From: Actinobacteria bacterium 13_1_40CM_66_12
Lineage (GTDB): Bacteria; Chloroflexota; Dormibacteria; Dormibacterales; Dormibacteraceae
NCBI GenBank assembly: GCA_001917895.1
Contig: MNEW01000012.1
Location: forward strand, 1-57,434
Direction of reading: 5' to 3'
DNA: 57,434 nucleotides
Of the stretch, positions 1 to 57,434 are shown one piece after another. The first letter of the stretch is position 1, and each line of letters starts with the position of its first letter. Under the pieces are notes generated by a model. That model made no database searches, was not told the DNA's origin, and saw only the letters and a program-made list of their open reading frames with translations. A program made the position numbers and the translations under genes.

Positions 1-309
1 CTCCGCGACATCGACACGGACGCCGCTGCGGGCAAGCGCACGCTGGCGACGCGGATCGGACGCGACCGCACATTGATTCTCCTTCTGCTTCTCGTCTGTG
101 CGGCTTTTGCGGTGCCGATAGTGATCTTCGTCACCGGCCTCGCCGGCGTGACTGTGATGCTCGTCCATTTCGCGATCCCGATCGCGGCGGTGCCCGTACG
201 CACGGCGTTTGCGACGCGCACCGGTCCGGGGCTCGTGCGAGCGCTCAAACGCATGGCGGCCGCCGAGATCGCTTACGCGCTCCTCCTCGCGGCGGGAATG
301 CTCGCATGA
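1..309 (+). CDS. menA: 1,4-dihydroxy-2-naphthoate polyprenyltransferase MenA (3' part)
   Basis: This is the C-terminal 102 residues of a UbiA-family membrane prenyltransferase that attaches the polyprenyl tail to 1,4-dihydroxy-2-naphthoate, the membrane step of menaquinone synthesis. The window opens inside the gene. The first visible residues, LRDIDTDAAAGKRTLA, match the second Asp-rich motif of MenA, and two to three hydrophobic helices follow. The stop codon overlaps the next ATG in an ATGA arrangement, so the short menC-like frame behind it is probably translated by coupling. The menH, menD and menF genes next door support the assignment. UbiA enzymes for other quinones share the motif, but the men context makes MenA the best reading. 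Confidence 0.85.
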   Translation, partial: LRDIDTDAAAGKRTLATRIGRDRTLILLLLLVCAAFAVPIVIFVTGLAGVTVMLVHFAIPIAAVPVRTAFATRTGPGLVRALKRMAAAEIAYALLLAAGMLA

Positions 310-527
310 AAACCGCGTACATCACGGCCGCCCATCCGCAGGACGTTGCGCGCGAGGTGGAGCATCAGCTCGCGCTGGGGTGCCGGTCATTCATCCTGCG
401 CCCGGTCGCCCACGGCGGGATGCTCGACCGACAGCTCGACCAAGAACGGCTCGGCGCAGCTCGCTACGCCGCCGGCGTTCAATCAGAAGTCGTGCTCGAG
501 TCAGGCGTTCCCGCGGCCGCCAGGTGA
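306..527 (+). pseudogene. MenC-like (o-succinylbenzoate synthase) fragment
   Basis: A 73-codon frame starts at an ATG that overlaps the menA stop (ATGA) and runs 49 bases into the 3' end of menH on the other strand. Its middle, GCRSFILRP followed by QERLGAARYAAG, resembles the beginning of the enolase-type barrel of MenC (G-F-R-x-[FL]-K-L-[RK] then D-x-x-R-L-x-A-x-R). The N-terminal capping domain and all catalytic Lys/Asp residues are absent, because MenC is normally above 300 residues. I read it as a decayed or truncated menC remnant. It could also be an unrelated small protein, since the similarity is short. MenC function would have to be supplied from elsewhere. Confidence 0.4.
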
Positions 528-1315
528 GCGGCCAGGGCATGCGCGAACGCCTCGGGTCGCTCTTGATGCACCGCGTGGCCCGCGCGCAGAACGACCTCGA
601 TGCGCCCATGGGGAACACTGGCGGCCAGCCTCCGCGCGGAAGCGACGTAGCCGTGGTCGAGCTGGCCGGCGACGAAGGTGCTCGGCGCGGTCACGCTCGC
701 GAGCTCACCCCACAGGGGCTCCATGACGCCCGCGCCCATTCCGCGCAGCGAGCACGCAAGCCCGGCCACCGTGTTGCTCATACGTTCCGCGCGCAGCTGC
801 GCGACGAACGACGGCCCCCGCCGCTCCAGGCCGGCGAACATCGGCAGGCCGCTCCAGTATTTGACGAACGCCTCGAGCCCGTCGCTTTCGATGCGCTGGG
901 CGAGCGCCTCGTCACCCAGGCGGCGGCCCTCCCGAGGGCCCTCCTCGAGGCCCGCATGGGCGCCGATGGTGACCAGCGAAAGCAGGCGCTCGGGCTTCCG
1001 GGCCGCCACGTGCAGCGCGAGCCTGCCTCCCATCGAATAGCCGACGAGGTGGGTGCGCTCGATGCCGAGGTGGTCCCAGAGAATCTCGAGGTCAGCGAGA
1101 CACGTGTCCATGGTGCACATTGCCCCGGGCTGCAACCGAGTTTCGCCATGACCGCGCAGGTCGGGCACGACCCAGCGCCAGCCTCCGGGCATGGCGTTGA
1201 TCAGCTCCTGCCAGCTCCGCCCGCTCTGCGTAAAGCCGTGGAGGAGGGTGACCGGGGCGCCCTCGCCTGCAACGAAATAGTTGAGGCGCACGTCGGCGCC
1301 CTCCAGAATCGGCAT
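479..1315 (-). CDS. menH: MenH-type alpha/beta hydrolase (SHCHC synthase)
   Basis: A 278-residue alpha/beta-hydrolase. The family member MenH removes pyruvate from SEPHCHC, the product of MenD, to give SHCHC in menaquinone synthesis. Visible features are the oxyanion strand TLLHGFTQSG, the nucleophile elbow GYSMGG, the acid region GQLDHGY and the catalytic histidine in AGHAVHQERP. The gene lies head to head with menD, 11 bp apart. A TTG six bases further upstream (1321) is in frame. I chose ATG 1315 because a TACGAT -10 box ends exactly 6 nt before it, the spacing seen at other leaderless genes here. The MenH assignment rests on context, as the fold alone is not specific. Confidence 0.8.
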   Translation of the reverse strand: MPILEGADVRLNYFVAGEGAPVTLLHGFTQSGRSWQELINAMPGGWRWVVPDLRGHGETRLQPGAMCTMDTCLADLEILWDHLGIERTHLVGYSMGGRLALHVAARKPERLLSLVTIGAHAGLEEGPREGRRLGDEALAQRIESDGLEAFVKYWSGLPMFAGLERRGPSFVAQLRAERMSNTVAGLACSLRGMGAGVMEPLWGELASVTAPSTFVAGQLDHGYVASARRLAASVPHGRIEVVLRAGHAVHQERPEAFAHALAAHLAAAGTPDSSTTSD

Positions 1316-1327
1316 GGACAAATCGTA
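1316..1327 (-). promoter_or_regulatory. Leaderless promoter -10 of menH
   Basis: TACGAT (1327-1322 on the minus strand) fits TANNNT and is followed by 6 nt and then the menH ATG at 1315. The same bases contain the menD start codon on the plus strand (1327-1329), so polymerase at menH covers the beginning of menD. Confidence 0.5.
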
Positions 1328-3003
1328 TGGATGTAACGCAGACGTTCGCCGCGACGTTCGTCGATGAGCTCGCCTCTCAGGGCGTCGAGTACGCGTGCGT
1401 CTCGCCGGGCTCGCGCTCGGCCCCGGTGGCGATGGCGCTGCAGCGTCACCCGAAGATCAAGGTGATCGTCCAGATCGACGAGAGGTCGAGCTCCTTCTTC
1501 GCGGTCGGGCTCGGCAAGGTCACCGGCAAACCCGCCGTGGTTCTGTGCACGTCAGGCACGGCGGCCGCTGAGCTTCACCCGGCTGTGGTGGAGGCGTCGT
1601 ACTCCGGAACGCCGCTGATAGTCATCACAGCGGACCGCCCGCCCGAGCTGCAAGGTGTGGGCGCCAACCAGTCGATCGACCAGCAGCGGCTCTTCGGCAC
1701 CGCCGTCCGCTGGTTCTTCGACCCGGGGGTGCCCGTCGAGATCCCCGGAGCGCCGCGGATTTGGCGGCGACTGGCTGCTCGGGCGGTGGCCGAGGCGGCG
1801 GCCGGCCCGGTCCACCTCAACCTGCCGTTTCGCGAGCCGTTGGTGCCGCCCCCGGGCCAGGTCCCGTCCGCACAGGGCGACGCCGGCCAGACGATCACTT
1901 CGGGGCGCACCCAGCCCACGCCGGCTCAGCTGGCGACGCTTGCGTCGGCGCTCCAGCGCTCGCGCCGCCCCCTGGTGGTGGCGGGCGAGATGCGAGACGG
2001 CGAGCGTCTCGCCCCCGCGTTGATGCGGCTTGGATTCCCAGTCCTGGCCGAGCCGGGCTCGCAGCTCAGGCGCGCCGAGACGGGTGGCTCCGTCGAGTCG
2101 TACGAAGCATTGCTGCGTGCCGGTTGGTCGCTCGAGCACGGACCGGATCTCGTCATCCGCCTCGGCGCCACTCCAACCTCGCGCGCCTTGAACTCCTGGC
2201 TCGCGGCGGCCTCGCCGCCAACTTTCCTCATCGACCCGGACCGTGAGTGGCGCGACCAGGATCACCTGGCCCGCCACGTAGTCGCTTGCGATCCACAGGC
2301 ACTGCTCGAAGCGCTGCCGCCCGCGAACCGCGCCGCCTGGCGTGACGAATGGGTGTCGGCTGGAAAAAAGGCCGGAGCCGCGATCTCGGCGACGCTCATC
2401 TCTACGCCCATCCACGAAGGTCACATCGTTCGCGCGCTCGCCTCGCGCCTGCCTGAGGGGGCCCAGGTGTTCGTCGGGTCGAGCATGCCGATCCGGGCAG
2501 CCGACAGCTTCTGGCCGCTGGCCAAACCCCAGCAGCGCTTCTTTGGGAACCGAGGCGCGAGCGGTATCGACGGGCTCGTGTCCACCGGCCTGGGCGTCGC
2601 CACCGGTCGCAGCGGAGTTCCGACCGTGCTGTTGCTCGGCGACCTCTCCGTGTATCACGACATGAACGGCCTGTGGGCGATCAGTCGCCACGGCATCAAG
2701 GCGACCGTGATCGTCTGCGACAACAATGGAGGCGGGGTCTTCAACTTCCTTCCGCAGGCCCAGCACCCGGATGTCTTCGAGGAGATCTTCGCGACTCCGC
2801 TGGGACTGGACTTCGCTCAGATCGCGCGCCTTTACGGTCTGGTCTACAGCCCGGTCACCGATCGTTCCGGCCTCGAGCCGGCGATCAGCGACGCCATCGA
2901 GAAAGCGGCGCCGACCATGGTCGTGGTTCGGTTCAAACGCGACGACAGCGTCAGCGGCCATCGCCTGTGTTGGGAGGCGGCCGCGGCGGCTCTACGTAGT
3001 TAG
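1327..3003 (+). CDS. menD: 2-succinyl-5-enolpyruvyl-6-hydroxy-3-cyclohexene-1-carboxylate synthase MenD
   Basis: A 558-residue ThDP-dependent enzyme that joins 2-oxoglutarate (as the succinic semialdehyde unit) to isochorismate, the committed step of menaquinone synthesis. The length is typical. The N-terminal pyrimidine-binding domain shows PGSRSAPVAMAL and ERSSSFFAVGLGKVTGKP with the ThDP-activating Glu, then TSGTAAAELHPAVVEA and TADRPPELQGVGANQSIDQ. The C-terminal domain has the metal and diphosphate motif starting GDLSVYHDMNGLW and ending NNGGGVFNF. No Shine-Dalgarno site is visible before ATG 1327. The gene is divergent from menH and converges with the hydrolase behind it, overlapping it by 12 bp. 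Confidence 0.95.
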   Translation: MDVTQTFAATFVDELASQGVEYACVSPGSRSAPVAMALQRHPKIKVIVQIDERSSSFFAVGLGKVTGKPAVVLCTSGTAAAELHPAVVEASYSGTPLIVITADRPPELQGVGANQSIDQQRLFGTAVRWFFDPGVPVEIPGAPRIWRRLAARAVAEAAAGPVHLNLPFREPLVPPPGQVPSAQGDAGQTITSGRTQPTPAQLATLASALQRSRRPLVVAGEMRDGERLAPALMRLGFPVLAEPGSQLRRAETGGSVESYEALLRAGWSLEHGPDLVIRLGATPTSRALNSWLAAASPPTFLIDPDREWRDQDHLARHVVACDPQALLEALPPANRAAWRDEWVSAGKKAGAAISATLISTPIHEGHIVRALASRLPEGAQVFVGSSMPIRAADSFWPLAKPQQRFFGNRGASGIDGLVSTGLGVATGRSGVPTVLLLGDLSVYHDMNGLWAISRHGIKATVIVCDNNGGGVFNFLPQAQHPDVFEEIFATPLGLDFAQIARLYGLVYSPVTDRSGLEPAISDAIEKAAPTMVVVRFKRDDSVSGHRLCWEAAAAALRS

Positions 3004-3780
3004 GAAATCCAGGACGATGCGGTTGAACTCCTCCGGGTGTTCGAGATTCGGAAGGTGGGCGGCGTCGTGAATGACGGCCTTGCGCGCGTCCTTGATCGAA
3101 TCCATGACTAGATCAACGCGGTCGAAGACTGAAGGGATATCTTCGTCGCCGATCACGACCAGGGTCGGGGCGGTGATCTCGTGCAGCCGGCCGATCGCCG
3201 GCGGGTCGAGCTCTTCCCTGGGGGCGCTCTCAAGATCGTTGCGCATGTCGCGGCGGTTCATGTCGAGGAACAGCTCACGAACCTCGCCGCCGACATGACC
3301 GCGAGCGCGGCCCGGCCCATCGAGAAAGAGGCGCGCCTCTGCTTGATTCAAAGCCTCCAGGTCGTTGGCCGCGGCAGCCGCCCTGACCTCGGCGAACACC
3401 TCCGGATATTTCTTACCGAAACTGTCTCCGCCCACAGAGGGTCCGACCAATACCAGTTTGGAGACTCGCGCGGGATGGTCAAGCGCCAGGTCGATGGCGA
3501 GCCCACCGCCCAGCGAGCAGCCGATCACGTGCGCCGGTTTCAGCCCGAGCTCGTCGATGAGGGCGATCACATCGCCGACCGGCGACCAGCGCCGCGGCGG
3601 CAGCTCGGAATCCCCGAAGCCGCGCATGTCCGGCCTGATGACATCGAACTGCTTGGCAAATTCGTCCGCCTGCGGCTGCCACATCCGCGAGTCAGCGATT
3701 CCTGCATGGAACATCAGGATCGGGAAGCCGGCGCCCTCGCGGCGGTAGTGGATGCGGGCGCCGTTGATGTCGACGATCAC
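2992..3780 (-). CDS. Alpha/beta hydrolase in the menF operon
   Basis: A 262-residue alpha/beta-fold hydrolase, probably cytoplasmic, of unknown substrate. The triad is visible: nucleophile in GCSLGGG, acid in VIGDEDIP, histidine in HDAAHLPNLEHPEEFNR. The GTG start overlaps the menF stop (GTGA, 3780-3777), which implies translational coupling within a merR-menF-hydrolase operon. Because menH is a separate neighbour, this may be a second MenH-like enzyme or a thioesterase of the pathway, for example for DHNA-CoA. The sequence alone does not decide. Its 3' end overlaps menD by 12 bp. Confidence 0.8.
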   Translation of the reverse strand: MIVDINGARIHYRREGAGFPILMFHAGIADSRMWQPQADEFAKQFDVIRPDMRGFGDSELPPRRWSPVGDVIALIDELGLKPAHVIGCSLGGGLAIDLALDHPARVSKLVLVGPSVGGDSFGKKYPEVFAEVRAAAAANDLEALNQAEARLFLDGPGRARGHVGGEVRELFLDMNRRDMRNDLESAPREELDPPAIGRLHEITAPTLVVIGDEDIPSVFDRVDLVMDSIKDARKAVIHDAAHLPNLEHPEEFNRIVLDFLTT

Positions 3781-5105
3781 GTCAATGCGGTGAGCAGTGC
3801 TTTGAACTTCAGCTCGGTTTCGTCGAGCTCGCGTGCGGCGTCCGAGTCCGGCATCACGCCTACACCTGCATAAAGACGCGCGCCGTCCTCCCAGAGCAGG
3901 CCACAGCGCAATGCAACCGCAAACTCACCATCTCCGCGAGCATCCATCCAGCCAACCGCGCCCGCGTACCATCCCCGCTCCATAGTCTCGAGCTCGTCAA
4001 TCAAAACGTCGGCGGCTTCGCGCGGCCACCCGCCGACGGCGGGTGTGGGGTGGAGGGCGGCCGCGAGCTCGAGCGCGTCCGCGGCCGGCTCGCTCAATTC
4101 CGCAGCGACGGTGGTCGCGAGGTGCTGGATGTTGGTGAACCGCACCACCTCGGGCGGCTGAGCCGAAACTGCATTCGCAAACGGCCGCAGCGCGTCGACG
4201 ACGAAGTCGGCGACGAGACGATGCTCATCGCCGTCCTTCGCGCTCTCCTCTAGCTGCCGTGCCAGGCGGTTGTCATCGGCCTCGCTAGAACCGCGCGCCA
4301 CGGACCCGGCCATGGGCTGCGCGATGGCGCGGTTCGCCGATCGCCGCACGAGAAGCTCAGGCGAGGCGCCGATGAACGCGGTGCCATCGGCGCCGGTGAC
4401 CAGGTAGATGAAGCACGACGGATAGGCCGCGCGCAGCGAGCGCGCCACCATGCCCGCCGCGACCACGCCGTCGCCGCGCGCCATCACCTCGCGCGCGAGG
4501 ACGACCTTCGCGGCTTCGCCGGCGCGCAGTCGCGCCGCCGCCGACTCGACGGCCGCCGTCCACGCGACCGGGTTGCGGATCGCGCTCACCTCGAGCTTGC
4601 GCGCGGCCGGCGCGGTGATCCGCGGTGGCTCGAGGTCGAGGAGATCCGCCGCCTCGGGCATTGCCGAAATGGCGAACGTGCGGCCTCGCATCCTCATCAC
4701 TGCCAGCGCCGGCACCCGAAAGAGCAGCGCGGGGAAGCCTGACCACGGCCCACCCGGGTCGCGGTCGGGCCTGTACGCGAAACCACCCACTGCGATCGGA
4801 CCCGCGACGGAGTCTTCCGCTGCCAGCGCGCTGCTGACGCGGCGCCACATTCTTGCGGCGGCCAGGAGCCGGTTTTCGCCACGCTCGAAATCGATGACCG
4901 CACCCGTCGCGTCTTCGAGCGCCACTCCGCCGGCCGCGGCGACCATATCGAACGCGCGACCCAACGCCGCTACGCTCACCGCGTCGGGCATCGGCCGCTC
5001 CATGAGCAGGACCTCATGACCGGCGTCGCGGGCTGCGCTGACGAGATCGACGAGGTCGGGTGTGCGATCGAGCTCCCAGGTGCGAACCGGGGTGCTGACG
5101 ATCAT
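3777..5105 (-). CDS. menF: Isochorismate synthase MenF
   Basis: A 442-residue chorismate-utilising enzyme that converts chorismate to isochorismate, the entry step of menaquinone synthesis (or of a siderophore). The catalytic domain fills the C-terminal 270 residues, with KVVLAREV, FIGASPELLVRR, PMAGSVARG, DGDEHRLVADFV, HPTPAVGGWPR, METMERGWYAGAVGW-like and YAGVGVMPDSD segments as in MenF/EntC. The N-terminal region is the usual weakly conserved half of the beta sandwich. Start ATG 5105 overlaps the MerR stop (ATGA), so both are probably co-translated. The menH and menD neighbours favour MenF over EntC. Confidence 0.92.
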   Translation of the reverse strand: MIVSTPVRTWELDRTPDLVDLVSAARDAGHEVLLMERPMPDAVSVAALGRAFDMVAAAGGVALEDATGAVIDFERGENRLLAAARMWRRVSSALAAEDSVAGPIAVGGFAYRPDRDPGGPWSGFPALLFRVPALAVMRMRGRTFAISAMPEAADLLDLEPPRITAPAARKLEVSAIRNPVAWTAAVESAAARLRAGEAAKVVLAREVMARGDGVVAAGMVARSLRAAYPSCFIYLVTGADGTAFIGASPELLVRRSANRAIAQPMAGSVARGSSEADDNRLARQLEESAKDGDEHRLVADFVVDALRPFANAVSAQPPEVVRFTNIQHLATTVAAELSEPAADALELAAALHPTPAVGGWPREAADVLIDELETMERGWYAGAVGWMDARGDGEFAVALRCGLLWEDGARLYAGVGVMPDSDAARELDETELKFKALLTALT

Positions 5106-5794
5106 CGTTTCTCGACGTGCTCGCGCGCGGCGCGCAGAAGGGTGCGCTCGAAGTGGTGCCGCACCAGCGTGCCGCTCGCTTCGAGCAGCTCGGTGAAGAG
5201 CGCCAGCAGCCTGCGCTCGGCGGCCTCGGTCTCGCCCCCCTCCGCCTGGATGCGCTCCCGCACGTGGTGGTCGAACAGGTCCACCGCCTGGCGCGCGGTG
5301 CGGTCGATGTTCGCAGCGTGCTCTTTGCCCAGCTCCATCAGCGAGCCGAGCGGGATGCCGGCTGCGATCAGCTTCATTCCGGCCGCGATTGCGTTCAGAT
5401 CGTCGGCGGGATACCTGGGTTCGTCACCGCCTTCGATGGGCACGAGCAGCCCCGCCTGCTCGAGGCTTGCCAGGAGCGGCTGGGCTACCCCGCTGCGCTC
5501 GGCCAGCTCGGCCAGGGTCAGGGTTTGCGGAGCCGCCGGCCGGGTGATCGCGGCCACCAGCCCTTCGTCAGACGGCTCCAGCTCACCGGCCAGGAATCGC
5601 TGGATCACGGTCAGGGTGAAGCCTCTCTGCTGAAGGTCGCGGATGCGGCGAAGCCGGTCCAGGTGGGCGTCGCCGTACCAGGTGACGCGGCCTTCCCGGC
5701 GGGGCGCCTCCAGGAGGCCTTTGCCCTGATAGAAACGGATGGTGTCGACAGCCACGCCTGCCACCCGGGCCAACTGTTCGATTCGATACTCCAT
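5102..5794 (-). CDS. MerR-family transcriptional regulator heading the menF operon
   Basis: A 230-residue MerR-type regulator. The N-terminal winged helix-turn-helix is clear: YRIEQLARVAGVAVDTIRFY, then the wing residues GLLEAPRREGRVTWYGDAHL and RIRDLQQRGFTLTVIQRFL. The C-terminal 140 residues are helical and mostly without cysteines, so a metal sensor is unlikely and a ligand or protein signal is more probable. It is the first gene of the operon with menF and a hydrolase. An inverted repeat lies directly before its start, so autoregulation and control of isochorismate supply is a reasonable inference. Confidence 0.88.
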   Translation of the reverse strand: MEYRIEQLARVAGVAVDTIRFYQGKGLLEAPRREGRVTWYGDAHLDRLRRIRDLQQRGFTLTVIQRFLAGELEPSDEGLVAAITRPAAPQTLTLAELAERSGVAQPLLASLEQAGLLVPIEGGDEPRYPADDLNAIAAGMKLIAAGIPLGSLMELGKEHAANIDRTARQAVDLFDHHVRERIQAEGGETEAAERRLLALFTELLEASGTLVRHHFERTLLRAAREHVEKR

Positions 5795-5810
5795 GAGTAC
5801 TTACTCTAAC
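5795..5810 (-). promoter_or_regulatory. Leaderless promoter and inverted repeat before merR-menF
   Basis: On the minus strand TAGAGT (5808-5803) fits a -10 box and ends 8 nt before the merR ATG. An inverted repeat GAGTA-AG-TACTC (5806-5795) overlaps it and abuts the ATG, the position expected of an operator used by the MerR protein itself. Confidence 0.5.
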
Positions 5811-5837
5811 AATGGCTGAGACGCGGCGGGAGGGTGT

Positions 5838-6680
5838 CTAGCCGGTCGTGTTCCAGTAGTACATCCGGTCGAGCCAGTGAGGGTCGGCGCGGTAGGCGCG
5901 GGCGAAGAACTCGACCGCGTCGACGTAGTCGTAGTCGAGGTTGTAGTGGAAGATCGCCTGCCGCATGTTGCCCGGCGCGCCGTAGTGAACGAGGTAGCGG
6001 GCCGCAGCCAGGATGGCGTCGTGGGGATCCATCACGTTGCCGCCGTTGCCCCAATTCGCCCACGTGCCGGGCAGGAACTGCATCGGACCGAGTGCACCGG
6101 CGGATGACGGTCCGTTGACCCGGCCGAAGTTGCTCTCAATGTAGTTGATGGACGCGAGGTAGCTCGCGTCGACGCCGTATGTCTTCTGCGCCTCGGCGTA
6201 GTAGGACCGCAGCGAGTCCACTGGGGCGGCATCTGTGTAGGGATGATTGAAGTGCACGTTGACCAGGTAGTACTGGTCGATACCCGCCAGCGCATAAAGG
6301 GAGTGCAGGGCGGCGACCGCGTCCTCCAGCGGGCGCGCAACCGCCGTGGGCAGCAGGGGCGAGACCGACGCCTCCACGCTTGAGTAGCTGGCGACCTCGT
6401 ACACCCGCAGCTCCTCCTGGCGCGCCGCGTCGCGATATGCATATTCGGCCGCCTCGATCGACAGCTGGTAGCGAATGCCATCGATCAGGGTGGTCGGTGC
6501 CGGCTGCACCTTGAGGGCCTGGAGCTGCGCCAGCGCCTGCGTCATCGCCACCTCGGCGCTCATGATCCGCGCGGCTTCGTGATGAGCGCTGGGCGGCACC
6601 AACGGATCCTGCGCGAAGGCCACGCGCGCAGGCAGCGCCAGCATCACCGCGACGAGAACCGCCGAAGGAATCCGGATCAG
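5838..6680 (-). CDS. Secreted lytic transglycosylase-like protein (non-canonical CTG start)
   Basis: A 280-residue exported peptidoglycan-active protein. The C-terminal 120 residues carry a transglycosylase domain: SINYIESNFGRV with the catalytic Glu, then SAGALGPMQFLPGTW, DPHDAILAAARYL and YNLDYDYVDAVEFFARAY, as in MltB/SLT-like enzymes. Canonical starts (GTG 6647, ATG 6644) would cut the signal peptide in half. Reading upstream in frame gives LIRIPSAVLVAVMMLALPA ending in RVAFA|Q, a complete signal peptide, which begins at CTG 6680. This CTG overlaps the stop of the FtsH-like gene as CTGA, so I place the start there. The middle 100 residues are helical and unassigned. Confidence 0.75.
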   Translation of the reverse strand: MIRIPSAVLVAVMLALPARVAFAQDPLVPPSAHHEAARIMSAEVAMTQALAQLQALKVQPAPTTLIDGIRYQLSIEAAEYAYRDAARQEELRVYEVASYSSVEASVSPLLPTAVARPLEDAVAALHSLYALAGIDQYYLVNVHFNHPYTDAAPVDSLRSYYAEAQKTYGVDASYLASINYIESNFGRVNGPSSAGALGPMQFLPGTWANWGNGGNVMDPHDAILAAARYLVHYGAPGNMRQAIFHYNLDYDYVDAVEFFARAYRADPHWLDRMYYWNTTG

Positions 6681-8806
6681 GCCGACCCCGTCGCGGTCAC
6701 GACCGATGGGCGCTGCAGGTCCGGAAGCACAGGCAAGTCCTCCGGGTATGGGTCGCTCGCATTCGGCTCTCGCATTCCGACCGAGTCGAGCAGTCCGCTG
6801 ATCTCATCGCCCACCAGCTCGCCTTGCGCGATGAGCGCCTCGGCGGCAAGGTCGATGGCTTCCTTGTTGACGTACATAAGACGCCAGTCGTCGATGTAGG
6901 CCGCGCCAAGCAGCTGTGCGACCGTGCGCCGGGCCATCGGGTTGTTGAGCACTGCACCCGACGGGGTCCCTTGCTCGTGGACGCCCTGCGTCACTTGAAC
7001 CACCGAGATGAGCTGCTCACCGATGTTCATCGCTTTGCGCGACATCTCGGGGTCGAGCTTGTCCGGTCCCATGCCTACGATGCCGACCATCCGGCTCGCG
7101 GTTGCGGTGGCCTGGATCAGGTCCATCGTCACTCCGGTGGTGTTTTCGCCGTAGAAGACGTGCTCGCACGCGAGAGATCCAAGTGACGCGCGGATGTCCG
7201 CGGCCAGCTGCGAGCGGAACTCCAACCATTCCTCCTCCATGGGCAGGGATTTGTGATAGCCGCCGATCTCTCCGATCTGGGGATTGGCTCGCCGGCGAAT
7301 CGACAGCCGGACGTGCGAGTGGTCCTTCTGGAAGAAATGCGATGCCACCGCGTGCCCAAGCTCGTGACGCGCAACCGCAATCTTGTCGCGCTCGGTGTAT
7401 TCGACTGGAATCGCGAGCCCGGCCTCCACGTTGCCCATCGCCTCGCGGATGTCCTTCCAGTAGAGAGCGTCGCGGCCGTCTTCGAATGCGTAGAGGAGCG
7501 CGAGGGACAGGACCTGCTCGATGTCGGCCGGCGAGTAGCCGTCCGTGATGCGAGCGAATTCCTCGCGCCGATCCGGAGTATCGAGGGCGGGGTCGTGCTG
7601 CTTCTTGTCGAAGTAGAGCGCCGCGATGTCCTTGCGGTCCTCGCGGTTCGGGAGACGGAACACGATCTGGCGTCCGAAGCGGCCCGGCCTGGTGAGGGCC
7701 TCGTCGAGGACAGAAGGTCTGTTGGTGGCGCCGATGAACAGCATGTTGTAGTTGGGTGCCTTGAGGGCGGGGATCCGCAACTGGATTCGAGTGCCGTTGA
7801 AAGCGATCACCCGGGGCAGGAAGAGCCCGTCGAGGGTGAGGTTCACGAGCCCTCGCAGCTGCCTGATGATCATGCCCGGGTTGTCGATGCCGTCCATCAG
7901 GACCAGCAGCATGTTCAACCCGAGCTGCCCGCCTCCGAACATCCCGCCCATGCCACCCATCGTCGGACCGGCCCCTCCGGTACCCGAGCGCTTCTGGCCC
8001 AGGGCATCGATCTCGTCGATGAACACGATGCAGCCGCCCCACACCTTCGCCTTCTTGCGCGCGGCCCGCACCATCAAATACACGCTGAGGGCGTCGATGC
8101 CGAGGAACATGCCGGCGAAGGATCCGCCGGCGGCGATGTAAATGGGAACGTGAAGCGTCGACGCGATGGCCTTGGCCAGCATCGTCTTGCCCGTGCCGGG
8201 AGGACCCACCATCAGCACACCCCGCTCGCGCTTGCCGCCGGCCTTGACGTAGAGCCGTCCGTGCTCGATCAGCCGGAGGATCCTGCGCATCTCGATGACG
8301 GCCCCCCTCTGGCCTCTGACGTCATCCATATTCACGCCGAAGTTCGCGTCGTCGGGGTTGATCATCGTCTTGCCGATGCGCGTGTAGATGTAGAAGGGTC
8401 CGAGGAAGAGCGCGAAGTTAGCCGCTAGCAAGAAGAGGATGTAGAGGAGGTTCGTGAGCCCGGCCACGATGGCTTGCGGAAGAGCGTCGAGCGCGTCCTG
8501 TGGCGCGAGGCCCGCCAGGTAATAGGACCCGGCGAAATAGATGATCGGTATCGCAGCCAAAAAGAGAGCGCGGCGCCAGAAGATGGCCCGATTCGTCTCC
8601 ACGGTTCGTGTGAGCGAGTCGCTCTCCGGGGACATGCGTTCCCGCAAGATCAGCGAGCGCCGGATCATGCTCAGAATTCCGCGGCACAGGAGCATCACGA
8701 GCAGCGCGTAGCCGAGCGAGTACCACGTGCCGAGCTGCAGGAAGATGGAGGCGAACGCGAACGCCGAGGCGCCGACGAAAAGCGTGAAGATCCAGAAGAT
8801 GATCAG
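6677..8806 (-). CDS. Divergent FtsH-like membrane AAA+ zinc protease
   Basis: About 709 residues. FtsH enzymes extract and degrade membrane proteins using ATP. Visible parts are Walker A GPPGTGKT, Walker B CIVFIDEID, the second region of homology ATNRPSVLDEALTRPGRFGR, the zinc motif HELGH (7352-7366) and the third-ligand segment TTGVTMDLIQATATASRM. Differences from FtsH are four hydrophobic helices instead of two, a pore loop reading MFLG, and an insert of about 70 residues rich in Gly and Met between Walker B and the SRH. Canonical starts (GTG 8698, ATG 8695) fall inside a hydrophobic helix. The frame is open to 8836, and CTG 8806, 9 nt after an AGGGAG, would give a full first helix. The upstream stop is in the same frame. 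Confidence 0.85.
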   Translation of the reverse strand: MIIFWIFTLFVGASAFAFASIFLQLGTWYSLGYALLVMLLCRGILSMIRRSLILRERMSPESDSLTRTVETNRAIFWRRALFLAAIPIIYFAGSYYLAGLAPQDALDALPQAIVAGLTNLLYILFLLAANFALFLGPFYIYTRIGKTMINPDDANFGVNMDDVRGQRGAVIEMRRILRLIEHGRLYVKAGGKRERGVLMVGPPGTGKTMLAKAIASTLHVPIYIAAGGSFAGMFLGIDALSVYLMVRAARKKAKVWGGCIVFIDEIDALGQKRSGTGGAGPTMGGMGGMFGGGQLGLNMLLVLMDGIDNPGMIIRQLRGLVNLTLDGLFLPRVIAFNGTRIQLRIPALKAPNYNMLFIGATNRPSVLDEALTRPGRFGRQIVFRLPNREDRKDIAALYFDKKQHDPALDTPDRREEFARITDGYSPADIEQVLSLALLYAFEDGRDALYWKDIREAMGNVEAGLAIPVEYTERDKIAVARHELGHAVASHFFQKDHSHVRLSIRRRANPQIGEIGGYHKSLPMEEEWLEFRSQLAADIRASLGSLACEHVFYGENTTGVTMDLIQATATASRMVGIVGMGPDKLDPEMSRKAMNIGEQLISVVQVTQGVHEQGTPSGAVLNNPMARRTVAQLLGAAYIDDWRLMYVNKEAIDLAAEALIAQGELVGDEISGLLDSVGMREPNASDPYPEDLPVLPDLQRPSVVTATGSA

Positions 8807-8836
8807 GGCGGGTATCTCCCTATACGGGTTTGGGTT

Positions 8837-9370
8837 TCACTCCAGCTTAGTGTCTCGAGCTGGCGGGCGGACCATGGCGAGAAGCACGACGATGCCGATC
8901 CCCACGCCGATCAGGAGGTCGCCTGGGCTGTAGGCCCCTTTCACCGGCCAGGGAAAACCGATCCAGTCGGCAAGCCAGTTCAAATTCGTACCTGGACCCA
9001 TGAGCACGTACTGGCCGACGTGGCCCCGCTGGACCAGGACGCCCGCCAGCGCCGGCGCCACGGGCATCCGCCCGCCATTGGCGAGGATCACGACCATGTT
9101 CAATGCCGCGCCGGCACTGACCACCCACACGCCGGTCACGCGCTTGACATGTAATGCGGTCCACGCAAGCAGCGCCGCCAGCGCGGCGACGTATACGTAC
9201 TGCACACCTTCGATTCTGTTGAGCGGCGTCAGCAAGACGGATTCTCTGATCACGAGCACGGCGACCACGAACCATGGCCACCGGAAGGGGAGGTGCGCGA
9301 GATTGCCGATGTGGCCGCCGGTGGCGATGCCGATCAACAACCCCGTGACTAGAGGAACGAGCACCAGCAC
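8837..9370 (-). CDS. DUF5317-family membrane protein
   Basis: A 177-residue integral membrane protein of unknown function. It has about five hydrophobic segments. Near residues 85-105 it has NMVVILANGGRMPVAPAL, the signature region of DUF5317 proteins, common in Actinomycetota and Chloroflexota relatives. It has its own leaderless promoter after the amidohydrolase, so it may be transcribed separately from it. The stop codon is in frame with the N-terminal extension of the FtsH-like gene, so readthrough would fuse the two membrane proteins. I see no catalytic motif. Confidence 0.75.
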   Translation of the reverse strand: MLVLVPLVTGLLIGIATGGHIGNLAHLPFRWPWFVVAVLVIRESVLLTPLNRIEGVQYVYVAALAALLAWTALHVKRVTGVWVVSAGAALNMVVILANGGRMPVAPALAGVLVQRGHVGQYVLMGPGTNLNWLADWIGFPWPVKGAYSPGDLLIGVGIGIVVLLAMVRPPARDTKLE

Positions 9371-9382
9371 GCGTTGAGGTTA
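9371..9382 (-). promoter_or_regulatory. Leaderless promoter -10 of the DUF5317 gene
   Basis: TAACCT (9382-9377, minus strand) fits TANNNT and ends 6 nt before the GTG start at 9370. It lies in the 13 bp between the amidohydrolase stop and this gene. Confidence 0.45.
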
Positions 9383-9383
9383 G

Positions 9384-10568
9384 TTATTCAGCAGCGAGTC
9401 GCGACGCGGTACCGGCGAGAACCTTCACACCGATTTCGAGCGCACCCTCGTCGATGCGGAAGCCAGGCGAGTGATGTGCGGGCGGGGTTTCTCCTGGCGG
9501 CATCGCGCCAAGCATGAAATAGCAACCCGGTATTCGCGTCAGGAACTCGGCGAAATCGTCGCTGACTGTGAGTGGTCGCCCGAGGACGCTGGCTCTGTCG
9601 CCGATCAGCTCGTGGGCAACGTCGAGAACGGTGCGCGTGACGTTGGGCTCGTTCATGAGCGGAACTGTTCCGTGCACGAGCTCCAGATTCGAGCGCACCT
9701 CGAACTCCGCGTCGACCGCGGCCAGCAGATTGCGCAGCCGCAGCAGCGCCTCGTCACGCAGCTCAGCGGAGAACGTGCGCAGGCTGCCCTTCACCGAGAC
9801 TCCGCGGGGCACGATGTTCCAGGCTCCGTCGCTGTAGATGTTGCCCACGGTCGTGTGGCACTGCACCCCTTCGTGCTCGAGTCCCTCCACCACGGTGTGG
9901 AGCCGTTCGATCAGATAGGCCTGGGCGGACAGCACGTTGCCGCGCCGGCCCATCATGCCGCCATGGCCGCCAGGTCCCGCAAATGTGATCTCGTACGCGT
10001 CCGACCCTGCCCACATGAGGCCGGGCCTCGTGATCACCGTTCCGGACTCGGTGAAGCTCGTGACGTGCAGGCCGATGACCGAATCCGGGTGATGGTCGTC
10101 GAGCAAGCCGCGCGCGATCATGGCTTTGGCGCCGCTCACGATCTCCTCAGCGGGCTGAAAGACGAACAGGTAGCGCCCGCCCACATCCCAGATGCGATCC
10201 ACGAGCGTGCGCGCGACGCCGACCATGATTCCCATGTGCGCGTCGTGCCCGCAGGCGTGCATGCGGCCTTCCTCACCGGAGGCAAAGTCGACACCGGACT
10301 CTTCTTCGATCGGCAGGGCGTCTATGTCCGCTCGGAGCATCACGGTCTTTCCCGGCTTGCCGGTATCGAGCATCGCCACCACTCCCGTTTCCGTCGGGCA
10401 TGGCTTGAGCTCGAGGCCAAGCTCCAGCAGGCGATCGCCCAGGCGCGTGCTGGTCTCGTGCTCGCTGAAGCTGACCTCGGGGTGACGGTGGAAGTGCCGG
10501 CGCAGCTCGATCACCTCATCGAGCACGGAGCGACTGGGCAGTGGCGCCGTGCGCGTTTCTTCGCTCAT
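9384..10568 (-). CDS. M20 family amidohydrolase (aminoacylase/hippurate hydrolase type)
   Basis: A 394-residue metal-dependent amidohydrolase that cleaves N-acyl amino acids or similar amides. Metal-binding and catalytic segments are HACGHDAHMG, FQPAEEIVSGAK and the C-terminal AHHSPGFRIDEG. The lid or dimerisation domain is GGHGGMMGRRGNVLSAQAY. The N-terminus LRRHFHRHPEVSFSEHET is typical. The length is normal for the family and there is no signal peptide. The ATG overlaps the stop of the response regulator upstream (ATGA, 10568-10565), so the two are translationally coupled. The substrate cannot be told from the sequence. Confidence 0.9.
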   Translation of the reverse strand: MSEETRTAPLPSRSVLDEVIELRRHFHRHPEVSFSEHETSTRLGDRLLELGLELKPCPTETGVVAMLDTGKPGKTVMLRADIDALPIEEESGVDFASGEEGRMHACGHDAHMGIMVGVARTLVDRIWDVGGRYLFVFQPAEEIVSGAKAMIARGLLDDHHPDSVIGLHVTSFTESGTVITRPGLMWAGSDAYEITFAGPGGHGGMMGRRGNVLSAQAYLIERLHTVVEGLEHEGVQCHTTVGNIYSDGAWNIVPRGVSVKGSLRTFSAELRDEALLRLRNLLAAVDAEFEVRSNLELVHGTVPLMNEPNVTRTVLDVAHELIGDRASVLGRPLTVSDDFAEFLTRIPGCYFMLGAMPPGETPPAHHSPGFRIDEGALEIGVKVLAGTASRLAAE

Positions 10569-11356
10569 TGGACGGCTACGAGGTTGTAACCGCGAGCCGT
10601 CGCCCTGACGAAGTTCGGTCCCAATCCTTCTTCGAGCTCGTCCAGGCGGCGCCTCAATGTGAGCAAGGCCGAGTGCACGGTGGAATGCGCGGCGTCGGTT
10701 CGGAACAGGCCCGCCTGGATCAGGTCGCGAGCGGTCGCGGGTTTCGAACCTTGCGCGAGGTGCAGAACGAGCGCGGTCTGCTGTGGGGTGAGGCGGATCT
10801 CGCGCTCGCCGAGCTTGACCGTGCGCCGCGTCGGGTCGAACTCCAGGCGCCCGAACTTGTAGCTCCCCGGCCGCCCTGTGCCCCGCTCGACCAGCCGCGC
10901 CGCGAGGTCGGAGTAGATGTGGGCCATGGGCACGTTGCCCTTGACGAAGTAGGAGCTGGCCCCGAGCTCGTAAGCCCGGCGTATCGCGGCCGAGTTGACC
11001 TGCGCCGCCGAGAGCACGATCACGGGGAGGCCCGGATGGTGCTCACGAATCCATGTCAGCAGCTCGAAACCGGAATCCTCGCCTTCGTCAAGAACCAGGT
11101 CCAGCAGCACCGCCGCGACGCGCTCTCGGGACAGAAGCTCCATCGCCTCAGGCGCCGAAGACGAGCCCGACGGCCGGTATCCCAGGTCGTGGAGGTCGAT
11201 CCGCAGCTGCTGCTGCATCGCCGCCTCGTCCTCGACCACCAGAACCGCCGAACCAAGGACCTCCGCGGGCCTGAAGACCTCCAGGCCAGGCGGAAGCGGC
11301 GGGAGCCGCACTTCCCGACTTTTGTTGCGTTCGCGTCTAAAGCTGTGATTTTCCAA
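10565..11356 (-). CDS. OmpR-type DNA-binding response regulator
   Basis: A 263-residue protein with an N-terminal receiver domain and a C-terminal winged helix. In the receiver I see the acidic pair VVEDEA, the phospho-acceptor in VLLDLVLDE, the Ser in VIVLSAAQ and the Lys in YFVKGN. The C-terminal domain from about residue 160 reads FGRLEFDPTRRTVKLGE, then LTPQQTALVLHLAQ, HSTVHSALLTLRRRLDE and RGYNLVA, the OmpR/PhoB effector fold. TTG 11356 is the longest start. GTG 11311 is an alternative that loses only a non-conserved tail. It is coupled to the amidohydrolase and may be the output of the kinase locus at 11.6-16.9 kb. Confidence 0.9.
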   Translation of the reverse strand: MENHSFRRERNKSREVRLPPLPPGLEVFRPAEVLGSAVLVVEDEAAMQQQLRIDLHDLGYRPSGSSSAPEAMELLSRERVAAVLLDLVLDEGEDSGFELLTWIREHHPGLPVIVLSAAQVNSAAIRRAYELGASSYFVKGNVPMAHIYSDLAARLVERGTGRPGSYKFGRLEFDPTRRTVKLGEREIRLTPQQTALVLHLAQGSKPATARDLIQAGLFRTDAAHSTVHSALLTLRRRLDELEEGLGPNFVRATARGYNLVAVQ

Positions 11357-11402
11357 GGGTCAACCTACATGACTCTTAACGATTATTCGCGCGATGTGAA
11401 CA

Positions 11403-11432
11403 TTCAAATTCGACTGGGCCAGTGCATACTCT
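11403..11432 (+). promoter_or_regulatory. Possible promoter for the 39-codon ORF
   Basis: TTCAAA (11403-11408), 18 bp, then TACTCT (11427-11432) resemble a -35/-10 pair. The leader that follows contains AAGGGG just before ATG 11473. The rest of 11357-11472 is the divergent upstream region of the response regulator and holds no gene. Confidence 0.35.
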
Positions 11433-11472
11433 AGCTCGAGCCTGACAATAGTTGGAAAAACCAAGGGGTGAT

Positions 11473-11592
11473 ATGGGGATGACCTGGAAACTCAAGTTAG
11501 TACGAGTCGCATTGGGCCTCGCCTTGGTGGGCACGCTCGCCCTGGCGTTGGCCGCAGACTACGCCGACGACCTGCTCGCCTACTGGTTTTAA
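11473..11592 (+). CDS. 39-residue small membrane or exported peptide
   Basis: A short frame, ATG 11473 to TAA 11590-11592. It encodes a basic N-terminus (MGMTWKLKLVRV), one hydrophobic segment (ALGLALVGTLALALA) and the short acidic-aromatic tail ADYADDLLAYWF. It has one of the few clear Shine-Dalgarno sites here: AAGGGG about 5 nt before the ATG. A possible promoter lies upstream. It sits alone between two response regulators, so it could be a small regulator of the kinase or a short exported peptide. ALA-A could also serve as a signal peptidase site. No family is recognised. Confidence 0.55.
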   Translation: MGMTWKLKLVRVALGLALVGTLALALAADYADDLLAYWF

Positions 11593-11602
11593 CCGAAACC
11601 AA

Positions 11603-12037
11603 CTAGGACTCTTCTCCCCGGCGCTCACGGGAGCGCCGGATCGCAGGCGGCAGAAGGGCATAGAGGTCGGCGCGGTCGACCGCCTTGCTCATGTATCCGA
11701 CAACGTCGGGATCGTCGGTTCCCGACGGGAAGACGGGATACGCGGTGTAAAAGATCACGGGCAGCTTCTGCCCGCGCGCCCGCAGCTCGCTCAGCAGCCC
11801 CCAGCCGTCCATCGGCTCGGGCAGCATCAGATCGATGATCGCGACCTCGGGTTGGTCCGACTGCGCTTTCTCCAGGGCCTGGTCCGCATCCTCGGCCATC
11901 GAGACGTGATATCCGAGCATGCGTAGGTCCGTTTCGAGGATGACCCGCCAGGCCCGCTCGTCGTCGACCACCAGGATCGTTGAGCCGCGAAGGTCTTCGG
12001 GAGTTGGGGCGATCGGCTTGGGCGGAGTGAACGGCAC
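11603..12037 (-). CDS. Stand-alone receiver-domain response regulator
   Basis: A single receiver domain of 144 residues with no output domain. Key residues are the acidic pair in ILVVDDERAW, the phospho-acceptor in VAIIDLMLPEP, the Thr in VIFYTAYP and the Lys in YMSKAVD. A TTG at 12067 extends the frame but lies upstream of the TATACT -10 box used for this gene, so I prefer GTG 12037. It is divergent from the multi-GAF kinase with 29 bp between starts. Stand-alone receivers often act as intermediates in phosphorelays (Spo0F) or as soluble competitors. The context favours an intermediate fed by the kinase. Confidence 0.85.
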   Translation of the reverse strand: MPFTPPKPIAPTPEDLRGSTILVVDDERAWRVILETDLRMLGYHVSMAEDADQALEKAQSDQPEVAIIDLMLPEPMDGWGLLSELRARGQKLPVIFYTAYPVFPSGTDDPDVVGYMSKAVDRADLYALLPPAIRRSRERRGEES

Positions 12038-12051
12038 CGTGATTCTGGCGC

Positions 12052-12059
12052 AGTATATC
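12052..12059. promoter_or_regulatory. Overlapping divergent -10 boxes, receiver and kinase
   Basis: On the minus strand TATACT (12057-12052) precedes GTG 12037 of the receiver. On the plus strand TATATC (12054-12059) ends 7 nt before ATG 12067 of the kinase. The boxes share four base pairs, so the two transcripts should exclude each other at any moment. Confidence 0.5.
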
Positions 12060-12066
12060 GGTGGCA

Positions 12067-15000
12067 ATGGCGAGTCCTGCCCGTAGCAAGTTCAGGGGCC
12101 GCCGGCCGCCCAGCCCTCCCGAGGGCCCGGAACTGAACGGGAACCGGCACGCTCGACCCGCCGCCACCCCTCGCGTGCACCACGAAGCGCTGGTACCGAG
12201 CTCAGCGGCCCTGGTCCACGAGCTTGGCAGCTGCGTAACCGAGGCGGACCTCGTTCAGGTCCTGTACCGAGGCCTCCATCCGCTTTTTGGCTACGACGTG
12301 ATCAACCTGCACGTACTCGAGCGGGAGGGCTGGTTCCACTCGCTTCCGATGGACTCGGGCGTGCTCCAGGACGTCCGGCGCCGCCCTCTGCGCGAGTCGG
12401 TGTTCTCCAAGCAGTACGCCAACCCGCGGTCGGTCGTCATCCCCCTCGACCCCAAGCGCCAGGAGGCTGCCAAAGGACCAGGCGCCGGGCGCCAGACGAA
12501 GTTCGCCATCTGGGTCCCGATCGAGCACCAGGGCGAGGTGATCGGCAGCGTCATCTACCAGTCGCGCCACAGCCGGCGCGTGCCGCCCACCGAAATCACT
12601 TTCCTGGACGACGTCCATCGCCGGCTCGGGGTGCTGCTGGCCAACGCCTACCTCAACGAGCTGACCCGCAACCAGGCGCGCCGCCTCGAAGCCCTCAACA
12701 GCATCGCCAGGGCGATGGCGTCCACACTCGACGAGGCGAGCGTGCTCACCGCCCTCCAGACCACTCTCAGCCAGCTGCTGCCGGTGGACGTGCTGCACAT
12801 GGCGGCGATGGAATCGGACCAGCCCGACAGGGTTCGCCTGCTCAACGTCCAGGCGGACTCGGCGCCCACCTCGCGCTGGCTGGCGATCAGGTCTTCGCAG
12901 CTCGGCCCTGTGCGCGCGATCGTTCGCGACCCGAAGCCGCTGCTCACACACGAGCCGACGTCTGCCCTGTGGGTGCCGATCAAGGAGGGAGGCTCCGTAC
13001 GAGGGGCGCTTGGAATCCAGACCAAGAAGGCCTACGCGTATGAATCGTCGACCGCAGCCTTCCTCGAGCTGGTTGCGGACGAGGTCACCCTCGCGCTCCG
13101 CAACGCCCGCAGCTACGAGGCGATCGAGGGCCAAAGGCGCCGGCTCGAGGTCGTCAACTCCATCGGCCGCCGGCTTGCTTCCAGCCTCGACCGGTGGTCG
13201 ATCATGCGCACTCTGCGCGAGGAGCTTGCGAACTTCCTCGATTTCGACGGCTTCATCCTCGCCACCATCACCCAGTCGCAAGAGGGACCGGTGGCCGAGG
13301 GCTACCAGTACGTCGCCGGCGTCGAAGAGGTGGTGCCGCCTGTTGCCCTTGCCGTGACCGGCCCTTCTCGAGAGGCCTACGAAACGGGGCAGCCGGTTCT
13401 GGTCCGAAAGAACCCCTGGGCCCAGGCGTTCGCGCGCAAAGGCCTCGAGAGGGAACGCTGGAATGTCGCCAAAGGCGCGGCCATCTTTCCATCGGGACCC
13501 CCCGGCGACCCCCGCCTCATCTCACGCTCGTTCGTCTGGGTGCCCGTCCTGAGCGGCGACCGGATCACCGCCATGCTTTCGCTGCAGTCGTACCACGAGG
13601 CCGCGTTCGACGACTGGCACGTGAAGCTGCTGCAGGACGTGGCCGCGCACGTCAGCTTGGCCCTCGCCAACGCCGACCACTTCGCGGAAGCGCAGGCCGA
13701 GCGCGCGCGGCTCGAGGCGCTTCACGTGCTGGAGATGGGCGTGGCCGGCGCATCCGACGAGAGCCAGATCGCCGATGCGGTGTTCGGCGCCGTGAGCGAC
13801 TACACCGATGCGACACACGTCGTGCTCGTGTACCTCGACGCCGCCGGCAACGTCGTCGGCTTCACCGGCGCGCGGGGCGGCGCGACCGGCATGCTCGGGC
13901 CGGTGCCGATCTCCGAGGCGCCGTTCTTCCGGCGCTTGATGGCCGCCGGCGACCACGTCCTCGATTCGGTCGAACCGGTCGACGATGACCTGGGGGGGCC
14001 GATCGGCAACTTCATCTTTTCGCGCAAGCCGAGCGCCGTCGTGTGGGTGCCGATCATGCAGGCCGAGCGAGTCGTGGCCGGCATCTCGGCGATGCGCGAC
14101 GACGGCGGTAAGTTCCTACCCGCCCACTTGAAGCTGCTCGAGGCGGCAGCGCCTGTGGTTGGTATCGCCCTGCGGACGATGCGCCTCCACCACGCCAACG
14201 AGCTCGCGCTGGCGCAATCAGTGCGTATCCAGGAGCTGGCCGCCCTCGCCGGCCACGAGCTCATGAGCGTGGTGTCGAACATCGCGGATCAGGCCCGGAC
14301 GATGCTCGAATCCGCCGGTGTCGCGTGCTGGGCATTCGACACTGAGGGACGCATCAGCGCCACACGGGCCAGCGGCGAACCCGCCGCCGAGTCAGTCCTT
14401 TCGTGGGCGGGCCTCAACTCTGAGGACAGCTGGCGCGAGGCGCCCACGGGCGTGCTTTCGGGTAGCGCCGGAGGACAAGCCTGGAGTCTCATCCCGCTCT
14501 GGTACGGCGATCGCCTCGTCGGCGCGATCGGCTCCGTCCACGCCGCAACGCACATGGCCGAGCCGCCGCCGGCGCTTGACTTCGCGCGGCATGCTGCCGT
14601 CGCGATCGAGAACTCCCGGCTGGTAGCCGAGACCCGCGGTCGCATCCACACGCTCGAAGCCGTCGCCGCGTTCACGGAGCTCACGCCCACCGAGCCGGAT
14701 CGCGCGCGCTCCGAGATGGGCCGGCTGGTCAGCCGCGCACTCGCGAGCACGCACGGCGAGCTGTGGCTCCTCGAAGACGCTCATCTCGTCCGCCGGGCTC
14801 CCGACGGCGAGGTGACGCCGAGGGTTCCGGTCGACGAACCCGTGCAGCTGCTGCGCGCGCTCACCTCTCCAACCGGCGCCAGAAGGATGCGAGCGCTGCT
14901 CGATCTGCTCGGCGCGTCGCCCGATGCATTCGGCCTTCCGATCCAGGTCGAGGGCCGGCTGGTCGGACTGCTCGTGGCGAGAATGACCGCGGGCGCATCC

Positions 15001-16146
15001 GAGACGAGGCGCCTTGCGACCGTCCTCGCGGGCCAGGCCTCGGTGCTCATCGGCCAGCTCGAGCTCGTCGACGCGCTCGAGCGAGAGCGGCAGATGATGA
15101 ACGCCATCCTCCGGCACTCGCCGGTGGGCGTCATGCTCGAGGACTCGACCGGCAGCATCGTCTATGCCAACCCCGAGGTCGAGGCCATCTACCACCTCCA
15201 GGCTTCCGACATGCCGGGCAAGAAGCTCTCCGATGTCTATTCCGCCGCGGGGGCGGTGCGCAGCGACGAGGACCAGGCCGACGGCACGCTCGAGCTGCGC
15301 ATGGGCGATCCCGTGCGCATCGTCCACGTCCGCCGTGTGGTGATTCCCGGGCTCGAGGGAGAGCCTGCCGGCATCCTCACGCTGCACGAAGACGTGACCG
15401 CCCAGAGGCTGGCCCTGGAGGCCAAGGACCTGATGCTGCGTGCGATCGGTCACGAGGTCCGCAGCCCAGCCGCGGCGATGAAGAACACGCTCGCCGGCAT
15501 CATGCAGTGGGACACCACGATCGACGCCAAGGGACGGCGCGAGCTGTTGCAGGAGGCGTACGAATCCTCGGACCGGCTTCTGAGCCTCGTGGAAAGCCAG
15601 CTGATCATCGCCAAGCTGGAGACTCGCCACTTCGAGCCGACGCCGGAGCCGGTGGACCTGCCGTCCGTGCTCGAGGGCGTGATGGGTGTCATCCGCCATC
15701 GCTACGCCGAACGTGCACTGGCGGTCGAGATCGACCTGCGCGATGGTCTACCCCTTGCGTACTGCGAGCCCGCGCACGTGGCTCAGGTCCTGACCAATCT
15801 CATCAGCAACGCGCTCGAATACACGTCGGGTGCGGTGTCGGTGCAGGCGCGCGCAGCGTCGCGCGGCTGGCTGGAGGTGACGGTCGCGGACCGCGGGCCC
15901 GGCCTGCCCGCCGGCAGCCTCGAGGGGCTGTTCGAGAAGACCGGGCCGGCCGGGCGCAACCGATCCCAGGGCGGCCTGGGACTCGGTCTGTATCTCTGCC
16001 GGCTCGTCGTCGAGCGCAGCTTCGGCGGCAGGATCTGGGTGGCTTCGAGCGATCGCGGCGGCACTACGTTCAGGTTCACCGTTCCCGCCGTGTCGGTGTC
16101 GGCGGGCAAGACTCGCACAGGCGAATCCGTCACTACCAGTAGGTAG
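12067..16146 (+). CDS. Cytoplasmic multi-GAF/PAS sensor histidine kinase
   Basis: A 1359-residue soluble histidine kinase with no membrane segment. About six GAF-like units repeat from residue 40 to 1000. The first four each end in a strand such as AIWVPIEHQGEVIGSVI, ALWVPIKEGGSVRGALG, FVWVPVLSGDRITAML or VVWVPIMQAERVVAGI, with connecting helices such as LEALNSIARAMASTLDE. A PAS domain follows near 1015-1120 (ILRHSPVGVMLEDSTGSIVYAN). The dimerisation domain carries H1129 in IGHEVRSPAAAMKN. The ATPase domain has the N box LTNLISNALEYT, G1 VADRGPGLP and G2 GGLGLGLYL. It starts leaderless at ATG 12067 (an in-frame GTG is at 12061). Its stop overlaps the GTG of the next gene. Confidence 0.92.
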   Translation: MASPARSKFRGRRPPSPPEGPELNGNRHARPAATPRVHHEALVPSSAALVHELGSCVTEADLVQVLYRGLHPLFGYDVINLHVLEREGWFHSLPMDSGVLQDVRRRPLRESVFSKQYANPRSVVIPLDPKRQEAAKGPGAGRQTKFAIWVPIEHQGEVIGSVIYQSRHSRRVPPTEITFLDDVHRRLGVLLANAYLNELTRNQARRLEALNSIARAMASTLDEASVLTALQTTLSQLLPVDVLHMAAMESDQPDRVRLLNVQADSAPTSRWLAIRSSQLGPVRAIVRDPKPLLTHEPTSALWVPIKEGGSVRGALGIQTKKAYAYESSTAAFLELVADEVTLALRNARSYEAIEGQRRRLEVVNSIGRRLASSLDRWSIMRTLREELANFLDFDGFILATITQSQEGPVAEGYQYVAGVEEVVPPVALAVTGPSREAYETGQPVLVRKNPWAQAFARKGLERERWNVAKGAAIFPSGPPGDPRLISRSFVWVPVLSGDRITAMLSLQSYHEAAFDDWHVKLLQDVAAHVSLALANADHFAEAQAERARLEALHVLEMGVAGASDESQIADAVFGAVSDYTDATHVVLVYLDAAGNVVGFTGARGGATGMLGPVPISEAPFFRRLMAAGDHVLDSVEPVDDDLGGPIGNFIFSRKPSAVVWVPIMQAERVVAGISAMRDDGGKFLPAHLKLLEAAAPVVGIALRTMRLHHANELALAQSVRIQELAALAGHELMSVVSNIADQARTMLESAGVACWAFDTEGRISATRASGEPAAESVLSWAGLNSEDSWREAPTGVLSGSAGGQAWSLIPLWYGDRLVGAIGSVHAATHMAEPPPALDFARHAAVAIENSRLVAETRGRIHTLEAVAAFTELTPTEPDRARSEMGRLVSRALASTHGELWLLEDAHLVRRAPDGEVTPRVPVDEPVQLLRALTSPTGARRMRALLDLLGASPDAFGLPIQVEGRLVGLLVARMTAGASETRRLATVLAGQASVLIGQLELVDALERERQMMNAILRHSPVGVMLEDSTGSIVYANPEVEAIYHLQASDMPGKKLSDVYSAAGAVRSDEDQADGTLELRMGDPVRIVHVRRVVIPGLEGEPAGILTLHEDVTAQRLALEAKDLMLRAIGHEVRSPAAAMKNTLAGIMQWDTTIDAKGRRELLQEAYESSDRLLSLVESQLIIAKLETRHFEPTPEPVDLPSVLEGVMGVIRHRYAERALAVEIDLRDGLPLAYCEPAHVAQVLTNLISNALEYTSGAVSVQARAASRGWLEVTVADRGPGLPAGSLEGLFEKTGPAGRNRSQGGLGLGLYLCRLVVERSFGGRIWVASSDRGGTTFRFTVPAVSVSAGKTRTGESVTTSR

Positions 16147-16925
16147 TGGTTCGACGCAACGGGGCCGGCGGACGGCGCCCATCATCAACCGCGCCCCGGT
16201 GGGTAAGGGTTGGCGGGGGAATGGAATCCATCCCGGATCACGCGCGTCACGGACCCGCTGATCGCGAGTTTCCCCCGCCCGGCGGCCCGTGGGAACCCCT
16301 GACGCTGAACGGGCGGCTCGTGGGCTGGGCGGAGTCCGGAGGTCTTGCCCAGGCGCGGCGCAGCGCTGAGATCGGCGAGCAGCTCGCCGAAGACCAGCGC
16401 GCCTACCTGCTCGGGCGGCTGGGCCACAAGCTCCGGTCCGCGGTCCTGGCGCTGCAGGAATCGGCTCGCCAGGCCGCGTTCGGCCGTCCCGAGCTGCTCG
16501 AAGGCGTTTTCGAGCAGGCCCAGGACGTGGCTCGACGCGCCGCCGCGGTCGAGGCGGCGGCGATCCAGCCCAAAGACGCCGCGCGGGGCGTCGTGCTCGG
16601 TGCGGTCCTGAACCTGGCGCTCCCCATCGCCGCCCGCGACCTCCCCGCCGGGGCGGTCGTGCTCGGGTCGGAGACCGCCCTCGTTGAGGCCTTCACGCGT
16701 ATACAGGAATGGATGGGCGGTCCGGGAATGACCATCGCCGCGGAGCAAGTGGGGTCGTGGTGGAAGATCAGCGTCGCGCCGGGCGCTGAGCGGCGGCCCT
16801 TGGCCGTGCCCGAGATGGGCGAGCCCCTGATCAGGCTCATCGTCGATACGCAGCTCGAAGGCTGGCTCGATGTGAGCCGACCCGACGGCGCCGACATCTA
16901 CCTGCCCGCCCAGCCCTCGCGTTGA
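16146..16925 (+). CDS. Histidine phosphotransferase-like protein: DHp with degenerate ATPase domain
   Basis: A 259-residue protein (185 residues after the alternative ATG 16221 start region is 234). Residues about 80-135 form a kinase-like two-helix hairpin with H94 in LLGRLGHKLRSAVLALQE and a second helix LLEGVFEQAQDVARRAA. The C-terminal half keeps the layout of a kinase ATPase domain (ALVEAFTRIQEWM, WWKISV, EPLIRLIVDTQ, DGADIYLPA) but has no N box Asn and no G1 or G2 glycines, so ATP binding is unlikely. That is the design of Spo0B and ChpT. GTG 16146 overlaps the kinase stop by one base. It may instead be a non-catalytic kinase partner. Confidence 0.6.
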   Translation: MVRRNGAGGRRPSSTAPRWVRVGGGMESIPDHARHGPADREFPPPGGPWEPLTLNGRLVGWAESGGLAQARRSAEIGEQLAEDQRAYLLGRLGHKLRSAVLALQESARQAAFGRPELLEGVFEQAQDVARRAAAVEAAAIQPKDAARGVVLGAVLNLALPIAARDLPAGAVVLGSETALVEAFTRIQEWMGGPGMTIAAEQVGSWWKISVAPGAERRPLAVPEMGEPLIRLIVDTQLEGWLDVSRPDGADIYLPAQPSR

Positions 16926-17010
16926 CGAGAGAGGCCCGGCCGGAGCCCCTCGACGGATCTTCGGCGCCGATGCGGCCCATCTGCGTCGTTGCGGCCTTCG
17001 CTCCTCGCTT

Positions 17011-17028
17011 GCGCATCAACGAATGCGC
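17011..17028 (+). repeat. Short hairpin in the intergenic region 16926-17100
   Basis: GCGCAT and ATGCGC form a 6-bp stem around CAACGA. The 175-bp gap also holds a TAGCAT (17052-17057) that could be a -10 box, followed by the palindrome GACCA-CC-TGGTC (17061-17072). Nothing else is recognisable there. Confidence 0.35.
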
Positions 17029-17051
17029 GCGCTCCGGTGCTCGGCCGCGCC

Positions 17052-17072
17052 TAGCATCTGGACCACCTGGTC
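17052..17072 (+). promoter_or_regulatory. Possible promoter and operator of the MBL hydrolase gene
   Basis: TAGCAT (17052-17057) fits TANNNT. The inverted repeat GACCA-CC-TGGTC (17061-17072) covers the expected transcription start. The leader to GTG 17101 would be about 37 nt. Confidence 0.3.
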
Positions 17073-17100
17073 ACCGAATCCCTCGCCGAGGTCTCCGTCC

Positions 17101-17874
17101 GTGCCTCTAGTCAGTAGGGTCGTCGCGCCCAATCCCGGTCCGTATACCGGACCGGGAACGAACACGTGGATCGTGGATGCCGGGCCGGTGGCAATCGTCA
17201 TCGACCCTGGTCCGGACGACGAGGAGCATCTCAACGCGATCGAGAAACGGTTGGGGTCGACCGCGGTCGGCGTCGTGCTGGTGACGCATTCGCATCCGGA
17301 TCACCTGCCGCTGGCGCAGCGCCTTGCAGAGCGGCACCACGCCTCGGTGAAGCGGTTTCCAGAGCTTGCTGACGGCGACGTGGTGCGGGTGGGCAACTTG
17401 AAGGTGACCGCGCTCCATACGCCGGGCCACAGTGCCGATCACCTGAGCTTCTGGCTCGACGAAGACCGTGTGCTCTTCACCGGCGACCTGGTGCTTGGAC
17501 GTGGCAGCTCTATGGTCACCTTTCCCGAGGGCGATGTCGCCGCCTACCTGCGCTCACTGGAGCGCCTCGAAGCGCTGCACCCCAGGATGCTTTTTCCCGG
17601 CCATTGGGACCCGGTCACCGACGCGATGGCGAAGCTCGAGGAGTACCGGACCCACAGGCTGGCTCGCGAGGCCCAGGTGCTGGCGGAGTTGAAGAAGCGC
17701 GGCCGTGGCACCGCGCCAGAGCTGACGCTCCGGGTCTATGGCACCGAGCTGGGCGGCGAGCTGTTGCGCGCGGCGGAGATGACGCTGCGCGCTCATCTCA
17801 AGAAGCTCATCGACGATCGAAAGGTGAAAGTGCGCACCGCGAAGGGCGAAGAGGTTTACGAGCGCTCGGTATGA
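17101..17874 (+). CDS. MBL-fold metallohydrolase (LACTB2-like)
   Basis: A 257-residue metallo-beta-lactamase-fold hydrolase, probably cytoplasmic. Metal ligands are visible: THSHPDHLP, the His in LHTPGHSADH, the Asp in LFTGDLVLG and the final His in LFPGHWDPV. The N-terminal PNPGPYTGPGTNTWIVD and the C-terminal winged-helix-like tail (from LAREAQVLAELKK to the end) match LACTB2-type enzymes, some of which are endoribonucleases. Other members act on glyoxal thioesters. The frame is open upstream to 17023, but conservation begins at GTG 17101. It is followed by repeat element copy A, whose first stem begins 2 nt after the stop. Confidence 0.85.
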   Translation: MPLVSRVVAPNPGPYTGPGTNTWIVDAGPVAIVIDPGPDDEEHLNAIEKRLGSTAVGVVLVTHSHPDHLPLAQRLAERHHASVKRFPELADGDVVRVGNLKVTALHTPGHSADHLSFWLDEDRVLFTGDLVLGRGSSMVTFPEGDVAAYLRSLERLEALHPRMLFPGHWDPVTDAMAKLEEYRTHRLAREAQVLAELKKRGRGTAPELTLRVYGTELGGELLRAAEMTLRAHLKKLIDDRKVKVRTAKGEEVYERSV

Positions 17875-17876
17875 AT

Positions 17877-17973
17877 ACGGCGGAAATCTGCGATTTCCGC
17901 CGTGGGCTCCTGGCCACGATGGGAGGCGGCTGGAAGCTGCACGCTGTGTGACGGCCGGGATAAACCCGGCCTA
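17877..17973 (+). repeat. Structured intergenic element, copy A
   Basis: First of three related elements (also 28402-28497 and 54294-54396). Stem 1 is a perfect 12-bp hairpin (17877-17888 with 17892-17903, loop TGC) starting 2 nt after the MBL stop. Then come CGTGG and GCTCCT, the conserved GGCCACG, and GGGAGGCG, which can pair with CTCC. Stem 3 is GGCCGGG (17953-17959), loop ATAAA, CCCGGCC (17965-17971). No U-run follows, so it is not a standard terminator. The rlmN promoter lies just downstream. Confidence 0.7.
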
Positions 17974-17994
17974 CGGGCCGCGCTTTGTCTGACG

Positions 17995-18007
17995 TAGTCT
18001 CCATTGC
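17995..18007 (+). promoter_or_regulatory. Leaderless promoter -10 of rlmN
   Basis: TAGTCT (17995-18000) fits TANNNT and ends 7 nt before GTG 18008. There is no Shine-Dalgarno site. Confidence 0.5.
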
Positions 18008-19099
18008 GTGTCCCAGCAACCTCAGAACGGGCGCGTGACCGAGCTTCCCGCGATCTTGTCGTTGTCATCCCAGGCGCTCGAAGAGTGGCTGGCGGAACAT
18101 GGCGCGCCCGCCTATCGCCGCAAGCAGGTGTGGGGCTGGATGGCGCGCGGCGCGGCGTCGTTCGATGAGATGGCAGACATCCCCAAGTCGCTGCGGTCGG
18201 AGCTCGACCGCGAGTTCCGCATCACGTCGTTGCGTATGGTGGCCACATCACAAGCGGATCGCGGGCTCACGACCAAGACGCTTTACGAGCTGGACGGCGG
18301 CCATTCGGTGGAGTCGGTCGTGATGCGTTATGCGGACCGGTCGACGCTGTGCATCTCATCGCAGGCCGGGTGCCCGATCGGGTGCCCGTTCTGCGCCACC
18401 GGCAAGTTCCCCTTCGGGCGCAACCTCAAGGCGCACGAGATCGTCGAGCAAGCGCTCGACGCGGCGCGCATGTTGCCCGCTGAGGGCAGGCGCCTGTCGC
18501 ATGTGGTTTTCATGGGCATGGGCGAGCCGATGGCCAACTACCAGTCGGTGGTCGAATCGGTGCGCCGGCTCTCGGATCCTGAGCTGGTCGGCATCAGCCC
18601 GCGGCGCATCGTCGTCTCAACGAGCGGTCTGATTCCAAGGATCGAGCAGCTCGCGCAGGAGAAGCTGGCGGTGACGCTCGCGATCTCGCTACACGCCGCC
18701 CGCGATGATCTTCGCGATGTGTTGGTGCCCATCAATCGCAAGTACCCCGTCGCCGATCTCGTCGTATCTGCGCAGGCTTACGCCGGCACGACGGGGCGGC
18801 GCGTGAGCTACGAGTGGGTGCTTCTCGCCGGCGTCAACGACACCGAGCGTGACGCGAGGGAGCTGGGCAGCCTGCTGCGCGGCAAGCTTGCGCACGTCAA
18901 CCTCATCCCGTTCAACCCGGTCGAAGACACGCCGTATCGAGCGCCCGACCGCGCCGGCGTACGCAGGTTCAAGGAACTGGTAGAGGCTCAGGGATTGAAC
19001 GTCACGGTGCGAGACACGCGCGGCCGCGACGCTGATGCGGCGTGCGGACAGCTGCACGAGCGTGTGATGCGCGAACGTCAAACGGTTCCGGCGTCATAG
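18008..19099 (+). CDS. rlmN: Dual-specificity rRNA/tRNA adenine-C2 methyltransferase RlmN
   Basis: A 363-residue radical SAM enzyme that methylates C2 of A2503 in 23S rRNA and A37 of some tRNAs. The cluster motif is GCPIGCPFCATGKFPFGRNL (CxxxCxxC). The SAM motif is VVFMGMGEPMANY, with the Ser-rich strand ISPRRIVVSTSGLIPRI and the C-terminal methyl-carrying Cys in DADAACGQL. The N-terminal substrate domain (RKQVWGWMARGAASFDEMAD) is complete. GTG 18008 is fixed by the leaderless promoter. The TAG stop overlaps the presumed ATA start of the next gene (ATAG). Confidence 0.95.
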   Translation: MSQQPQNGRVTELPAILSLSSQALEEWLAEHGAPAYRRKQVWGWMARGAASFDEMADIPKSLRSELDREFRITSLRMVATSQADRGLTTKTLYELDGGHSVESVVMRYADRSTLCISSQAGCPIGCPFCATGKFPFGRNLKAHEIVEQALDAARMLPAEGRRLSHVVFMGMGEPMANYQSVVESVRRLSDPELVGISPRRIVVSTSGLIPRIEQLAQEKLAVTLAISLHAARDDLRDVLVPINRKYPVADLVVSAQAYAGTTGRRVSYEWVLLAGVNDTERDARELGSLLRGKLAHVNLIPFNPVEDTPYRAPDRAGVRRFKELVEAQGLNVTVRDTRGRDADAACGQLHERVMRERQTVPAS

Positions 19100-19791
19100 C
19101 CCGTCTCTACACCGGCACGTCCGGTTTCAGCTATCCGACCTGGAAGGGGAAGTTCTATCCAACCGCGCTGCCGGGCGCTCGGATGCTCGCGTACTACGCG
19201 GAGCGGCTGCACGGTGTCGAGCTGAACGGCAGCTTCTACCGCACGCCGCCCGAGACCACGATGGTCAAGTGGCGTGAAGGGACCCCTGCAGACTTTCGGT
19301 TCTGCATGAAGGCCCATCGCGGCCTCACGTACTCCGGCGCACAGTTCGATCGCATCGGCTTGGCGCGCATCATCGCCGAGCGCATGGCGCCTCTGGGCGA
19401 CAGGATGGGCCCGATGCTTCTGCAGTTTCCGCCCGTCCGCCAGCGTGACGTGGCACTGCTCGATGGACTGCTGAGCGCGCTCGGTCGCGGCGTTGCGGCC
19501 GAGTTCCGCCACGAATCGTGGTTTCACGACGAGACGTACGCGGTGCTCAGGACCTACCAGGCCGCTCTGGTCGTCACCGACGAGGAAAAATGGCCGCGAG
19601 CGCCGTTGGTGGAAATCGGTCCGCTCTCTTATTTCCGGCTGCGGCGGGGATATACGACTCGAACCCTGGATCCGTGGATCGAAACGCTGCACACGGCTCT
19701 CGATTCACACGACGAGGTGCATGTTTACTTCAAGCACGATCCGGGAGCTCCTCGGCTGGCGCTGCGCGTCCAGCGCGCGCTCGGCGCATGA
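19096..19791 (+). CDS. DUF72 family protein (non-canonical ATA start likely)
   Basis: A 231-residue TIM-barrel-like DUF72 (YecE) protein of unknown function. The family signature is at the N-terminus, ARLYTGTSGFSYPTWKGKFYP, followed by ELNGSFYRTPPETTMVKW and FCMKAHRGLTYSG, and later AAEFRHESWF and VHVYFKHD. Canonical starts lie only inside rlmN (GTG 19042), which would add 18 non-conserved residues. Homologues usually begin with a Met just before this strand, and the codon there is ATA at 19096, overlapping the rlmN TAG as ATAG. The 3' end overlaps lgt on the other strand by 62 bp. Confidence 0.8.
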   Translation: MARLYTGTSGFSYPTWKGKFYPTALPGARMLAYYAERLHGVELNGSFYRTPPETTMVKWREGTPADFRFCMKAHRGLTYSGAQFDRIGLARIIAERMAPLGDRMGPMLLQFPPVRQRDVALLDGLLSALGRGVAAEFRHESWFHDETYAVLRTYQAALVVTDEEKWPRAPLVEIGPLSYFRLRRGYTTRTLDPWIETLHTALDSHDEVHVYFKHDPGAPRLALRVQRALGA

Positions 19792-20560
19792 GGATCGGGA
19801 TGCCGACGACGGCGATCACGACCATCACCAGCGATGCGAGCTGCGCCTGGCGCAGGCCGTAGATGATGGCGGGGTCCGTGCGGAAGTAGCTGAGCCAGAA
19901 TCGGCCCAGGGCATACAGGCCCAGGTAGATCAAACCCAATACACCGTCCGGAAGCCTGGCCTTCAGGCGCTGGTGGAATGGAAGTAGCAGCGCCAGCAAC
20001 CCGATCGTGAGCAGCATCTCGTACGCCACCTCGGGGTGCACCACCTTGCCGGGCTCGCCGAGGGTGTCGGGGTTCACGTACTGCACGCCCCAGGGCAGGG
20101 TGGTGGGCGTTCCGTGGTGCTCGCCGTTGATGACGTCGCCGATGCGGCCGATTGCGAGCCCGATCATCGTCGCCGCCCCGCCCGCGTCGACCAGCTTCAG
20201 ATAGGAGATGCTGGCGCGGCGCGCCCAGATGTAGGCGCCGAGCCCGGCGCCGAAGAGGCCGCCCCACTGGCTGATGCCGCCTTCGGTGATGAAGAAGACA
20301 TGGATGAGCTGCCCGGAGAAAAACTTGAAGTTCTCCCAGACATAGAGGACGCGCGCGCCGATCAACCCCAGGACCACCATCCAGGTCACGCCGTCCGCAC
20401 CGTGCGTGATGTCGACCTTGTCCTTGCTCAGCAGCCACAGACCGAGGCGCGCCGAGGCGAGGATGCCGAGGACGGAGAAAACGCCGTGCCACGTGATGAG
20501 GAAAGGGCCGAGCCGGAACAGGTTCGGCTCCAGGTCGATCACGATCGCCAGGAACATCAC
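19730..20560 (-). CDS. lgt: Phosphatidylglycerol:prolipoprotein diacylglyceryl transferase Lgt
   Basis: A 276-residue integral membrane enzyme that transfers the diacylglyceryl group to the lipobox cysteine of prolipoproteins. About seven hydrophobic helices are visible. Conserved segments are ITWHGVFSVLGI, the loop EGGISQWGGLFGA and the Lgt signature region GRIGDVINGEHHG with its conserved Arg, followed by HPEVAYEML. GTG 20560 overlaps the gltX stop (GTGA), with a second in-frame ATG next to it at 20557, so gltX and lgt are an operon. A lipoprotein substrate occurs in this window (46953-48170). Confidence 0.93.
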   Translation of the reverse strand: MMFLAIVIDLEPNLFRLGPFLITWHGVFSVLGILASARLGLWLLSKDKVDITHGADGVTWMVVLGLIGARVLYVWENFKFFSGQLIHVFFITEGGISQWGGLFGAGLGAYIWARRASISYLKLVDAGGAATMIGLAIGRIGDVINGEHHGTPTTLPWGVQYVNPDTLGEPGKVVHPEVAYEMLLTIGLLALLLPFHQRLKARLPDGVLGLIYLGLYALGRFWLSYFRTDPAIIYGLRQAQLASLVMVVIAVVGIPILMRRARAGRAAPAEELPDRA

Positions 20561-21945
20561 GACTCCGCCGCCTTGCGAAGACGAGTCACCGCGATCTCGT
20601 TCGGGAGCAGCGCCAGGGTGTAGTGGATCGGCAGCGAGACCTTCTTGCCGGTGAGCGCGTCACGCAGCGGCGTGTAGAACTTGCCCTTGCCGACCCCGGA
20701 TTCCGCGACTGCCTTCTCGAGGGCGGCTTCGATCGGCTCCGGTTCCCAGCGCGCACCGCTCAGAGCGTCGATTGCTTTTTGGACGCGTTGCTTGGTCTCG
20801 CTGTCGAGCACCGGGGGCTGCGGATCGATCCACAGATAATCCAGGTAGTCCACCGCCTGCGCCAGCTTGGTCATACGTGTCTTGAGCGCCGGCACCGCGC
20901 GCATGATCGTCGTGAGCGTGAGCTGGGGGAGGAATGGCTGAAGCCGTTTCGCGAGCTCGGCGTCATCCATGGCGCGGATCCACTCCCCGTTGACCCAGTT
21001 GAGCTTCTCCCAGTCGAATCGCGCGCCTGCGTGTTGCACGCGCTCGAACGAGAAGACTCGAGCGAGCTCGTCCACTGTGAAAATCTCCTGTGCATTGCCG
21101 GGATTCCAACCGAGAAGGGCGAGGTAGTTGATGAGCGCCTCGGGCAGGTAACCCTGCTCGCGGTAGAGCATCAGGTTGGCTTCGGGGTGCTTGCGCTTCG
21201 ACAGCTTGGCGCCGTCCTTGGCGAGGATGAGCGGCATGTGCGCGTAGGCAACCGGGCGCTCGTAACCGAGCGCGTCGACGACCATCAGGTGGTAGGGCGT
21301 GTTTGAGAGATGCTCCTCGCCACGGATGACATGAGTGATCTTCATCAACGCGTCGTCGACTGGGCTCGCGAACTGGTAGGTCGGAAAGCCGTCTGACTTC
21401 ATGACGATGAAGTCGCCGATGAGGTTGGAGTCGAAGGCCATCTCGCCGCGGACCATGTCTGTGAACCTGACGTCACCGCCAGGGACCTTGAACCGCACGG
21501 CGAACTCGGTGCGATCCTTCGGCGGATCGATCAAGCACCGGCGCGAGTATTTGTACGGACGCTTCTCGAACTGCGCCTGCCTGCGCTCGGCCTCCAGCTC
21601 TTCCGGCGTGCAGTAACACTTGTAGGCCTTGCCCTCGGCGAGCAGCCTGGCCGCGTGCTGGCGGTAGAGGTCGACGCGCTCGGACTGTCGGTAGGGTGCA
21701 TACGGACCGCCCTTGTCCGGCCCCTCATCCCAGTCGAGCTCGAGCCACCCAAGCGATTCATAGATCAGCTGCTCGTACTCGGGCCGGTTGCGCTCGAGGT
21801 CCGTGTCGTCGATGCGCAACGCGAACTTGCCCTGGCGCTGGCGTGCGAACAGCACGTTGTACAGCGCGGTCGAGGCGGTGCCCAGGTGTGCGAACCCCGT
21901 CGGGCTCGGCGCGATGCGCACGCGAATGGTTTCAGCTTCGGGCAC
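20557..21945 (-). CDS. gltX: Glutamyl-tRNA synthetase
   Basis: A 462-residue class I aminoacyl-tRNA synthetase that charges tRNA with glutamate. The HIGH motif is PSPTGFAHLGTA and the KMSKS motif is AKLSKRKHPE, with TDLERNRPEYEQ and FMVVDALGYERP-type family segments and a C-terminal anticodon-binding helical domain. An ATG at 21951 is in frame. I favour GTG 21945 because a TAGCAT -10 box ends exactly 6 nt before it, which would put the ATG upstream of the transcript start. It is divergent from the S51-like peptidase with overlapping -10 boxes, and is coupled to lgt. Confidence 0.94.
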   Translation of the reverse strand: MPEAETIRVRIAPSPTGFAHLGTASTALYNVLFARQRQGKFALRIDDTDLERNRPEYEQLIYESLGWLELDWDEGPDKGGPYAPYRQSERVDLYRQHAARLLAEGKAYKCYCTPEELEAERRQAQFEKRPYKYSRRCLIDPPKDRTEFAVRFKVPGGDVRFTDMVRGEMAFDSNLIGDFIVMKSDGFPTYQFASPVDDALMKITHVIRGEEHLSNTPYHLMVVDALGYERPVAYAHMPLILAKDGAKLSKRKHPEANLMLYREQGYLPEALINYLALLGWNPGNAQEIFTVDELARVFSFERVQHAGARFDWEKLNWVNGEWIRAMDDAELAKRLQPFLPQLTLTTIMRAVPALKTRMTKLAQAVDYLDYLWIDPQPPVLDSETKQRVQKAIDALSGARWEPEPIEAALEKAVAESGVGKGKFYTPLRDALTGKKVSLPIHYTLALLPNEIAVTRLRKAAES

Positions 21946-21962
21946 CTCCATATGCTAGGGAC
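21946..21962. promoter_or_regulatory. Overlapping divergent leaderless promoters of gltX and the S51-like gene
   Basis: Plus strand: TATGCT (21951-21956) ends 6 nt before GTG 21963. Minus strand: TAGCAT (21957-21952) ends 6 nt before GTG 21945. The two boxes share five base pairs, and both spacings are identical. Confidence 0.6.
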
Positions 21963-22685
21963 GTGCCGGGAGTGCTCGCGCTGGCGGGAGGGAACGAGTT
22001 CAACCCGGGCAACGAAGAACAGGACCGCGTCCTCGCCGCGGCCGCCGGCTCCGGGGCCACCTACGTCGTGCCGACGGCGGCGGCGCGGCAGGCTCCTGAT
22101 CGCGCCGTGGCCCACGCCCAGGAGTGGTTCCGTCAGTTCCGCCTCGAGCTTGAGGAGCTGCCGGTCCTCAAGCGCGGAGACGCCATGTCCCCAAAGCTGG
22201 CGGAGCGGGCCCGAACCGGCGGATTCTTCTACCTGGTCGGGGGCGATCCGGGCTTGGTCGCCCAGGTCCTGCGCGGCTCGACGGTATGGCGAGCGATGTT
22301 CGAGGCCTGGCGTGACGGGGCATCCCTGGCCGGTTCTTCGGCGGGAGCCATGGCCCTGTGCAGCCACACGCTCGTGCGGGCTGTCTGGCCCAACCGCTTC
22401 AACCGGAGGCCTGCCGACGCACTCGGCCTGCTCGCCGGCACCGCCGTCCTGCCGCACTTCGACGCATTCGGAGGGCGTTGGGTAGAGTCGGCGCAGGCAG
22501 CGGCCCCCGAGCTGACGCTGCTCGGCGTCGACGAGCGAAGCGCCGCGGTGTGGCACGACGGAATGTGGCGAGCGATGGGCCCCGGCGCTGTGACTGTCAT
22601 CAAAGGCAATAAGGTCCGGCGGTTCGAGTCTGGTCAAGACGTCGTGGGTTTGCGCTCCCCCACCCGTAGACTTCCGAGCCAGTGA
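21963..22685 (+). CDS. Peptidase S51 (cyanophycinase/dipeptidase E)-like protein
   Basis: A 240-residue protein of the class I glutamine amidotransferase-like fold related to peptidase S51. The nucleophile elbow is ASLAGSSAGAMALC. The strand GGFFYLVGGDPG and the segment AVLPHFDAFGGRWV match cyanophycinase and PepE. The N-terminal VLALAGGNEFNPGNEEQD is the first beta strand and loop. It has no signal peptide, so a cytoplasmic peptidase of unknown specificity is most likely. GTG 21963 is set by the leaderless promoter. The stop overlaps the GTG of the next hydrolase (GTGA). Confidence 0.8.
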   Translation: MPGVLALAGGNEFNPGNEEQDRVLAAAAGSGATYVVPTAAARQAPDRAVAHAQEWFRQFRLELEELPVLKRGDAMSPKLAERARTGGFFYLVGGDPGLVAQVLRGSTVWRAMFEAWRDGASLAGSSAGAMALCSHTLVRAVWPNRFNRRPADALGLLAGTAVLPHFDAFGGRWVESAQAAAPELTLLGVDERSAAVWHDGMWRAMGPGAVTVIKGNKVRRFESGQDVVGLRSPTRRLPSQ

Positions 22686-23587
22686 TCGGTACGGCGCGCC
22701 GCACATCAAAGTTGATCCAACCGGGTTTCATCGACATCGGCTCCTTGCGCGTGCACCACCTGCAGGGCGGCAGGGGCTCGCCGGTGATCTTCATCCACGG
22801 ACTGGGGTCATCGAGCTACATGGAGTGGCGCTACAACCTCGAGCCAACAGCGATCCGGCATCGCGTGTTCGCGCCCGACCTTCCGGGATACGGCCGCACG
22901 GAAAAGCCGCGTGCGCGCTATACGATCCCTTACTTCGCGCGTTTCGTCGAGCGTTACATCGAAGACCGCGGCCTGCGGTCCGCGGTGATTGTCGGCGCCT
23001 CTCTCGGCGGGCGAATCGCGCTCGAGCTCGCGCTCGAGCAGCCGCGGCTCGCGCGCAAGCTCGTGCTCGTCAACACACTTGGTCTCGGCCGCCCGCAGGT
23101 ACGGATGGCGCAGATGGCTTACGGCCTGGTGACCATCCCCCGCGTCGGTGAGGCCGTGATGAGGTTCACGCGCGGCGCCTTGGGCTGGGCGTCGCCGAGC
23201 ATGATCCGGCGCGTGGCGGCCCGCTATGCGGGCACGAGCGCGGACCTCGAGAGGTCGATGGATGACGCCTACCTCGAGGATCTTCGCGAGCTGTACGCGA
23301 CGGACGACTTCCACAACGCGTATCTCTCGACCGTCAGGTCGTTGATCAATCCGCGTGCGCTTTTCGGCGGACATCACGACGTGACGACGAGGTTGAACGA
23401 GATCAAGGTCCCGCTCCAGCTCATCTGGGGGGCGGACGATCCTCTCTTCCCGCTCGCCCATGCGGCGCGCGCCCATGCGCTGGTCGCGCATTCGCGGCTC
23501 GCCGTCATCGAGGGGGCCGGCCACTCACCGCAGGCAGAGCGGCCGGAGGAGTTCAACCGCGTCCTCCTCGACTTCCTCGCCAGCTAG
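22682..23587 (+). CDS. Alpha/beta hydrolase
   Basis: A 301-residue alpha/beta hydrolase. The oxyanion region is VIFIHGLGSSSYMEW, the nucleophile VIVGASLGGRIA, the acid WGADDPLFP, and the histidine EGAGHSPQAERPEEFNR. Between them is a cap domain of about 110 residues. The GTG start overlaps the peptidase stop. The next gene, a PlsC-like acyltransferase, follows within 5 nt, so peptidase, hydrolase and acyltransferase form one operon. A lipase, esterase or haloperoxidase-like role is possible, and the substrate is unknown. Confidence 0.85.
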   Translation: MIGTARRTSKLIQPGFIDIGSLRVHHLQGGRGSPVIFIHGLGSSSYMEWRYNLEPTAIRHRVFAPDLPGYGRTEKPRARYTIPYFARFVERYIEDRGLRSAVIVGASLGGRIALELALEQPRLARKLVLVNTLGLGRPQVRMAQMAYGLVTIPRVGEAVMRFTRGALGWASPSMIRRVAARYAGTSADLERSMDDAYLEDLRELYATDDFHNAYLSTVRSLINPRALFGGHHDVTTRLNEIKVPLQLIWGADDPLFPLAHAARAHALVAHSRLAVIEGAGHSPQAERPEEFNRVLLDFLAS

Positions 23588-23591
23588 GAGT

Positions 23592-24326
23592 CTGGCAGCG
23601 GATCCTGACCCGCCGGCGCCAAAGCAGTACACCGGTCCGGAATACCGGGCGCTCGTCGGCGCCCCGCTCGATCCGCTCGTCCACCCGGACCCCAAGCATC
23701 CTCCGCGCCTCTACAAGCTGATCCGGCGAATCGTCCGCTGGTTGGTGCTGCACCTGTTCCGGATCACTGTGACCGGGGTGGAGAACATCCCCGATCCGCC
23801 GTACATCATCGCGGCCAACCACCAGGCGTGGTTCGATCCGGCTTTCATCATCCCGTTCTTTCCGGAAGCGCCAATGATCTACACGATGGCGAAGCGCGAG
23901 ACGGTCTTCAATCGCGCCTGGAAGCGCCGCCTGCTGCCGCTGGTCGGGGTGTTTCCGATCTCACCCCATCGCGGCGAGCTCGATGAAGCCGGCCTGCGCA
24001 CGGTCTACCAGATCCTCGAGCGTGGTGGCGTGGTCCTCATCTTTCCCGAAGGCCGCTACTCGCGCGGGCGCGCCCTGCGCCCTCTTAAGGTCGGGATCGG
24101 TCACTTCGCCCTCCAGGCCGGCGTGCCGATATCACCCGTCGCCGTTCGAGGGACTGATGTGCTGCGACCATTCAGCCGCATCGACGTGAACGTCGGTCCT
24201 CCGGTTCGCCCCGACCCTCCGGCGTGGTGGACCGTCGGGCAGAGGGTGGCGCAGGTCGTCGAAAACGTCCAGCGCGCCATCTCCTCGGGTCTTCAGCGCC
24301 GCCGGACCCGGCGACCGGAACGCTAG
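23592..24326 (+). CDS. PlsC-like 1-acyl-glycerol-phosphate acyltransferase (CTG start likely)
   Basis: An acyltransferase of the LPLAT family, about 244 residues, that acylates lysophosphatidate or a related lipid at the membrane. Motifs are the NHQAWFD form of HX4D, the FPEGRYSRG form of FPEG-x-R, and VPISPVAVRGTD. The amphipathic N-terminal segment PPRLYKLIRRIVRWLVLHLF is a likely membrane anchor. No ATG, GTG or TTG lies between the upstream stop (23585-23587) and a TTG in the middle of that helix. ATG 23460 and 23475 would overlap the hydrolase by more than 110 bp with a low-complexity tail. CTG 23592, beside an AGGAG, is the best start, although the spacing is short. Confidence 0.8.
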   Translation: MAADPDPPAPKQYTGPEYRALVGAPLDPLVHPDPKHPPRLYKLIRRIVRWLVLHLFRITVTGVENIPDPPYIIAANHQAWFDPAFIIPFFPEAPMIYTMAKRETVFNRAWKRRLLPLVGVFPISPHRGELDEAGLRTVYQILERGGVVLIFPEGRYSRGRALRPLKVGIGHFALQAGVPISPVAVRGTDVLRPFSRIDVNVGPPVRPDPPAWWTVGQRVAQVVENVQRAISSGLQRRRTRRPER

Positions 24327-24335
24327 CCGTTCGTC

Positions 24336-24360
24336 GCCCCCGTGCTTTAATCCGGGGGCT
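24336..24360 (+). promoter_or_regulatory. Hairpin and -10 box before the SDR gene
   Basis: GCCCCC (24336-24341) and GGGGGC (24354-24359) pair around a loop that contains TTTAAT (24346-24351), a -10-like box 9 nt before TTG 24361. It may terminate the plsC transcript, start the next one, or both. Confidence 0.4.
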
Positions 24361-25305
24361 TTGCATCTGGTCATCGGCGCCGGCGAGTTCCTGGGCGGCC
24401 ACGTCTCCAAGGCGCTGGCGAGCGAAGCGCCGGTCATCGAGCTGAACGCGGACGCGGACGACGAGACGCTCGCCGATGCGATCAAAACGGTCGAGGTCGT
24501 GCACAGCTGCGCGGAGACCTGGTCGCCCGCGCACCGCCTCCAGTACCGGCGCGATCCGCCACGTTTGCTCCAGAGAGTCGTGCAGGCGTCCCGCCGCGCC
24601 GGGGTTCGACGGATCGTCCATATCTCGACCGCCGATGTCTACGGCTCCGACCAGTTCGCCAAAATCACCGAGAAGTCGAGGCTGCGACCAACCCACTCGT
24701 ACGAGCGCCTGAAGCTGCACGAGGAGAGCTGGCTTCTCGACGAGGCCCAGGATCTGGAGGTGGTCGTCCTCCGGCCGGCGCGGATATTCGGTACCGGCGA
24801 GGACTGGATGCTGCCGAACCTGATGAGGGCCATGGCCCGCGGTCGCGTCTGGCTGCCCGGTGGCGGCCGCATCTTGCAGACGTTCGTCGCAGCGGAAGAC
24901 GTCGGCCGGGCCTGCCTGGCGGCCGCCGACCGCGGACGCGCTGGAAAGAGCTACCTGGTCGGCGGCTTCGACGCCACGTGGCGAGACCTGCTGGAGTCGT
25001 GCGCCCGCGCGGCGGGCGTCGGGACCGAGATCGTCAACGTGCCCTACGACTTCGCATACCTACGAGCGTTGATGACTGAAACCGCCGCCGCCCGCGGCGC
25101 GGTGGTATGGCCGGGGGTCTATGCGGTGGACGTGATCGGCAAGCCGCACCAGGTCGACGACTCGTGGTCGCGCCGCGAGCTGACCTGGTCGCCATCGGTC
25201 GGCAGCTTCGAGCAGGCGATGCCGCAGATGGCCGCATGGTTATCGGACCTGCCGGGACTTGAGCCACTGCGTGAACCGGAGGCTATTTCACCGCCAGGCA
25301 CGTGA
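24361..25305 (+). CDS. NAD-dependent epimerase/dehydratase (extended SDR)
   Basis: A 314-residue Rossmann-fold protein starting at TTG 24361. The nucleotide-binding motif is VIGAGEFLGGHV. The catalytic region has ISTADVYGSDQ and the YxxxK motif SYERLKLHEE, and later PARIFGTGEDW and TFVAAEDVGRA, as in nucleotide-sugar epimerases and 3-beta-hydroxysteroid dehydrogenase-like SDRs. There is no membrane segment. The substrate is not evident. The galU gene nearby makes a sugar-nucleotide role conceivable but not shown. The 3' end overlaps the Lrp-type gene on the other strand by 23 bp. Confidence 0.85.
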   Translation: MHLVIGAGEFLGGHVSKALASEAPVIELNADADDETLADAIKTVEVVHSCAETWSPAHRLQYRRDPPRLLQRVVQASRRAGVRRIVHISTADVYGSDQFAKITEKSRLRPTHSYERLKLHEESWLLDEAQDLEVVVLRPARIFGTGEDWMLPNLMRAMARGRVWLPGGGRILQTFVAAEDVGRACLAAADRGRAGKSYLVGGFDATWRDLLESCARAAGVGTEIVNVPYDFAYLRALMTETAAARGAVVWPGVYAVDVIGKPHQVDDSWSRRELTWSPSVGSFEQAMPQMAAWLSDLPGLEPLREPEAISPPGT

Positions 25306-25510
25306 CGGTTTTGAACACGCCGTCGATTTTCTGAATCTTGTCGACGATCAACGAACCGATGGAGTTGACATCTGGCGCCTCGCACACGGCGATGACGTCG
25401 TACTCGCCCGTGATCGCATCGGCCGCGGTAATTCCACTGGTCCCTTCCATCTTCTTGGCCACCTCGAGGGCTCGCCCGGGAGACGCGTTGATCAGGACAT
25501 AAGCCTTCAT
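25283..25510 (-). CDS. Stand-alone Lrp/AsnC ligand-binding (RAM) domain protein
   Basis: A 75-residue protein equal to the RAM domain of Lrp/AsnC regulators, without a DNA-binding helix-turn-helix. It reads KAYVLINASPGRALEVAKKM, then GEYDVIAVCEAPD and GSLIVDKIQKIDGVFKTVT. RAM domains bind amino acids and assemble into rings. ATG 25516 is also possible, but ATG 25510 lies about 7 nt after a GGGGG stretch and starts the conserved strand. The next gene in the same direction upstream is a threonine dehydratase, so an amino-acid sensing role is plausible. Such proteins may modulate full-length Lrp proteins by mixed assembly. Confidence 0.85.
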   Translation of the reverse strand: MKAYVLINASPGRALEVAKKMEGTSGITAADAITGEYDVIAVCEAPDVNSIGSLIVDKIQKIDGVFKTVTCLAVK

Positions 25511-25561
25511 GCACATACCCCCAAATCCGACACTGCGAGAACGGTCTTCAGCGTACCCCTG

Positions 25562-26545
25562 TCAGCGTGACTTGAGGGCCCGGATCATGACCTCGTCAGT
25601 TACGTTGGCCCCCGACAGGACCACGACCACCTTCTCATTGGGGCTGGGGCTGTAGTGGTAGAGAAGGGCTGCGATGGCGGCCGCGCCGGCCGGCTCGGCC
25701 AGCAGATGCTCCCACTCGAACAGAAGCCGAATCGCTCGCAGCATCTCCTCGTCCTGGACGATCAGGACTTCGTCGACGTATCGCCTCGCCAGATCGAACG
25801 TCAGCTTTCCTGGAGCCGATGCGGCCAGCCCGTCGGCGATGGTGTTGACGCGGTCGAGGGTGACGATGCGGCCGGCCTCGAGCGATCGGCGCATCCCGTC
25901 GGCCCCGGCCGGCTCGGCCCCGATGACCTTGATGTTCGGTCGCCTCTCCTTCAAATACAGGGAGATGCCGCCGATCAGCCCGCCACCGCCTATCGGTACC
26001 AGCACCGTGTCGACGTCTTCGAGGTCGCGCAGCAGCTCGACCGCTATCGACCCCTGGCCCGCGATCACGTCGGGATCGTCGAAGGCGTGCACGAAAATTG
26101 CGCCGCCCTGCTCCTGATGGCGCATCGCCTCGAGGTAGGCGTCGTTATAGTTGCGGCCGGCCGGCACGACCTGAGCGCCGAGCCGCCGGATGGCCTCGAC
26201 CTTGAGCTCGTTGGCGGTCTCGGGGACGTAGACCGTGGCGGGGATCTTGAACGTGGCCGCGGCGTAAGCCACGCCCTGGCCGTGATTTCCCGCCGAAGCG
26301 GTGATCACGCCCGCGGACCGCTCCTCCGGATGCAAACGCATCACTTTGGTCAGGGCGCCTCTCACCTTGAAGGCGCGGATGGGCTGGATCGATTCGACCT
26401 TGATATGCACGTAGCAGCGCGCCTTGTCGGTGAACGCGCGCGAATACTGGAGCGGGGTGGGGGCCAAGAACGGCGCGAGGTCACGTGCGGCGGCCTCAAC
26501 GGAGCTGGGCGTAATGCCAGCAGTTTCGTGCTCGACTTCCCTCAA
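25562..26545 (-). CDS. ilvA: Threonine/serine dehydratase (no regulatory domain)
   Basis: A 327-residue PLP enzyme of fold type II that deaminates threonine to 2-oxobutyrate, and serine to pyruvate. The PLP lysine is in IRAFKVRGAL, the phosphate loop in ASAGNHGQGVAYAA, and the glycine loop in PIGGGGLIGGIS. It lacks the C-terminal ACT domain of biosynthetic IlvA, so it resembles TdcB-type or short IlvA enzymes. The frame is open to 27229, but that part is antisense to other genes. I place the start at TTG 26545, 10 nt after a TATCAT -10 box. 2-Oxobutyrate breakdown gives propionyl-CoA, which links to pccB and mutA in this window. Confidence 0.88.
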   Translation of the reverse strand: MREVEHETAGITPSSVEAAARDLAPFLAPTPLQYSRAFTDKARCYVHIKVESIQPIRAFKVRGALTKVMRLHPEERSAGVITASAGNHGQGVAYAAATFKIPATVYVPETANELKVEAIRRLGAQVVPAGRNYNDAYLEAMRHQEQGGAIFVHAFDDPDVIAGQGSIAVELLRDLEDVDTVLVPIGGGGLIGGISLYLKERRPNIKVIGAEPAGADGMRRSLEAGRIVTLDRVNTIADGLAASAPGKLTFDLARRYVDEVLIVQDEEMLRAIRLLFEWEHLLAEPAGAAAIAALLYHYSPSPNEKVVVVLSGANVTDEVMIRALKSR

Positions 26546-26555
26546 CGCTCGGTCA

Positions 26556-26561
26556 ATGATA
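26556..26561 (-). promoter_or_regulatory. -10 box of the threonine dehydratase gene
   Basis: TATCAT (26561-26556, minus strand) is close to the TATAAT consensus and ends 10 nt before TTG 26545. On the plus strand the same bases lie just before ATG 26567 of the small ORF. Confidence 0.5.
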
Positions 26562-26566
26562 GGTGG

Positions 26567-26740
26567 ATGACTGACGAGCTCGACCGGATCGAACCACGTG
26601 AAAGTGCACACGTCAGGGCCCGTGACAAGAAGGTCCGTGGACCGAAAGTGATCGCCGTCAATCCGGGACTCAAGACCCTCGCTCTGCACATCGCCGGCAA
26701 GAGAAAGAAGCCCAGGCCGAAGCCGACCGACCAGCCCTAA
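26567..26740 (+). CDS. 57-residue basic small protein
   Basis: A short frame fills the only gap between ilvA and the thioesterase. It begins MTDELDRIEPRESAHVRARDKK and ends in a Lys/Arg/Pro-rich tail GKRKKPRPKPTDQP. No membrane segment or known domain is visible. The stop TAA overlaps the stop of the convergent thioesterase gene. There is an AGGTGG immediately before the ATG, too close to act as a normal ribosome site. The strongly basic tail suggests nucleic-acid or ribosome association, but that is a guess. It could also be a chance frame. Confidence 0.45.
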   Translation: MTDELDRIEPRESAHVRARDKKVRGPKVIAVNPGLKTLALHIAGKRKKPRPKPTDQP

Positions 26741-27102
26741 AAGACGGCCGGGACGATGGCGCGCTTGTGCGTGCCGGAGCCCAGCAGCACGTCGCCCTGG
26801 TGGCACGCGACATCGAAGTAGAGCTTGTTGCCCTTGACCTCGGTCAGCTTCGTCGTCACGAGGATCGTGGTTCCAGGCGCGGCGGGGGCCACGTGGCGCA
26901 CGTGCACCTCGTAGCCGACCGTGGTGTGGCCCGCGGGAAGCAGGTTCTCGAGAGAGCGGTGGCTCGTGATCTCCATCAAACCGATCATGGCCGGCGTTGC
27001 AAACGTCCCTTTGCCACCAACGTGGGTCGTGATCAGGTCGCCGTCTACGACTCGCTGCAGCCGGCCCTCGATTCCGGGCTCGATGCGGTCGATGCTCTCC
27101 AC
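26737..27102 (-). CDS. FlK-like hotdog thioesterase
   Basis: A 121-residue single hotdog-fold protein similar to fluoroacetyl-CoA thioesterase FlK and related acyl-CoA thioesterases. The region HVGGKGTFATPAMIGLMEITSHRSL carries the Thr and Glu positions of the FlK active site, and VGYEVHVRHVAPAAPG carries the His. The C-terminal strand is LFDVACHQGDVLLGSGTHKR-like. GTG 27102 is the start. The gene is divergent from galU, with 17 bp between starts. Substrate range cannot be inferred, and most relatives are general acyl-CoA thioesterases rather than true FlK. Confidence 0.8.
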   Translation of the reverse strand: MESIDRIEPGIEGRLQRVVDGDLITTHVGGKGTFATPAMIGLMEITSHRSLENLLPAGHTTVGYEVHVRHVAPAAPGTTILVTTKLTEVKGNKLYFDVACHQGDVLLGSGTHKRAIVPAVF

Positions 27103-27106
27103 ACCT

Positions 27107-27119
27107 TAGATTGTCCTCG
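27107..27119 (+). promoter_or_regulatory. Leaderless promoter -10 of galU
   Basis: TAGATT (27107-27112) ends 7 nt before GTG 27120. A TTG at 27111 is in frame but lies within the box, so GTG 27120 is preferred. Confidence 0.5.
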
Positions 27120-28004
27120 GTGAGAACTCTGCCCGTTCGTAAGGCGATCATCACCGCGGCTGGGCTCGGCACCCGATTCCTGCCCGCCACCAAGGCCCAG
27201 CCGAAAGAGATGCTGCCGCTGGTCGACAAGCCGGCGATTCAGTACAGCGTCGAGGAAGCGATAGCGAGCGGCATCGAAGAGGTGATCATGGTGACCGGCG
27301 GCGGCAAGCGCGCCATCGTCGACCACTTCGACCGATCGCTGGAGCTCGAGCACTACCTGCGCGAGCGCGGCCGGAACGACCTGCTGAGCATTCTGGCCGC
27401 GGTCGACGCGATTGCCGACAAGGTCGACATCACGTACATCCAGCAGCGTGAGCCGCGCGGGCTGGGGCACGCGATCTGGACCGCTCGCCGGCTGGTAGGC
27501 GACGAGCCGTGCGCCGCCCTTCTGCCCGACGACGTCATCCTCGGCACCGAGCCGTGTCTCGGACAGCTGATCAAGGCGTATCACCAGACCGGCGCCACCG
27601 TGCTGGCCGCACGGCGCGTGCCCAAGGACCAGGTGAGCCGCTACGGCATCATCGCCACCGGAAAGTCCCAAGGCGGCCTGCACGAAGTCACCGACGTCAT
27701 CGAGAAACCGTCCGCGGATGACGCACCGTCAAACCTGGCCAGCCTCGGTCGCTACGTGCTGTTGCCGGCCGTGTTCGAGGAGCTGGGCCGCACCGAGCCT
27801 GGGGCCGGGAATGAGATCCAGCTGCTCGATGCGGTCAGGCGGACGCTGCAGCATTCGCGGGTGGTCGCGCTCGAGTTCGAAGGCGACTATTACGACCTCG
27901 GCACGGTCGCCGGCTACCTGAAGGCCAACGTCGGCTTGGCCCTCATGCGCGAGGGCCTGAGAGACGTGCTTGCGCCCCTCCTCAAGGAGCTTCTCCGGGA
28001 GTAG
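27120..28004 (+). CDS. galU: UTP-glucose-1-phosphate uridylyltransferase
   Basis: A 294-residue nucleotidyltransferase that makes UDP-glucose from UTP and glucose 1-phosphate for cell-envelope glycans and trehalose. The signature ITAAGLGTRFLPATKAQPKE is followed by MLPLVDKPAIQYSVEEA, then VTGGGKRAIVDHFD, the metal-binding LLPDDVILG, VIEKPSADDAPSNLASLGRY-type sequence, and EIQLLDAV. Length and motif order are typical of bacterial GalU. The epimerase at 24361-25305 could use a related nucleotide sugar. Confidence 0.93.
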   Translation: MRTLPVRKAIITAAGLGTRFLPATKAQPKEMLPLVDKPAIQYSVEEAIASGIEEVIMVTGGGKRAIVDHFDRSLELEHYLRERGRNDLLSILAAVDAIADKVDITYIQQREPRGLGHAIWTARRLVGDEPCAALLPDDVILGTEPCLGQLIKAYHQTGATVLAARRVPKDQVSRYGIIATGKSQGGLHEVTDVIEKPSADDAPSNLASLGRYVLLPAVFEELGRTEPGAGNEIQLLDAVRRTLQHSRVVALEFEGDYYDLGTVAGYLKANVGLALMREGLRDVLAPLLKELLRE

Positions 28005-28025
28005 CTGAGGGCCTCTCGGGGAGGT

Positions 28026-28053
28026 TTGGAAGGCAGCGGCCGGTGGCTATACT
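28026..28053 (+). promoter_or_regulatory. Promoter of the 90-residue protein gene
   Basis: TTGGAA (28026-28031), a 16-bp spacer and TATACT (28048-28053) make one of the clearest promoters here. The leader to ATG 28099 would be about 38 nt, so this gene is not leaderless. Confidence 0.6.
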
Positions 28054-28098
28054 TGGAATACGCTCTATGAGCCGAATCCCCGCCCGAGTGGTGTACCT

Positions 28099-28371
28099 AT
28101 GGCTATTTCAGGACGAAGAAAGTTCGACGACGACAAAGTTGTCAAATACGAGACCGCGGAGAAGGACTTCGAGGTCGAGGTTTCGCGCACCCTCAACAAA
28201 TGGTGCGTCACCGTCTACCAGATGCCGGACAGGCAGATCCTGGTCCAGGACTTCTTCCCGGAGCGCTGGAAGGCGCTCGCGCGCGCCCAGGACTTCCTTC
28301 GTCTCCTGAACCAGCGTAAGAAGAAGGAAGAGGAAGGGCTGGCGGGCAACCGCGACGACGACGACTTTTAG
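28099..28371 (+). CDS. 90-residue charged protein of unknown function
   Basis: A small soluble protein not assigned to a family. It begins MAISGRRKFDDDKVVKYET and contains the strands FEVEVSRTLNKWCVTVYQMP and RQILVQDFFPERWKALARAQDFLRLL. A Lys/Glu stretch and an Asp-rich end (NRDDDDF) follow. The pattern suggests a short beta meander plus one helix. It has a good promoter and is followed by copy B of the structured element, about 30 nt after its stop. Its own promoter and compact fold support a real gene. Confidence 0.7.
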   Translation: MAISGRRKFDDDKVVKYETAEKDFEVEVSRTLNKWCVTVYQMPDRQILVQDFFPERWKALARAQDFLRLLNQRKKKEEEGLAGNRDDDDF

Positions 28372-28401
28372 GTCTAGCTAGAATTCACCGCTCGTGAGAT
28401 T

Positions 28402-28497
28402 ACGGTCGAGGACTTCGTCCTCGCCCGTGGGCTCCTAACCACGTATGGAGGCGTCTGGATGGTGCACGCTGGGGACGGCCGGAGTAATCCGGCCTTA
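28402..28497 (+). repeat. Structured intergenic element, copy B
   Basis: Second copy of the element at 17877. Stem 1 pairs ACGG-CGAGGAC (28402-28413) with GTCCTCG-CCGT (28417-28428) across a TTC loop with one mismatch. The upper stem differs from copy A but is still paired. CGTGG, GCTCCT, CCACG and GGAGGCG are conserved. Stem 3 is GGCCGGA (28477-28483), loop GTAA, TCCGGCC (28488-28494), with one base pair exchanged relative to copy A. The rest of 28372-28548 holds only a TTGACA (28510-28515) and a purine-rich leader. Confidence 0.7.
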
Positions 28498-28548
28498 GAG
28501 CGTCGCATTTGACATTCTTTGAGAGATGAACGGGAGAGGTAGCCGCTC

Positions 28549-28779
28549 GTGAACTGGGCTTTCGTGCGGAGGGAGTGGGGGGCCGTAACGTTCGTGCTGA
28601 CGGTGATCGTCGGCATGGTCGTGGTCCCGCTTGCGCTCTACTTCACCAACCAGGGCCCCGCGCCGGTGGCCGTGCCGAACATCACCACTGCCAGCAGCCC
28701 TCGCGCCGCGAGCAGCGTCACGTCACCCTCGCCATCGCCGGCCACGACGCCCTCGCCGTCGCCGAGCCCGTCGAAATAG
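28549..28779 (+). CDS. 76-residue single-pass membrane protein with Ser/Pro tail
   Basis: A short membrane protein starting at GTG 28549. It has a basic-aromatic N-terminus (MNWAFVRREWGA), one hydrophobic helix (VTFVLTVIVGMVVVPLALYF), and an extracytoplasmic tail of low complexity ending in SPSPSPATTPSPSPSPSK. GGGAGAGG lies about 9 nt before the start. No family is recognised. The tail resembles cell-wall-spanning or glycosylated linkers. It lies just downstream of element copy B. Confidence 0.6.
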   Translation: MNWAFVRREWGAVTFVLTVIVGMVVVPLALYFTNQGPAPVAVPNITTASSPRAASSVTSPSPSPATTPSPSPSPSK

Positions 28780-28792
28780 CTCTCGGGCGGCG

Positions 28793-29332
28793 CTAGCCGG
28801 CCAGCTTCCAGAGGAGCCGGTCGCCGTTAGAGCGCACGATCTCCTCGATGGGGAGCACGATGTCCGCTACCGAGGCCCTCTCGCTGGTCACGCGCATCTC
28901 GATCACATCCGCGAGTCGCAGGCGCGCCGTCTCGGCGCAGTCGCGCAGGAACGTGAACACCACGGGACGCACGAGATTCAGCACGTATGACGTGTGCGCG
29001 GGCTCTCCATCGGAGAGCGTTGGGCCGGCCAGGCTGCGATCGCGAAAAGCGAGCACGACGACCTGGTCGCTCAACATCACCGGATCGCTCCAGGCGTATG
29101 CCGAACCTTCGATACCGCGGAGAAGCTGGAGCAGCTCCGCGAGCCGCCGCATCGGCGGCGGTGGTCCTTCAATGAGCAGGGGAACGTCGCGCTGCGGTTC
29201 CTGGAAGCTCTGGGAGCGGTACTGGGCCGTGAACCCCAGATCGGAGATCCCGGCGAACGGCGCTGGGACCTTGATCGTCACCTCGGACAGGGGCTGGTTG
29301 CTGGAGCGCATAGTCTTGCCGCCGCCTTTCAT
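28793..29332 (-). CDS. Protein of unknown function, 179 residues
   Basis: An apparently soluble protein without a family I can name. It has no signal peptide. Readable segments are SEVTIKVPAPFAGISDLG, RRLAELLQLLRGIEGSAYAWSD, QVVVLAFRDRSLAG and RLADVIEMRVTSERASVADIVLPIEEI, giving a mixed alpha/beta pattern. ATG 29332 and ATG 29311 are both possible starts. It is divergent from the CoA-transferase gene, and the short AT-rich stretch between them (TATTAA/TTAATA) may serve both as promoter. Confidence 0.65.
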   Translation of the reverse strand: MKGGGKTMRSSNQPLSEVTIKVPAPFAGISDLGFTAQYRSQSFQEPQRDVPLLIEGPPPPMRRLAELLQLLRGIEGSAYAWSDPVMLSDQVVVLAFRDRSLAGPTLSDGEPAHTSYVLNLVRPVVFTFLRDCAETARLRLADVIEMRVTSERASVADIVLPIEEIVRSNGDRLLWKLAG

Positions 29333-29396
29333 GACCTATTAACGCATGGAAGCCCCAGAACCGTCTCCTTCACGTGGACGAGAATTGAACGCCGAG

Positions 29397-30493
29397 ATGC
29401 CGCTGCACGGGATCCGCGTGCTCGATTTGACCCGGCTGCTCCCCGGCGCCTTCTGCACCATGCTCCTGGCTGACATGGGCGCGGATGTGATCAAGGTCGA
29501 GGAGCCGGGGTCCGGTGACTACATGCGCTGGACGCCTCCCCTGGTCGACGGTCAGAGTGCCCTCTTCAACGCCCTCAACCGGAACAAGCGGAGTCTCACC
29601 CTGAACCTGAAGTCGGAAGCCGGGCGCGATTTGCTGCTGCGCCTGGTCGATCGTTCGGACGTGCTCGTGGAGGGCAATCGCCCCGGCGTCATGGAGCGGC
29701 TCGCCCTGGGCTGGCCGGTCATCCACGCGCGCAACCCGGCCCTCGTGATGTGCTCGATCACCGGTTACGGCCAAGACGGCCCGATGGCGTCCCACGCCGG
29801 CCACGACATCAACTATGTCGCCACTGCGGGCGTTCTCGGCCTCAATGGCGCGAAGGGCGCACCACCGTCGCCGCTCGCGGTGCAGGTTGGCGACATCGGC
29901 GGGGGGGGGACGAGGGCCGCTGGCTCGACGTCTCGATGACCGACGGCGCGGTGACCTGGCTCGCTCTCGCCCTGGCCCAACGGGGAGCGGGAGAGGAGGT
30001 GGGGCGCGGCGACCAGCGGCTGACCGGCCGCTACGCCTGCTACCGGGTCTACGAGTGCAAGGACGGCGGCTACTACAGCGTGGGCGCGCTGGAGCCGAAG
30101 TTCTGGGCCGAGCTGTGCCGCGCTGTCATGAAACCGGAACTGGTGGAGCTACAGTTCGCGACCGGCGCCGAGGGCGTGCGTGCGCACCAGGAGATGGAAG
30201 GTGTCTTTCGATCGAAATCGCGAAAGGAGTGGGAGCAAGAGCTCGCCGGCCTCGATGTCTGCTGCGAGCCTGTGCTCGACCTGGAAGAGGTGGCGTCGCA
30301 TCCGCAGATCGCCGCGCGAGCACTCATCTCCAACAGCCCCGCCGGCGTCGAGGTGAGGCCCGCCGTATTGATGCGAGCCGATTGGCGGCGGCGCGACGCT
30401 CCCCGTCTGGGCGAACACACCGCCGAGATCCTCGGCGAGGTCGGCGTTGATGCGCACAAGGTGGAAAACCTGAAGAAGGACGGCGTCGTTTAG
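29397..30493 (+). pseudogene. CaiB/BaiF-type CoA-transferase or racemase, frameshifted
   Basis: A type III CoA-transferase (alpha-methylacyl-CoA racemase-like) in two frames. The first part runs from MPLHGIRVLDLTRLLPG through the catalytic Asp region HAGHDINYVATAG to VGDIGGGG and stops at 29937-29939. The second part continues in another frame from GRWLDVSMTDGAVTWLALAL to the end at 30493. The break is at a run of nine G (29901-29909). About 20 residues normally found after GDIGGG are also missing. Adding one G or removing two restores the frame. Either the gene is dead, or the assembly lost bases in this tract. An upstream ATG at 29346 is also in frame. Confidence 0.8.
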
Positions 30494-30506
30494 AGGCCCG
30501 GCGCCT

Positions 30507-31100
30507 CTAGTCGACCAGCAGCTGCTTCCAGACCGCCGCAACCTGTGCCCTCGTGTCGTCGAGCGTGCCGGTGTTGTTGACGACGTGGTGGGCGCGTCCG
30601 CGCTTTTCCTCGATTGGCAGCTGTGCGCCGATCACGGCGTGCGCTTGCTCTCGCGTGAAACCACGTCCTTTGACGAGGCGGTCGACCTGCACGTCCTCGG
30701 GGACGTAGACGAGCACCACCGACGAGAAGAACCGCTCGAGTGAGTTCTCGAACAGCAGAGGCACGTCCTGGACGACGACCGCCGCGCCGCGTTCCACGGC
30801 CTCGGCCGTCCGCTGCGCCATCCACTCGCGAACCAGGGGATGCACGACGTCGTTCAAGCGTCGCCGGGCGCCGGCGTCATGGAACACGACATCGCCAAGC
30901 CGCTGGCGGTCGATCCGGCCGTCCTTCACGTACTCCTGGCCGAACTCGTGGACGACCGCGTCGAACCCAGGGGTCCCGGGCTCGTAGACGGCGTGCGTGG
31001 CCTCATCGGCGTCCACGACGACGGCTCCGAGCTCCCGCAGCATCTCGGCCACGGTCGACTTCCCCGACCCCGCTCCACCCGTCAAGCCAATCAGCTTCAC
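30507..31100 (-). CDS. coaE: Dephospho-CoA kinase
   Basis: A 197-residue P-loop kinase that phosphorylates dephospho-CoA, the last step of coenzyme A synthesis. The P-loop is GLTGGAGSGKST, followed by ELGAVVVDADEATH, HPLVREWMAQRT and VVVQDVPLLFENSLE, then RGFTREQAHAVIGAQLPIEEK and VVNNTGTLDDTRAQV. All are typical of CoaE. The frame is open to 31163, but conservation begins at GTG 31100. Many acyl-CoA genes in the window depend on its product. It converges with the broken CoA-transferase gene. Confidence 0.93.
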   Translation of the reverse strand: MKLIGLTGGAGSGKSTVAEMLRELGAVVVDADEATHAVYEPGTPGFDAVVHEFGQEYVKDGRIDRQRLGDVVFHDAGARRRLNDVVHPLVREWMAQRTAEAVERGAAVVVQDVPLLFENSLERFFSSVVLVYVPEDVQVDRLVKGRGFTREQAHAVIGAQLPIEEKRGRAHHVVNNTGTLDDTRAQVAAVWKQLLVD

Positions 31101-31320
31101 GAGACGGAGGCTCGCGAGTGGTGCAGCGGCATCGGCGGCCGGAGCCAAGGAGACGACGAGCACGCGAAGGAGCGCATCGCGTAGATGCGTGACTGAGCGC
31201 GCGCAGGAGACGACGCAGGCTTTAGCGCCTCTCTCGGGGTCCCCGCCAAATCGTCAGATTTCGCAGGGTGAGACGGCGCCCGGCCGCCTAGGACGCTGCA
31301 ACGCCGCGCGCTTCTGGCTC

Positions 31321-31352
31321 GTGAAGCTGCCTTCACTTAGGATTTCCCGTCA
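31321..31352 (+). promoter_or_regulatory. Promoter and inverted repeat before fixC
   Basis: TAGGAT (31338-31343) ends 9 nt before GTG 31353. A perfect inverted repeat GTGAAG-CTGC-CTTCAC (31321-31336) lies directly upstream of the box, between the usual -35 and -10 positions, as an operator would. The remainder of 31101-31320 holds no recognisable gene. Confidence 0.45.
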
Positions 31353-32666
31353 GTGGGCGACGAGGAAAAGTTCGACGCGATCGTCGTCGGCGCGGGGCCG
31401 GCCGGCACGGCGGCGGCGTACACGATGGCGAAGGCGGGCCTCCAGGTCGTGCTCCTCGAGCGCGGTCCCAAGCCTGGCTCAAAGAACGTCATGGGCGGCA
31501 TTCTCTACAACCATTACCTGGAAGAGATCCTAGGGGACGTTTGGAAAGACGCACCGCTGGAGCGCCCGATCATCGAAGAACGTCGCTGGATGATGACGCC
31601 CAAGGCCTACATCGGCCTCGACTACAAGAACCTTCGTAATCGCGAGGAGCCCCACTCATACTCGGTCTTGCGTGCGCGTTTCGACCCATGGTTCGCCGAG
31701 CAGGCTGAGAAAGCCGGCGCGATGGTCGTGCCCGAGACGGTCGTCGAGAACCTCATCGTCAAGAACAGCCGCGTTGTCGGCGTGGGCACGGGCCGTGGTG
31801 ACGACCTGTTTGCCGACGTGGTCGTCGTCTCGGAGGGCATCGGCCTAGGCGTTGGCCTGCTGGAAAAGACCGTCATCAACGGCAAGCCACTGCGACGCAA
31901 GCTGCGCGCGAACGAGGTTGCCATGGCGGTCAAGGAGATCATGCAGCTCGATTCCGGCCTCATCGAGGAACGGTTCAACTGCGAAGCTGGTGAGGGCTGC
32001 ACGATCGAGTGTTTCGGCGACTCGACGATGGGCATGTCCGGGTTCATGTTCATCTACACCAACAAGGACACCCTCTCCGTTGGAGGAGGGGCGCTGCTGA
32101 GCGAGTTCAACGCGACTCTGCGTAGTCCCAACGATCTGATGGAGCACTTCAAGAGCCACCCCAGCGTGAAGCCGCTGCTGCGCGGCGCCGAAACCGTCGA
32201 ATATCTCGCCCACCTCATCCCCGAGGGCGGGTATCGCGGCATCCCCAAGGTCTACGGGCCCGGCTATCTGATCTGCGGCGACGCGGCGATGCTTTCAAAC
32301 CCAGTCCACCGCGAGGGATCCAACCTGGCCATGGTTTCGGGCCGGATGGCCGGGGAGACCGTGATCCACGCCAAGGAGACTGGCGACTTTTCGGAGCGGC
32401 GATTGCACGAGTACAAGGGCAAGCTCGACGCATCGTGGATCATGGCCGACATGCGAAAGTACGACAAGGCGGTGCCGCTGCTCGAGCACAATCCGCAGCT
32501 GCTCACGAAATACCCACAGATTCTCGACCGCGCCCTCGACGAGTTCTTCAGGGTCGACGGGACCTCGAAGTGGGAGAAGCAGTCGAAGATCTTGAAGATG
32601 GTCCGCAAGGAAGGCGGGCTGAAGATGGTGTGGGACACGATCAAGGCTGCGTGGGCGCTCAAGTAA
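31353..32666 (+). CDS. fixC: FixC-type electron-transfer flavoprotein:quinone oxidoreductase
   Basis: A 437-residue FAD enzyme that passes electrons from an electron-transfer flavoprotein to the quinone pool. The FAD motif is IVVGAGPAGTAAAYTMAKAG, followed by NVMGGILYNHYLEE, the substrate and FAD segment DDLFADVVVVSEGIG, GVGLLEKTVI, and the second FAD region GYLICGDAAMLSNPVHREGSN. This matches FixC/YgcN and ETF-QO flavin domains. It lacks the C-terminal ferredoxin part of ETF-QO, and no fixX ferredoxin or fixAB/ETF genes are within the window. A menaquinone acceptor fits the men genes at 0-5 kb. Confidence 0.88.
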   Translation: MGDEEKFDAIVVGAGPAGTAAAYTMAKAGLQVVLLERGPKPGSKNVMGGILYNHYLEEILGDVWKDAPLERPIIEERRWMMTPKAYIGLDYKNLRNREEPHSYSVLRARFDPWFAEQAEKAGAMVVPETVVENLIVKNSRVVGVGTGRGDDLFADVVVVSEGIGLGVGLLEKTVINGKPLRRKLRANEVAMAVKEIMQLDSGLIEERFNCEAGEGCTIECFGDSTMGMSGFMFIYTNKDTLSVGGGALLSEFNATLRSPNDLMEHFKSHPSVKPLLRGAETVEYLAHLIPEGGYRGIPKVYGPGYLICGDAAMLSNPVHREGSNLAMVSGRMAGETVIHAKETGDFSERRLHEYKGKLDASWIMADMRKYDKAVPLLEHNPQLLTKYPQILDRALDEFFRVDGTSKWEKQSKILKMVRKEGGLKMVWDTIKAAWALK

Positions 32667-32706
32667 TTCGATTCCCGTGACACGCAAACGAACTGGCGAT
32701 CCATGG

Positions 32707-33120
32707 ATGCCTTCGACTCAGTACGGCCGGACGCTCACAGGTCTCACCGTGAACCTGCTCGTTCGTGAAATCTCGGCCAGCCTTCCGTTTTTCACCGAGG
32801 TGATCGGCCTGAAGGTCGTCTACAGCGATCCGGACTTTGCCGCTTTGGAATTCGGCTCAGACATCCGGATGATGCTGCACGCCGACCACGCATATGACCG
32901 GTTTGCGCCGGAGGTAGCACGGCTCGCTAAGCAAGGCAAGCGGGGCACCGGGGCTGAGATCCGCATCATGGGCATCGACCCGGACCAGGTGGAAGCCCGG
33001 GCGCGCGAGCTTGGTTTCACCGTCAACGTTCCGGCGCAAACGTTCCAACACGGCTGGCGCGAGTGCCGCCTAGAGGATTCGAACGGCTACATGTTCGCCG
33101 TGGGAGTCATTTCCGGCTAG
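32707..33120 (+). CDS. VOC (glyoxalase-like) family protein
   Basis: A 137-residue protein with the paired beta-alpha-beta-beta-beta modules of the vicinal oxygen chelate superfamily: TVNLLVREISASLPFFTEVIG, then FAALEFGSDIRMMLHADH, RIMGIDPDQVEARARELG and RECRLEDSNGYMFAVGV. One or more metal ligands (His, Glu) are present, but the reaction cannot be named. ATG 32707 starts the conserved part, and GTG 32677 is an alternative 12 nt after the fixC region. Its stop overlaps the convergent molybdenum oxidoreductase gene by 4 bp. Confidence 0.8.
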   Translation: MPSTQYGRTLTGLTVNLLVREISASLPFFTEVIGLKVVYSDPDFAALEFGSDIRMMLHADHAYDRFAPEVARLAKQGKRGTGAEIRIMGIDPDQVEARARELGFTVNVPAQTFQHGWRECRLEDSNGYMFAVGVISG

Positions 33121-34625
33121 CTCTTCGAGACGCTGATCCGGATCGTGTGGTGGCCTGCGGCTCCGCTGGGGTAGCTCGGCGTGTCCCTCGACTCTTGCAC
33201 CGCACCCGCTCCGTCGGTGGCGCGCACCTTCAGCTCATAGGAGCCTTCAGCGCCTGGCGTCCACGCCGCCGACCATAGCACCCAGGTCAGAGGTGAAAGC
33301 GGGGCCTTGAAATCGGCCATCGTCCAGCTCTTTCCGCCGTCAGTGCTGTACTCGACCTTGCTCACCCCGCGCGTGCCCGCAAAGGCGACGCCCGAGAGCG
33401 AGACCGTGCCGAGGCTGACGATGTCGCCATCCCGCGGCACGTCGTAGCGCGATGTCGTCTTCACCACGGCGTTGTGGTCCCAGCCCTGCATCTCCCAGTA
33501 GCCGCCGCTCTCGTGGTCGACGAGCTGGATCGAATCGAGCCACTTGGGTCCTTTCATGCCGTAGTGGCCGGGCAGCACGATGCGGGCCGGAAACCCGTGG
33601 GAGTTGGGCAGTGGCGCGCCATCGAGGTCGTAGGCGACCAGTACCTCAGGCGCGCCGTTGATCAGGCTCAACGGCAGGCTTTCCGCATACCCATCGCGCG
33701 CCTTGAACGCCGCCCAGGTGCCGTTGGCACGGGGGCTCGCCATCGCCAGCAGGTCGCGCAACCTCACACCGGTGAAGCTGCCGGTGCTGATCAGATCGCC
33801 GCCGACGTTGTTGCTGATGCAGATCAGCGTCACGTACTCGGTTGCGCTCGGCAAGGCGCGAAGCTCGGCGAGCGAGAGGTTCATAGCCTTGTCGACCGCG
33901 CCGCCGACGCTGAGGCTCCAGCCCGCCTCGTCCACGACCGGGTCGCTGAAGTTCTTGGAGACGATGTAGAAGTTGGGGATCGGCGTGATTTCCGGCGACA
34001 CGCCGCGGAGACCGGCCTCGGGCGGGTTGAAGATAGCGTTCGACCAGTCCGGCAGCAGCCTCAGCGCGAGCACCCCCAGGCTCACCCCGCCGATGGCAAC
34101 CGGGATTGCCCTCAGGGTTCGCCTGCGGCCGGGATCCGCTTGCTCGGGCAACGGTTTGTTCGGCGTCCCCATCTGCAGGATCAGGCCGTAGATGGCGAAC
34201 AACAGGGCCCAGACGATCGGGGTGGTGGGGCCGTTGGCGAGCCCGAGAAACCCGTCGCCGGACACGGGTAGGAGCACCGCCGCCACGACCAGCCAGCCGA
34301 TGGCCGCGAACACGAGTGCCGATTGCGCGAAGCTCCATCGCCTGCCTGTCACCGCCCACGCGGCACCGAGGGCGCCCAGGCCCACGATCATGGCGACGAT
34401 GAGGCCAAACTCCTCGACCACCTTGCCCGCGTGCTGCAGGTTGTCGATCAGGAAGCCGAAGACGAAGCCGGGCATGAGGGCGAGGACCGGCCCGCTCAGC
34501 GCCTGTGGCAGAGGCTTCAGGCCGAGGAACACGCCGGCGAGGTACATCAGCGCCACCAGGGCGAGCCCCGCCAGGGCACCCCAGGCGAATCCGCGCCATG
34601 CTGCGGGCCGCCAGCTTTCTGTCAT
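33117..34625 (-). CDS. Membrane-anchored sulfite oxidase-type molybdopterin oxidoreductase
   Basis: A 502-residue protein. The first 190 residues hold about five hydrophobic helices. Then comes an extracytoplasmic domain of the sulfite oxidase/YedY family: FYIVSKNFSDPVVDEAGWSL, the molybdenum-ligand Cys in YVTLICISNNVGGDLI, GVRLRDLLAMA, PLPNSHGFPARIVLPGHYGMKGPKW and WEMQGWDHNA. A C-terminal Ig-like dimerisation domain follows (GTVSLSGVAFAGTRGVSKVEYSTDGG). It probably oxidises or reduces a small sulfur or N-oxide compound outside the membrane, with electrons passed through the membrane helices. No heme motif is visible. Confidence 0.85.
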   Translation of the reverse strand: MTESWRPAAWRGFAWGALAGLALVALMYLAGVFLGLKPLPQALSGPVLALMPGFVFGFLIDNLQHAGKVVEEFGLIVAMIVGLGALGAAWAVTGRRWSFAQSALVFAAIGWLVVAAVLLPVSGDGFLGLANGPTTPIVWALLFAIYGLILQMGTPNKPLPEQADPGRRRTLRAIPVAIGGVSLGVLALRLLPDWSNAIFNPPEAGLRGVSPEITPIPNFYIVSKNFSDPVVDEAGWSLSVGGAVDKAMNLSLAELRALPSATEYVTLICISNNVGGDLISTGSFTGVRLRDLLAMASPRANGTWAAFKARDGYAESLPLSLINGAPEVLVAYDLDGAPLPNSHGFPARIVLPGHYGMKGPKWLDSIQLVDHESGGYWEMQGWDHNAVVKTTSRYDVPRDGDIVSLGTVSLSGVAFAGTRGVSKVEYSTDGGKSWTMADFKAPLSPLTWVLWSAAWTPGAEGSYELKVRATDGAGAVQESRDTPSYPSGAAGHHTIRISVSKS

Positions 34626-34714
34626 CTAGGTTGAAGTACCGACTGAAGATACGGCGGGAGAAATGAAGCGGGTGCGCAAAGTAACTGCTTTTGCTGCTTA
34701 AATCGGCTTACCGG

Positions 34715-37700
34715 ATGCCCGCTCCGATCGTCCCAGAAGACCTTTATCGGTTTCGCTGGATCGACCACGTCCGGCTCAGCCCGGACGGCGAGCGAGTGGC
34801 GTACCAGCTGAGCTGGGCGGACGCCGAGGCGCGCCAGAATCGAAGCCGCATCGTCGTCAGGCGCCTGCTCGAGGCAGAGCCGGTGGACGCCACCGCCGGT
34901 CCGCGGCGAGATCATTCGCCCGAGTGGTCCCCCGACGGCCGCAGGGTGGCCTTCGTGAGCCGCCGCGGCCCGGTCGACCAGATCTTCGTGCTGGACATGA
35001 CGAGCCCGGGTGACGCCCGCCAGCTGACGTCGCTGCCCGAGGGCGCCGGGAGCCCGTTGTGGTCTCGCGATGGAACTCAGATCGCTTTCATCGGCACGGT
35101 GCTGGGCGATCCCGACGCGATCGTGGACGACCCCCGGCCACCCGATAGCAGGGATCAGCTGCGACGCGCCCCGGTCGCCCGGATCGCACGCCGCCTCGAC
35201 TACAAGCACGACGGCCAGGGCTTCGTCGACGGCCGCTACCACCATCTGTTCGTAGTGCCGGCGACCGGTGGCGACGTTACACAGCTGACGAGCGGAGCCT
35301 GGGACGTGGCCGGGTTCGACTGGTCGCCTGACGGCGAAAAGCTCGTCGTGGCGGGCAACTCGGAGCCCAACGCCGACTTGCAGAGGGCCCTCAACCTCTA
35401 CGTGGTCGACCTCGCGGCCAGGCGTTCCAAGCTGGTGGGCGGGTTCTATCTCGGCTCGCCGACGTGGTCGCCTCGCGGCGACATGATCGCGTTCATCGCC
35501 CCCAACGGGCTCGACGCGGGCCTGCTGGAGCGCCTGTGGATCGTGCCGGCTGGTGGCGGCGACCAGCGATGCCTCACCATCGGCCTCGATCAGGCGGTCA
35601 GCGACAGCCTCATCACCGACATGCGCGCGGGCCACAGCACGCGCATGGTGTGGTCGGCGGAAGGCGATCGCGTCTACTTCCCGTCCAGCGGACCCGGCGC
35701 GAGCTCCGTGTATTCGTGCGACCTCGAGGGCAACGTGCGGCCCGAGGTCGCCGGCCAGCGCCGCATCTACGACTTCGACGTCTCTTCCGGCGTCATCGCC
35801 TTCTGCGCCTCGGACACGACCAACCCCGGCGAGCTGCACATGTTCACCCAGGGCGCGGAGGCGAAGGTGACCGACTTGAACCCGTGGCTGCGCGACCGAT
35901 ACGTGGCGCAGCCGGAGCGCGAATCGTTCACCGCCCCGGACGGCTGGGTCGTCGAGGGCTGGATGCTCCGGCCAGCCGACTTCGATCCCAACCGCATATA
36001 TCCCCTCGTGCTCGAGATTCACGGTGGACCGCATGGGCAGTACGGATCGGCGTTCATGCACGAGTTCCAGGTCCTCGCCGGAATGGGCTACATGGTCCTG
36101 TACATCAACCCACGCGGCTCGGACGGATACGGCGAGCACTTCCGGCGCCAGGTCGTTCGCGACTGGGGCGGCAAGGACTACATCGACCTGATGACGGCTC
36201 TCGACCAGGCGATCGAGCGAAGCGGCAGCGTCGACGTGAGCCGCATGGGCGTCGGCGGCGGCTCGTATGGCGGCTACATGACCAACTGGGTGATCGGTCA
36301 GACCAACCGCTTCTCGGCCGCGGTCGCGATGCGCCCCATCTCCAACCTCGTCAGCGAGTATGCGCAGCACGACATCGTGCTGTGGGGCGCCCTCGAGCTC
36401 GGCCCGCCGCCATACCCCGACCTCGACGAGCTGTGGAGACGATCCCCGATCCGTTACGTGCAGAACATGCAGACTCCGCTGCTTCTCAGCTGCGGCGAGA
36501 TGGACTTGCGCTGCGCGATCTCGCAATCCGAAGAGCTCTTCGGTGCCATGCGCTTCCTCGGCAAGACGGTCGAGATGGTGCGCTATCCCGAAGAGTCGCA
36601 CGATCTCTCGCGCAGCGGGCGGCCGGACCGGCGCGTCGAGAGACTCAGTCGCATCGCCGGTTGGTTCGAACGTTTCTTGGGCACCGAGTCGTCGGAGAAG
36701 GCCGGGGAGGCGGACACGCAGATCCTCCCTGTGCATCGTGCGGAGGAAGCGGCGGCGCCGACCGCGGTCCTGGAAACGATCACCCTCGCGGTGGAGCCGA
36801 TCGCCGAATCAGCGCCGACGGCTGTTCTCGAAACGCTGCCACCGCAGGATGAGCCGGAGGCCATGGCGCCGGTCGAAACCGCTGACGCCGCGGTTGTCGA
36901 AGCCGAGCCTGTCGAGGAACCGGAGCCGCCGGTCGCCGCGGATCCCTACACCACGGCGGCCCTGCCGATCTTCCCGGAGCCGGAGCCGGCGGCAGAACCC
37001 GAATCGGAGCCGGAACCAGACGCGGTGGTGGCCGAGGCAGCCCCCAAGCCGGAGGCCGAGCCCGAACCAGCGGCCGAGGCAGAGCCGGAACCAGTTGCGG
37101 CTCAGGCGGAACCGGAACCCGAGCCGGAACCAGAACCGGTCGTCGCGGAGGCGATGCCGGAACCCGAGCCCGAGCCCGAACCCGAACCAAAACCAGAGCC
37201 GGAACCAGTGGTGGCTCAGGCGGAACCGGAACCCGAGCCGGAACCAGAACGTGAACCCGTCGCCGCCGTGCCGGCGCCCGAACCGCCGGCCCCGAGCGTG
37301 ACCTCGACGATGCTCAGGTGGCCCACCACCTCCATCCCGGACGCGCAGGAAAACGGCCAGTCCGATTCCGGTGAACCGGCGACCACCATCATCCCCGCCT
37401 GGCAGCCGGCCGAGATGCCTTCGGAGAGCAAGCGCACCGTTTCGCTGCAGGCGATGCCACCGGAGGCGATCGCTGCCGGCGAGGAGTTCGCGGCCAAGCT
37501 CAGCTTCGAGAGCGGGCCCTTCGCGGGCAGGATCGTCGCGTTACCGAATCAGATGGTCACGGTCGGACGCGCACCCGACAACGACGTCGTCGTCGGCGAC
37601 CCGGCCACTTCCGGCCGGCACGGCCGCATCGAGGTTCGCGCCGGGGCGTTCTGGATCAGCGACCTCGGCAGCACGAACGGCACCTTGATCAATGGCGAGC

Positions 37701-37780
37701 CCGTGATCGAGAAGCAGCTTTCCGATGGCGATCTCATAACCATCGGCCAGAACACGATCCGGTTCAGCCGGAGCGAGTAG
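34715..37780 (+). CDS. S9 prolyl oligopeptidase-family peptidase fused to a C-terminal FHA domain
   Basis: A 1021-residue fusion. Residues 1-380 form a WD40-like propeller ([26 protein letters not shown]). Residues 390-655 are the S9 hydrolase domain, with nucleophile S517 in [12 protein letters not shown], the Asp in CGEMDLRC and the His in EESHDLSR. Residues 660-925 are a Pro/Glu-rich linker with repeated Thr motifs (TQIL, TAVLET twice, TTII). Residues 930-1021 are an FHA domain, [44 protein letters not shown] domains bind phosphothreonine. No signal peptide is seen, so it is cytoplasmic. A TTG at 34691 is also in frame. S9 peptidases normally end near residue 650. Confidence 0.9.
37099..37250 (+). 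repeat. 38-nt direct repeat in the linker of the S9-FHA gene
   Basis: Bases 37099-37136 and 37213-37250 are identical, 114 bp (38 codons) apart and in frame, encoding the [12 protein letters not shown] part of the linker. The interval is a natural slippage or recombination site, so linker length should vary between strains. Confidence 0.75.
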
Positions 37781-39164
37781 CGAGCAGCTCGCATTCGGCG
37801 GCTGCTTCGCGCAGCCTTGACGTGAACTCCTCCACGTCGGGGACGAGGCCTGGGTCGGCGGTCAGGCCGAAGTACGCGTCGCCGTTGTAGGAGACGATCG
37901 CGACCCCGAGGCCCATCGACGGGTAAAGCGGCGCGAACGGCCAGACCTCCAGCAGCTGCGCGCCGCCCGAATACAGTGGGAACTGGGGCCCGGGAATGTT
38001 GGTGACGTTGATGTTCGCGCCCGCCTGCGGGTTCGACATGAGCCTGCCGGCGAGCACGAGCAGCGTCGGCGGCGCCCAATCGGCAAGGCCAACCAGCTTG
38101 TCGGCGGCGACCGCCTGTCGCGTGCGCTTCAGGTCGCCGGTCGTCACCTTGATGCGGCGGAGGCGGTCTTCCATGGGCAGGTCGCCGGTCGGCAGCTCCA
38201 GGACCATGCCGCTGATCTGGTTGCCGGCGCGCCCGCGAGACTCGTCTCCACGAACGCTCACAGGACAGAACACCCGCACCTTGTCAGGCACGACCTCGCC
38301 CCGGCTCTTGAACCAGCGATGCAGACCTTCCGACACCACGGCGAGAACGGCGTCATTGACGGTGCAGCCGAAGCGGTCCTTCAAGGCTTTGAAGGCCGGA
38401 AGCGGCACCTTGAGACCGCGGCCGGTGCGCTGGGGCCCGATCTTGCGATTGAAGAAAAGGTCGGGGCGCGGCGTCACCATCTTCCGGCCGACGCCGACCA
38501 GGCCCGTCCAGGGCAACCGGCGCGTGCCCCAGATGGCCGGCACCCTCGAGCGCCCAGACTTGGCCGTGGGACCGAGGTTCCAGAGCATCGGACGGATGAG
38601 CTCCCAGTTGGACGGCGCCGGGCGCGGCTTCCACGCTTCAGCTGGTGGCTCAGGCGTGAAGCCCTCCGGCGTGGTGTCGAGCAGGAGCGTAAGGATGTCG
38701 ACGCTCGACACCCCGTCGACCATGGCGTGGTGCGCTCGGTTGACGAGCACGACCCGCCCTCCTCGTAATCCCGTGACGATGGTCATCTCCCACAGCGGGC
38801 GGCGCATGTCGAGCGGCCGCGCGAGGATGCGCATCACCAGCTTGCGGAGGGTGGCGCCGTCGCCCGGAGGCGCGAGCACCTCGCGGCGGACGTGTGCCCC
38901 GAGGTCGAAGTTCGGGTCATCGACCCACACCGGGTGCGCCAGGTTCAGCGGGACGCGGTGGATTCTCTGGCGGTATCGCGGGACGAGGTGGATGCGCTCT
39001 CTGATCGTCTCTTCGACGCCGAGCGCGCCGCGGCCGCCGGGGATCTGTGAGGAACCTTCGAAGACGTAGACGGTGCCGAGGTCGAGCGGTGTCTGCGGCC
39101 GCTCGGCATAGAGAAACCACGCGTCACGCGCCGAAAGTGGCTCGTAGAAAGGCTGTGCGCTCAG
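37764..39164 (-). CDS. Wax ester synthase/diacylglycerol acyltransferase (CTG start)
   Basis: A 466-residue bifunctional acyltransferase that esterifies fatty alcohols or diacylglycerol with acyl-CoA for neutral-lipid storage. The catalytic motif is [13 protein letters not shown] (HHxxxDG). The C-terminal part has [15 protein letters not shown] and [16 protein letters not shown]. Canonical starts appear only at GTG 38930, which would remove the conserved N-terminus. Upstream in frame I read [20 protein letters not shown], then [13 protein letters not shown] and [15 protein letters not shown], the normal family start. It begins at CTG 39164, which overlaps the acyl-CoA synthetase stop as CTGA. 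Confidence 0.88.
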
Positions 39165-40705
39165 CTCCGAGCCGCGGCCTCCAGCTGCGCCTTGAGCTCT
39201 TTCTTCAGGATCTTTCCGGTCGCGCCTTTGGGCAGGGCGTCGACGAACTGAATCGTGCGCGGGTACTTGTACGCCGCCACGCGCTCCTTGACGAAGTCGA
39301 TGATGTCCTCGGCGCTCGCCTTGGCGCCGGGTTTGAGGGCGACGACCGCCTTCACTTCCTCGCCAAGCCTTTCGTCGGGGACGCCGATGACGGCGGCCTC
39401 GGCCACGGCCGGGTGTGCGTAGATGACCTCCTCGACCTCGCGCGGGTAGACGTTGAAGCCGCCGCGGATGATCATCTCCTTCTTGCGGTCGACGATGAAG
39501 AAGAAGCCGTCCTCGTCCACGTAGCCAAGGTCGCCGGTGTGAAACCAGCCCCCCTTGAACGCCTCGACATTCGCCTCGGGCTTGTTCCAGTAACCCTTCA
39601 TGACGTTGTGCCCCCGGATGACGATCTCCCCCACGTGGTCTTTGCCCGCGGGGAGCTGCTTGTCGTCGATGTCGAAGATCCTGACCTCGACCCCGAAGAT
39701 CGGCTTGCCGATGCTGAGCACTTTGCGTTCCGCGGCGCTGAAGTTGAAGGTCGCGGTCGGCGACGTCTCCGACAGCCCGTAGCCCTCGAGGATCGTGGTC
39801 TTGAATTTGCCCTCAAAAGCCTGGATGACCTCGCCGGGGATCGCTGCGCCACCGGAAACGGCGATGCGGAGCGATGCGAGGTCGTACTTGCCTGCGCTCG
39901 GATGGTGCAGGAGCGCGAAGAACATTGTCGGCACGCCGGGGAAGACGGTCACCTTGTCGCGCTGGATGACCTCCATCACCTTCTCCGCCTCGAAGCGGGG
40001 CACCAGGGTGAGCGTGCTGCCCACGTGCAGCGCGACATTCATCACCGAGCTCTGCCCGAAGGAATGGAACATCGGCAGCACAGCGAGCGTGACGTCGGCG
40101 GGTCCGCTGCCGAAGACGTGGCTCACCATGTGCGCGTTCATGAAGAGGTTGAGGTGGGTGAGCTCCGCGCCCTTCGGTTTGCCGGTGGTCCCGGACGTGT
40201 AAAGGATCACCGCCGTGTCGTCGCCCTGCGTCGCTTCCCCGTCGAACTTCGGGTCGCCCGCCAGCAGCTCCATGAAGTTGCGGGTGCCCTCGGGGGTCTC
40301 GGTTCCTCCAGGCTTGAGCGCGACGAACGTCGTGACGCCGTGGAGGTTGGCGACGCCCTTCAGCGCCTCGCCCGCGAAGTCATCCCAGGCGATCAGGAAT
40401 CGCGCGCCGGAATCGCCCATGTAGAAGCTCACCTCAGGAGCCTTGAGGAGGACGTTCATCGGCACGACGACGCCGCCCGCCTTGAGGATCCCGAAATACG
40501 CCATCGGAAACTGCGGCACGTTCGGCAGCGTCAGGCCGACGCGGTCGCCTTTCTGGAGACCCGCGGCTTTGAGACTCGAGGCGACCTGGTTGGACAGCGC
40601 GTCGAGCTGGCCGTAGGTGAACTTGAAAGAGTCGAGAATGATGGCGACGTGGTCGGGGTCGCGTTTGGCTGATTCGCGCAGGATGACGGCGAGGTTCAGG
40701 CTCAT
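39161..40705 (-). CDS. Long-chain fatty acid-CoA ligase
   Basis: A 514-residue ANL-superfamily acyl-CoA synthetase. The P-loop is ILYTSGTTGKPKGAELTH, with the adenylate motif GYGLSETSP, the hinge GWFHTGDLGYVDEDGFFFIVDRKKE and the C-terminal lysine in LPKGATGKILKKEL. It activates fatty acids using ATP, and the coupled WS/DGAT downstream consumes acyl-CoA, so the pair is a storage-lipid module. ATG 40705 follows a TACGAT -10 box by 7 nt. The gene is divergent from an SCP2 gene. Confidence 0.93.
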   Translation of the reverse strand: MSLNLAVILRESAKRDPDHVAIILDSFKFTYGQLDALSNQVASSLKAAGLQKGDRVGLTLPNVPQFPMAYFGILKAGGVVVPMNVLLKAPEVSFYMGDSGARFLIAWDDFAGEALKGVANLHGVTTFVALKPGGTETPEGTRNFMELLAGDPKFDGEATQGDDTAVILYTSGTTGKPKGAELTHLNLFMNAHMVSHVFGSGPADVTLAVLPMFHSFGQSSVMNVALHVGSTLTLVPRFEAEKVMEVIQRDKVTVFPGVPTMFFALLHHPSAGKYDLASLRIAVSGGAAIPGEVIQAFEGKFKTTILEGYGLSETSPTATFNFSAAERKVLSIGKPIFGVEVRIFDIDDKQLPAGKDHVGEIVIRGHNVMKGYWNKPEANVEAFKGGWFHTGDLGYVDEDGFFFIVDRKKEMIIRGGFNVYPREVEEVIYAHPAVAEAAVIGVPDERLGEEVKAVVALKPGAKASAEDIIDFVKERVAAYKYPRTIQFVDALPKGATGKILKKELKAQLEAAARS

Positions 40706-40718
40706 GCGCGGAATCGTA
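40706..40718 (-). promoter_or_regulatory. Leaderless promoter -10 of the acyl-CoA synthetase
   Basis: TACGAT (40718-40713, minus strand) ends 7 nt before ATG 40705. The same hexamer precedes menH. Confidence 0.5.
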
Positions 40719-40727
40719 AGCCGCGCC

Positions 40728-40775
40728 TAAAGTAACTGCACGCGAACGAAGTCGAATGGCTGAGGAGGGAGAAAC
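40728..40775 (+). promoter_or_regulatory. Promoter and ribosome-binding site of the SCP2 gene
   Basis: TAAAGT (40728-40733) is a possible -10 box. The leader contains the strong Shine-Dalgarno stretch GAGGAGGGAG about 5 nt before ATG 40776, unlike the leaderless gene on the other side. Confidence 0.5.
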
Positions 40776-41198
40776 ATGGCGGTGACGGCTTTCTCGGACG
40801 AGTGGGCCAAAGAGTTCAAAGACGAGGTCAACAAGTCGCCTGTCTACAAGACCGCGGCCAAAGGCTGGAAATGGACGGTTGGGCTCGTGGTCGAGGCCGA
40901 GCCGGACAAGCATTTTCCTGAGTCGAAGGGAATCGTGATGGACCTGTTCGACGGCGAGGCGCGCGAGATAACGGTCGGCACGGCGGCCGACGCTCAGAAG
41001 TGCGACTTCGTCCTCACCGCGCCTTACTCCCGATGGAAGGAAGTCGCCACCAAGCAGCTCGACGCGACCAAGGGCATGCTGCAGGGCAAGCTCAAGCTCA
41101 AAGGTGACCTGCCGACGATCGTGCGCTATACGAAGGCGTCCCAGGAGATGACCGAATGCACGACGCGGGTGCCGGTTGAATGGCCCGACGAAAAGTAA
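40776..41198 (+). CDS. SCP2 sterol-carrier-like protein
   Basis: A 140-residue SCP2-fold lipid-binding protein. Readable segments are KGWKWTVGLVVEAEPDKHF, GIVMDLFDGEAREITVG, DFVLTAPYSRWKEVAT and GMLQGKLKLKGDLPTIVRY, the last being the typical SCP2 ending in which a small helix and the K-x-K-G-D strand line the lipid tunnel. It likely binds or presents acyl-CoA or another lipid in the cytoplasm. It starts the long plus-strand fatty-acid and propionate operon and overlaps the next gene by 19 bp. Confidence 0.82.
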   Translation: MAVTAFSDEWAKEFKDEVNKSPVYKTAAKGWKWTVGLVVEAEPDKHFPESKGIVMDLFDGEAREITVGTAADAQKCDFVLTAPYSRWKEVATKQLDATKGMLQGKLKLKGDLPTIVRYTKASQEMTECTTRVPVEWPDEK

Positions 41199-41635
41199 GG
41201 TTCGACGTAGAGAGCCGCGGGCTCGTCGAGTACGCCGATGACGAGCCGAGCGCTTTCGCGTCGATGCTCGGCGGGCTGATCGAGGCCAACGTCCGCACTC
41301 ATCCAGAGAAGGAACGCGACTTCGATTCGCTGGTCGCGCGCGTCGGCATCTTCGTCACCGACATCGACGAGGGCGTGACGCTCGACTTCAAGGGCGGCCA
41401 GCTGATCGTCCACAACGGACTCGAGCCAAAGCGCACTCTCACGATCCGGACCGACGCCGACACCGTCATGAGCCTCAGCAACCTCAAGATCGGTCTGCTC
41501 GGGCTGCCTGTGTACTACGACGGGGTCGGGCGAGGGGTCGCGGCCAAGCTGCTGCGCGGCAAGCTCAAAATCGACGGCCTGCTCCCCAACGTGCTGACCC
41601 TGAATACGGTGACGCGAATCTTCTCCATCCAGTGA
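41180..41635 (+). CDS. Second SCP2-like protein
   Basis: A 151-residue protein with an SCP2-type C-terminal half: VTLDFKGGQLIVHNGLEPKRTLTIRTDADT, then LSNLKIGLLGLPVYYDG and KLLRGKLKIDGLLPNVLTLN. It is only weakly similar to the preceding protein and has a longer N-terminus (MARRKVRFDVESRGLVEYADD). ATG 41180 lies inside the previous gene. The stop overlaps the GTG of the dehydrogenase (GTGA). Tandem SCP2 domains with a hydroxyacyl-CoA dehydrogenase recall peroxisomal MFE-2, here as separate proteins. Confidence 0.75.
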   Translation: MARRKVRFDVESRGLVEYADDEPSAFASMLGGLIEANVRTHPEKERDFDSLVARVGIFVTDIDEGVTLDFKGGQLIVHNGLEPKRTLTIRTDADTVMSLSNLKIGLLGLPVYYDGVGRGVAAKLLRGKLKIDGLLPNVLTLNTVTRIFSIQ

Positions 41636-42480
41636 ATCGCCTGTCGGTGATCGGCGCCGGCTCGATGGGTGCCCAGATCGCGCAGCAGGCGGCGCTGCAC
41701 GGGCTCGAGGTGATTCTCAACGACACGAGCGCCGAGCAGCTCCGCAAGGCAGCTGACTCCAATCGGGGGCATGTGATGCGCCGCGTGGAGAAAGGGAAGC
41801 TCAGCGAGCCGGACGCCGTTGCCGCGCTGGAGCGCGTGCGTCAGACCACCGATCTCGCCGAGGCCGCACGGGGGGCCGACTTTGTCATCGAAGCCGTGTT
41901 CGAGGACCTCGGCGTCAAACGCGCGACGTTCGCGGAGCTCGACCGGCTCGCGCCGGTCGGCGCGGTGCTGGCGAGCAACTCATCGACGATGGGGATCAGC
42001 AAGATCGCCGATGCGACGTCGCGCCCCGAGCGGTGCGTCAATATGCACTTCTTCTACCCGGTGCTCGTGATGGACCTGGTCGAGGTCGTGCGCGGCCCGC
42101 TCACATCGGGTGCGACGACCGAGCGAGCGATGGCGATGGCGCGCGCGATGGGCCGGACGCCGGTCCTGATCAACAAGGAGATCGACGGCTTCATCGTCAA
42201 CCGCATCCTGCACGCTGCCACGCAGGAGGCCTATCGCCTCTTCGACGCCGGCGTGGCCGATTTCGAGGACATAGACGTTGCGGTCGAGAAAGGGCTGAAC
42301 TGGCCGATGGGGCCTTTCCGTCTCGGCGATTTCAGCGGCCTCGACGTCACCTACAACGCCCGGCTGCACATGTTCAAGGCGACCGGCGACGAGCGCTACC
42401 GGCCGTCGCCGCAGCTGGAGGCGAAGGTGAAGGCCGGCAAGCTGGGCCGGAAAACGGGCGAGGGCTGGTACAAGTACTGA
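41632..42480 (+). CDS. 3-hydroxyacyl-CoA dehydrogenase
   Basis: A 282-residue NAD-dependent dehydrogenase of the HbdA/PaaH family that oxidises (S)-3-hydroxyacyl-CoA, or reduces acetoacetyl-CoA. The NAD motif is VIGAGSMGAQIAQQAA, the catalytic His is in NMHFFYPVLVMDLVEVV, and ASNSSTMGISKIAD, NKEIDGFIVNRIL and GPFRLGDFSGLDV follow. Length is typical for the monofunctional form without a hydratase domain. The family usually has HFFNP, and here the Asn is Tyr. GTG 41632 overlaps the previous stop. Confidence 0.92.
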   Translation: MNRLSVIGAGSMGAQIAQQAALHGLEVILNDTSAEQLRKAADSNRGHVMRRVEKGKLSEPDAVAALERVRQTTDLAEAARGADFVIEAVFEDLGVKRATFAELDRLAPVGAVLASNSSTMGISKIADATSRPERCVNMHFFYPVLVMDLVEVVRGPLTSGATTERAMAMARAMGRTPVLINKEIDGFIVNRILHAATQEAYRLFDAGVADFEDIDVAVEKGLNWPMGPFRLGDFSGLDVTYNARLHMFKATGDERYRPSPQLEAKVKAGKLGRKTGEGWYKY

Positions 42481-42481
42481 C

Positions 42482-42880
42482 GTGACCACAGGCATCCACC
42501 ACGTCGGGATCGCGGTGGCGGACCTGGATGCGTCGATCGAGCTCTACCGCGCCGCCCTGGGCGCTGAGCTCGTCCATCGCGCGCGCAACGAGAAAGATGG
42601 AATCGAGGCGGCGTTCCTACGCACCGGTGACGGCGAGGTCGAGCTGATGACCGCAACGAGAGACGATTCGCCCGTGGGCAAGTTCCTCGCCAAGCGCGGA
42701 CCCGGCCTTCACCACGTCGCCTACGGCGTTCCCAATATCGCCGAGGCGCTCGAGCATGCGCGCGACGCTGGGCTCGAGCTCATCGACTCCGAGCCCCGGA
42801 TGGGGATGCACGGCTCGCTGATCGCCTTCGTGCACCCCAAGAGCCTCGGCGGCGTTCTGACCGAGTTCGTAGAAACATGA
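42482..42880 (+). CDS. mce: Methylmalonyl-CoA epimerase
   Basis: A 132-residue VOC-fold enzyme that interconverts (S)- and (R)-methylmalonyl-CoA. Metal ligands lie in [38 protein letters not shown] and GVLTEFVE. The final Glu is the usual fourth ligand. GTG 42482 is used, 1 nt after the dehydrogenase stop. The mutase follows by ATGA overlap and pccB is two genes on, so the carboxylase-epimerase-mutase route from propionyl-CoA to succinyl-CoA is nearly complete here. Confidence 0.92.
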
Positions 42881-44445
42881 CCGAAGTCCGCAACGACTCG
42901 GGCTTGCCTCTCAAGCCGGTGTACTCGGCGGAGGATCGGAGGGCCGACGAGCCGCCTCCGGGCGTCTTCCCGTACACGCGCGGCATCCACAAAGACATGT
43001 ACCGCGGCCGGCTGTGGACGATGCGGCAGTATGCGGGCTTCGGGACGGCTGCCGAGTCGAACAAGCGCTACCAGTTCTTGCTCAAGCAGGGCCAGACCGG
43101 CCTATCCGTAGCCTTCGACCTGCCCACGCAGATCGGCTACGACTCGGATGACCCCATGGCCAACGGCGAGGTCGGAAAGGTGGGCGTGGCCATCGATTCG
43201 CTGGAGGACATGGAGCTCCTGTTCAAGGGCATCCCGCTGGACAAGGTGTCCACGTCGATGACCATCAATGCCACCGCCGCGATGCTCCTCCTTCTCTATC
43301 AGCTGGTTGCGGAGAAGCAAGGCGTCCCGGCCGAAAAGATCACGGGCACCGTGCAGAACGACATCCTCAAGGAGTACGCCGCGCGCGGGACGTACATCTT
43401 TCCGCCGGCGCCATCGATGCGGCTTATCACCGACCTGTTCGCCTACTGCCAGACGGAGCTGCCGAACTGGAACACGATCTCCATCTCGGGCTATCACATT
43501 CGGGAGGCGGGCTCGACCGCTGCCGAGGAAGTCGCGCTCACGCTGAGCCACGCCATTGCTTACGTTGATGCGGCGCTCGCGGCCGGCCTCACGGTCGACG
43601 AGTTTGCGCCGCGCCTCTCGTTCTTCTTCGCGGCCCATATGGACTTTTTTGAAGAGGTCGCAAAGTTCCGCGCAGCGCGCCGAATGTGGGCCCGCATCAT
43701 GCGCGACCGATTCGGCGCCAAAGACGAGAGGTCGCAGGCGCTTCGGTTCCACACGCAGACCGGCGGCGTGACCCTCACGGCGCAGCAGCCACTCAACAAC
43801 GTCGTGCGCACGGCGTTGGAGGCGATGAGCGCCGTTCTCGGAGGCACGCAGTCGCTGCACACCAATGCCTATGACGAAGCCCTCGGGCTGCCCTCCGAGA
43901 GCGCAGCGGAGCTTGCGCTGCGGACCCAGCAGGTGATCGGCCACGAGACGGCCGTGCCGCAGGTCGCCGATCCTCTCGGAGGCTCGTACTACGTCGAAAG
44001 CCTCACCGACCAGGTCGAGGAGGGGGCGCAGGCAATGATGGCCGAGATCGACGAGCTCGGCGGCGCCGTCGAGTGCATCGAGACAGGGTGGACGCAGCGC
44101 CGGATCGCGGACAGCGCGTATCGCTTCCAGACCCGGGTCGAGGCGGGAGAGCGCGTAGTCGTCGGCGTCAACCGCTTCGCCGGCGACGCAGAGGACAAAG
44201 TCGAGATCACCAAGGTCGGGCCGCGACACCAGGCGGCCCAGTCGCGCGCGTTGAGAGTGCTTCGTGCGCGGCGCGACCACGCCGCTGTCGAGGACTTTCT
44301 CGCCGGCATCGAGCGCGCGGCGCGCGGCACGGACAACATGATGCCGCCGCTCAAGGCCGCGCTCGCCGGCTACGTCACCATTGGCGAATGCTGCGCCGTG
44401 CTGCGCAAAGTGTGGGGCGAATACAAGGCGCCCGAAGTGGCCTGA
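42877..44445 (+). CDS. mutA: Methylmalonyl-CoA mutase, large-subunit catalytic domain
   Basis: A 522-residue B12-dependent acyl-CoA mutase domain that turns (R)-methylmalonyl-CoA into succinyl-CoA. Segments are [87 protein letters not shown] and [14 protein letters not shown] sequence. Flanks such as [11 protein letters not shown] resemble isobutyryl-CoA mutase, but Tyr52 (RQYAGF) and the Arg of EFAPRLSFF are the methylmalonyl-CoA mutase-type residues. The separate B12-binding subunit is not in the window and must lie elsewhere. Confidence 0.92.
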
Positions 44446-44455
44446 GGAGGAGCAA

Positions 44456-44875
44456 ATGCCGGACTACCCTGCCGTGATTCCGATGATCGCTTACGAAGAC
44501 GGACCCAAGGCCATGGACTGGCTGTCCGCCGCCTTCGGCTTCAAGGAGCGAATGCGGATGGTCACGCCCGAAGGCCGGCTCAGCCACGGCGAGATGGAGG
44601 CGGGGGACGGGCTCATCATGCTGGCCACGCCGAGTCCCGACTACGAAGGTCCCAAGAAGCATCGAGAAGGATGCGAGCAAGCTCAGAAGTGGTCGTCGCT
44701 GCCGTACATCGTCGACGGAGTGCTGGTGTACGTGCCCGACGTGCCGGCGCACTTCGAGCAAGCGCGAAAGGCCGGCGCCCGAATCCTCTCCGAGATCGAC
44801 CTCGACGAAAGCGCCAAGCGCTACCGCGTCGAAGACCTCGAAGGCCACCGGTGGATGTTCATGGAGCGCGGTTGA
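44456..44875 (+). CDS. PhnB/glyoxalase-like VOC protein
   Basis: A 139-residue VOC-superfamily protein, AVIPMIAYEDGPKAMDWLSAAFGFKE, then SHGEMEAGDGLIMLATPSPDY, VLVYVPDVPAHFEQARKAGARI and RYRVEDLEGHRWMFMERG. The arrangement is that of PhnB-like proteins, whose reactions are mostly unknown. A GAGGAG Shine-Dalgarno site lies 5-6 nt before ATG 44456. The stop overlaps the pccB start by one base (TGATG). It is embedded in the propionate operon but has no clear role there. Confidence 0.8.
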   Translation: MPDYPAVIPMIAYEDGPKAMDWLSAAFGFKERMRMVTPEGRLSHGEMEAGDGLIMLATPSPDYEGPKKHREGCEQAQKWSSLPYIVDGVLVYVPDVPAHFEQARKAGARILSEIDLDESAKRYRVEDLEGHRWMFMERG

Positions 44876-46440
44876 TGCCACCAACTCCGAAGAGCCACAA
44901 GGTCGACCCGCTCAACCAGCTGCGACAGCGCAAGTACGAGGCCGGGCACGGCGACGCCGAGGCATTCAACCGGCAGCACGCCAAGCACAAGCTCACGGCG
45001 CGTGAGCGCATCTCGCGTCTGGTCGACCGCAACTCGTTCGAGGAGATCGACATCTTTGCGACGCACCGCGCGCACGGTTTCGGCCTCGAGTCGAAGCGGG
45101 TTCCGGGTGACGGGGTGGTGACCGGGATGGGAAAGATCGACGGCCGCGACGTGATGCTCTTCAGCCATGACGCCTCGGTGTTCGGAGGCTCGCTCGGCGA
45201 GGTGTTCGCGGAGAAGGTCATCAAGGTGATGGACCTGGCTCTCCGGAACCGGATCCCGATCATCGGCATCAACGACTCTGGCGGCGCGCGCATCCAGGAA
45301 GGTGTGGTGTCGCTGGCGGGCTACGCGGAGATCTTCTGGCGCAACGTCGAATCGAGCGGGGTAATTCCCCAGCTCAGCCTCATCCTGGGACCTTGCACCG
45401 GCGGCGCCGTGTACTCGCCGGCCATGACCGACTTCACTTTCATGGTTCATGAGATCGGCTACATGTTCATCACCGGGCCCGAGGTGATCCGAGTCACGAC
45501 CGGCGAAGAGGTCACGTTCGACTCACTCGGCGGCGCCGAGGTGCACAACGTCAAGTCGGGCGTCGCCCATTTTCTGGCGGAGTCGGAGGACGAGTGCTTC
45601 ACTCAGGTGCGCCGGCTGTTCAGCTACATCCCGCAGAGCTGCGACCAGCAGCCGCCCACCGCTTCCGCCACCGACGATCCGGAGCGCGAGGCGCCTGGAC
45701 TGGCGACTGTGATTCCGGATAACCCGAAAGAGCCTTACGACATCAAGGACGTCATCGGGATGGTCGTCGACCACGGCAACTTCTTCGAGGTGCAGCCGTT
45801 CTTCGGCATGAACATCGTGGTCGGCTTCGCGCATCTCGACGGGCATCCGGTCGGGGTGGTCGCGAACCAGCCGAAGGTGATGGCGGGTGCGCTCGACATC
45901 AACGCGTCGGTGAAGGCGGCGCGCTTCGTTCGCTTCTGCGATGGATTCAACATCCCGCTCATCACGTTCGTCGACGTTCCGGGATTCCTACCGGGCACTG
46001 CACAGGAGTACGGGGGCATCATCCGTCACGGCGCCAAGCTCCTTTATGCGTTCAGCGAGGCGACTGTGCCCAAGCTGACGGTGATCACGCGCAAGGCATA
46101 CGGCGGCGCTTACTGCGTCATGTGCTCGAAGCACATCCGGGCCGATTTCAACGTCGCATGGCCGACTGCGGAGATCGCCGTCATGGGTCCGGAAGGCGCA
46201 GTCAATATCGTGTTCCACCGCGAGCTGGAAGCGGCGGCCGACCCGGCGACGCGCCGGCGGGAGCTGGTCACCGAGTACACGGAAAAGTTCGCGAACCCGT
46301 ACATCGCGGCCGAGCGTGGCTATATCGACGACGTCATCGAGCCCGGCCGAACGCGGGGCGAGCTGATCCGCGCGTTGAGGATCGCGTTGCGGAAAGAGCG
46401 CCGCCGCAACCCACGATGGCACGGCAACATCCCTTTGTGA
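44875..46440 (+). CDS. pccB: Propionyl-CoA carboxylase beta subunit (carboxyltransferase)
   Basis: A 521-residue carboxyltransferase that moves CO2 from biotin to propionyl-CoA (or acetyl-CoA). Typical segments are LTARERISRLVDRNSFEEID, the oxyanion region NDSGGARIQEGV, GPCTGGAVYSPAMTDF, GMNIVVGFAHLDGHPVGVVANQP, FVDVPGFLPGTAQEYGGIIRHGAK and KAYGGAYCVMCSKH. The length matches PccB. The biotin carboxylase and carrier subunits are not in the window. ATG 44875 starts the protein. An in-frame extension upstream runs antisense to nothing conserved and is rejected. Confidence 0.94.
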   Translation: MPPTPKSHKVDPLNQLRQRKYEAGHGDAEAFNRQHAKHKLTARERISRLVDRNSFEEIDIFATHRAHGFGLESKRVPGDGVVTGMGKIDGRDVMLFSHDASVFGGSLGEVFAEKVIKVMDLALRNRIPIIGINDSGGARIQEGVVSLAGYAEIFWRNVESSGVIPQLSLILGPCTGGAVYSPAMTDFTFMVHEIGYMFITGPEVIRVTTGEEVTFDSLGGAEVHNVKSGVAHFLAESEDECFTQVRRLFSYIPQSCDQQPPTASATDDPEREAPGLATVIPDNPKEPYDIKDVIGMVVDHGNFFEVQPFFGMNIVVGFAHLDGHPVGVVANQPKVMAGALDINASVKAARFVRFCDGFNIPLITFVDVPGFLPGTAQEYGGIIRHGAKLLYAFSEATVPKLTVITRKAYGGAYCVMCSKHIRADFNVAWPTAEIAVMGPEGAVNIVFHRELEAAADPATRRRELVTEYTEKFANPYIAAERGYIDDVIEPGRTRGELIRALRIALRKERRRNPRWHGNIPL

Positions 46441-46934
46441 CCAACGTTCGGCTCGTGCCGTGGACCGAGGACGACTTCGCGCTTCTCGTCCGGCTGAATG
46501 CGCCGGAGATGACCGAGCATTTAGGCGGTCCTGAAACCCTTGAGCAGCTGGAGCGGCGCCACATGCGATATGTAGCCGCCGCCGATTCCTACTCTTCGTA
46601 CATCTTCAAGGCGATGCTGGAACCCGAAGGTGTTCAGGTCGGCGGGGTCAACTTCTGGGACCGCGAATGGAACGGCGAAGAGGTCTACGAGATGGGATGG
46701 GGAGTGCTGCCCGAGTTCCAGGGACGCGGGATCGCCTCGGCCGCGATCGCACAGGCGGTCGAGCTCGCGAGGGCGACGAAGCGGCGCGCCGCGGTGCATG
46801 CGTTTCCCTCCGTCGAAAACGGGCCGTCCAACGGCATCTGCCGGAGAGTTGGCTTCACCCTGCTGGGCGAGGTGCGTTTCGAGTACCCCAAGGGTCACTG
46901 GATGCAGTGCAACGATTGGCGTCTGGCTTTCTGA
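46437..46934 (+). CDS. GNAT-family N-acetyltransferase
   Basis: A 165-residue GNAT (RimJ/RimL-like) acetyltransferase. The acetyl-CoA motif is GVLPEFQGRGIASAAIAQAV, preceded by the strand YEMGWGVL and followed by HAFPSVENGPSNGICRRVGF, the typical N-G/A-S-x-x-x-x-x-x-x-G-F helix. GTG 46437 overlaps the pccB stop (GTGA). An upstream ATG (46416) is also possible. The substrate, protein N-terminus or small amine, is unknown. It ends the plus-strand operon. Confidence 0.85.
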   Translation: MTNVRLVPWTEDDFALLVRLNAPEMTEHLGGPETLEQLERRHMRYVAAADSYSSYIFKAMLEPEGVQVGGVNFWDREWNGEEVYEMGWGVLPEFQGRGIASAAIAQAVELARATKRRAAVHAFPSVENGPSNGICRRVGFTLLGEVRFEYPKGHWMQCNDWRLAF

Positions 46935-46952
46935 GGTCCCTGTCGGGCGGCG

Positions 46953-48170
46953 TCAGACGATGTCGGTCGGAAGGCGCGCGGCGTAGAAGCCGTGGGGGCC
47001 AACGACGTCGTTGACGATGCCACCCCGTATCACGTTCGCGACCTGCGGCGTCCAGTTCGGATCCGTGTAGCTGCCGGTCAGGATGGTCTGGTCGTCCAAC
47101 CAGCCCGCCCAGTCGCGCAGGCCCGGACCGTCGAGGTAGGTGTAGACGTTGCCGCTGGTGGCATAGATCGCCATCACCTTTGGGTTGGTCGGCGGCGCCG
47201 CGGCGACCCATCGACCGTCCGGCGAGACCGCGGCGGCTGAGCTCACCGTCCCCCAATCAGTCGTTCTCCAGGGTGCGGTGTTCCCGGCCCAGTCGATGGT
47301 CCCGCCCTGGATGCAGCCGCTGCCGGCTGGGCTCAGGGGTCCGCTGACCGTGCACGAGCCCATCAGCACCACTCGAGAGGCGGTCACCGGATCGACGATG
47401 TGGTAGCTGACCGCCGAATACGGGTTGTCGAGACCTGGTGCGGCTTTCGCGACGTCCTCCTCGAACGGTCCATACGCATGCGCGAGCACGAGGAGCCCGG
47501 AATGCCACGCCACCGGCCAGACGTAATTCGAGTCGGACTCGAAGATCACCTGGTGGTTGCTGCCGTTGATGGATTCGGTGTAGAGCGTGACGTGCACGGG
47601 TGACCGACCGAAGTCGAGCACCGACACGGCGATGCGCGCGTCATCCGGACTGACCGAGAACGCGGCTTCCATGTTCGGCCCGACCTGGAGATGCGAGGCC
47701 AGAGTCTGCTTTCCGTCGGGCACCCGCAGAGACACCACCGCCGAGTCGCCGTTGAGCACATAAAGGGCGGTCAGGCTCGTGCTCACGTGAGGGAGGTCGA
47801 TGGGATGACCGGAGAGGCTCGAGATCGGGGTGCGTTTGTCGAGCACCATCGAGGCCCACACCCGGCCATCGATCCCGACCTCGTTCGCGTAGTAGTGCGT
47901 GGGGGAGGTCAGGACATCGACCAGGACGCCGTACGTTGCGCCCACGGGGCGCGTCGGCGCGGCCGGGCTCGGCGACGGGCTTGCCACCGCGGGGCTGGCC
48001 GCGGCCCTTCCGACAGGCGCGGTCTGTGTTGCTTGCGTTGGAGGCGGTGTCGCAGCGCTGGCTTGTGGGGTCGTTCCAGCCACCGGCGACCCTGGCGGCA
48101 GCGATGCTGTTGGTCCGCACGCGGCGAGGGCGACAACCACAGGCAGCGCAAGGAGCGCTTTGGTCTTCAC
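46953..48170 (-). CDS. Exported lipoprotein with predicted beta-propeller
   Basis: A 405-residue lipoprotein. The N-terminus KTKALLALPVVVALAAC is a signal peptide with lipobox LAAC, to be modified by Lgt. A Pro/Ala/Ser/Thr-rich linker of about 60 residues follows (PSPSPAAPTRP), then a domain of repeated strands (SVSPDDARIAVSVLDF, AAVSPDGRWVAAAPP) that suggests a WD40-like propeller. It is anchored to the outer face of the cytoplasmic membrane. The frame is open to 48200, but GTG 48170 gives a normal signal peptide. No binding or catalytic motif is seen. Confidence 0.82.
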   Translation of the reverse strand: MKTKALLALPVVVALAACGPTASLPPGSPVAGTTPQASAATPPPTQATQTAPVGRAAASPAVASPSPSPAAPTRPVGATYGVLVDVLTSPTHYYANEVGIDGRVWASMVLDKRTPISSLSGHPIDLPHVSTSLTALYVLNGDSAVVSLRVPDGKQTLASHLQVGPNMEAAFSVSPDDARIAVSVLDFGRSPVHVTLYTESINGSNHQVIFESDSNYVWPVAWHSGLLVLAHAYGPFEEDVAKAAPGLDNPYSAVSYHIVDPVTASRVVLMGSCTVSGPLSPAGSGCIQGGTIDWAGNTAPWRTTDWGTVSSAAAVSPDGRWVAAAPPTNPKVMAIYATSGNVYTYLDGPGLRDWAGWLDDQTILTGSYTDPNWTPQVANVIRGGIVNDVVGPHGFYAARLPTDIV

Positions 48171-48234
48171 TTCGATCTCGACATCCTCAACTGCGACCAA
48201 TGATGGCTGGTTACGGGATGATTACCTGGCTCAT

Positions 48235-49373
<1,139 letters not shown>

Positions 49374-49377
<4 letters not shown>

Positions 49378-50240
49378 GCATTCTCATCGACGCCGGCACG
49401 CGCGTCATCGTCCAGGGCATCACGGGCCGTGAGGGCACGTTCCACACCGAGCAGATGCTGGAGATGGGAACCAAGGTCGTTGCCGGCACGAGCCCGGGCA
49501 AGGGTGGAACCACGCATGTTGGCGTGCCGGTGTTCAACACCGTCGCGGAGGCGGTTCGGGCCACCGATGCCAACGCCACAGGCATCTTCGTGCCGCCGCC
49601 ATTTGCGCCGGACGCCATCATGGAGGCCGCCGCCAACGGGATCGAGCTCATCGTCTGCATCACGGAAGGGATCCCGATCCAGGACATGATCCGGGTCAAG
49701 GACTTCCTACGCGGCTACCCCAAGGCGCGGCTGCTCGGCGCCAACTGTCCCGGCCTGATCACGCCGGGGGTGGCGAAGATCGGCATCATCCCGCAGCGAA
49801 TCACGAGCCCCGGCCATGTTGGGCTGGTGTCTCGCAGCGGAACCCTGACGTACGAGGTGGGTTCGGCGCTCACGGCCGCAGGCATGGGCCAATCCACCAT
49901 CGTCGGCATCGGCGGCGACCCAGTTCTCGGACTGACGTTCCGCGACGTCGTCGAGATGTTCGAGCGCGACTCGCAGACGACTCACCTCGTTGTCATCGGC
50001 GAGATCGGTGGCAGCGATGAGGAGCGGGCGGCGGAAATGCTCGGCAAGGGCAGCCGGTTGAAGGCTGTTGCCTTCATCTCGGGGCGCACCGCTCCAGAGG
50101 GAAAACGGATGGGGCACGCCGGCGCGATCATCTCCGGCAATCGCGGCACCGCCAAGAGCAAGGAGGAGGCGTTCAAGGCGGCGGGCGTCGCGGTGGCGGA
50201 AACCACCGACGACATCGTCGGCCTGCTGCGTTCGGCATGA
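49374..50240 (+). CDS. sucD: Succinyl-CoA synthetase alpha subunit
   Basis: A 288-residue CoA-binding subunit. The CoA motif is VIVQGITGREGTFHTEQMLEMG, with GTSPGKGGTTHVGVPVFNTV and the phospho-histidine in KRMGHAGAIISGNRGTA. GLVSRSGTLTYEV and IGIGGDPVLGLTF-like VGIGGDPVLGLTF are typical. The subunit pair accepts succinyl-CoA from the TCA cycle and from methylmalonyl-CoA mutase. The stop overlaps the DUF2752 start (ATGA). Confidence 0.95.
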
Positions 50241-50665
50241 GCTTCCCAATCGCGCTCACCAAGGCGCTACCCGATCAACGGCTCCGGGACCTCGGCCTGT
50301 TCGGCGCTCTGGTTTTGTGGCTTGTTTACACGCGCGTCTTCTGGGCGATGCGCACGGCGCACCTCGCGCTGCCGCCATGTCCTTTCTACTACCTGACCGG
50401 GCATCCCTGCCCCTTCTGCGGCGGCACCCGCTCCTTCGCCTACATGTGGGAGGGGGACATCACCGATGCCGTCCGGCTGTACCCGCTCGGACCTGCCCTC
50501 TTCGCCGGCACTTTGCTGGGAGTGGGCGGACTCGGGGCCGGTCTCGTCATGGGGCGCACGTGGTCGCCGCGCCTCACCTCGCGGCAATGGCGGCTGCTCG
50601 CCATCGGCGCGGTGAGCGGTGTGCTGATCAGCTGGACGCTGAAGGTCTTCGTCCTCGGAAACTGA
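50237..50665 (+). CDS. DUF2752 membrane protein
   Basis: A 142-residue membrane protein with the DUF2752 signature PCPFCGGTRSFAYMWEGD followed by A-x-x-x-x-P (AVRLYPLGP). Three hydrophobic helices are visible: DLGLFGALVLWLVYTRVF, PALFAGTLLGVGGLGAGLVM and LLAIGAVSGVLISWTLKVFV. The function of the family is unknown. The CxxC pair could bind metal or a disulfide. It is coupled to sucD by an ATGA overlap and followed directly by a GNAT gene. Confidence 0.88.
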   Translation: MSFPIALTKALPDQRLRDLGLFGALVLWLVYTRVFWAMRTAHLALPPCPFYYLTGHPCPFCGGTRSFAYMWEGDITDAVRLYPLGPALFAGTLLGVGGLGAGLVMGRTWSPRLTSRQWRLLAIGAVSGVLISWTLKVFVLGN

Positions 50666-50666
50666 A

Positions 50667-51134
50667 ATCCGGCATCTGGGGCCGGACGAGTGGCAAATCT
50701 TCCGCGACGTACGGTTGGCTGCTTTGAAGGAATCTCCCCACGCATTTGGGTCCACATGGGAGCATGAGCAGGGCCGCACGGAGGACGAGTGGCGTAATGC
50801 CGTCGTGACGCGCACACGCTTCGTCGCCGAGTCGGACGGCCAGGCCATCGGAATGGCGTCTGTGGGCGACACCGGCTCCGGCCGTGCAGGGTCAGTGACT
50901 TCCTTCTGGGTGCATCCGCGGGCGCGGGGCAAGGGCGTCGGGGATGCTCTGCTGCTTGCCACGGTCGAAACGGCGCGTGCGGCCGGCTATGACGAGCTTC
51001 TGCTATGGGTCGTCGAGGACAATGCTCATGCGCAGAAGCTCTATGACCGCCATGGGTTCACTCGGACGGGGGCGACTCAGCTCGTGCGGCCGGGCGACGA
51101 TCGCCTCGAATACGAGATGTCCAGGACCCTTTAA
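50667..51134 (+). CDS. GNAT acetyltransferase (non-canonical start likely)
   Basis: A GNAT-family protein of about 155 residues. The acetyl-CoA loop is FWVHPRARGKGVGDALL, with LLLWVVEDNAHAQKLYDRHGFTRTG after it. The first canonical start, TTG 50715, would remove the first strand and most of helix 1. Upstream in frame I read IRHLGPDEWQIFRDVRLAALKE, a normal GNAT beginning, right after the DUF2752 stop. Possible initiators are ATC 50667 or CTG 50676. The start is therefore uncertain while the gene is not. It converges with a hydrolase gene, with a 4-bp overlap. Confidence 0.82.
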   Translation: MRHLGPDEWQIFRDVRLAALKESPHAFGSTWEHEQGRTEDEWRNAVVTRTRFVAESDGQAIGMASVGDTGSGRAGSVTSFWVHPRARGKGVGDALLLATVETARAAGYDELLLWVVEDNAHAQKLYDRHGFTRTGATQLVRPGDDRLEYEMSRTL

Positions 51135-51997
51135 GCCCCGAGGATCGTCTTGGTTACGACTGGGTAGACGAGCTCGGTGTTCTGATCCGGGTTCGACGGA
51201 TCGATCAGGTCGTGCGGGAGATGATCCGACTCCGGGAACTCGTAGGTGTGCACATTGGCACCGTGCCGTTGCCATGCATCGACCAGCTGATACGTGAATC
51301 GATTGTCCAAACGCGGCTCGGCTGCATTGGTGATGACCTCGATCCGGCGCGCCCTCGGCGCGCTCTTCCGAGCCGCCTTCCTCACGGCAGAGCCGGCCTT
51401 GAAAAGCGCGGCGTAAGCCTTCGTCGAGAAACGCGGATATCCGTGCGCGGGACCGATCTGGTCTTTGAGCTTGCTGTTCCACCAGATGTAGAAGTTGGGC
51501 AGCGTCTGCGCGAGCAGCGTGATGCCGGCCAGCCCCCACCCGGGTATCGGCCTCAACCCAAACATCGGCGCGATCAGCACCGCGCGGTCTATGCCCTCCC
51601 GGGTCTGCGCCAGGTACCCGGTCAGGATTCCGCCCAGCGAAAGTCCCGCGACGGTCAGCCTCTCGCCCAGGCCGGCCCCCGCCTCGGCGGAGCGGTTGGC
51701 GACCGCGATCAGCATCTCGGAGCGCAGCTCCGCAATGGAGCTGGTCAATCGATCCGAGTACCCATGGCGCGGATAACGCGGGATGAGGACGTTCCATCCG
51801 AGGTCATAAAAGCTCTTGCCCAGCGCATCGAACTGCTGGGGGCAGTTCGTAAACCCGTGCAGCAGCACCAGCGAGCGCTCGGTGCGGTGGCCGTGCACGT
51901 ACAGGCGAGTCCGACAAACAGGATTGACGTTGGGCCCATCGAGGGCCTCGAGGCTTGCGGCGATGTCAATCCCAGCTTTGTACGAGTCGCCGGTCAT
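51131..51997 (-). CDS. Alpha/beta hydrolase (esterase/lipase-like)
   Basis: A 288-residue alpha/beta hydrolase. Motifs are SLVLLHGFTNCPQQFDALG, the nucleophile elbow VAGLSLGGILTGYLAQ and the histidine region FPESDHLPHDLIDPSNPDQN. The overall pattern is close to carboxylesterase/monoacylglycerol lipase types (HGYSDRLTSSI). No signal peptide is seen. ATG 51997 lies 11 nt after a TAGTAT -10 box, and the longer frame to 52084 is rejected. A lipid ester substrate fits the acyl-CoA genes around it. Confidence 0.82.
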   Translation of the reverse strand: MTGDSYKAGIDIAASLEALDGPNVNPVCRTRLYVHGHRTERSLVLLHGFTNCPQQFDALGKSFYDLGWNVLIPRYPRHGYSDRLTSSIAELRSEMLIAVANRSAEAGAGLGERLTVAGLSLGGILTGYLAQTREGIDRAVLIAPMFGLRPIPGWGLAGITLLAQTLPNFYIWWNSKLKDQIGPAHGYPRFSTKAYAALFKAGSAVRKAARKSAPRARRIEVITNAAEPRLDNRFTYQLVDAWQRHGANVHTYEFPESDHLPHDLIDPSNPDQNTELVYPVVTKTILGA

Positions 51998-52023
51998 TCG
52001 CGTACGGGATACTAAGTCGCGGT
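51998..52023. promoter_or_regulatory. Overlapping divergent -10 boxes: hydrolase and acyl-CoA dehydrogenase
   Basis: Minus strand: TAGTAT (52014-52009) is 11 nt before ATG 51997. Plus strand: GATACT (52008-52013) is 10 nt before GTG 52024. The boxes share five base pairs, as at gltX and at the kinase locus. Confidence 0.45.
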
Positions 52024-53187
52024 GTGGATTTCGACCTGACCGCGGAGCAGCGCGCGGTGCGCGAGCTGTGTCGCGATTTCGCAAAAGAGGTGGTTGCCCC
52101 CGCAGCTGAGGAGCTCGATCGCAACCACCAGTTCGGCTACGACATCGTCCGCCGCATGGGCGAGCTGGGGCTGTTCGGCCTGCCCTTCTCCGAGGAGTAC
52201 GGCGGCGCGGGCGCGGACTTCTTGTCGCTGTGCCTGGCCATCGAGGAGATCTCGCGAGCAGACGCGGGTGTTGGCATCACGCTCGAGGCAGCGGTGTGTC
52301 TCGGCGCCGCGCCCATTCATGACTTCGGGACGTCCGAGCAGAAGCAAAGGTGGCTGCCGGACTTGCTCGCGGGTAAGATGCTGTGGTCTTTCGGACTCAC
52401 CGAGCCCGAGGCGGGATCGGACGCTGGCGCGACGAAGACGCGAGCCGAGCAGCGCGATGGGCACTGGGCGGTGAACGGAGCCAAGCAGTTCATCACCAAC
52501 TGCGGCACGGAAATCTCGGCGGGGGTCACCGTCACGGCGGTCACCGGCAAGACGAAGCGAGGCGGCCCCGAGATCAGCGCGATCATGGTCCCGACCGGCA
52601 CGCCCGGCTACCACGTGCTGGAGTCATATCGAAAGCTCGGCTGGCATTCGTCCGACACGCACCCGTTGAGCTTCGAGAACTGCGAGGTCCCCGAGGAAAA
52701 CCTGCTCGGCGAGCGCGGCGGCGGGTACCGGCAGTTCCTCAACACGCTCATGGGCGGACGCATAGCGATCGCCGCTCTTTCCGTGGGCCTTGCGCAGGCA
52801 TGCCTGGATGCATCGCTCGCTTATGCGAAGGAGCGCCGCACGTTCGGGGTCCCGATCTCGAAGCACCAAGCAATCCAGTTCAAGCTCGCCGACATGGCCA
52901 TGGAGACCGAGCTCGCGCGGACGATGGTGTATCGGGCCGCTGTCGCCTTTACGCATGGTGGCGCAAAGACCTCAGATGAGGTGCGCATGCTTGCGGCGAT
53001 GTGCAAGCTCTACGCGTCGGAGGCGTCGAAGCGCGCCGCCGACCAGGCGGTGCAGATCCATGGGGGCTATGGCTTCATGGAGGACTACCCGGTCGCGCGC
53101 TACTGGCGGGACGTCAAGGTCAACGAGATCGGCGAGGGCACCTCAGAGGTGCAGCGCATGCTGATCGCGCGCCTCCTCGGCCTCTAG
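52024..53187 (+). CDS. Acyl-CoA dehydrogenase 1
   Basis: A 387-residue FAD acyl-CoA dehydrogenase that introduces the alpha-beta double bond in beta-oxidation. Segments are DFDLTAEQRAVRELCRDFA, LWSFGLTEPEAGSDAGATKT, GAKQFITNCG, KLGWHSSDTHPLSFENCEVP, RRTFGVPISKHQAIQFKLADM, AVQIHGGYGFMEDYPVARYW and the catalytic Glu in EIGEGTSEVQRM. The last is in the butyryl/short-chain position. Electrons would go to an ETF and then to FixC. GTG 52024 begins the conserved sequence. Confidence 0.93.
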   Translation: MDFDLTAEQRAVRELCRDFAKEVVAPAAEELDRNHQFGYDIVRRMGELGLFGLPFSEEYGGAGADFLSLCLAIEEISRADAGVGITLEAAVCLGAAPIHDFGTSEQKQRWLPDLLAGKMLWSFGLTEPEAGSDAGATKTRAEQRDGHWAVNGAKQFITNCGTEISAGVTVTAVTGKTKRGGPEISAIMVPTGTPGYHVLESYRKLGWHSSDTHPLSFENCEVPEENLLGERGGGYRQFLNTLMGGRIAIAALSVGLAQACLDASLAYAKERRTFGVPISKHQAIQFKLADMAMETELARTMVYRAAVAFTHGGAKTSDEVRMLAAMCKLYASEASKRAADQAVQIHGGYGFMEDYPVARYWRDVKVNEIGEGTSEVQRMLIARLLGL

Positions 53188-54275
53188 GGCTCAGGGACTA
53201 CCCGCTCGGTCGCGTCGGCGAGGTCGCTCCAGGGCCGTCCGGGTAGAAGCATCACGCTGGAGCTGGCCAGAGCGATTCGTTTGCCATCTTCATTGGTGAG
53301 CTCGGCGGTCGCGACCGCCATCGAGCGCCCGCGGTGGGCAAGGGTTGCTCGCGCGGTCATGAGGCCTCCATCCGGGAGCACCGGGCGCAGGTAGTTGACC
53401 TTCAAGTCGAGCGGCGCGAACGAGCTTCCCGCGGGGTTGATCGTCATCACCGCACATGACAGAGCCGCATCCGCCAGCATGGCGATTGCACCCCCGTAGA
53501 GCACCGGAGCCGGCGATGCGAGCCACGGGCTGGCCGGCATCACAAAGGTGCAGGTGCCTTCCTCCGCCTGCGTCGGGCGCAGTCCGGTCAGGTGATAAAT
53601 CGGTGGCGCGTAGGTCCTGTCGTTGATGCACAACCGAAGGACCTCCAGGCCGGTCATCCGGTTCCAGTCCTCCTGCGACACGGGCGCACCGGCCACTGGA
53701 CGCAAATAGGGATCGGGCGTCGCGTACTCGGGTCGGGGTCCTACGTCCATGGGCTCCGAAGGAGCACCAGGCGCTGTGAGCAGGAAGCCGCGTGACGTGC
53801 CATGCGCCAGGTGGCGGCCGAGGCTGTCCTCGATCGTGACCTCGGACAGCGCCACGGAGCGACCGCCGTGGATGAGGCGCGCCCGCCCGACGAGCGTCCC
53901 GCTTTCCATGGTTCCTGGCTGCAGAAAGCTGAGCGAGATGTCGGACGTGGTCATGTACGCGAGAGGCGGAAGCATGGTCACGATCGCCGTGCCCAGCGGC
54001 CCGTCGGCCAGGAATGCGATGACGCCGCCGACGATCACTCCTGGCACCGTGGTCTGCAGCCACGGCGTCACCGGCATGCGGAACGTCGAGCTGCCGAACC
54101 CGGCCTCGACAGGCGCCAGGCCGGTGAGGTGATGAATGGGCGGCGGCAGGCCCTGGCCGCGGGTCGACAGCCGCATGCGCTCGATGCCTGGAAGTCGAAG
54201 GGCTGACGGGTCTCCGAAGGAACCGCGTACCGGTTCCTCCCAGACCCGGACCTCCGTGCCTAATTCGTTGGTCAA
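53184..54275 (-). CDS. Tandem hotdog-domain (PaaI-like) thioesterase
   Basis: A 363-residue protein made of two PaaI-type hotdog domains: one with PPPIHHLTGLAPVEAGFGSSTF and GGVIAFLADGPLGTAI, the other with APPIYHLTGLRPTQAEEGTCTF and GGAIAMLADAALSCAV. They share the motif P-P-I-x-H-L-T-G-L, so they arose by duplication. Such proteins are acyl-CoA thioesterases, and the substrate is unknown. The frame is open to 54383, but that part is element copy C, so I take TTG 54275. The gene converges with acyl-CoA dehydrogenase 1, overlapping it by 4 bp. Confidence 0.82.
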   Translation of the reverse strand: MTNELGTEVRVWEEPVRGSFGDPSALRLPGIERMRLSTRGQGLPPPIHHLTGLAPVEAGFGSSTFRMPVTPWLQTTVPGVIVGGVIAFLADGPLGTAIVTMLPPLAYMTTSDISLSFLQPGTMESGTLVGRARLIHGGRSVALSEVTIEDSLGRHLAHGTSRGFLLTAPGAPSEPMDVGPRPEYATPDPYLRPVAGAPVSQEDWNRMTGLEVLRLCINDRTYAPPIYHLTGLRPTQAEEGTCTFVMPASPWLASPAPVLYGGAIAMLADAALSCAVMTINPAGSSFAPLDLKVNYLRPVLPDGGLMTARATLAHRGRSMAVATAELTNEDGKRIALASSSVMLLPGRPWSDLADATERVVPEP

Positions 54276-54293
54276 GATTTCAGTGGAGCTTAA

Positions 54294-54396
54294 GGCCGGA
54301 TTTACTCCGGCCGTCCCCCAATCGCTGCCAAAGCGCCTCCCAGCGTGGCCGAGGAGAGGGGTGGGTTCCGCGGCGGGGGACATCTGTCCCCCCCGC
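54294..54396 (-). repeat. Structured intergenic element, copy C
   Basis: Third copy, read on the minus strand between the YVTN gene and the thioesterase. Stem 1 (54396 to about 54370) is a 13-bp G/C stem with one bulge and different sequence. The conserved CTCCT, GGCCACG and GGGAGGCG follow. Stem 3 is GGCCGGA (54312-54306), GTAAA, TCCGGCC (54300-54294). A TAAG follows, then TTG 54275. It begins 5 nt after the YVTN stop. The stretch between CTCC and stem 1 is longer than in copies A and B. Confidence 0.65.
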
Positions 54397-54401
54397 GATT
54401 T

Positions 54402-55586
54402 CTATCTATAGACGCCGTTGTGGCCCAGGCTGTGCAGGCCGACGTTCGGGAAGTAGGTGAGGCCGTGGTCCTCTGACCCGACCCGGATCCGCGCCAGCAG
54501 CTCTCCGGTGACCGTGCTGATCACGTAGACGGTGGCGTGGTAGCGGCCCGACGCCCAGAGCTGGGTGCCGTCGGGGTTGAGCTGCAGCATGTCCGGGCTG
54601 CCTCCCCCAGGGATCTGCCATTTGGCGACGACCTGCCGCGTGGCGAAATCGATCACCGAGATCGAGCCCTCGAGCCGGTTGGACACATACAGCGATTTGG
54701 TATCGCGTGATACCTGCAGCCCATGCGCGCCGCGGCCCGTGGGAATGAACTGGATCTCCTTCATGGCCACCGGATCTACGACCGACACTCCCATGCGACC
54801 TTGATTGGTCACGTAGAACACCGTCCCGTCTGGTGAGAGCTTCACGTCGATCGGGAGGCCGCCGACGTGGACGAACCCGTCGAGTCTCATGTTCACCGTG
54901 TCGACCCTGGCGACGACGCCGGAATACTCGGTCGAGATCATCAGGTAGCTGCCGTCGGCGCTGAAGTCCAGGTGATCGGCGCCCGGCCATGGAATGGCGA
55001 CCGAGCCGAGAAGGCTCCATCCGTTGTGCGGATCGCGGAACTCGACGCGCTGCAGGCGCTCCACGACATCGATCGCCTTGCTGCCGTCAGGCGTGAAGTA
55101 GAGGTTGTACGGAAACGGGATGTTGATCCTCTGGCCGTTCGGGCGGCCGGTATGGATGTCGATCACGGTGAGGTTGCTCGACCCCTCGTTGTCGACATAG
55201 AGGGCGCTCATGTCCCACGCGGGCGCGATGTGATGGGGAATGAATCCCACCGTGTAGTGGTCGATGACCTGGAACGTCAGCGGGTCGATCACGTCCACGG
55301 TGCCCGCGGTGCTGTTCGGAACGTAAACGCGAGGCGGAAGCTCGCACAGGGGACAGGGGACGACGCCTGAAAGGGTGTTCGCGTAAACGTTGAGAGGACC
55401 GACTGGAAGTGCCACCTGCTGGACGTCGGGAGCCGGCAGGAGGCGAGCCGGTTCGGTTACGGGTGCGACCGGGGGCGTGCTCACCGGGGGAGCGGTCCAC
55501 ACCACCGCGAAGACGACCGCGGCCGGGCTGACGATGGCCAGCACGAAGACTGTGGCTGAAGCGATACGAACGGCCCGAGATCGCAC
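54402..55586 (-). CDS. YVTN beta-propeller repeat protein, membrane-anchored
   Basis: A 394-residue protein with an N-terminal hydrophobic helix (IASATVFVLAIVSPAAVVFAVV), a Pro/Thr linker, then 40-residue propeller repeats: PRVYVPNSTAGTVDVIDPLT, ALYVDNEGSSNLTVIDIHTG, VFYVTNQGRMGVSVVDPVAM, SLYVSNRLEGSISVIDFATR and QLWASGRYHATVYVISTVTG. These match the YVTN family, extracytoplasmic propellers of surface or electron-transfer proteins. No heme motif is seen, although one CPLC pair is present before the repeats. GTG 55586 is preferred over GTG 55643, which lies in the preceding gene. Confidence 0.82.
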   Translation of the reverse strand: MRSRAVRIASATVFVLAIVSPAAVVFAVVWTAPPVSTPPVAPVTEPARLLPAPDVQQVALPVGPLNVYANTLSGVVPCPLCELPPRVYVPNSTAGTVDVIDPLTFQVIDHYTVGFIPHHIAPAWDMSALYVDNEGSSNLTVIDIHTGRPNGQRINIPFPYNLYFTPDGSKAIDVVERLQRVEFRDPHNGWSLLGSVAIPWPGADHLDFSADGSYLMISTEYSGVVARVDTVNMRLDGFVHVGGLPIDVKLSPDGTVFYVTNQGRMGVSVVDPVAMKEIQFIPTGRGAHGLQVSRDTKSLYVSNRLEGSISVIDFATRQVVAKWQIPGGGSPDMLQLNPDGTQLWASGRYHATVYVISTVTGELLARIRVGSEDHGLTYFPNVGLHSLGHNGVYR

Positions 55587-55602
55587 CAGCGACCCGAGGG
55601 CT

Positions 55603-56025
55603 TTACTCGTCGGGAAGGTCTTCAAGCTTGGGGGAGAGCTCACACACCCATCGACCGTCGTCGAGACGGCGGATGAAGCGACCGTAGCCCTGGTTGCGCG
55701 CGACGTTCAAGAACTGCTCCTGTGAGATCAACGTCCTGAGCCGGGCCAAGTCCGCATATGTGCTGTCGCGCATGATCCCGCCGACCACGCCCGCCAGCTC
55801 CCGCCACTGTCCTTCGGACAGAGGTTCGCCATAGCCTGCGATCGTCACGAGCAGTGCCGCGGTGGCCCCCGTGATGGTGTCCGGAAGCAGCTTCTCCGAC
55901 TTGGCGCGGGCGATGATCTCGCGCCCCGTGCCGATGATGTCGGCGATCCGGTCCCTGCGCACCCCGATGATGTCGCGACCACTGCCGACTGTCGTGCCTT
56001 CGAGGTATCTGGGTCCTGCTTCCAT
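55603..56025 (-). CDS. Unknown protein, 140 residues
   Basis: A protein that I cannot assign. From ATG 56025 it reads MEAGPRYLEGTTVGSGRDIIG, then RDRIADIIGTGREIIARAKS and TGATAALLVTIAGYGEPLSE, with later strands GQWRELAGVVGGIM and YGRFIRRLDDGRWVCELSP. It appears soluble and mixed alpha/beta. A TACAAT -10 box lies 14 nt before the ATG. The frame upstream of 56025 is antisense to acyl-CoA dehydrogenase 2 and is rejected. It may be cotranscribed with the YVTN gene. Confidence 0.65.
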   Translation of the reverse strand: MEAGPRYLEGTTVGSGRDIIGVRRDRIADIIGTGREIIARAKSEKLLPDTITGATAALLVTIAGYGEPLSEGQWRELAGVVGGIMRDSTYADLARLRTLISQEQFLNVARNQGYGRFIRRLDDGRWVCELSPKLEDLPDE

Positions 56026-56037
56026 ACCGCAACCGCA

Positions 56038-56045
56038 TATTGTAA
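56038..56045. promoter_or_regulatory. AT-rich divergent promoter, acyl-CoA dehydrogenase 2 and unknown gene
   Basis: Minus strand TACAAT (56045-56040) precedes ATG 56025 by 14 nt. Plus strand TATTGT (56038-56043) precedes ATG 56058 by 14 nt. This is another short divergent intergenic region with overlapping boxes. Confidence 0.45.
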
Positions 56046-56057
56046 TTGGCGCCCCGA

Positions 56058-57176
56058 ATGGACCTGGAACTGCCACCCGAGCACGCGAGCTTCCGCGACG
56101 GCGTGCGCGAGCTGGCGCAAGCGGTGGCGCTGCCGCTTGCGGCTGAGGTCGATCGCTACCACAGGTTTCCAATAGAGGCGGTCAATGCCGCCGCGGAGGC
56201 GGGCTTGCTGGGGGTTCTGATCCCTCGCGAGTACGGAGGGTTGGGGCTGGACGCGCTCGCCTTCACGCTCTGCATCGACGAGCTCGCCCGCGCCTGCGCC
56301 TCGACCTCAGTGATCGTCGACGTACACACCAGCGTGGGCAGTGAGCCGATCCTGTTGTTCGGCACCGATGAACAGAAACGGCGATGGCTGCCGCGACTTG
56401 CGTCAGGCGAGCTGCTGGGAGCTTTCGCGCTCACCGAGCCGGCTTCGGGGTCGGATGCGGCGTCGCTGAAGACAAGCGCTCGCCGCAACGGCGACGGGTA
56501 CGTCCTCAACGGCACCAAGATCTTCATCACGAACGTTGGGCATGCCGGCGTCTACATCGTGTTTGCGCGCACCGGGCCCGACGAGCGCGCGGCGGGGGTG
56601 AGCGCGTTCCTGGTCCCCGCCGACTCGCCGGGCGTGCGCGTCGGCCAGGTGTTCAAGAAGATGGGCCTGAACGGATCGCCGACCGGCGAGCTCGTGCTCG
56701 AAGACGTGGTGGTGCCGGTCGCGAACCGGCTCGCGGCCGAAGGCCAGGGCTTCACGGTCGCGATGCGCGCCCTCGATTCGGGCCGGATCGGCATCTCAGG
56801 ACAGGCGCTGGGGATCGGGCAGGCCGCGGTCGACGAGGCCGCGAGCCTGATGAAAGGACGCGCCCGGGAACAGGGTGACGATTTCACTCTCGCCGACATG
56901 GCCACCCGGCTCGCATCCGCCCGCGTGCTCGCTTACAACGCAGCCTGGCTGTGCAGCGCCGGTCGACCTTTCACACGCCAGGCCTCGATGGCCAAGCTCC
57001 ACTGCACCGACACGACGATGCAGGTGACGCTTGACGCCCTCCAGCTGGCCGGAGAGGAGGGCACGTTCTCGGGCAGCCCGTTCGAGCGTCACGTGCGCGA
57101 TGCGAAGGCGCTCCAGATCTACGAGGGATCCAACCAGGTCCAACGAATCGTGATCGCCCGAGAAGTGCTCCAATAG
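56058..57176 (+). CDS. Acyl-CoA dehydrogenase 2
   Basis: A 372-residue FAD acyl-CoA dehydrogenase. Segments are [79 protein letters not shown] and the catalytic Glu in [14 protein letters not shown]. It is similar to but clearly distinct from acyl-CoA dehydrogenase 1. TTG 56046 is also in frame, but ATG 56058 begins the conserved helix. A third dehydrogenase starts 5 nt after its stop, so they form an operon. Confidence 0.93.
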
Positions 57177-57181
57177 GCCGC

Positions 57182-57434
57182 GTGGACTTCGATCTCTCCA
57201 AAGAGCAGGTCGCGATCCGGGACACGATTCGCGAGCTCGTTCAGGACCGGGTTGCTCCGCGCGCGGCCGAGATCGATGAGAAGGCCGAATACCCGAAAGA
57301 CATCGAAAGGCTCTTCGCCGAGAACGGCATCCTGGGCATCCCGTTCCCCGAGGAGTACGGCGGGATCTCCGGCTCCAGCGTCACGATCTGCATGGGCATC
57401 GAGGAGATCGCCAAGGCGTGCGCGACCTCATCTC
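57182..57434 (+). CDS. Acyl-CoA dehydrogenase 3 (5' part)
   Basis: The window ends inside this gene. From GTG 57182 it reads DFDLSKEQVAIRDTIRELVQ, then RVAPRAAEIDEKAEYPKD, LFAENGILGIPFPEEYGG and ICMGIEEIAKACATSS, the N-terminal helical domain of an acyl-CoA dehydrogenase, 84 codons in all. It resembles acyl-CoA dehydrogenase 1 at the N-terminus. The catalytic part lies beyond the window. It follows gene 2 by 5 nt without a Shine-Dalgarno site. Confidence 0.9.
   Translation, partial: MDFDLSKEQVAIRDTIRELVQDRVAPRAAEIDEKAEYPKDIERLFAENGILGIPFPEEYGGISGSSVTICMGIEEIAKACATSS

Follow-up and report, generated by a model that had tools for sequence, protein, structure and literature searches.

YPAL/RU-2, the 168-bp Yersinia palindromic sequence, is portrayed in the sections of PMC2229807 devoted to it as a small, gene-less and mobile element with internal rather than terminal inverted repeats, which is not A+T-rich and generates target duplications of variable length (3–26 bp). 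The same account, where it deals with the classical MITEs (RUP, Correia/NEMIS, and ERIC), describes them as short, gene-less, dispersed and mobile, mostly with terminal inverted repeats and TA ends. According to the relevant parts of PMC3733652, the GTAG and CGTC REPs and the BIMEs are dispersed palindromes at gene 3′ ends that sometimes supply a stop codon; they occupy this position in both tandem and convergent gene pairs, and the CGTC REPs are said to be without a dedicated transposase. Long direct repeats that vary between copies (8–514 bp) are reported in the corresponding passage of PMC2266710 for IS1549/IS1634, insertion sequences that encode a transposase and possess terminal inverted repeats.

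The element analyzed here occurs three times (copies A, B, and C) in the window, i.e., the whole 57,434-nt stretch of Dormibacteraceae DNA under study, and its closest analogs are YPAL/RU-2 and the REP elements. With YPAL/RU-2 it shares the small size, the absence of genes, the mobility, the internal position of the inverted repeats, a composition that is not A+T-rich, and target duplications of variable length. However, it belongs to another phylum, its duplications reach at least 99 bp, and its right hairpin and conserved core do not figure in the YPAL/RU-2 description of that source, the comparison being one of descriptions and not of sequences. Like the MITEs, it is short, gene-less, dispersed and mobile and has target-site duplications, whereas neither terminal inverted repeats nor TA ends are found in its inserts. 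In addition, it resembles IS1549/IS1634 in its long direct repeats of variable length, but it has neither a transposase gene nor terminal inverted repeats, and an IS of the DDE_Tnp_1 type was rejected as general partner, since this transposase was found in just 2 of 12 carrier genomes.

An earlier note on this DNA had reported a repeat of about 100 nt at three places, and all three copies are indeed present there, within a few bases. The inserted DNA is longer than first described. Copy A is an insert of ~120 bp on the plus strand (about 17873–17992) between CGGTAT and CGTAG, with an MBL-fold hydrolase gene upstream and rlmN downstream, and the TGA stop codon of the upstream gene is provided by the element itself. 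Its stem 1 (P1, 17876–17904) reads TACGGCGGAAATC-TGC-GATTTCCGCCGTG and its stem 3 (P3, 17953–17971) reads GGCCGGGATAAACCCGGCC. Copy B is a 145-bp insert on the plus strand (28398–28542), preceded by a 90-aa gene that lies downstream of galU and followed by a 76-aa gene; no family was found for either. It contains P1 at 28401–28429 (TACGG-t-CGAGGAC-TTC-GTCCTCG-c-CCGTG) and P3 at 28477–28494 (GGCCGGAGTAATCCGGCC). Copy C lies on the minus strand at 54280–54397, between a YncE-like β-propeller gene and a hotdog thioesterase gene, with P1 at 54369–54397 (CGCGGGGGGGACAGATGTCCCCCGCCGCG, read from 54397 to 54369) and P3 with its GAC at 54295–54315; its outer limits are not fixed and no empty site was seen, the same site being filled in G001 (L084).

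The three copies have the core CTCC(T), CCACG, and GGAGGCG in common. As the earlier note had claimed, stem 1 differs in sequence from copy to copy and yet keeps its pairing, stem 3 exchanges G–C for A–T (at the last pair, between A and the copies B and C), and stem 1 starts just past the upstream stop codon, at an offset of about 1, 29, and 4 nt in A, B, and C, respectively. The stem-3 pattern matches the window four times against 0.19 expected, one match being the reverse strand of the copy B palindrome. The folds exceed what is expected of a chance palindrome: the z-scores are −3.08, −3.04, and −2.76 for A, B, and C, and only 2/200, 0/200, and 2/200 shuffles are at least as stable as the RNA fold of the respective copy.

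No Rfam family matches anywhere in the window at gathering thresholds, in line with the earlier reading. A lax search with copy A returned solely matches far under threshold, and a search of six related loci returned group II intron families at reverse transcriptase genes and nothing else. An exact pattern scan of species genomes yielded 16 stretches, eight of which hold the whole element including P3, all in MAGs titled Chloroflexi or Candidatus Dormibacteraeota. From these eight and the three window copies the model R1 was built; it gives the eight at least 70 bits and the other eight at most 20.5 bits, a difference that includes its training on the former.

The search of relatives with R1 revealed a dispersed family. 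The six genomes of the training loci contain 9–18 copies each (E up to 0.001), 11 more genomes contain 1–26 (E up to 1e-5), and 14 of 25 other genomes contain 2–20. In total, the element is carried by 31 of the 42 genomes of a single Chloroflexota order, with 1–26 copies each; the family of G345 comprises the same 42 genomes. Copies at contig ends make these numbers lower bounds: near-identical element arrays lie at contig ends in L138 (G006:C14) and L139 (G006:C86), and such arrays probably break assemblies. A scan of 400 genomes of the phylum, with strict filters and 11 candidates scored per genome, identified 15 carriers, all among the 23 sampled from the order, and the element in none of the 377 sampled Chloroflexota genomes outside it. 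Moreover, when one mismatch is allowed, eight genomes contain the P3 pattern 143 times but its reversed control not once. Two window sites, A and C, are also found among the carrier genomes. Spread by viruses was considered and rejected: seven viral stretches contain the core pattern, judged by eye to be chance matches because P3 is missing. A search of viral contigs for RlmN gave 14 stretches, none of which was confirmed.

Across the family, the element is about 120–150 bp long with no gene inside, and six inserts bounded by empty sites or repeats measure 120–148 bp. The P1 palindrome, highly variable in sequence between copies, lies near the left end; it is followed by the conserved core CTCCT..CCACG..GGAGGCG and the conserved right hairpin P3, GACGGCCGG-NNTRAA-CCGGCC. 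In all six delimited inserts no terminal inverted repeats beyond those of shuffles were found; the best case is copy B, where 62 of 500 shuffles score as high. Tandem arrays consist of head-to-tail units of about 119–165 bp, flanking words included. We found no earlier description of such an element in this clade in a limited literature search, and the repeats constitute an apparently undescribed family of small non-autonomous mobile elements.

The mobility of the element is seen at sites that are filled in some genomes and empty in others. The copy B region is without the element in all six close relatives (G001–G005 and G345). In the window, the insert is flanked by two copies of the 10-bp word CCGCTCGTGA, the left at 28388–28397 and the right at 28543–28552, the latter including the GTG (28549) with which the downstream 76-aa gene starts. 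Among the empty sites, those of G002, G345, and G005 have one intact copy of this word, that of G001 has it with one change, and in G003 and G004 it has diverged. In G418 and G405, an element sits directly after the stop codon, i.e., at a different point of the region, and these are apparently separate insertions. The point of copy B is without the element in G213, G033, G307, and G417 as well (G417 and G307 hold other sequence), and G273 has, by coordinates, two model matches in the region. Similarly, perfect 44-bp repeats lie on both sides of the L144 copy in G345, and this 44-bp word is single, without the element, in G002, G003, G004, and G005. Target duplications, which the earlier note had named as a sign of a mobile repeat, are present together with empty sites at both copy B (10 bp) and L144 (44 bp). 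Near the L144 site, a different short insertion that the model does not recognize lies within the 3′ end of the adjacent gene in L190 (G001:C52, match ends 1431/1501).

Site A is empty in G001, G033, and G085, where it reads CGGTATCGTAG, and filled in G345, G005, and G307 with junctions near-identical to those of the window copy; remnants of the element are found in G003 and G004, and many other relatives also lack it, with diverged sequence at the site. No target duplication is visible there. The shared junctions in distant genomes, combined with the intact empty site of G085, require either loss or repeated insertion; this and the lack of a visible duplication count against the mobile reading. 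Overall, the conclusion that the element is a mobile dispersed repeat is well supported.

We surveyed the flanks of 160 copies, 100 of the regions being fetched from a part of all matches in ten genomes. A hairpin is detectable in 159, and 94 single copies remained after tandem copies, weak P1 hairpins, and short or ambiguous flanks were dropped. Direct repeats scoring at least 12 flank 19 of these 94 copies, representing 13 site groups, against 0.47 expected when flanks are exchanged between loci, a control that still includes orthologous loci and is thereby raised. The repeats are 12 to at least 99 bp long; they end 0–11 nt before P1 in 17 of the 19 copies and begin 0–17 nt past the model end in 15. 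The repeat of L131 is distant from the element and probably reflects similarity of coding sequence. Two observations count against the mobile reading: no flanking repeat scoring at least 12 was found for the other 75 of the 94 single copies, and L124 has a perfect 72-bp repeat, whereas L167, apparently at the same site judging by shared private features, lacks one, and some repeats may thus be gained or lost once the element is in place. The repeated flank at L090 and L101 contains the 5′ half of a putative tRNA gene (GCGCCCGCTTAGCTCAATGGATAGAGCGCC), and it looks like the insertion duplicated part of this gene.

The element is located preferentially at gene 3′ ends. The gene pairs that flank it, called by a simple gene finder and with shared sites counted more than once, are tandem in 77, convergent in 43, and divergent in 10 cases (n = 130), as compared with 393, 82, and 111 pairs without the element (p 1.7e-7). 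P1 starts 0–9 nt past the stop codon of the co-directional gene in 41 of 74 cases, and in 58 of 97 the model ends −4 to 17 nt from that of the convergent gene. Element ends often bring stop codons, as at site A and at a convergent-gene site, where GTG-TAG became GTA-TGA judging by the left target copies. The depletion of divergent and enrichment of convergent pairs, and the proximity of both element ends to stop codons, are what a bidirectional terminator or transcript-end device would produce. However, neither P1 nor P3 in the window is a hairpin followed by a T run, and placement at gene ends is also expected from the survivorship of insertions, to which it is at least partly due; we therefore regard such a device as quite unlikely, although it may be a secondary role acquired after insertion. 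In a search for intrinsic terminators in the window, one weak match was obtained at A, coinciding with neither stem 1 nor the intact stem 3, and none at B or C. The copy in L155 breaks into the start of a pilin-like gene.

A cis-acting structured RNA (leader, riboswitch, or attenuator), or a small RNA gene in many copies to which the repeats are incidental, would account for the covariation in P1 and P3, for the stable folds, and for the sense orientation between co-directional genes that the earlier note had described. This orientation holds for the three window copies but not for the family, in which 34 copies between tandem genes are sense and 45 antisense (p 0.26). The use of either orientation at gene 3′ ends speaks against a strand-specific leader RNA, and a riboswitch or leader was rejected on the lack of orientation bias. 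Moreover, no constant class of neighboring gene was found among 74 site groups, whose flanking genes were not named individually, and close relatives have empty sites. We thus hold a structured RNA of this kind to be very improbable. Among the readings that the earlier note had left side by side, the mobile dispersed repeat is borne out by the empty sites and target duplications, whereas a strand-specific RNA or 3′-processing device and a terminator in the window are not. The choice it posed between an RNA family and a mobile repeat proves to be a false one, as the element is mobile and its hairpins are also kept by compensatory change.

The evidence for this upkeep comes from sites shared between genomes, of which three are the clearest groups and do not amount to a census. 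At site A (the window, G345, G005, and G307), 50 of 52 cells of P1 are paired and 6 of 13 pairs are changed on both sides; with right arms exchanged, the mean falls to 40.3 paired cells and the maximum to 41. The second site (G003, G004, and G345) has 36 of 36 cells paired and 7 of 12 pairs doubly changed, against 21–22 paired cells with exchanged arms. The third (seven genomes) is weak, with 79 of 84 cells paired and 5 of 12 pairs doubly changed and one exchange reaching 78. Its left target copy, which measures 44 bp in G085, spans 13 bp in G307, and the two have a substitution in common, which indicates one old insertion eroding beside a still-paired hairpin. More generally, 127 of 156 copies have a P1-like hairpin scoring at least 20, whereas shuffles reach this score in 13 and flanks in 16 cases out of 156 each. 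In an alignment of 132 distinct sequences fitted to the model, 98.4% of the P3 cells are paired and 35 show changes on both sides; for the CTCC/GGAG helix the paired fraction is 80.6%. The second (middle) CTCC/GGAG pair is unpaired in 66 of 130 sequences, which counts against the reading favored here, and RNAalifold on a 134-row alignment recovers P3 alone. The compensatory stem changes first noticed among the window copies are thereby substantiated by doubly changed pairs in P1 at shared sites and in P3, and the element combines mobility with upkeep of its structure at some sites.

For P1, an equivalent pattern could result if the template were switched from one arm to the other. The P1 arms of close relatives at the second site differ at 7 of 12 pairs with every cell paired, which is very fast for ordinary compensatory substitution, and a functionless mobile repeat whose compensatory changes stem from such switching, or from exchange between copies, is a possibility to be taken seriously, although we lean against it. 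P3 and the core keep their sequence besides their pairing, for which correction between arms alone is insufficient.

GTAG REPs, too, are located at gene ends and supply stop codons, according to the relevant part of PMC3733652, and in these respects the element would fit a REP/BIME-type repeat mobilized by a RAYT (Y1) transposase. However, the present element is about 120–150 bp long versus 20–40 bp, has target duplications, and forms head-to-tail arrays, and inspection of the listed copies by eye showed no GTAG or CGTC tag at the base of either P1 or P3. No Y1 transposase was found in any of 10 carrier genomes, drafts from which genes may be missing, whereas 5 of 14 controls were positive in the same search, and RAYT-driven movement was rejected on this ground. 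By the features tested the element is not a REP, and we consider this origin extremely unlikely. The same low probability applies to an attC-like integron recombination site carrying gene cassettes: such a site would sit right past stop codons and in tandem units of about 119–165 bp as observed, but the element takes either orientation relative to the adjacent gene, its two ends lack complementarity, and its flanking repeats are local target sequence in the cases read.

Reverse transcriptase was found in just 2 of 10 carriers, in both cases next to group II intron RNA. Introns of this type, together with their reverse transcriptase genes, lie at L184 (G345:C55) and L185 (G006:C37), the latter with a stop codon within the matched reverse transcriptase stretch. 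An origin of the element as a product of the group II introns whose reverse transcriptases were found in G345 and G006 was rejected.

The duplications, none seen at A, 10 bp at B and at least 99 bp elsewhere, are variable and come without terminal repeats, which points to two nicks in the target without a fixed spacing; YPAL/RU-2 and IS1549/IS1634 offer precedents for duplications of variable length. We propose that an enzyme acting in trans would recognize the folded strand (core and P3) and join it to a target cut at two such nicks, the gaps then being filled in. Unequal crossing-over of the duplicated targets may have produced the arrays, whose units include flanking words as this process would give. 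Copies at gene ends would persist, as no gene is harmed, and the hairpins would be kept because the paired element has a strand-independent use at gene ends, candidate uses being protection of transcript ends or a signal for supercoiling or replication. Taken as a whole, a new non-autonomous mobile family with this scheme of insertion and upkeep is, in our judgment, the likely explanation. A bolder version appears unlikely: a bacterial analog of SINEs, in which an undescribed kind of enzyme in this clade would copy a structured RNA, anchored by P3 at its 3′ end, into a nicked target whose second strand is cut at variable positions, leaving some copies 5′-truncated; the element would then be domesticated at gene ends with continual compensatory change. 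At L233, the right part of the element stands alone at a shared site, which either 5′ truncation or deletion would give.

Backed by empty sites, our analysis describes a family of mobile non-coding repeats in a clade represented here by draft genomes only. It brings together two traits rarely reported jointly, namely very variable duplications without terminal repeats and hairpins whose pairing at fixed sites is preserved through compensatory change. This upkeep makes it testable whether compensatory change in dispersed palindromes is due to a use of the paired form or to template switching from arm to arm. For intergenic elements in many copies, our results also serve as a warning that covariation is, by itself, no evidence of a riboswitch-like RNA.

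A longer variant of the element is present in G307, G085, and other genomes (L217–L236). It contains another palindrome, for example AGAAGGAACC..GGTTCCTTCT, and continues with CTCATCTTCC..GGATTTTCGAAT..TTACTCC before the usual core and P3. Examples are located on the minus strand of L224, near 2765 and 2918, and on the minus strand of L218, near 6899–7225.
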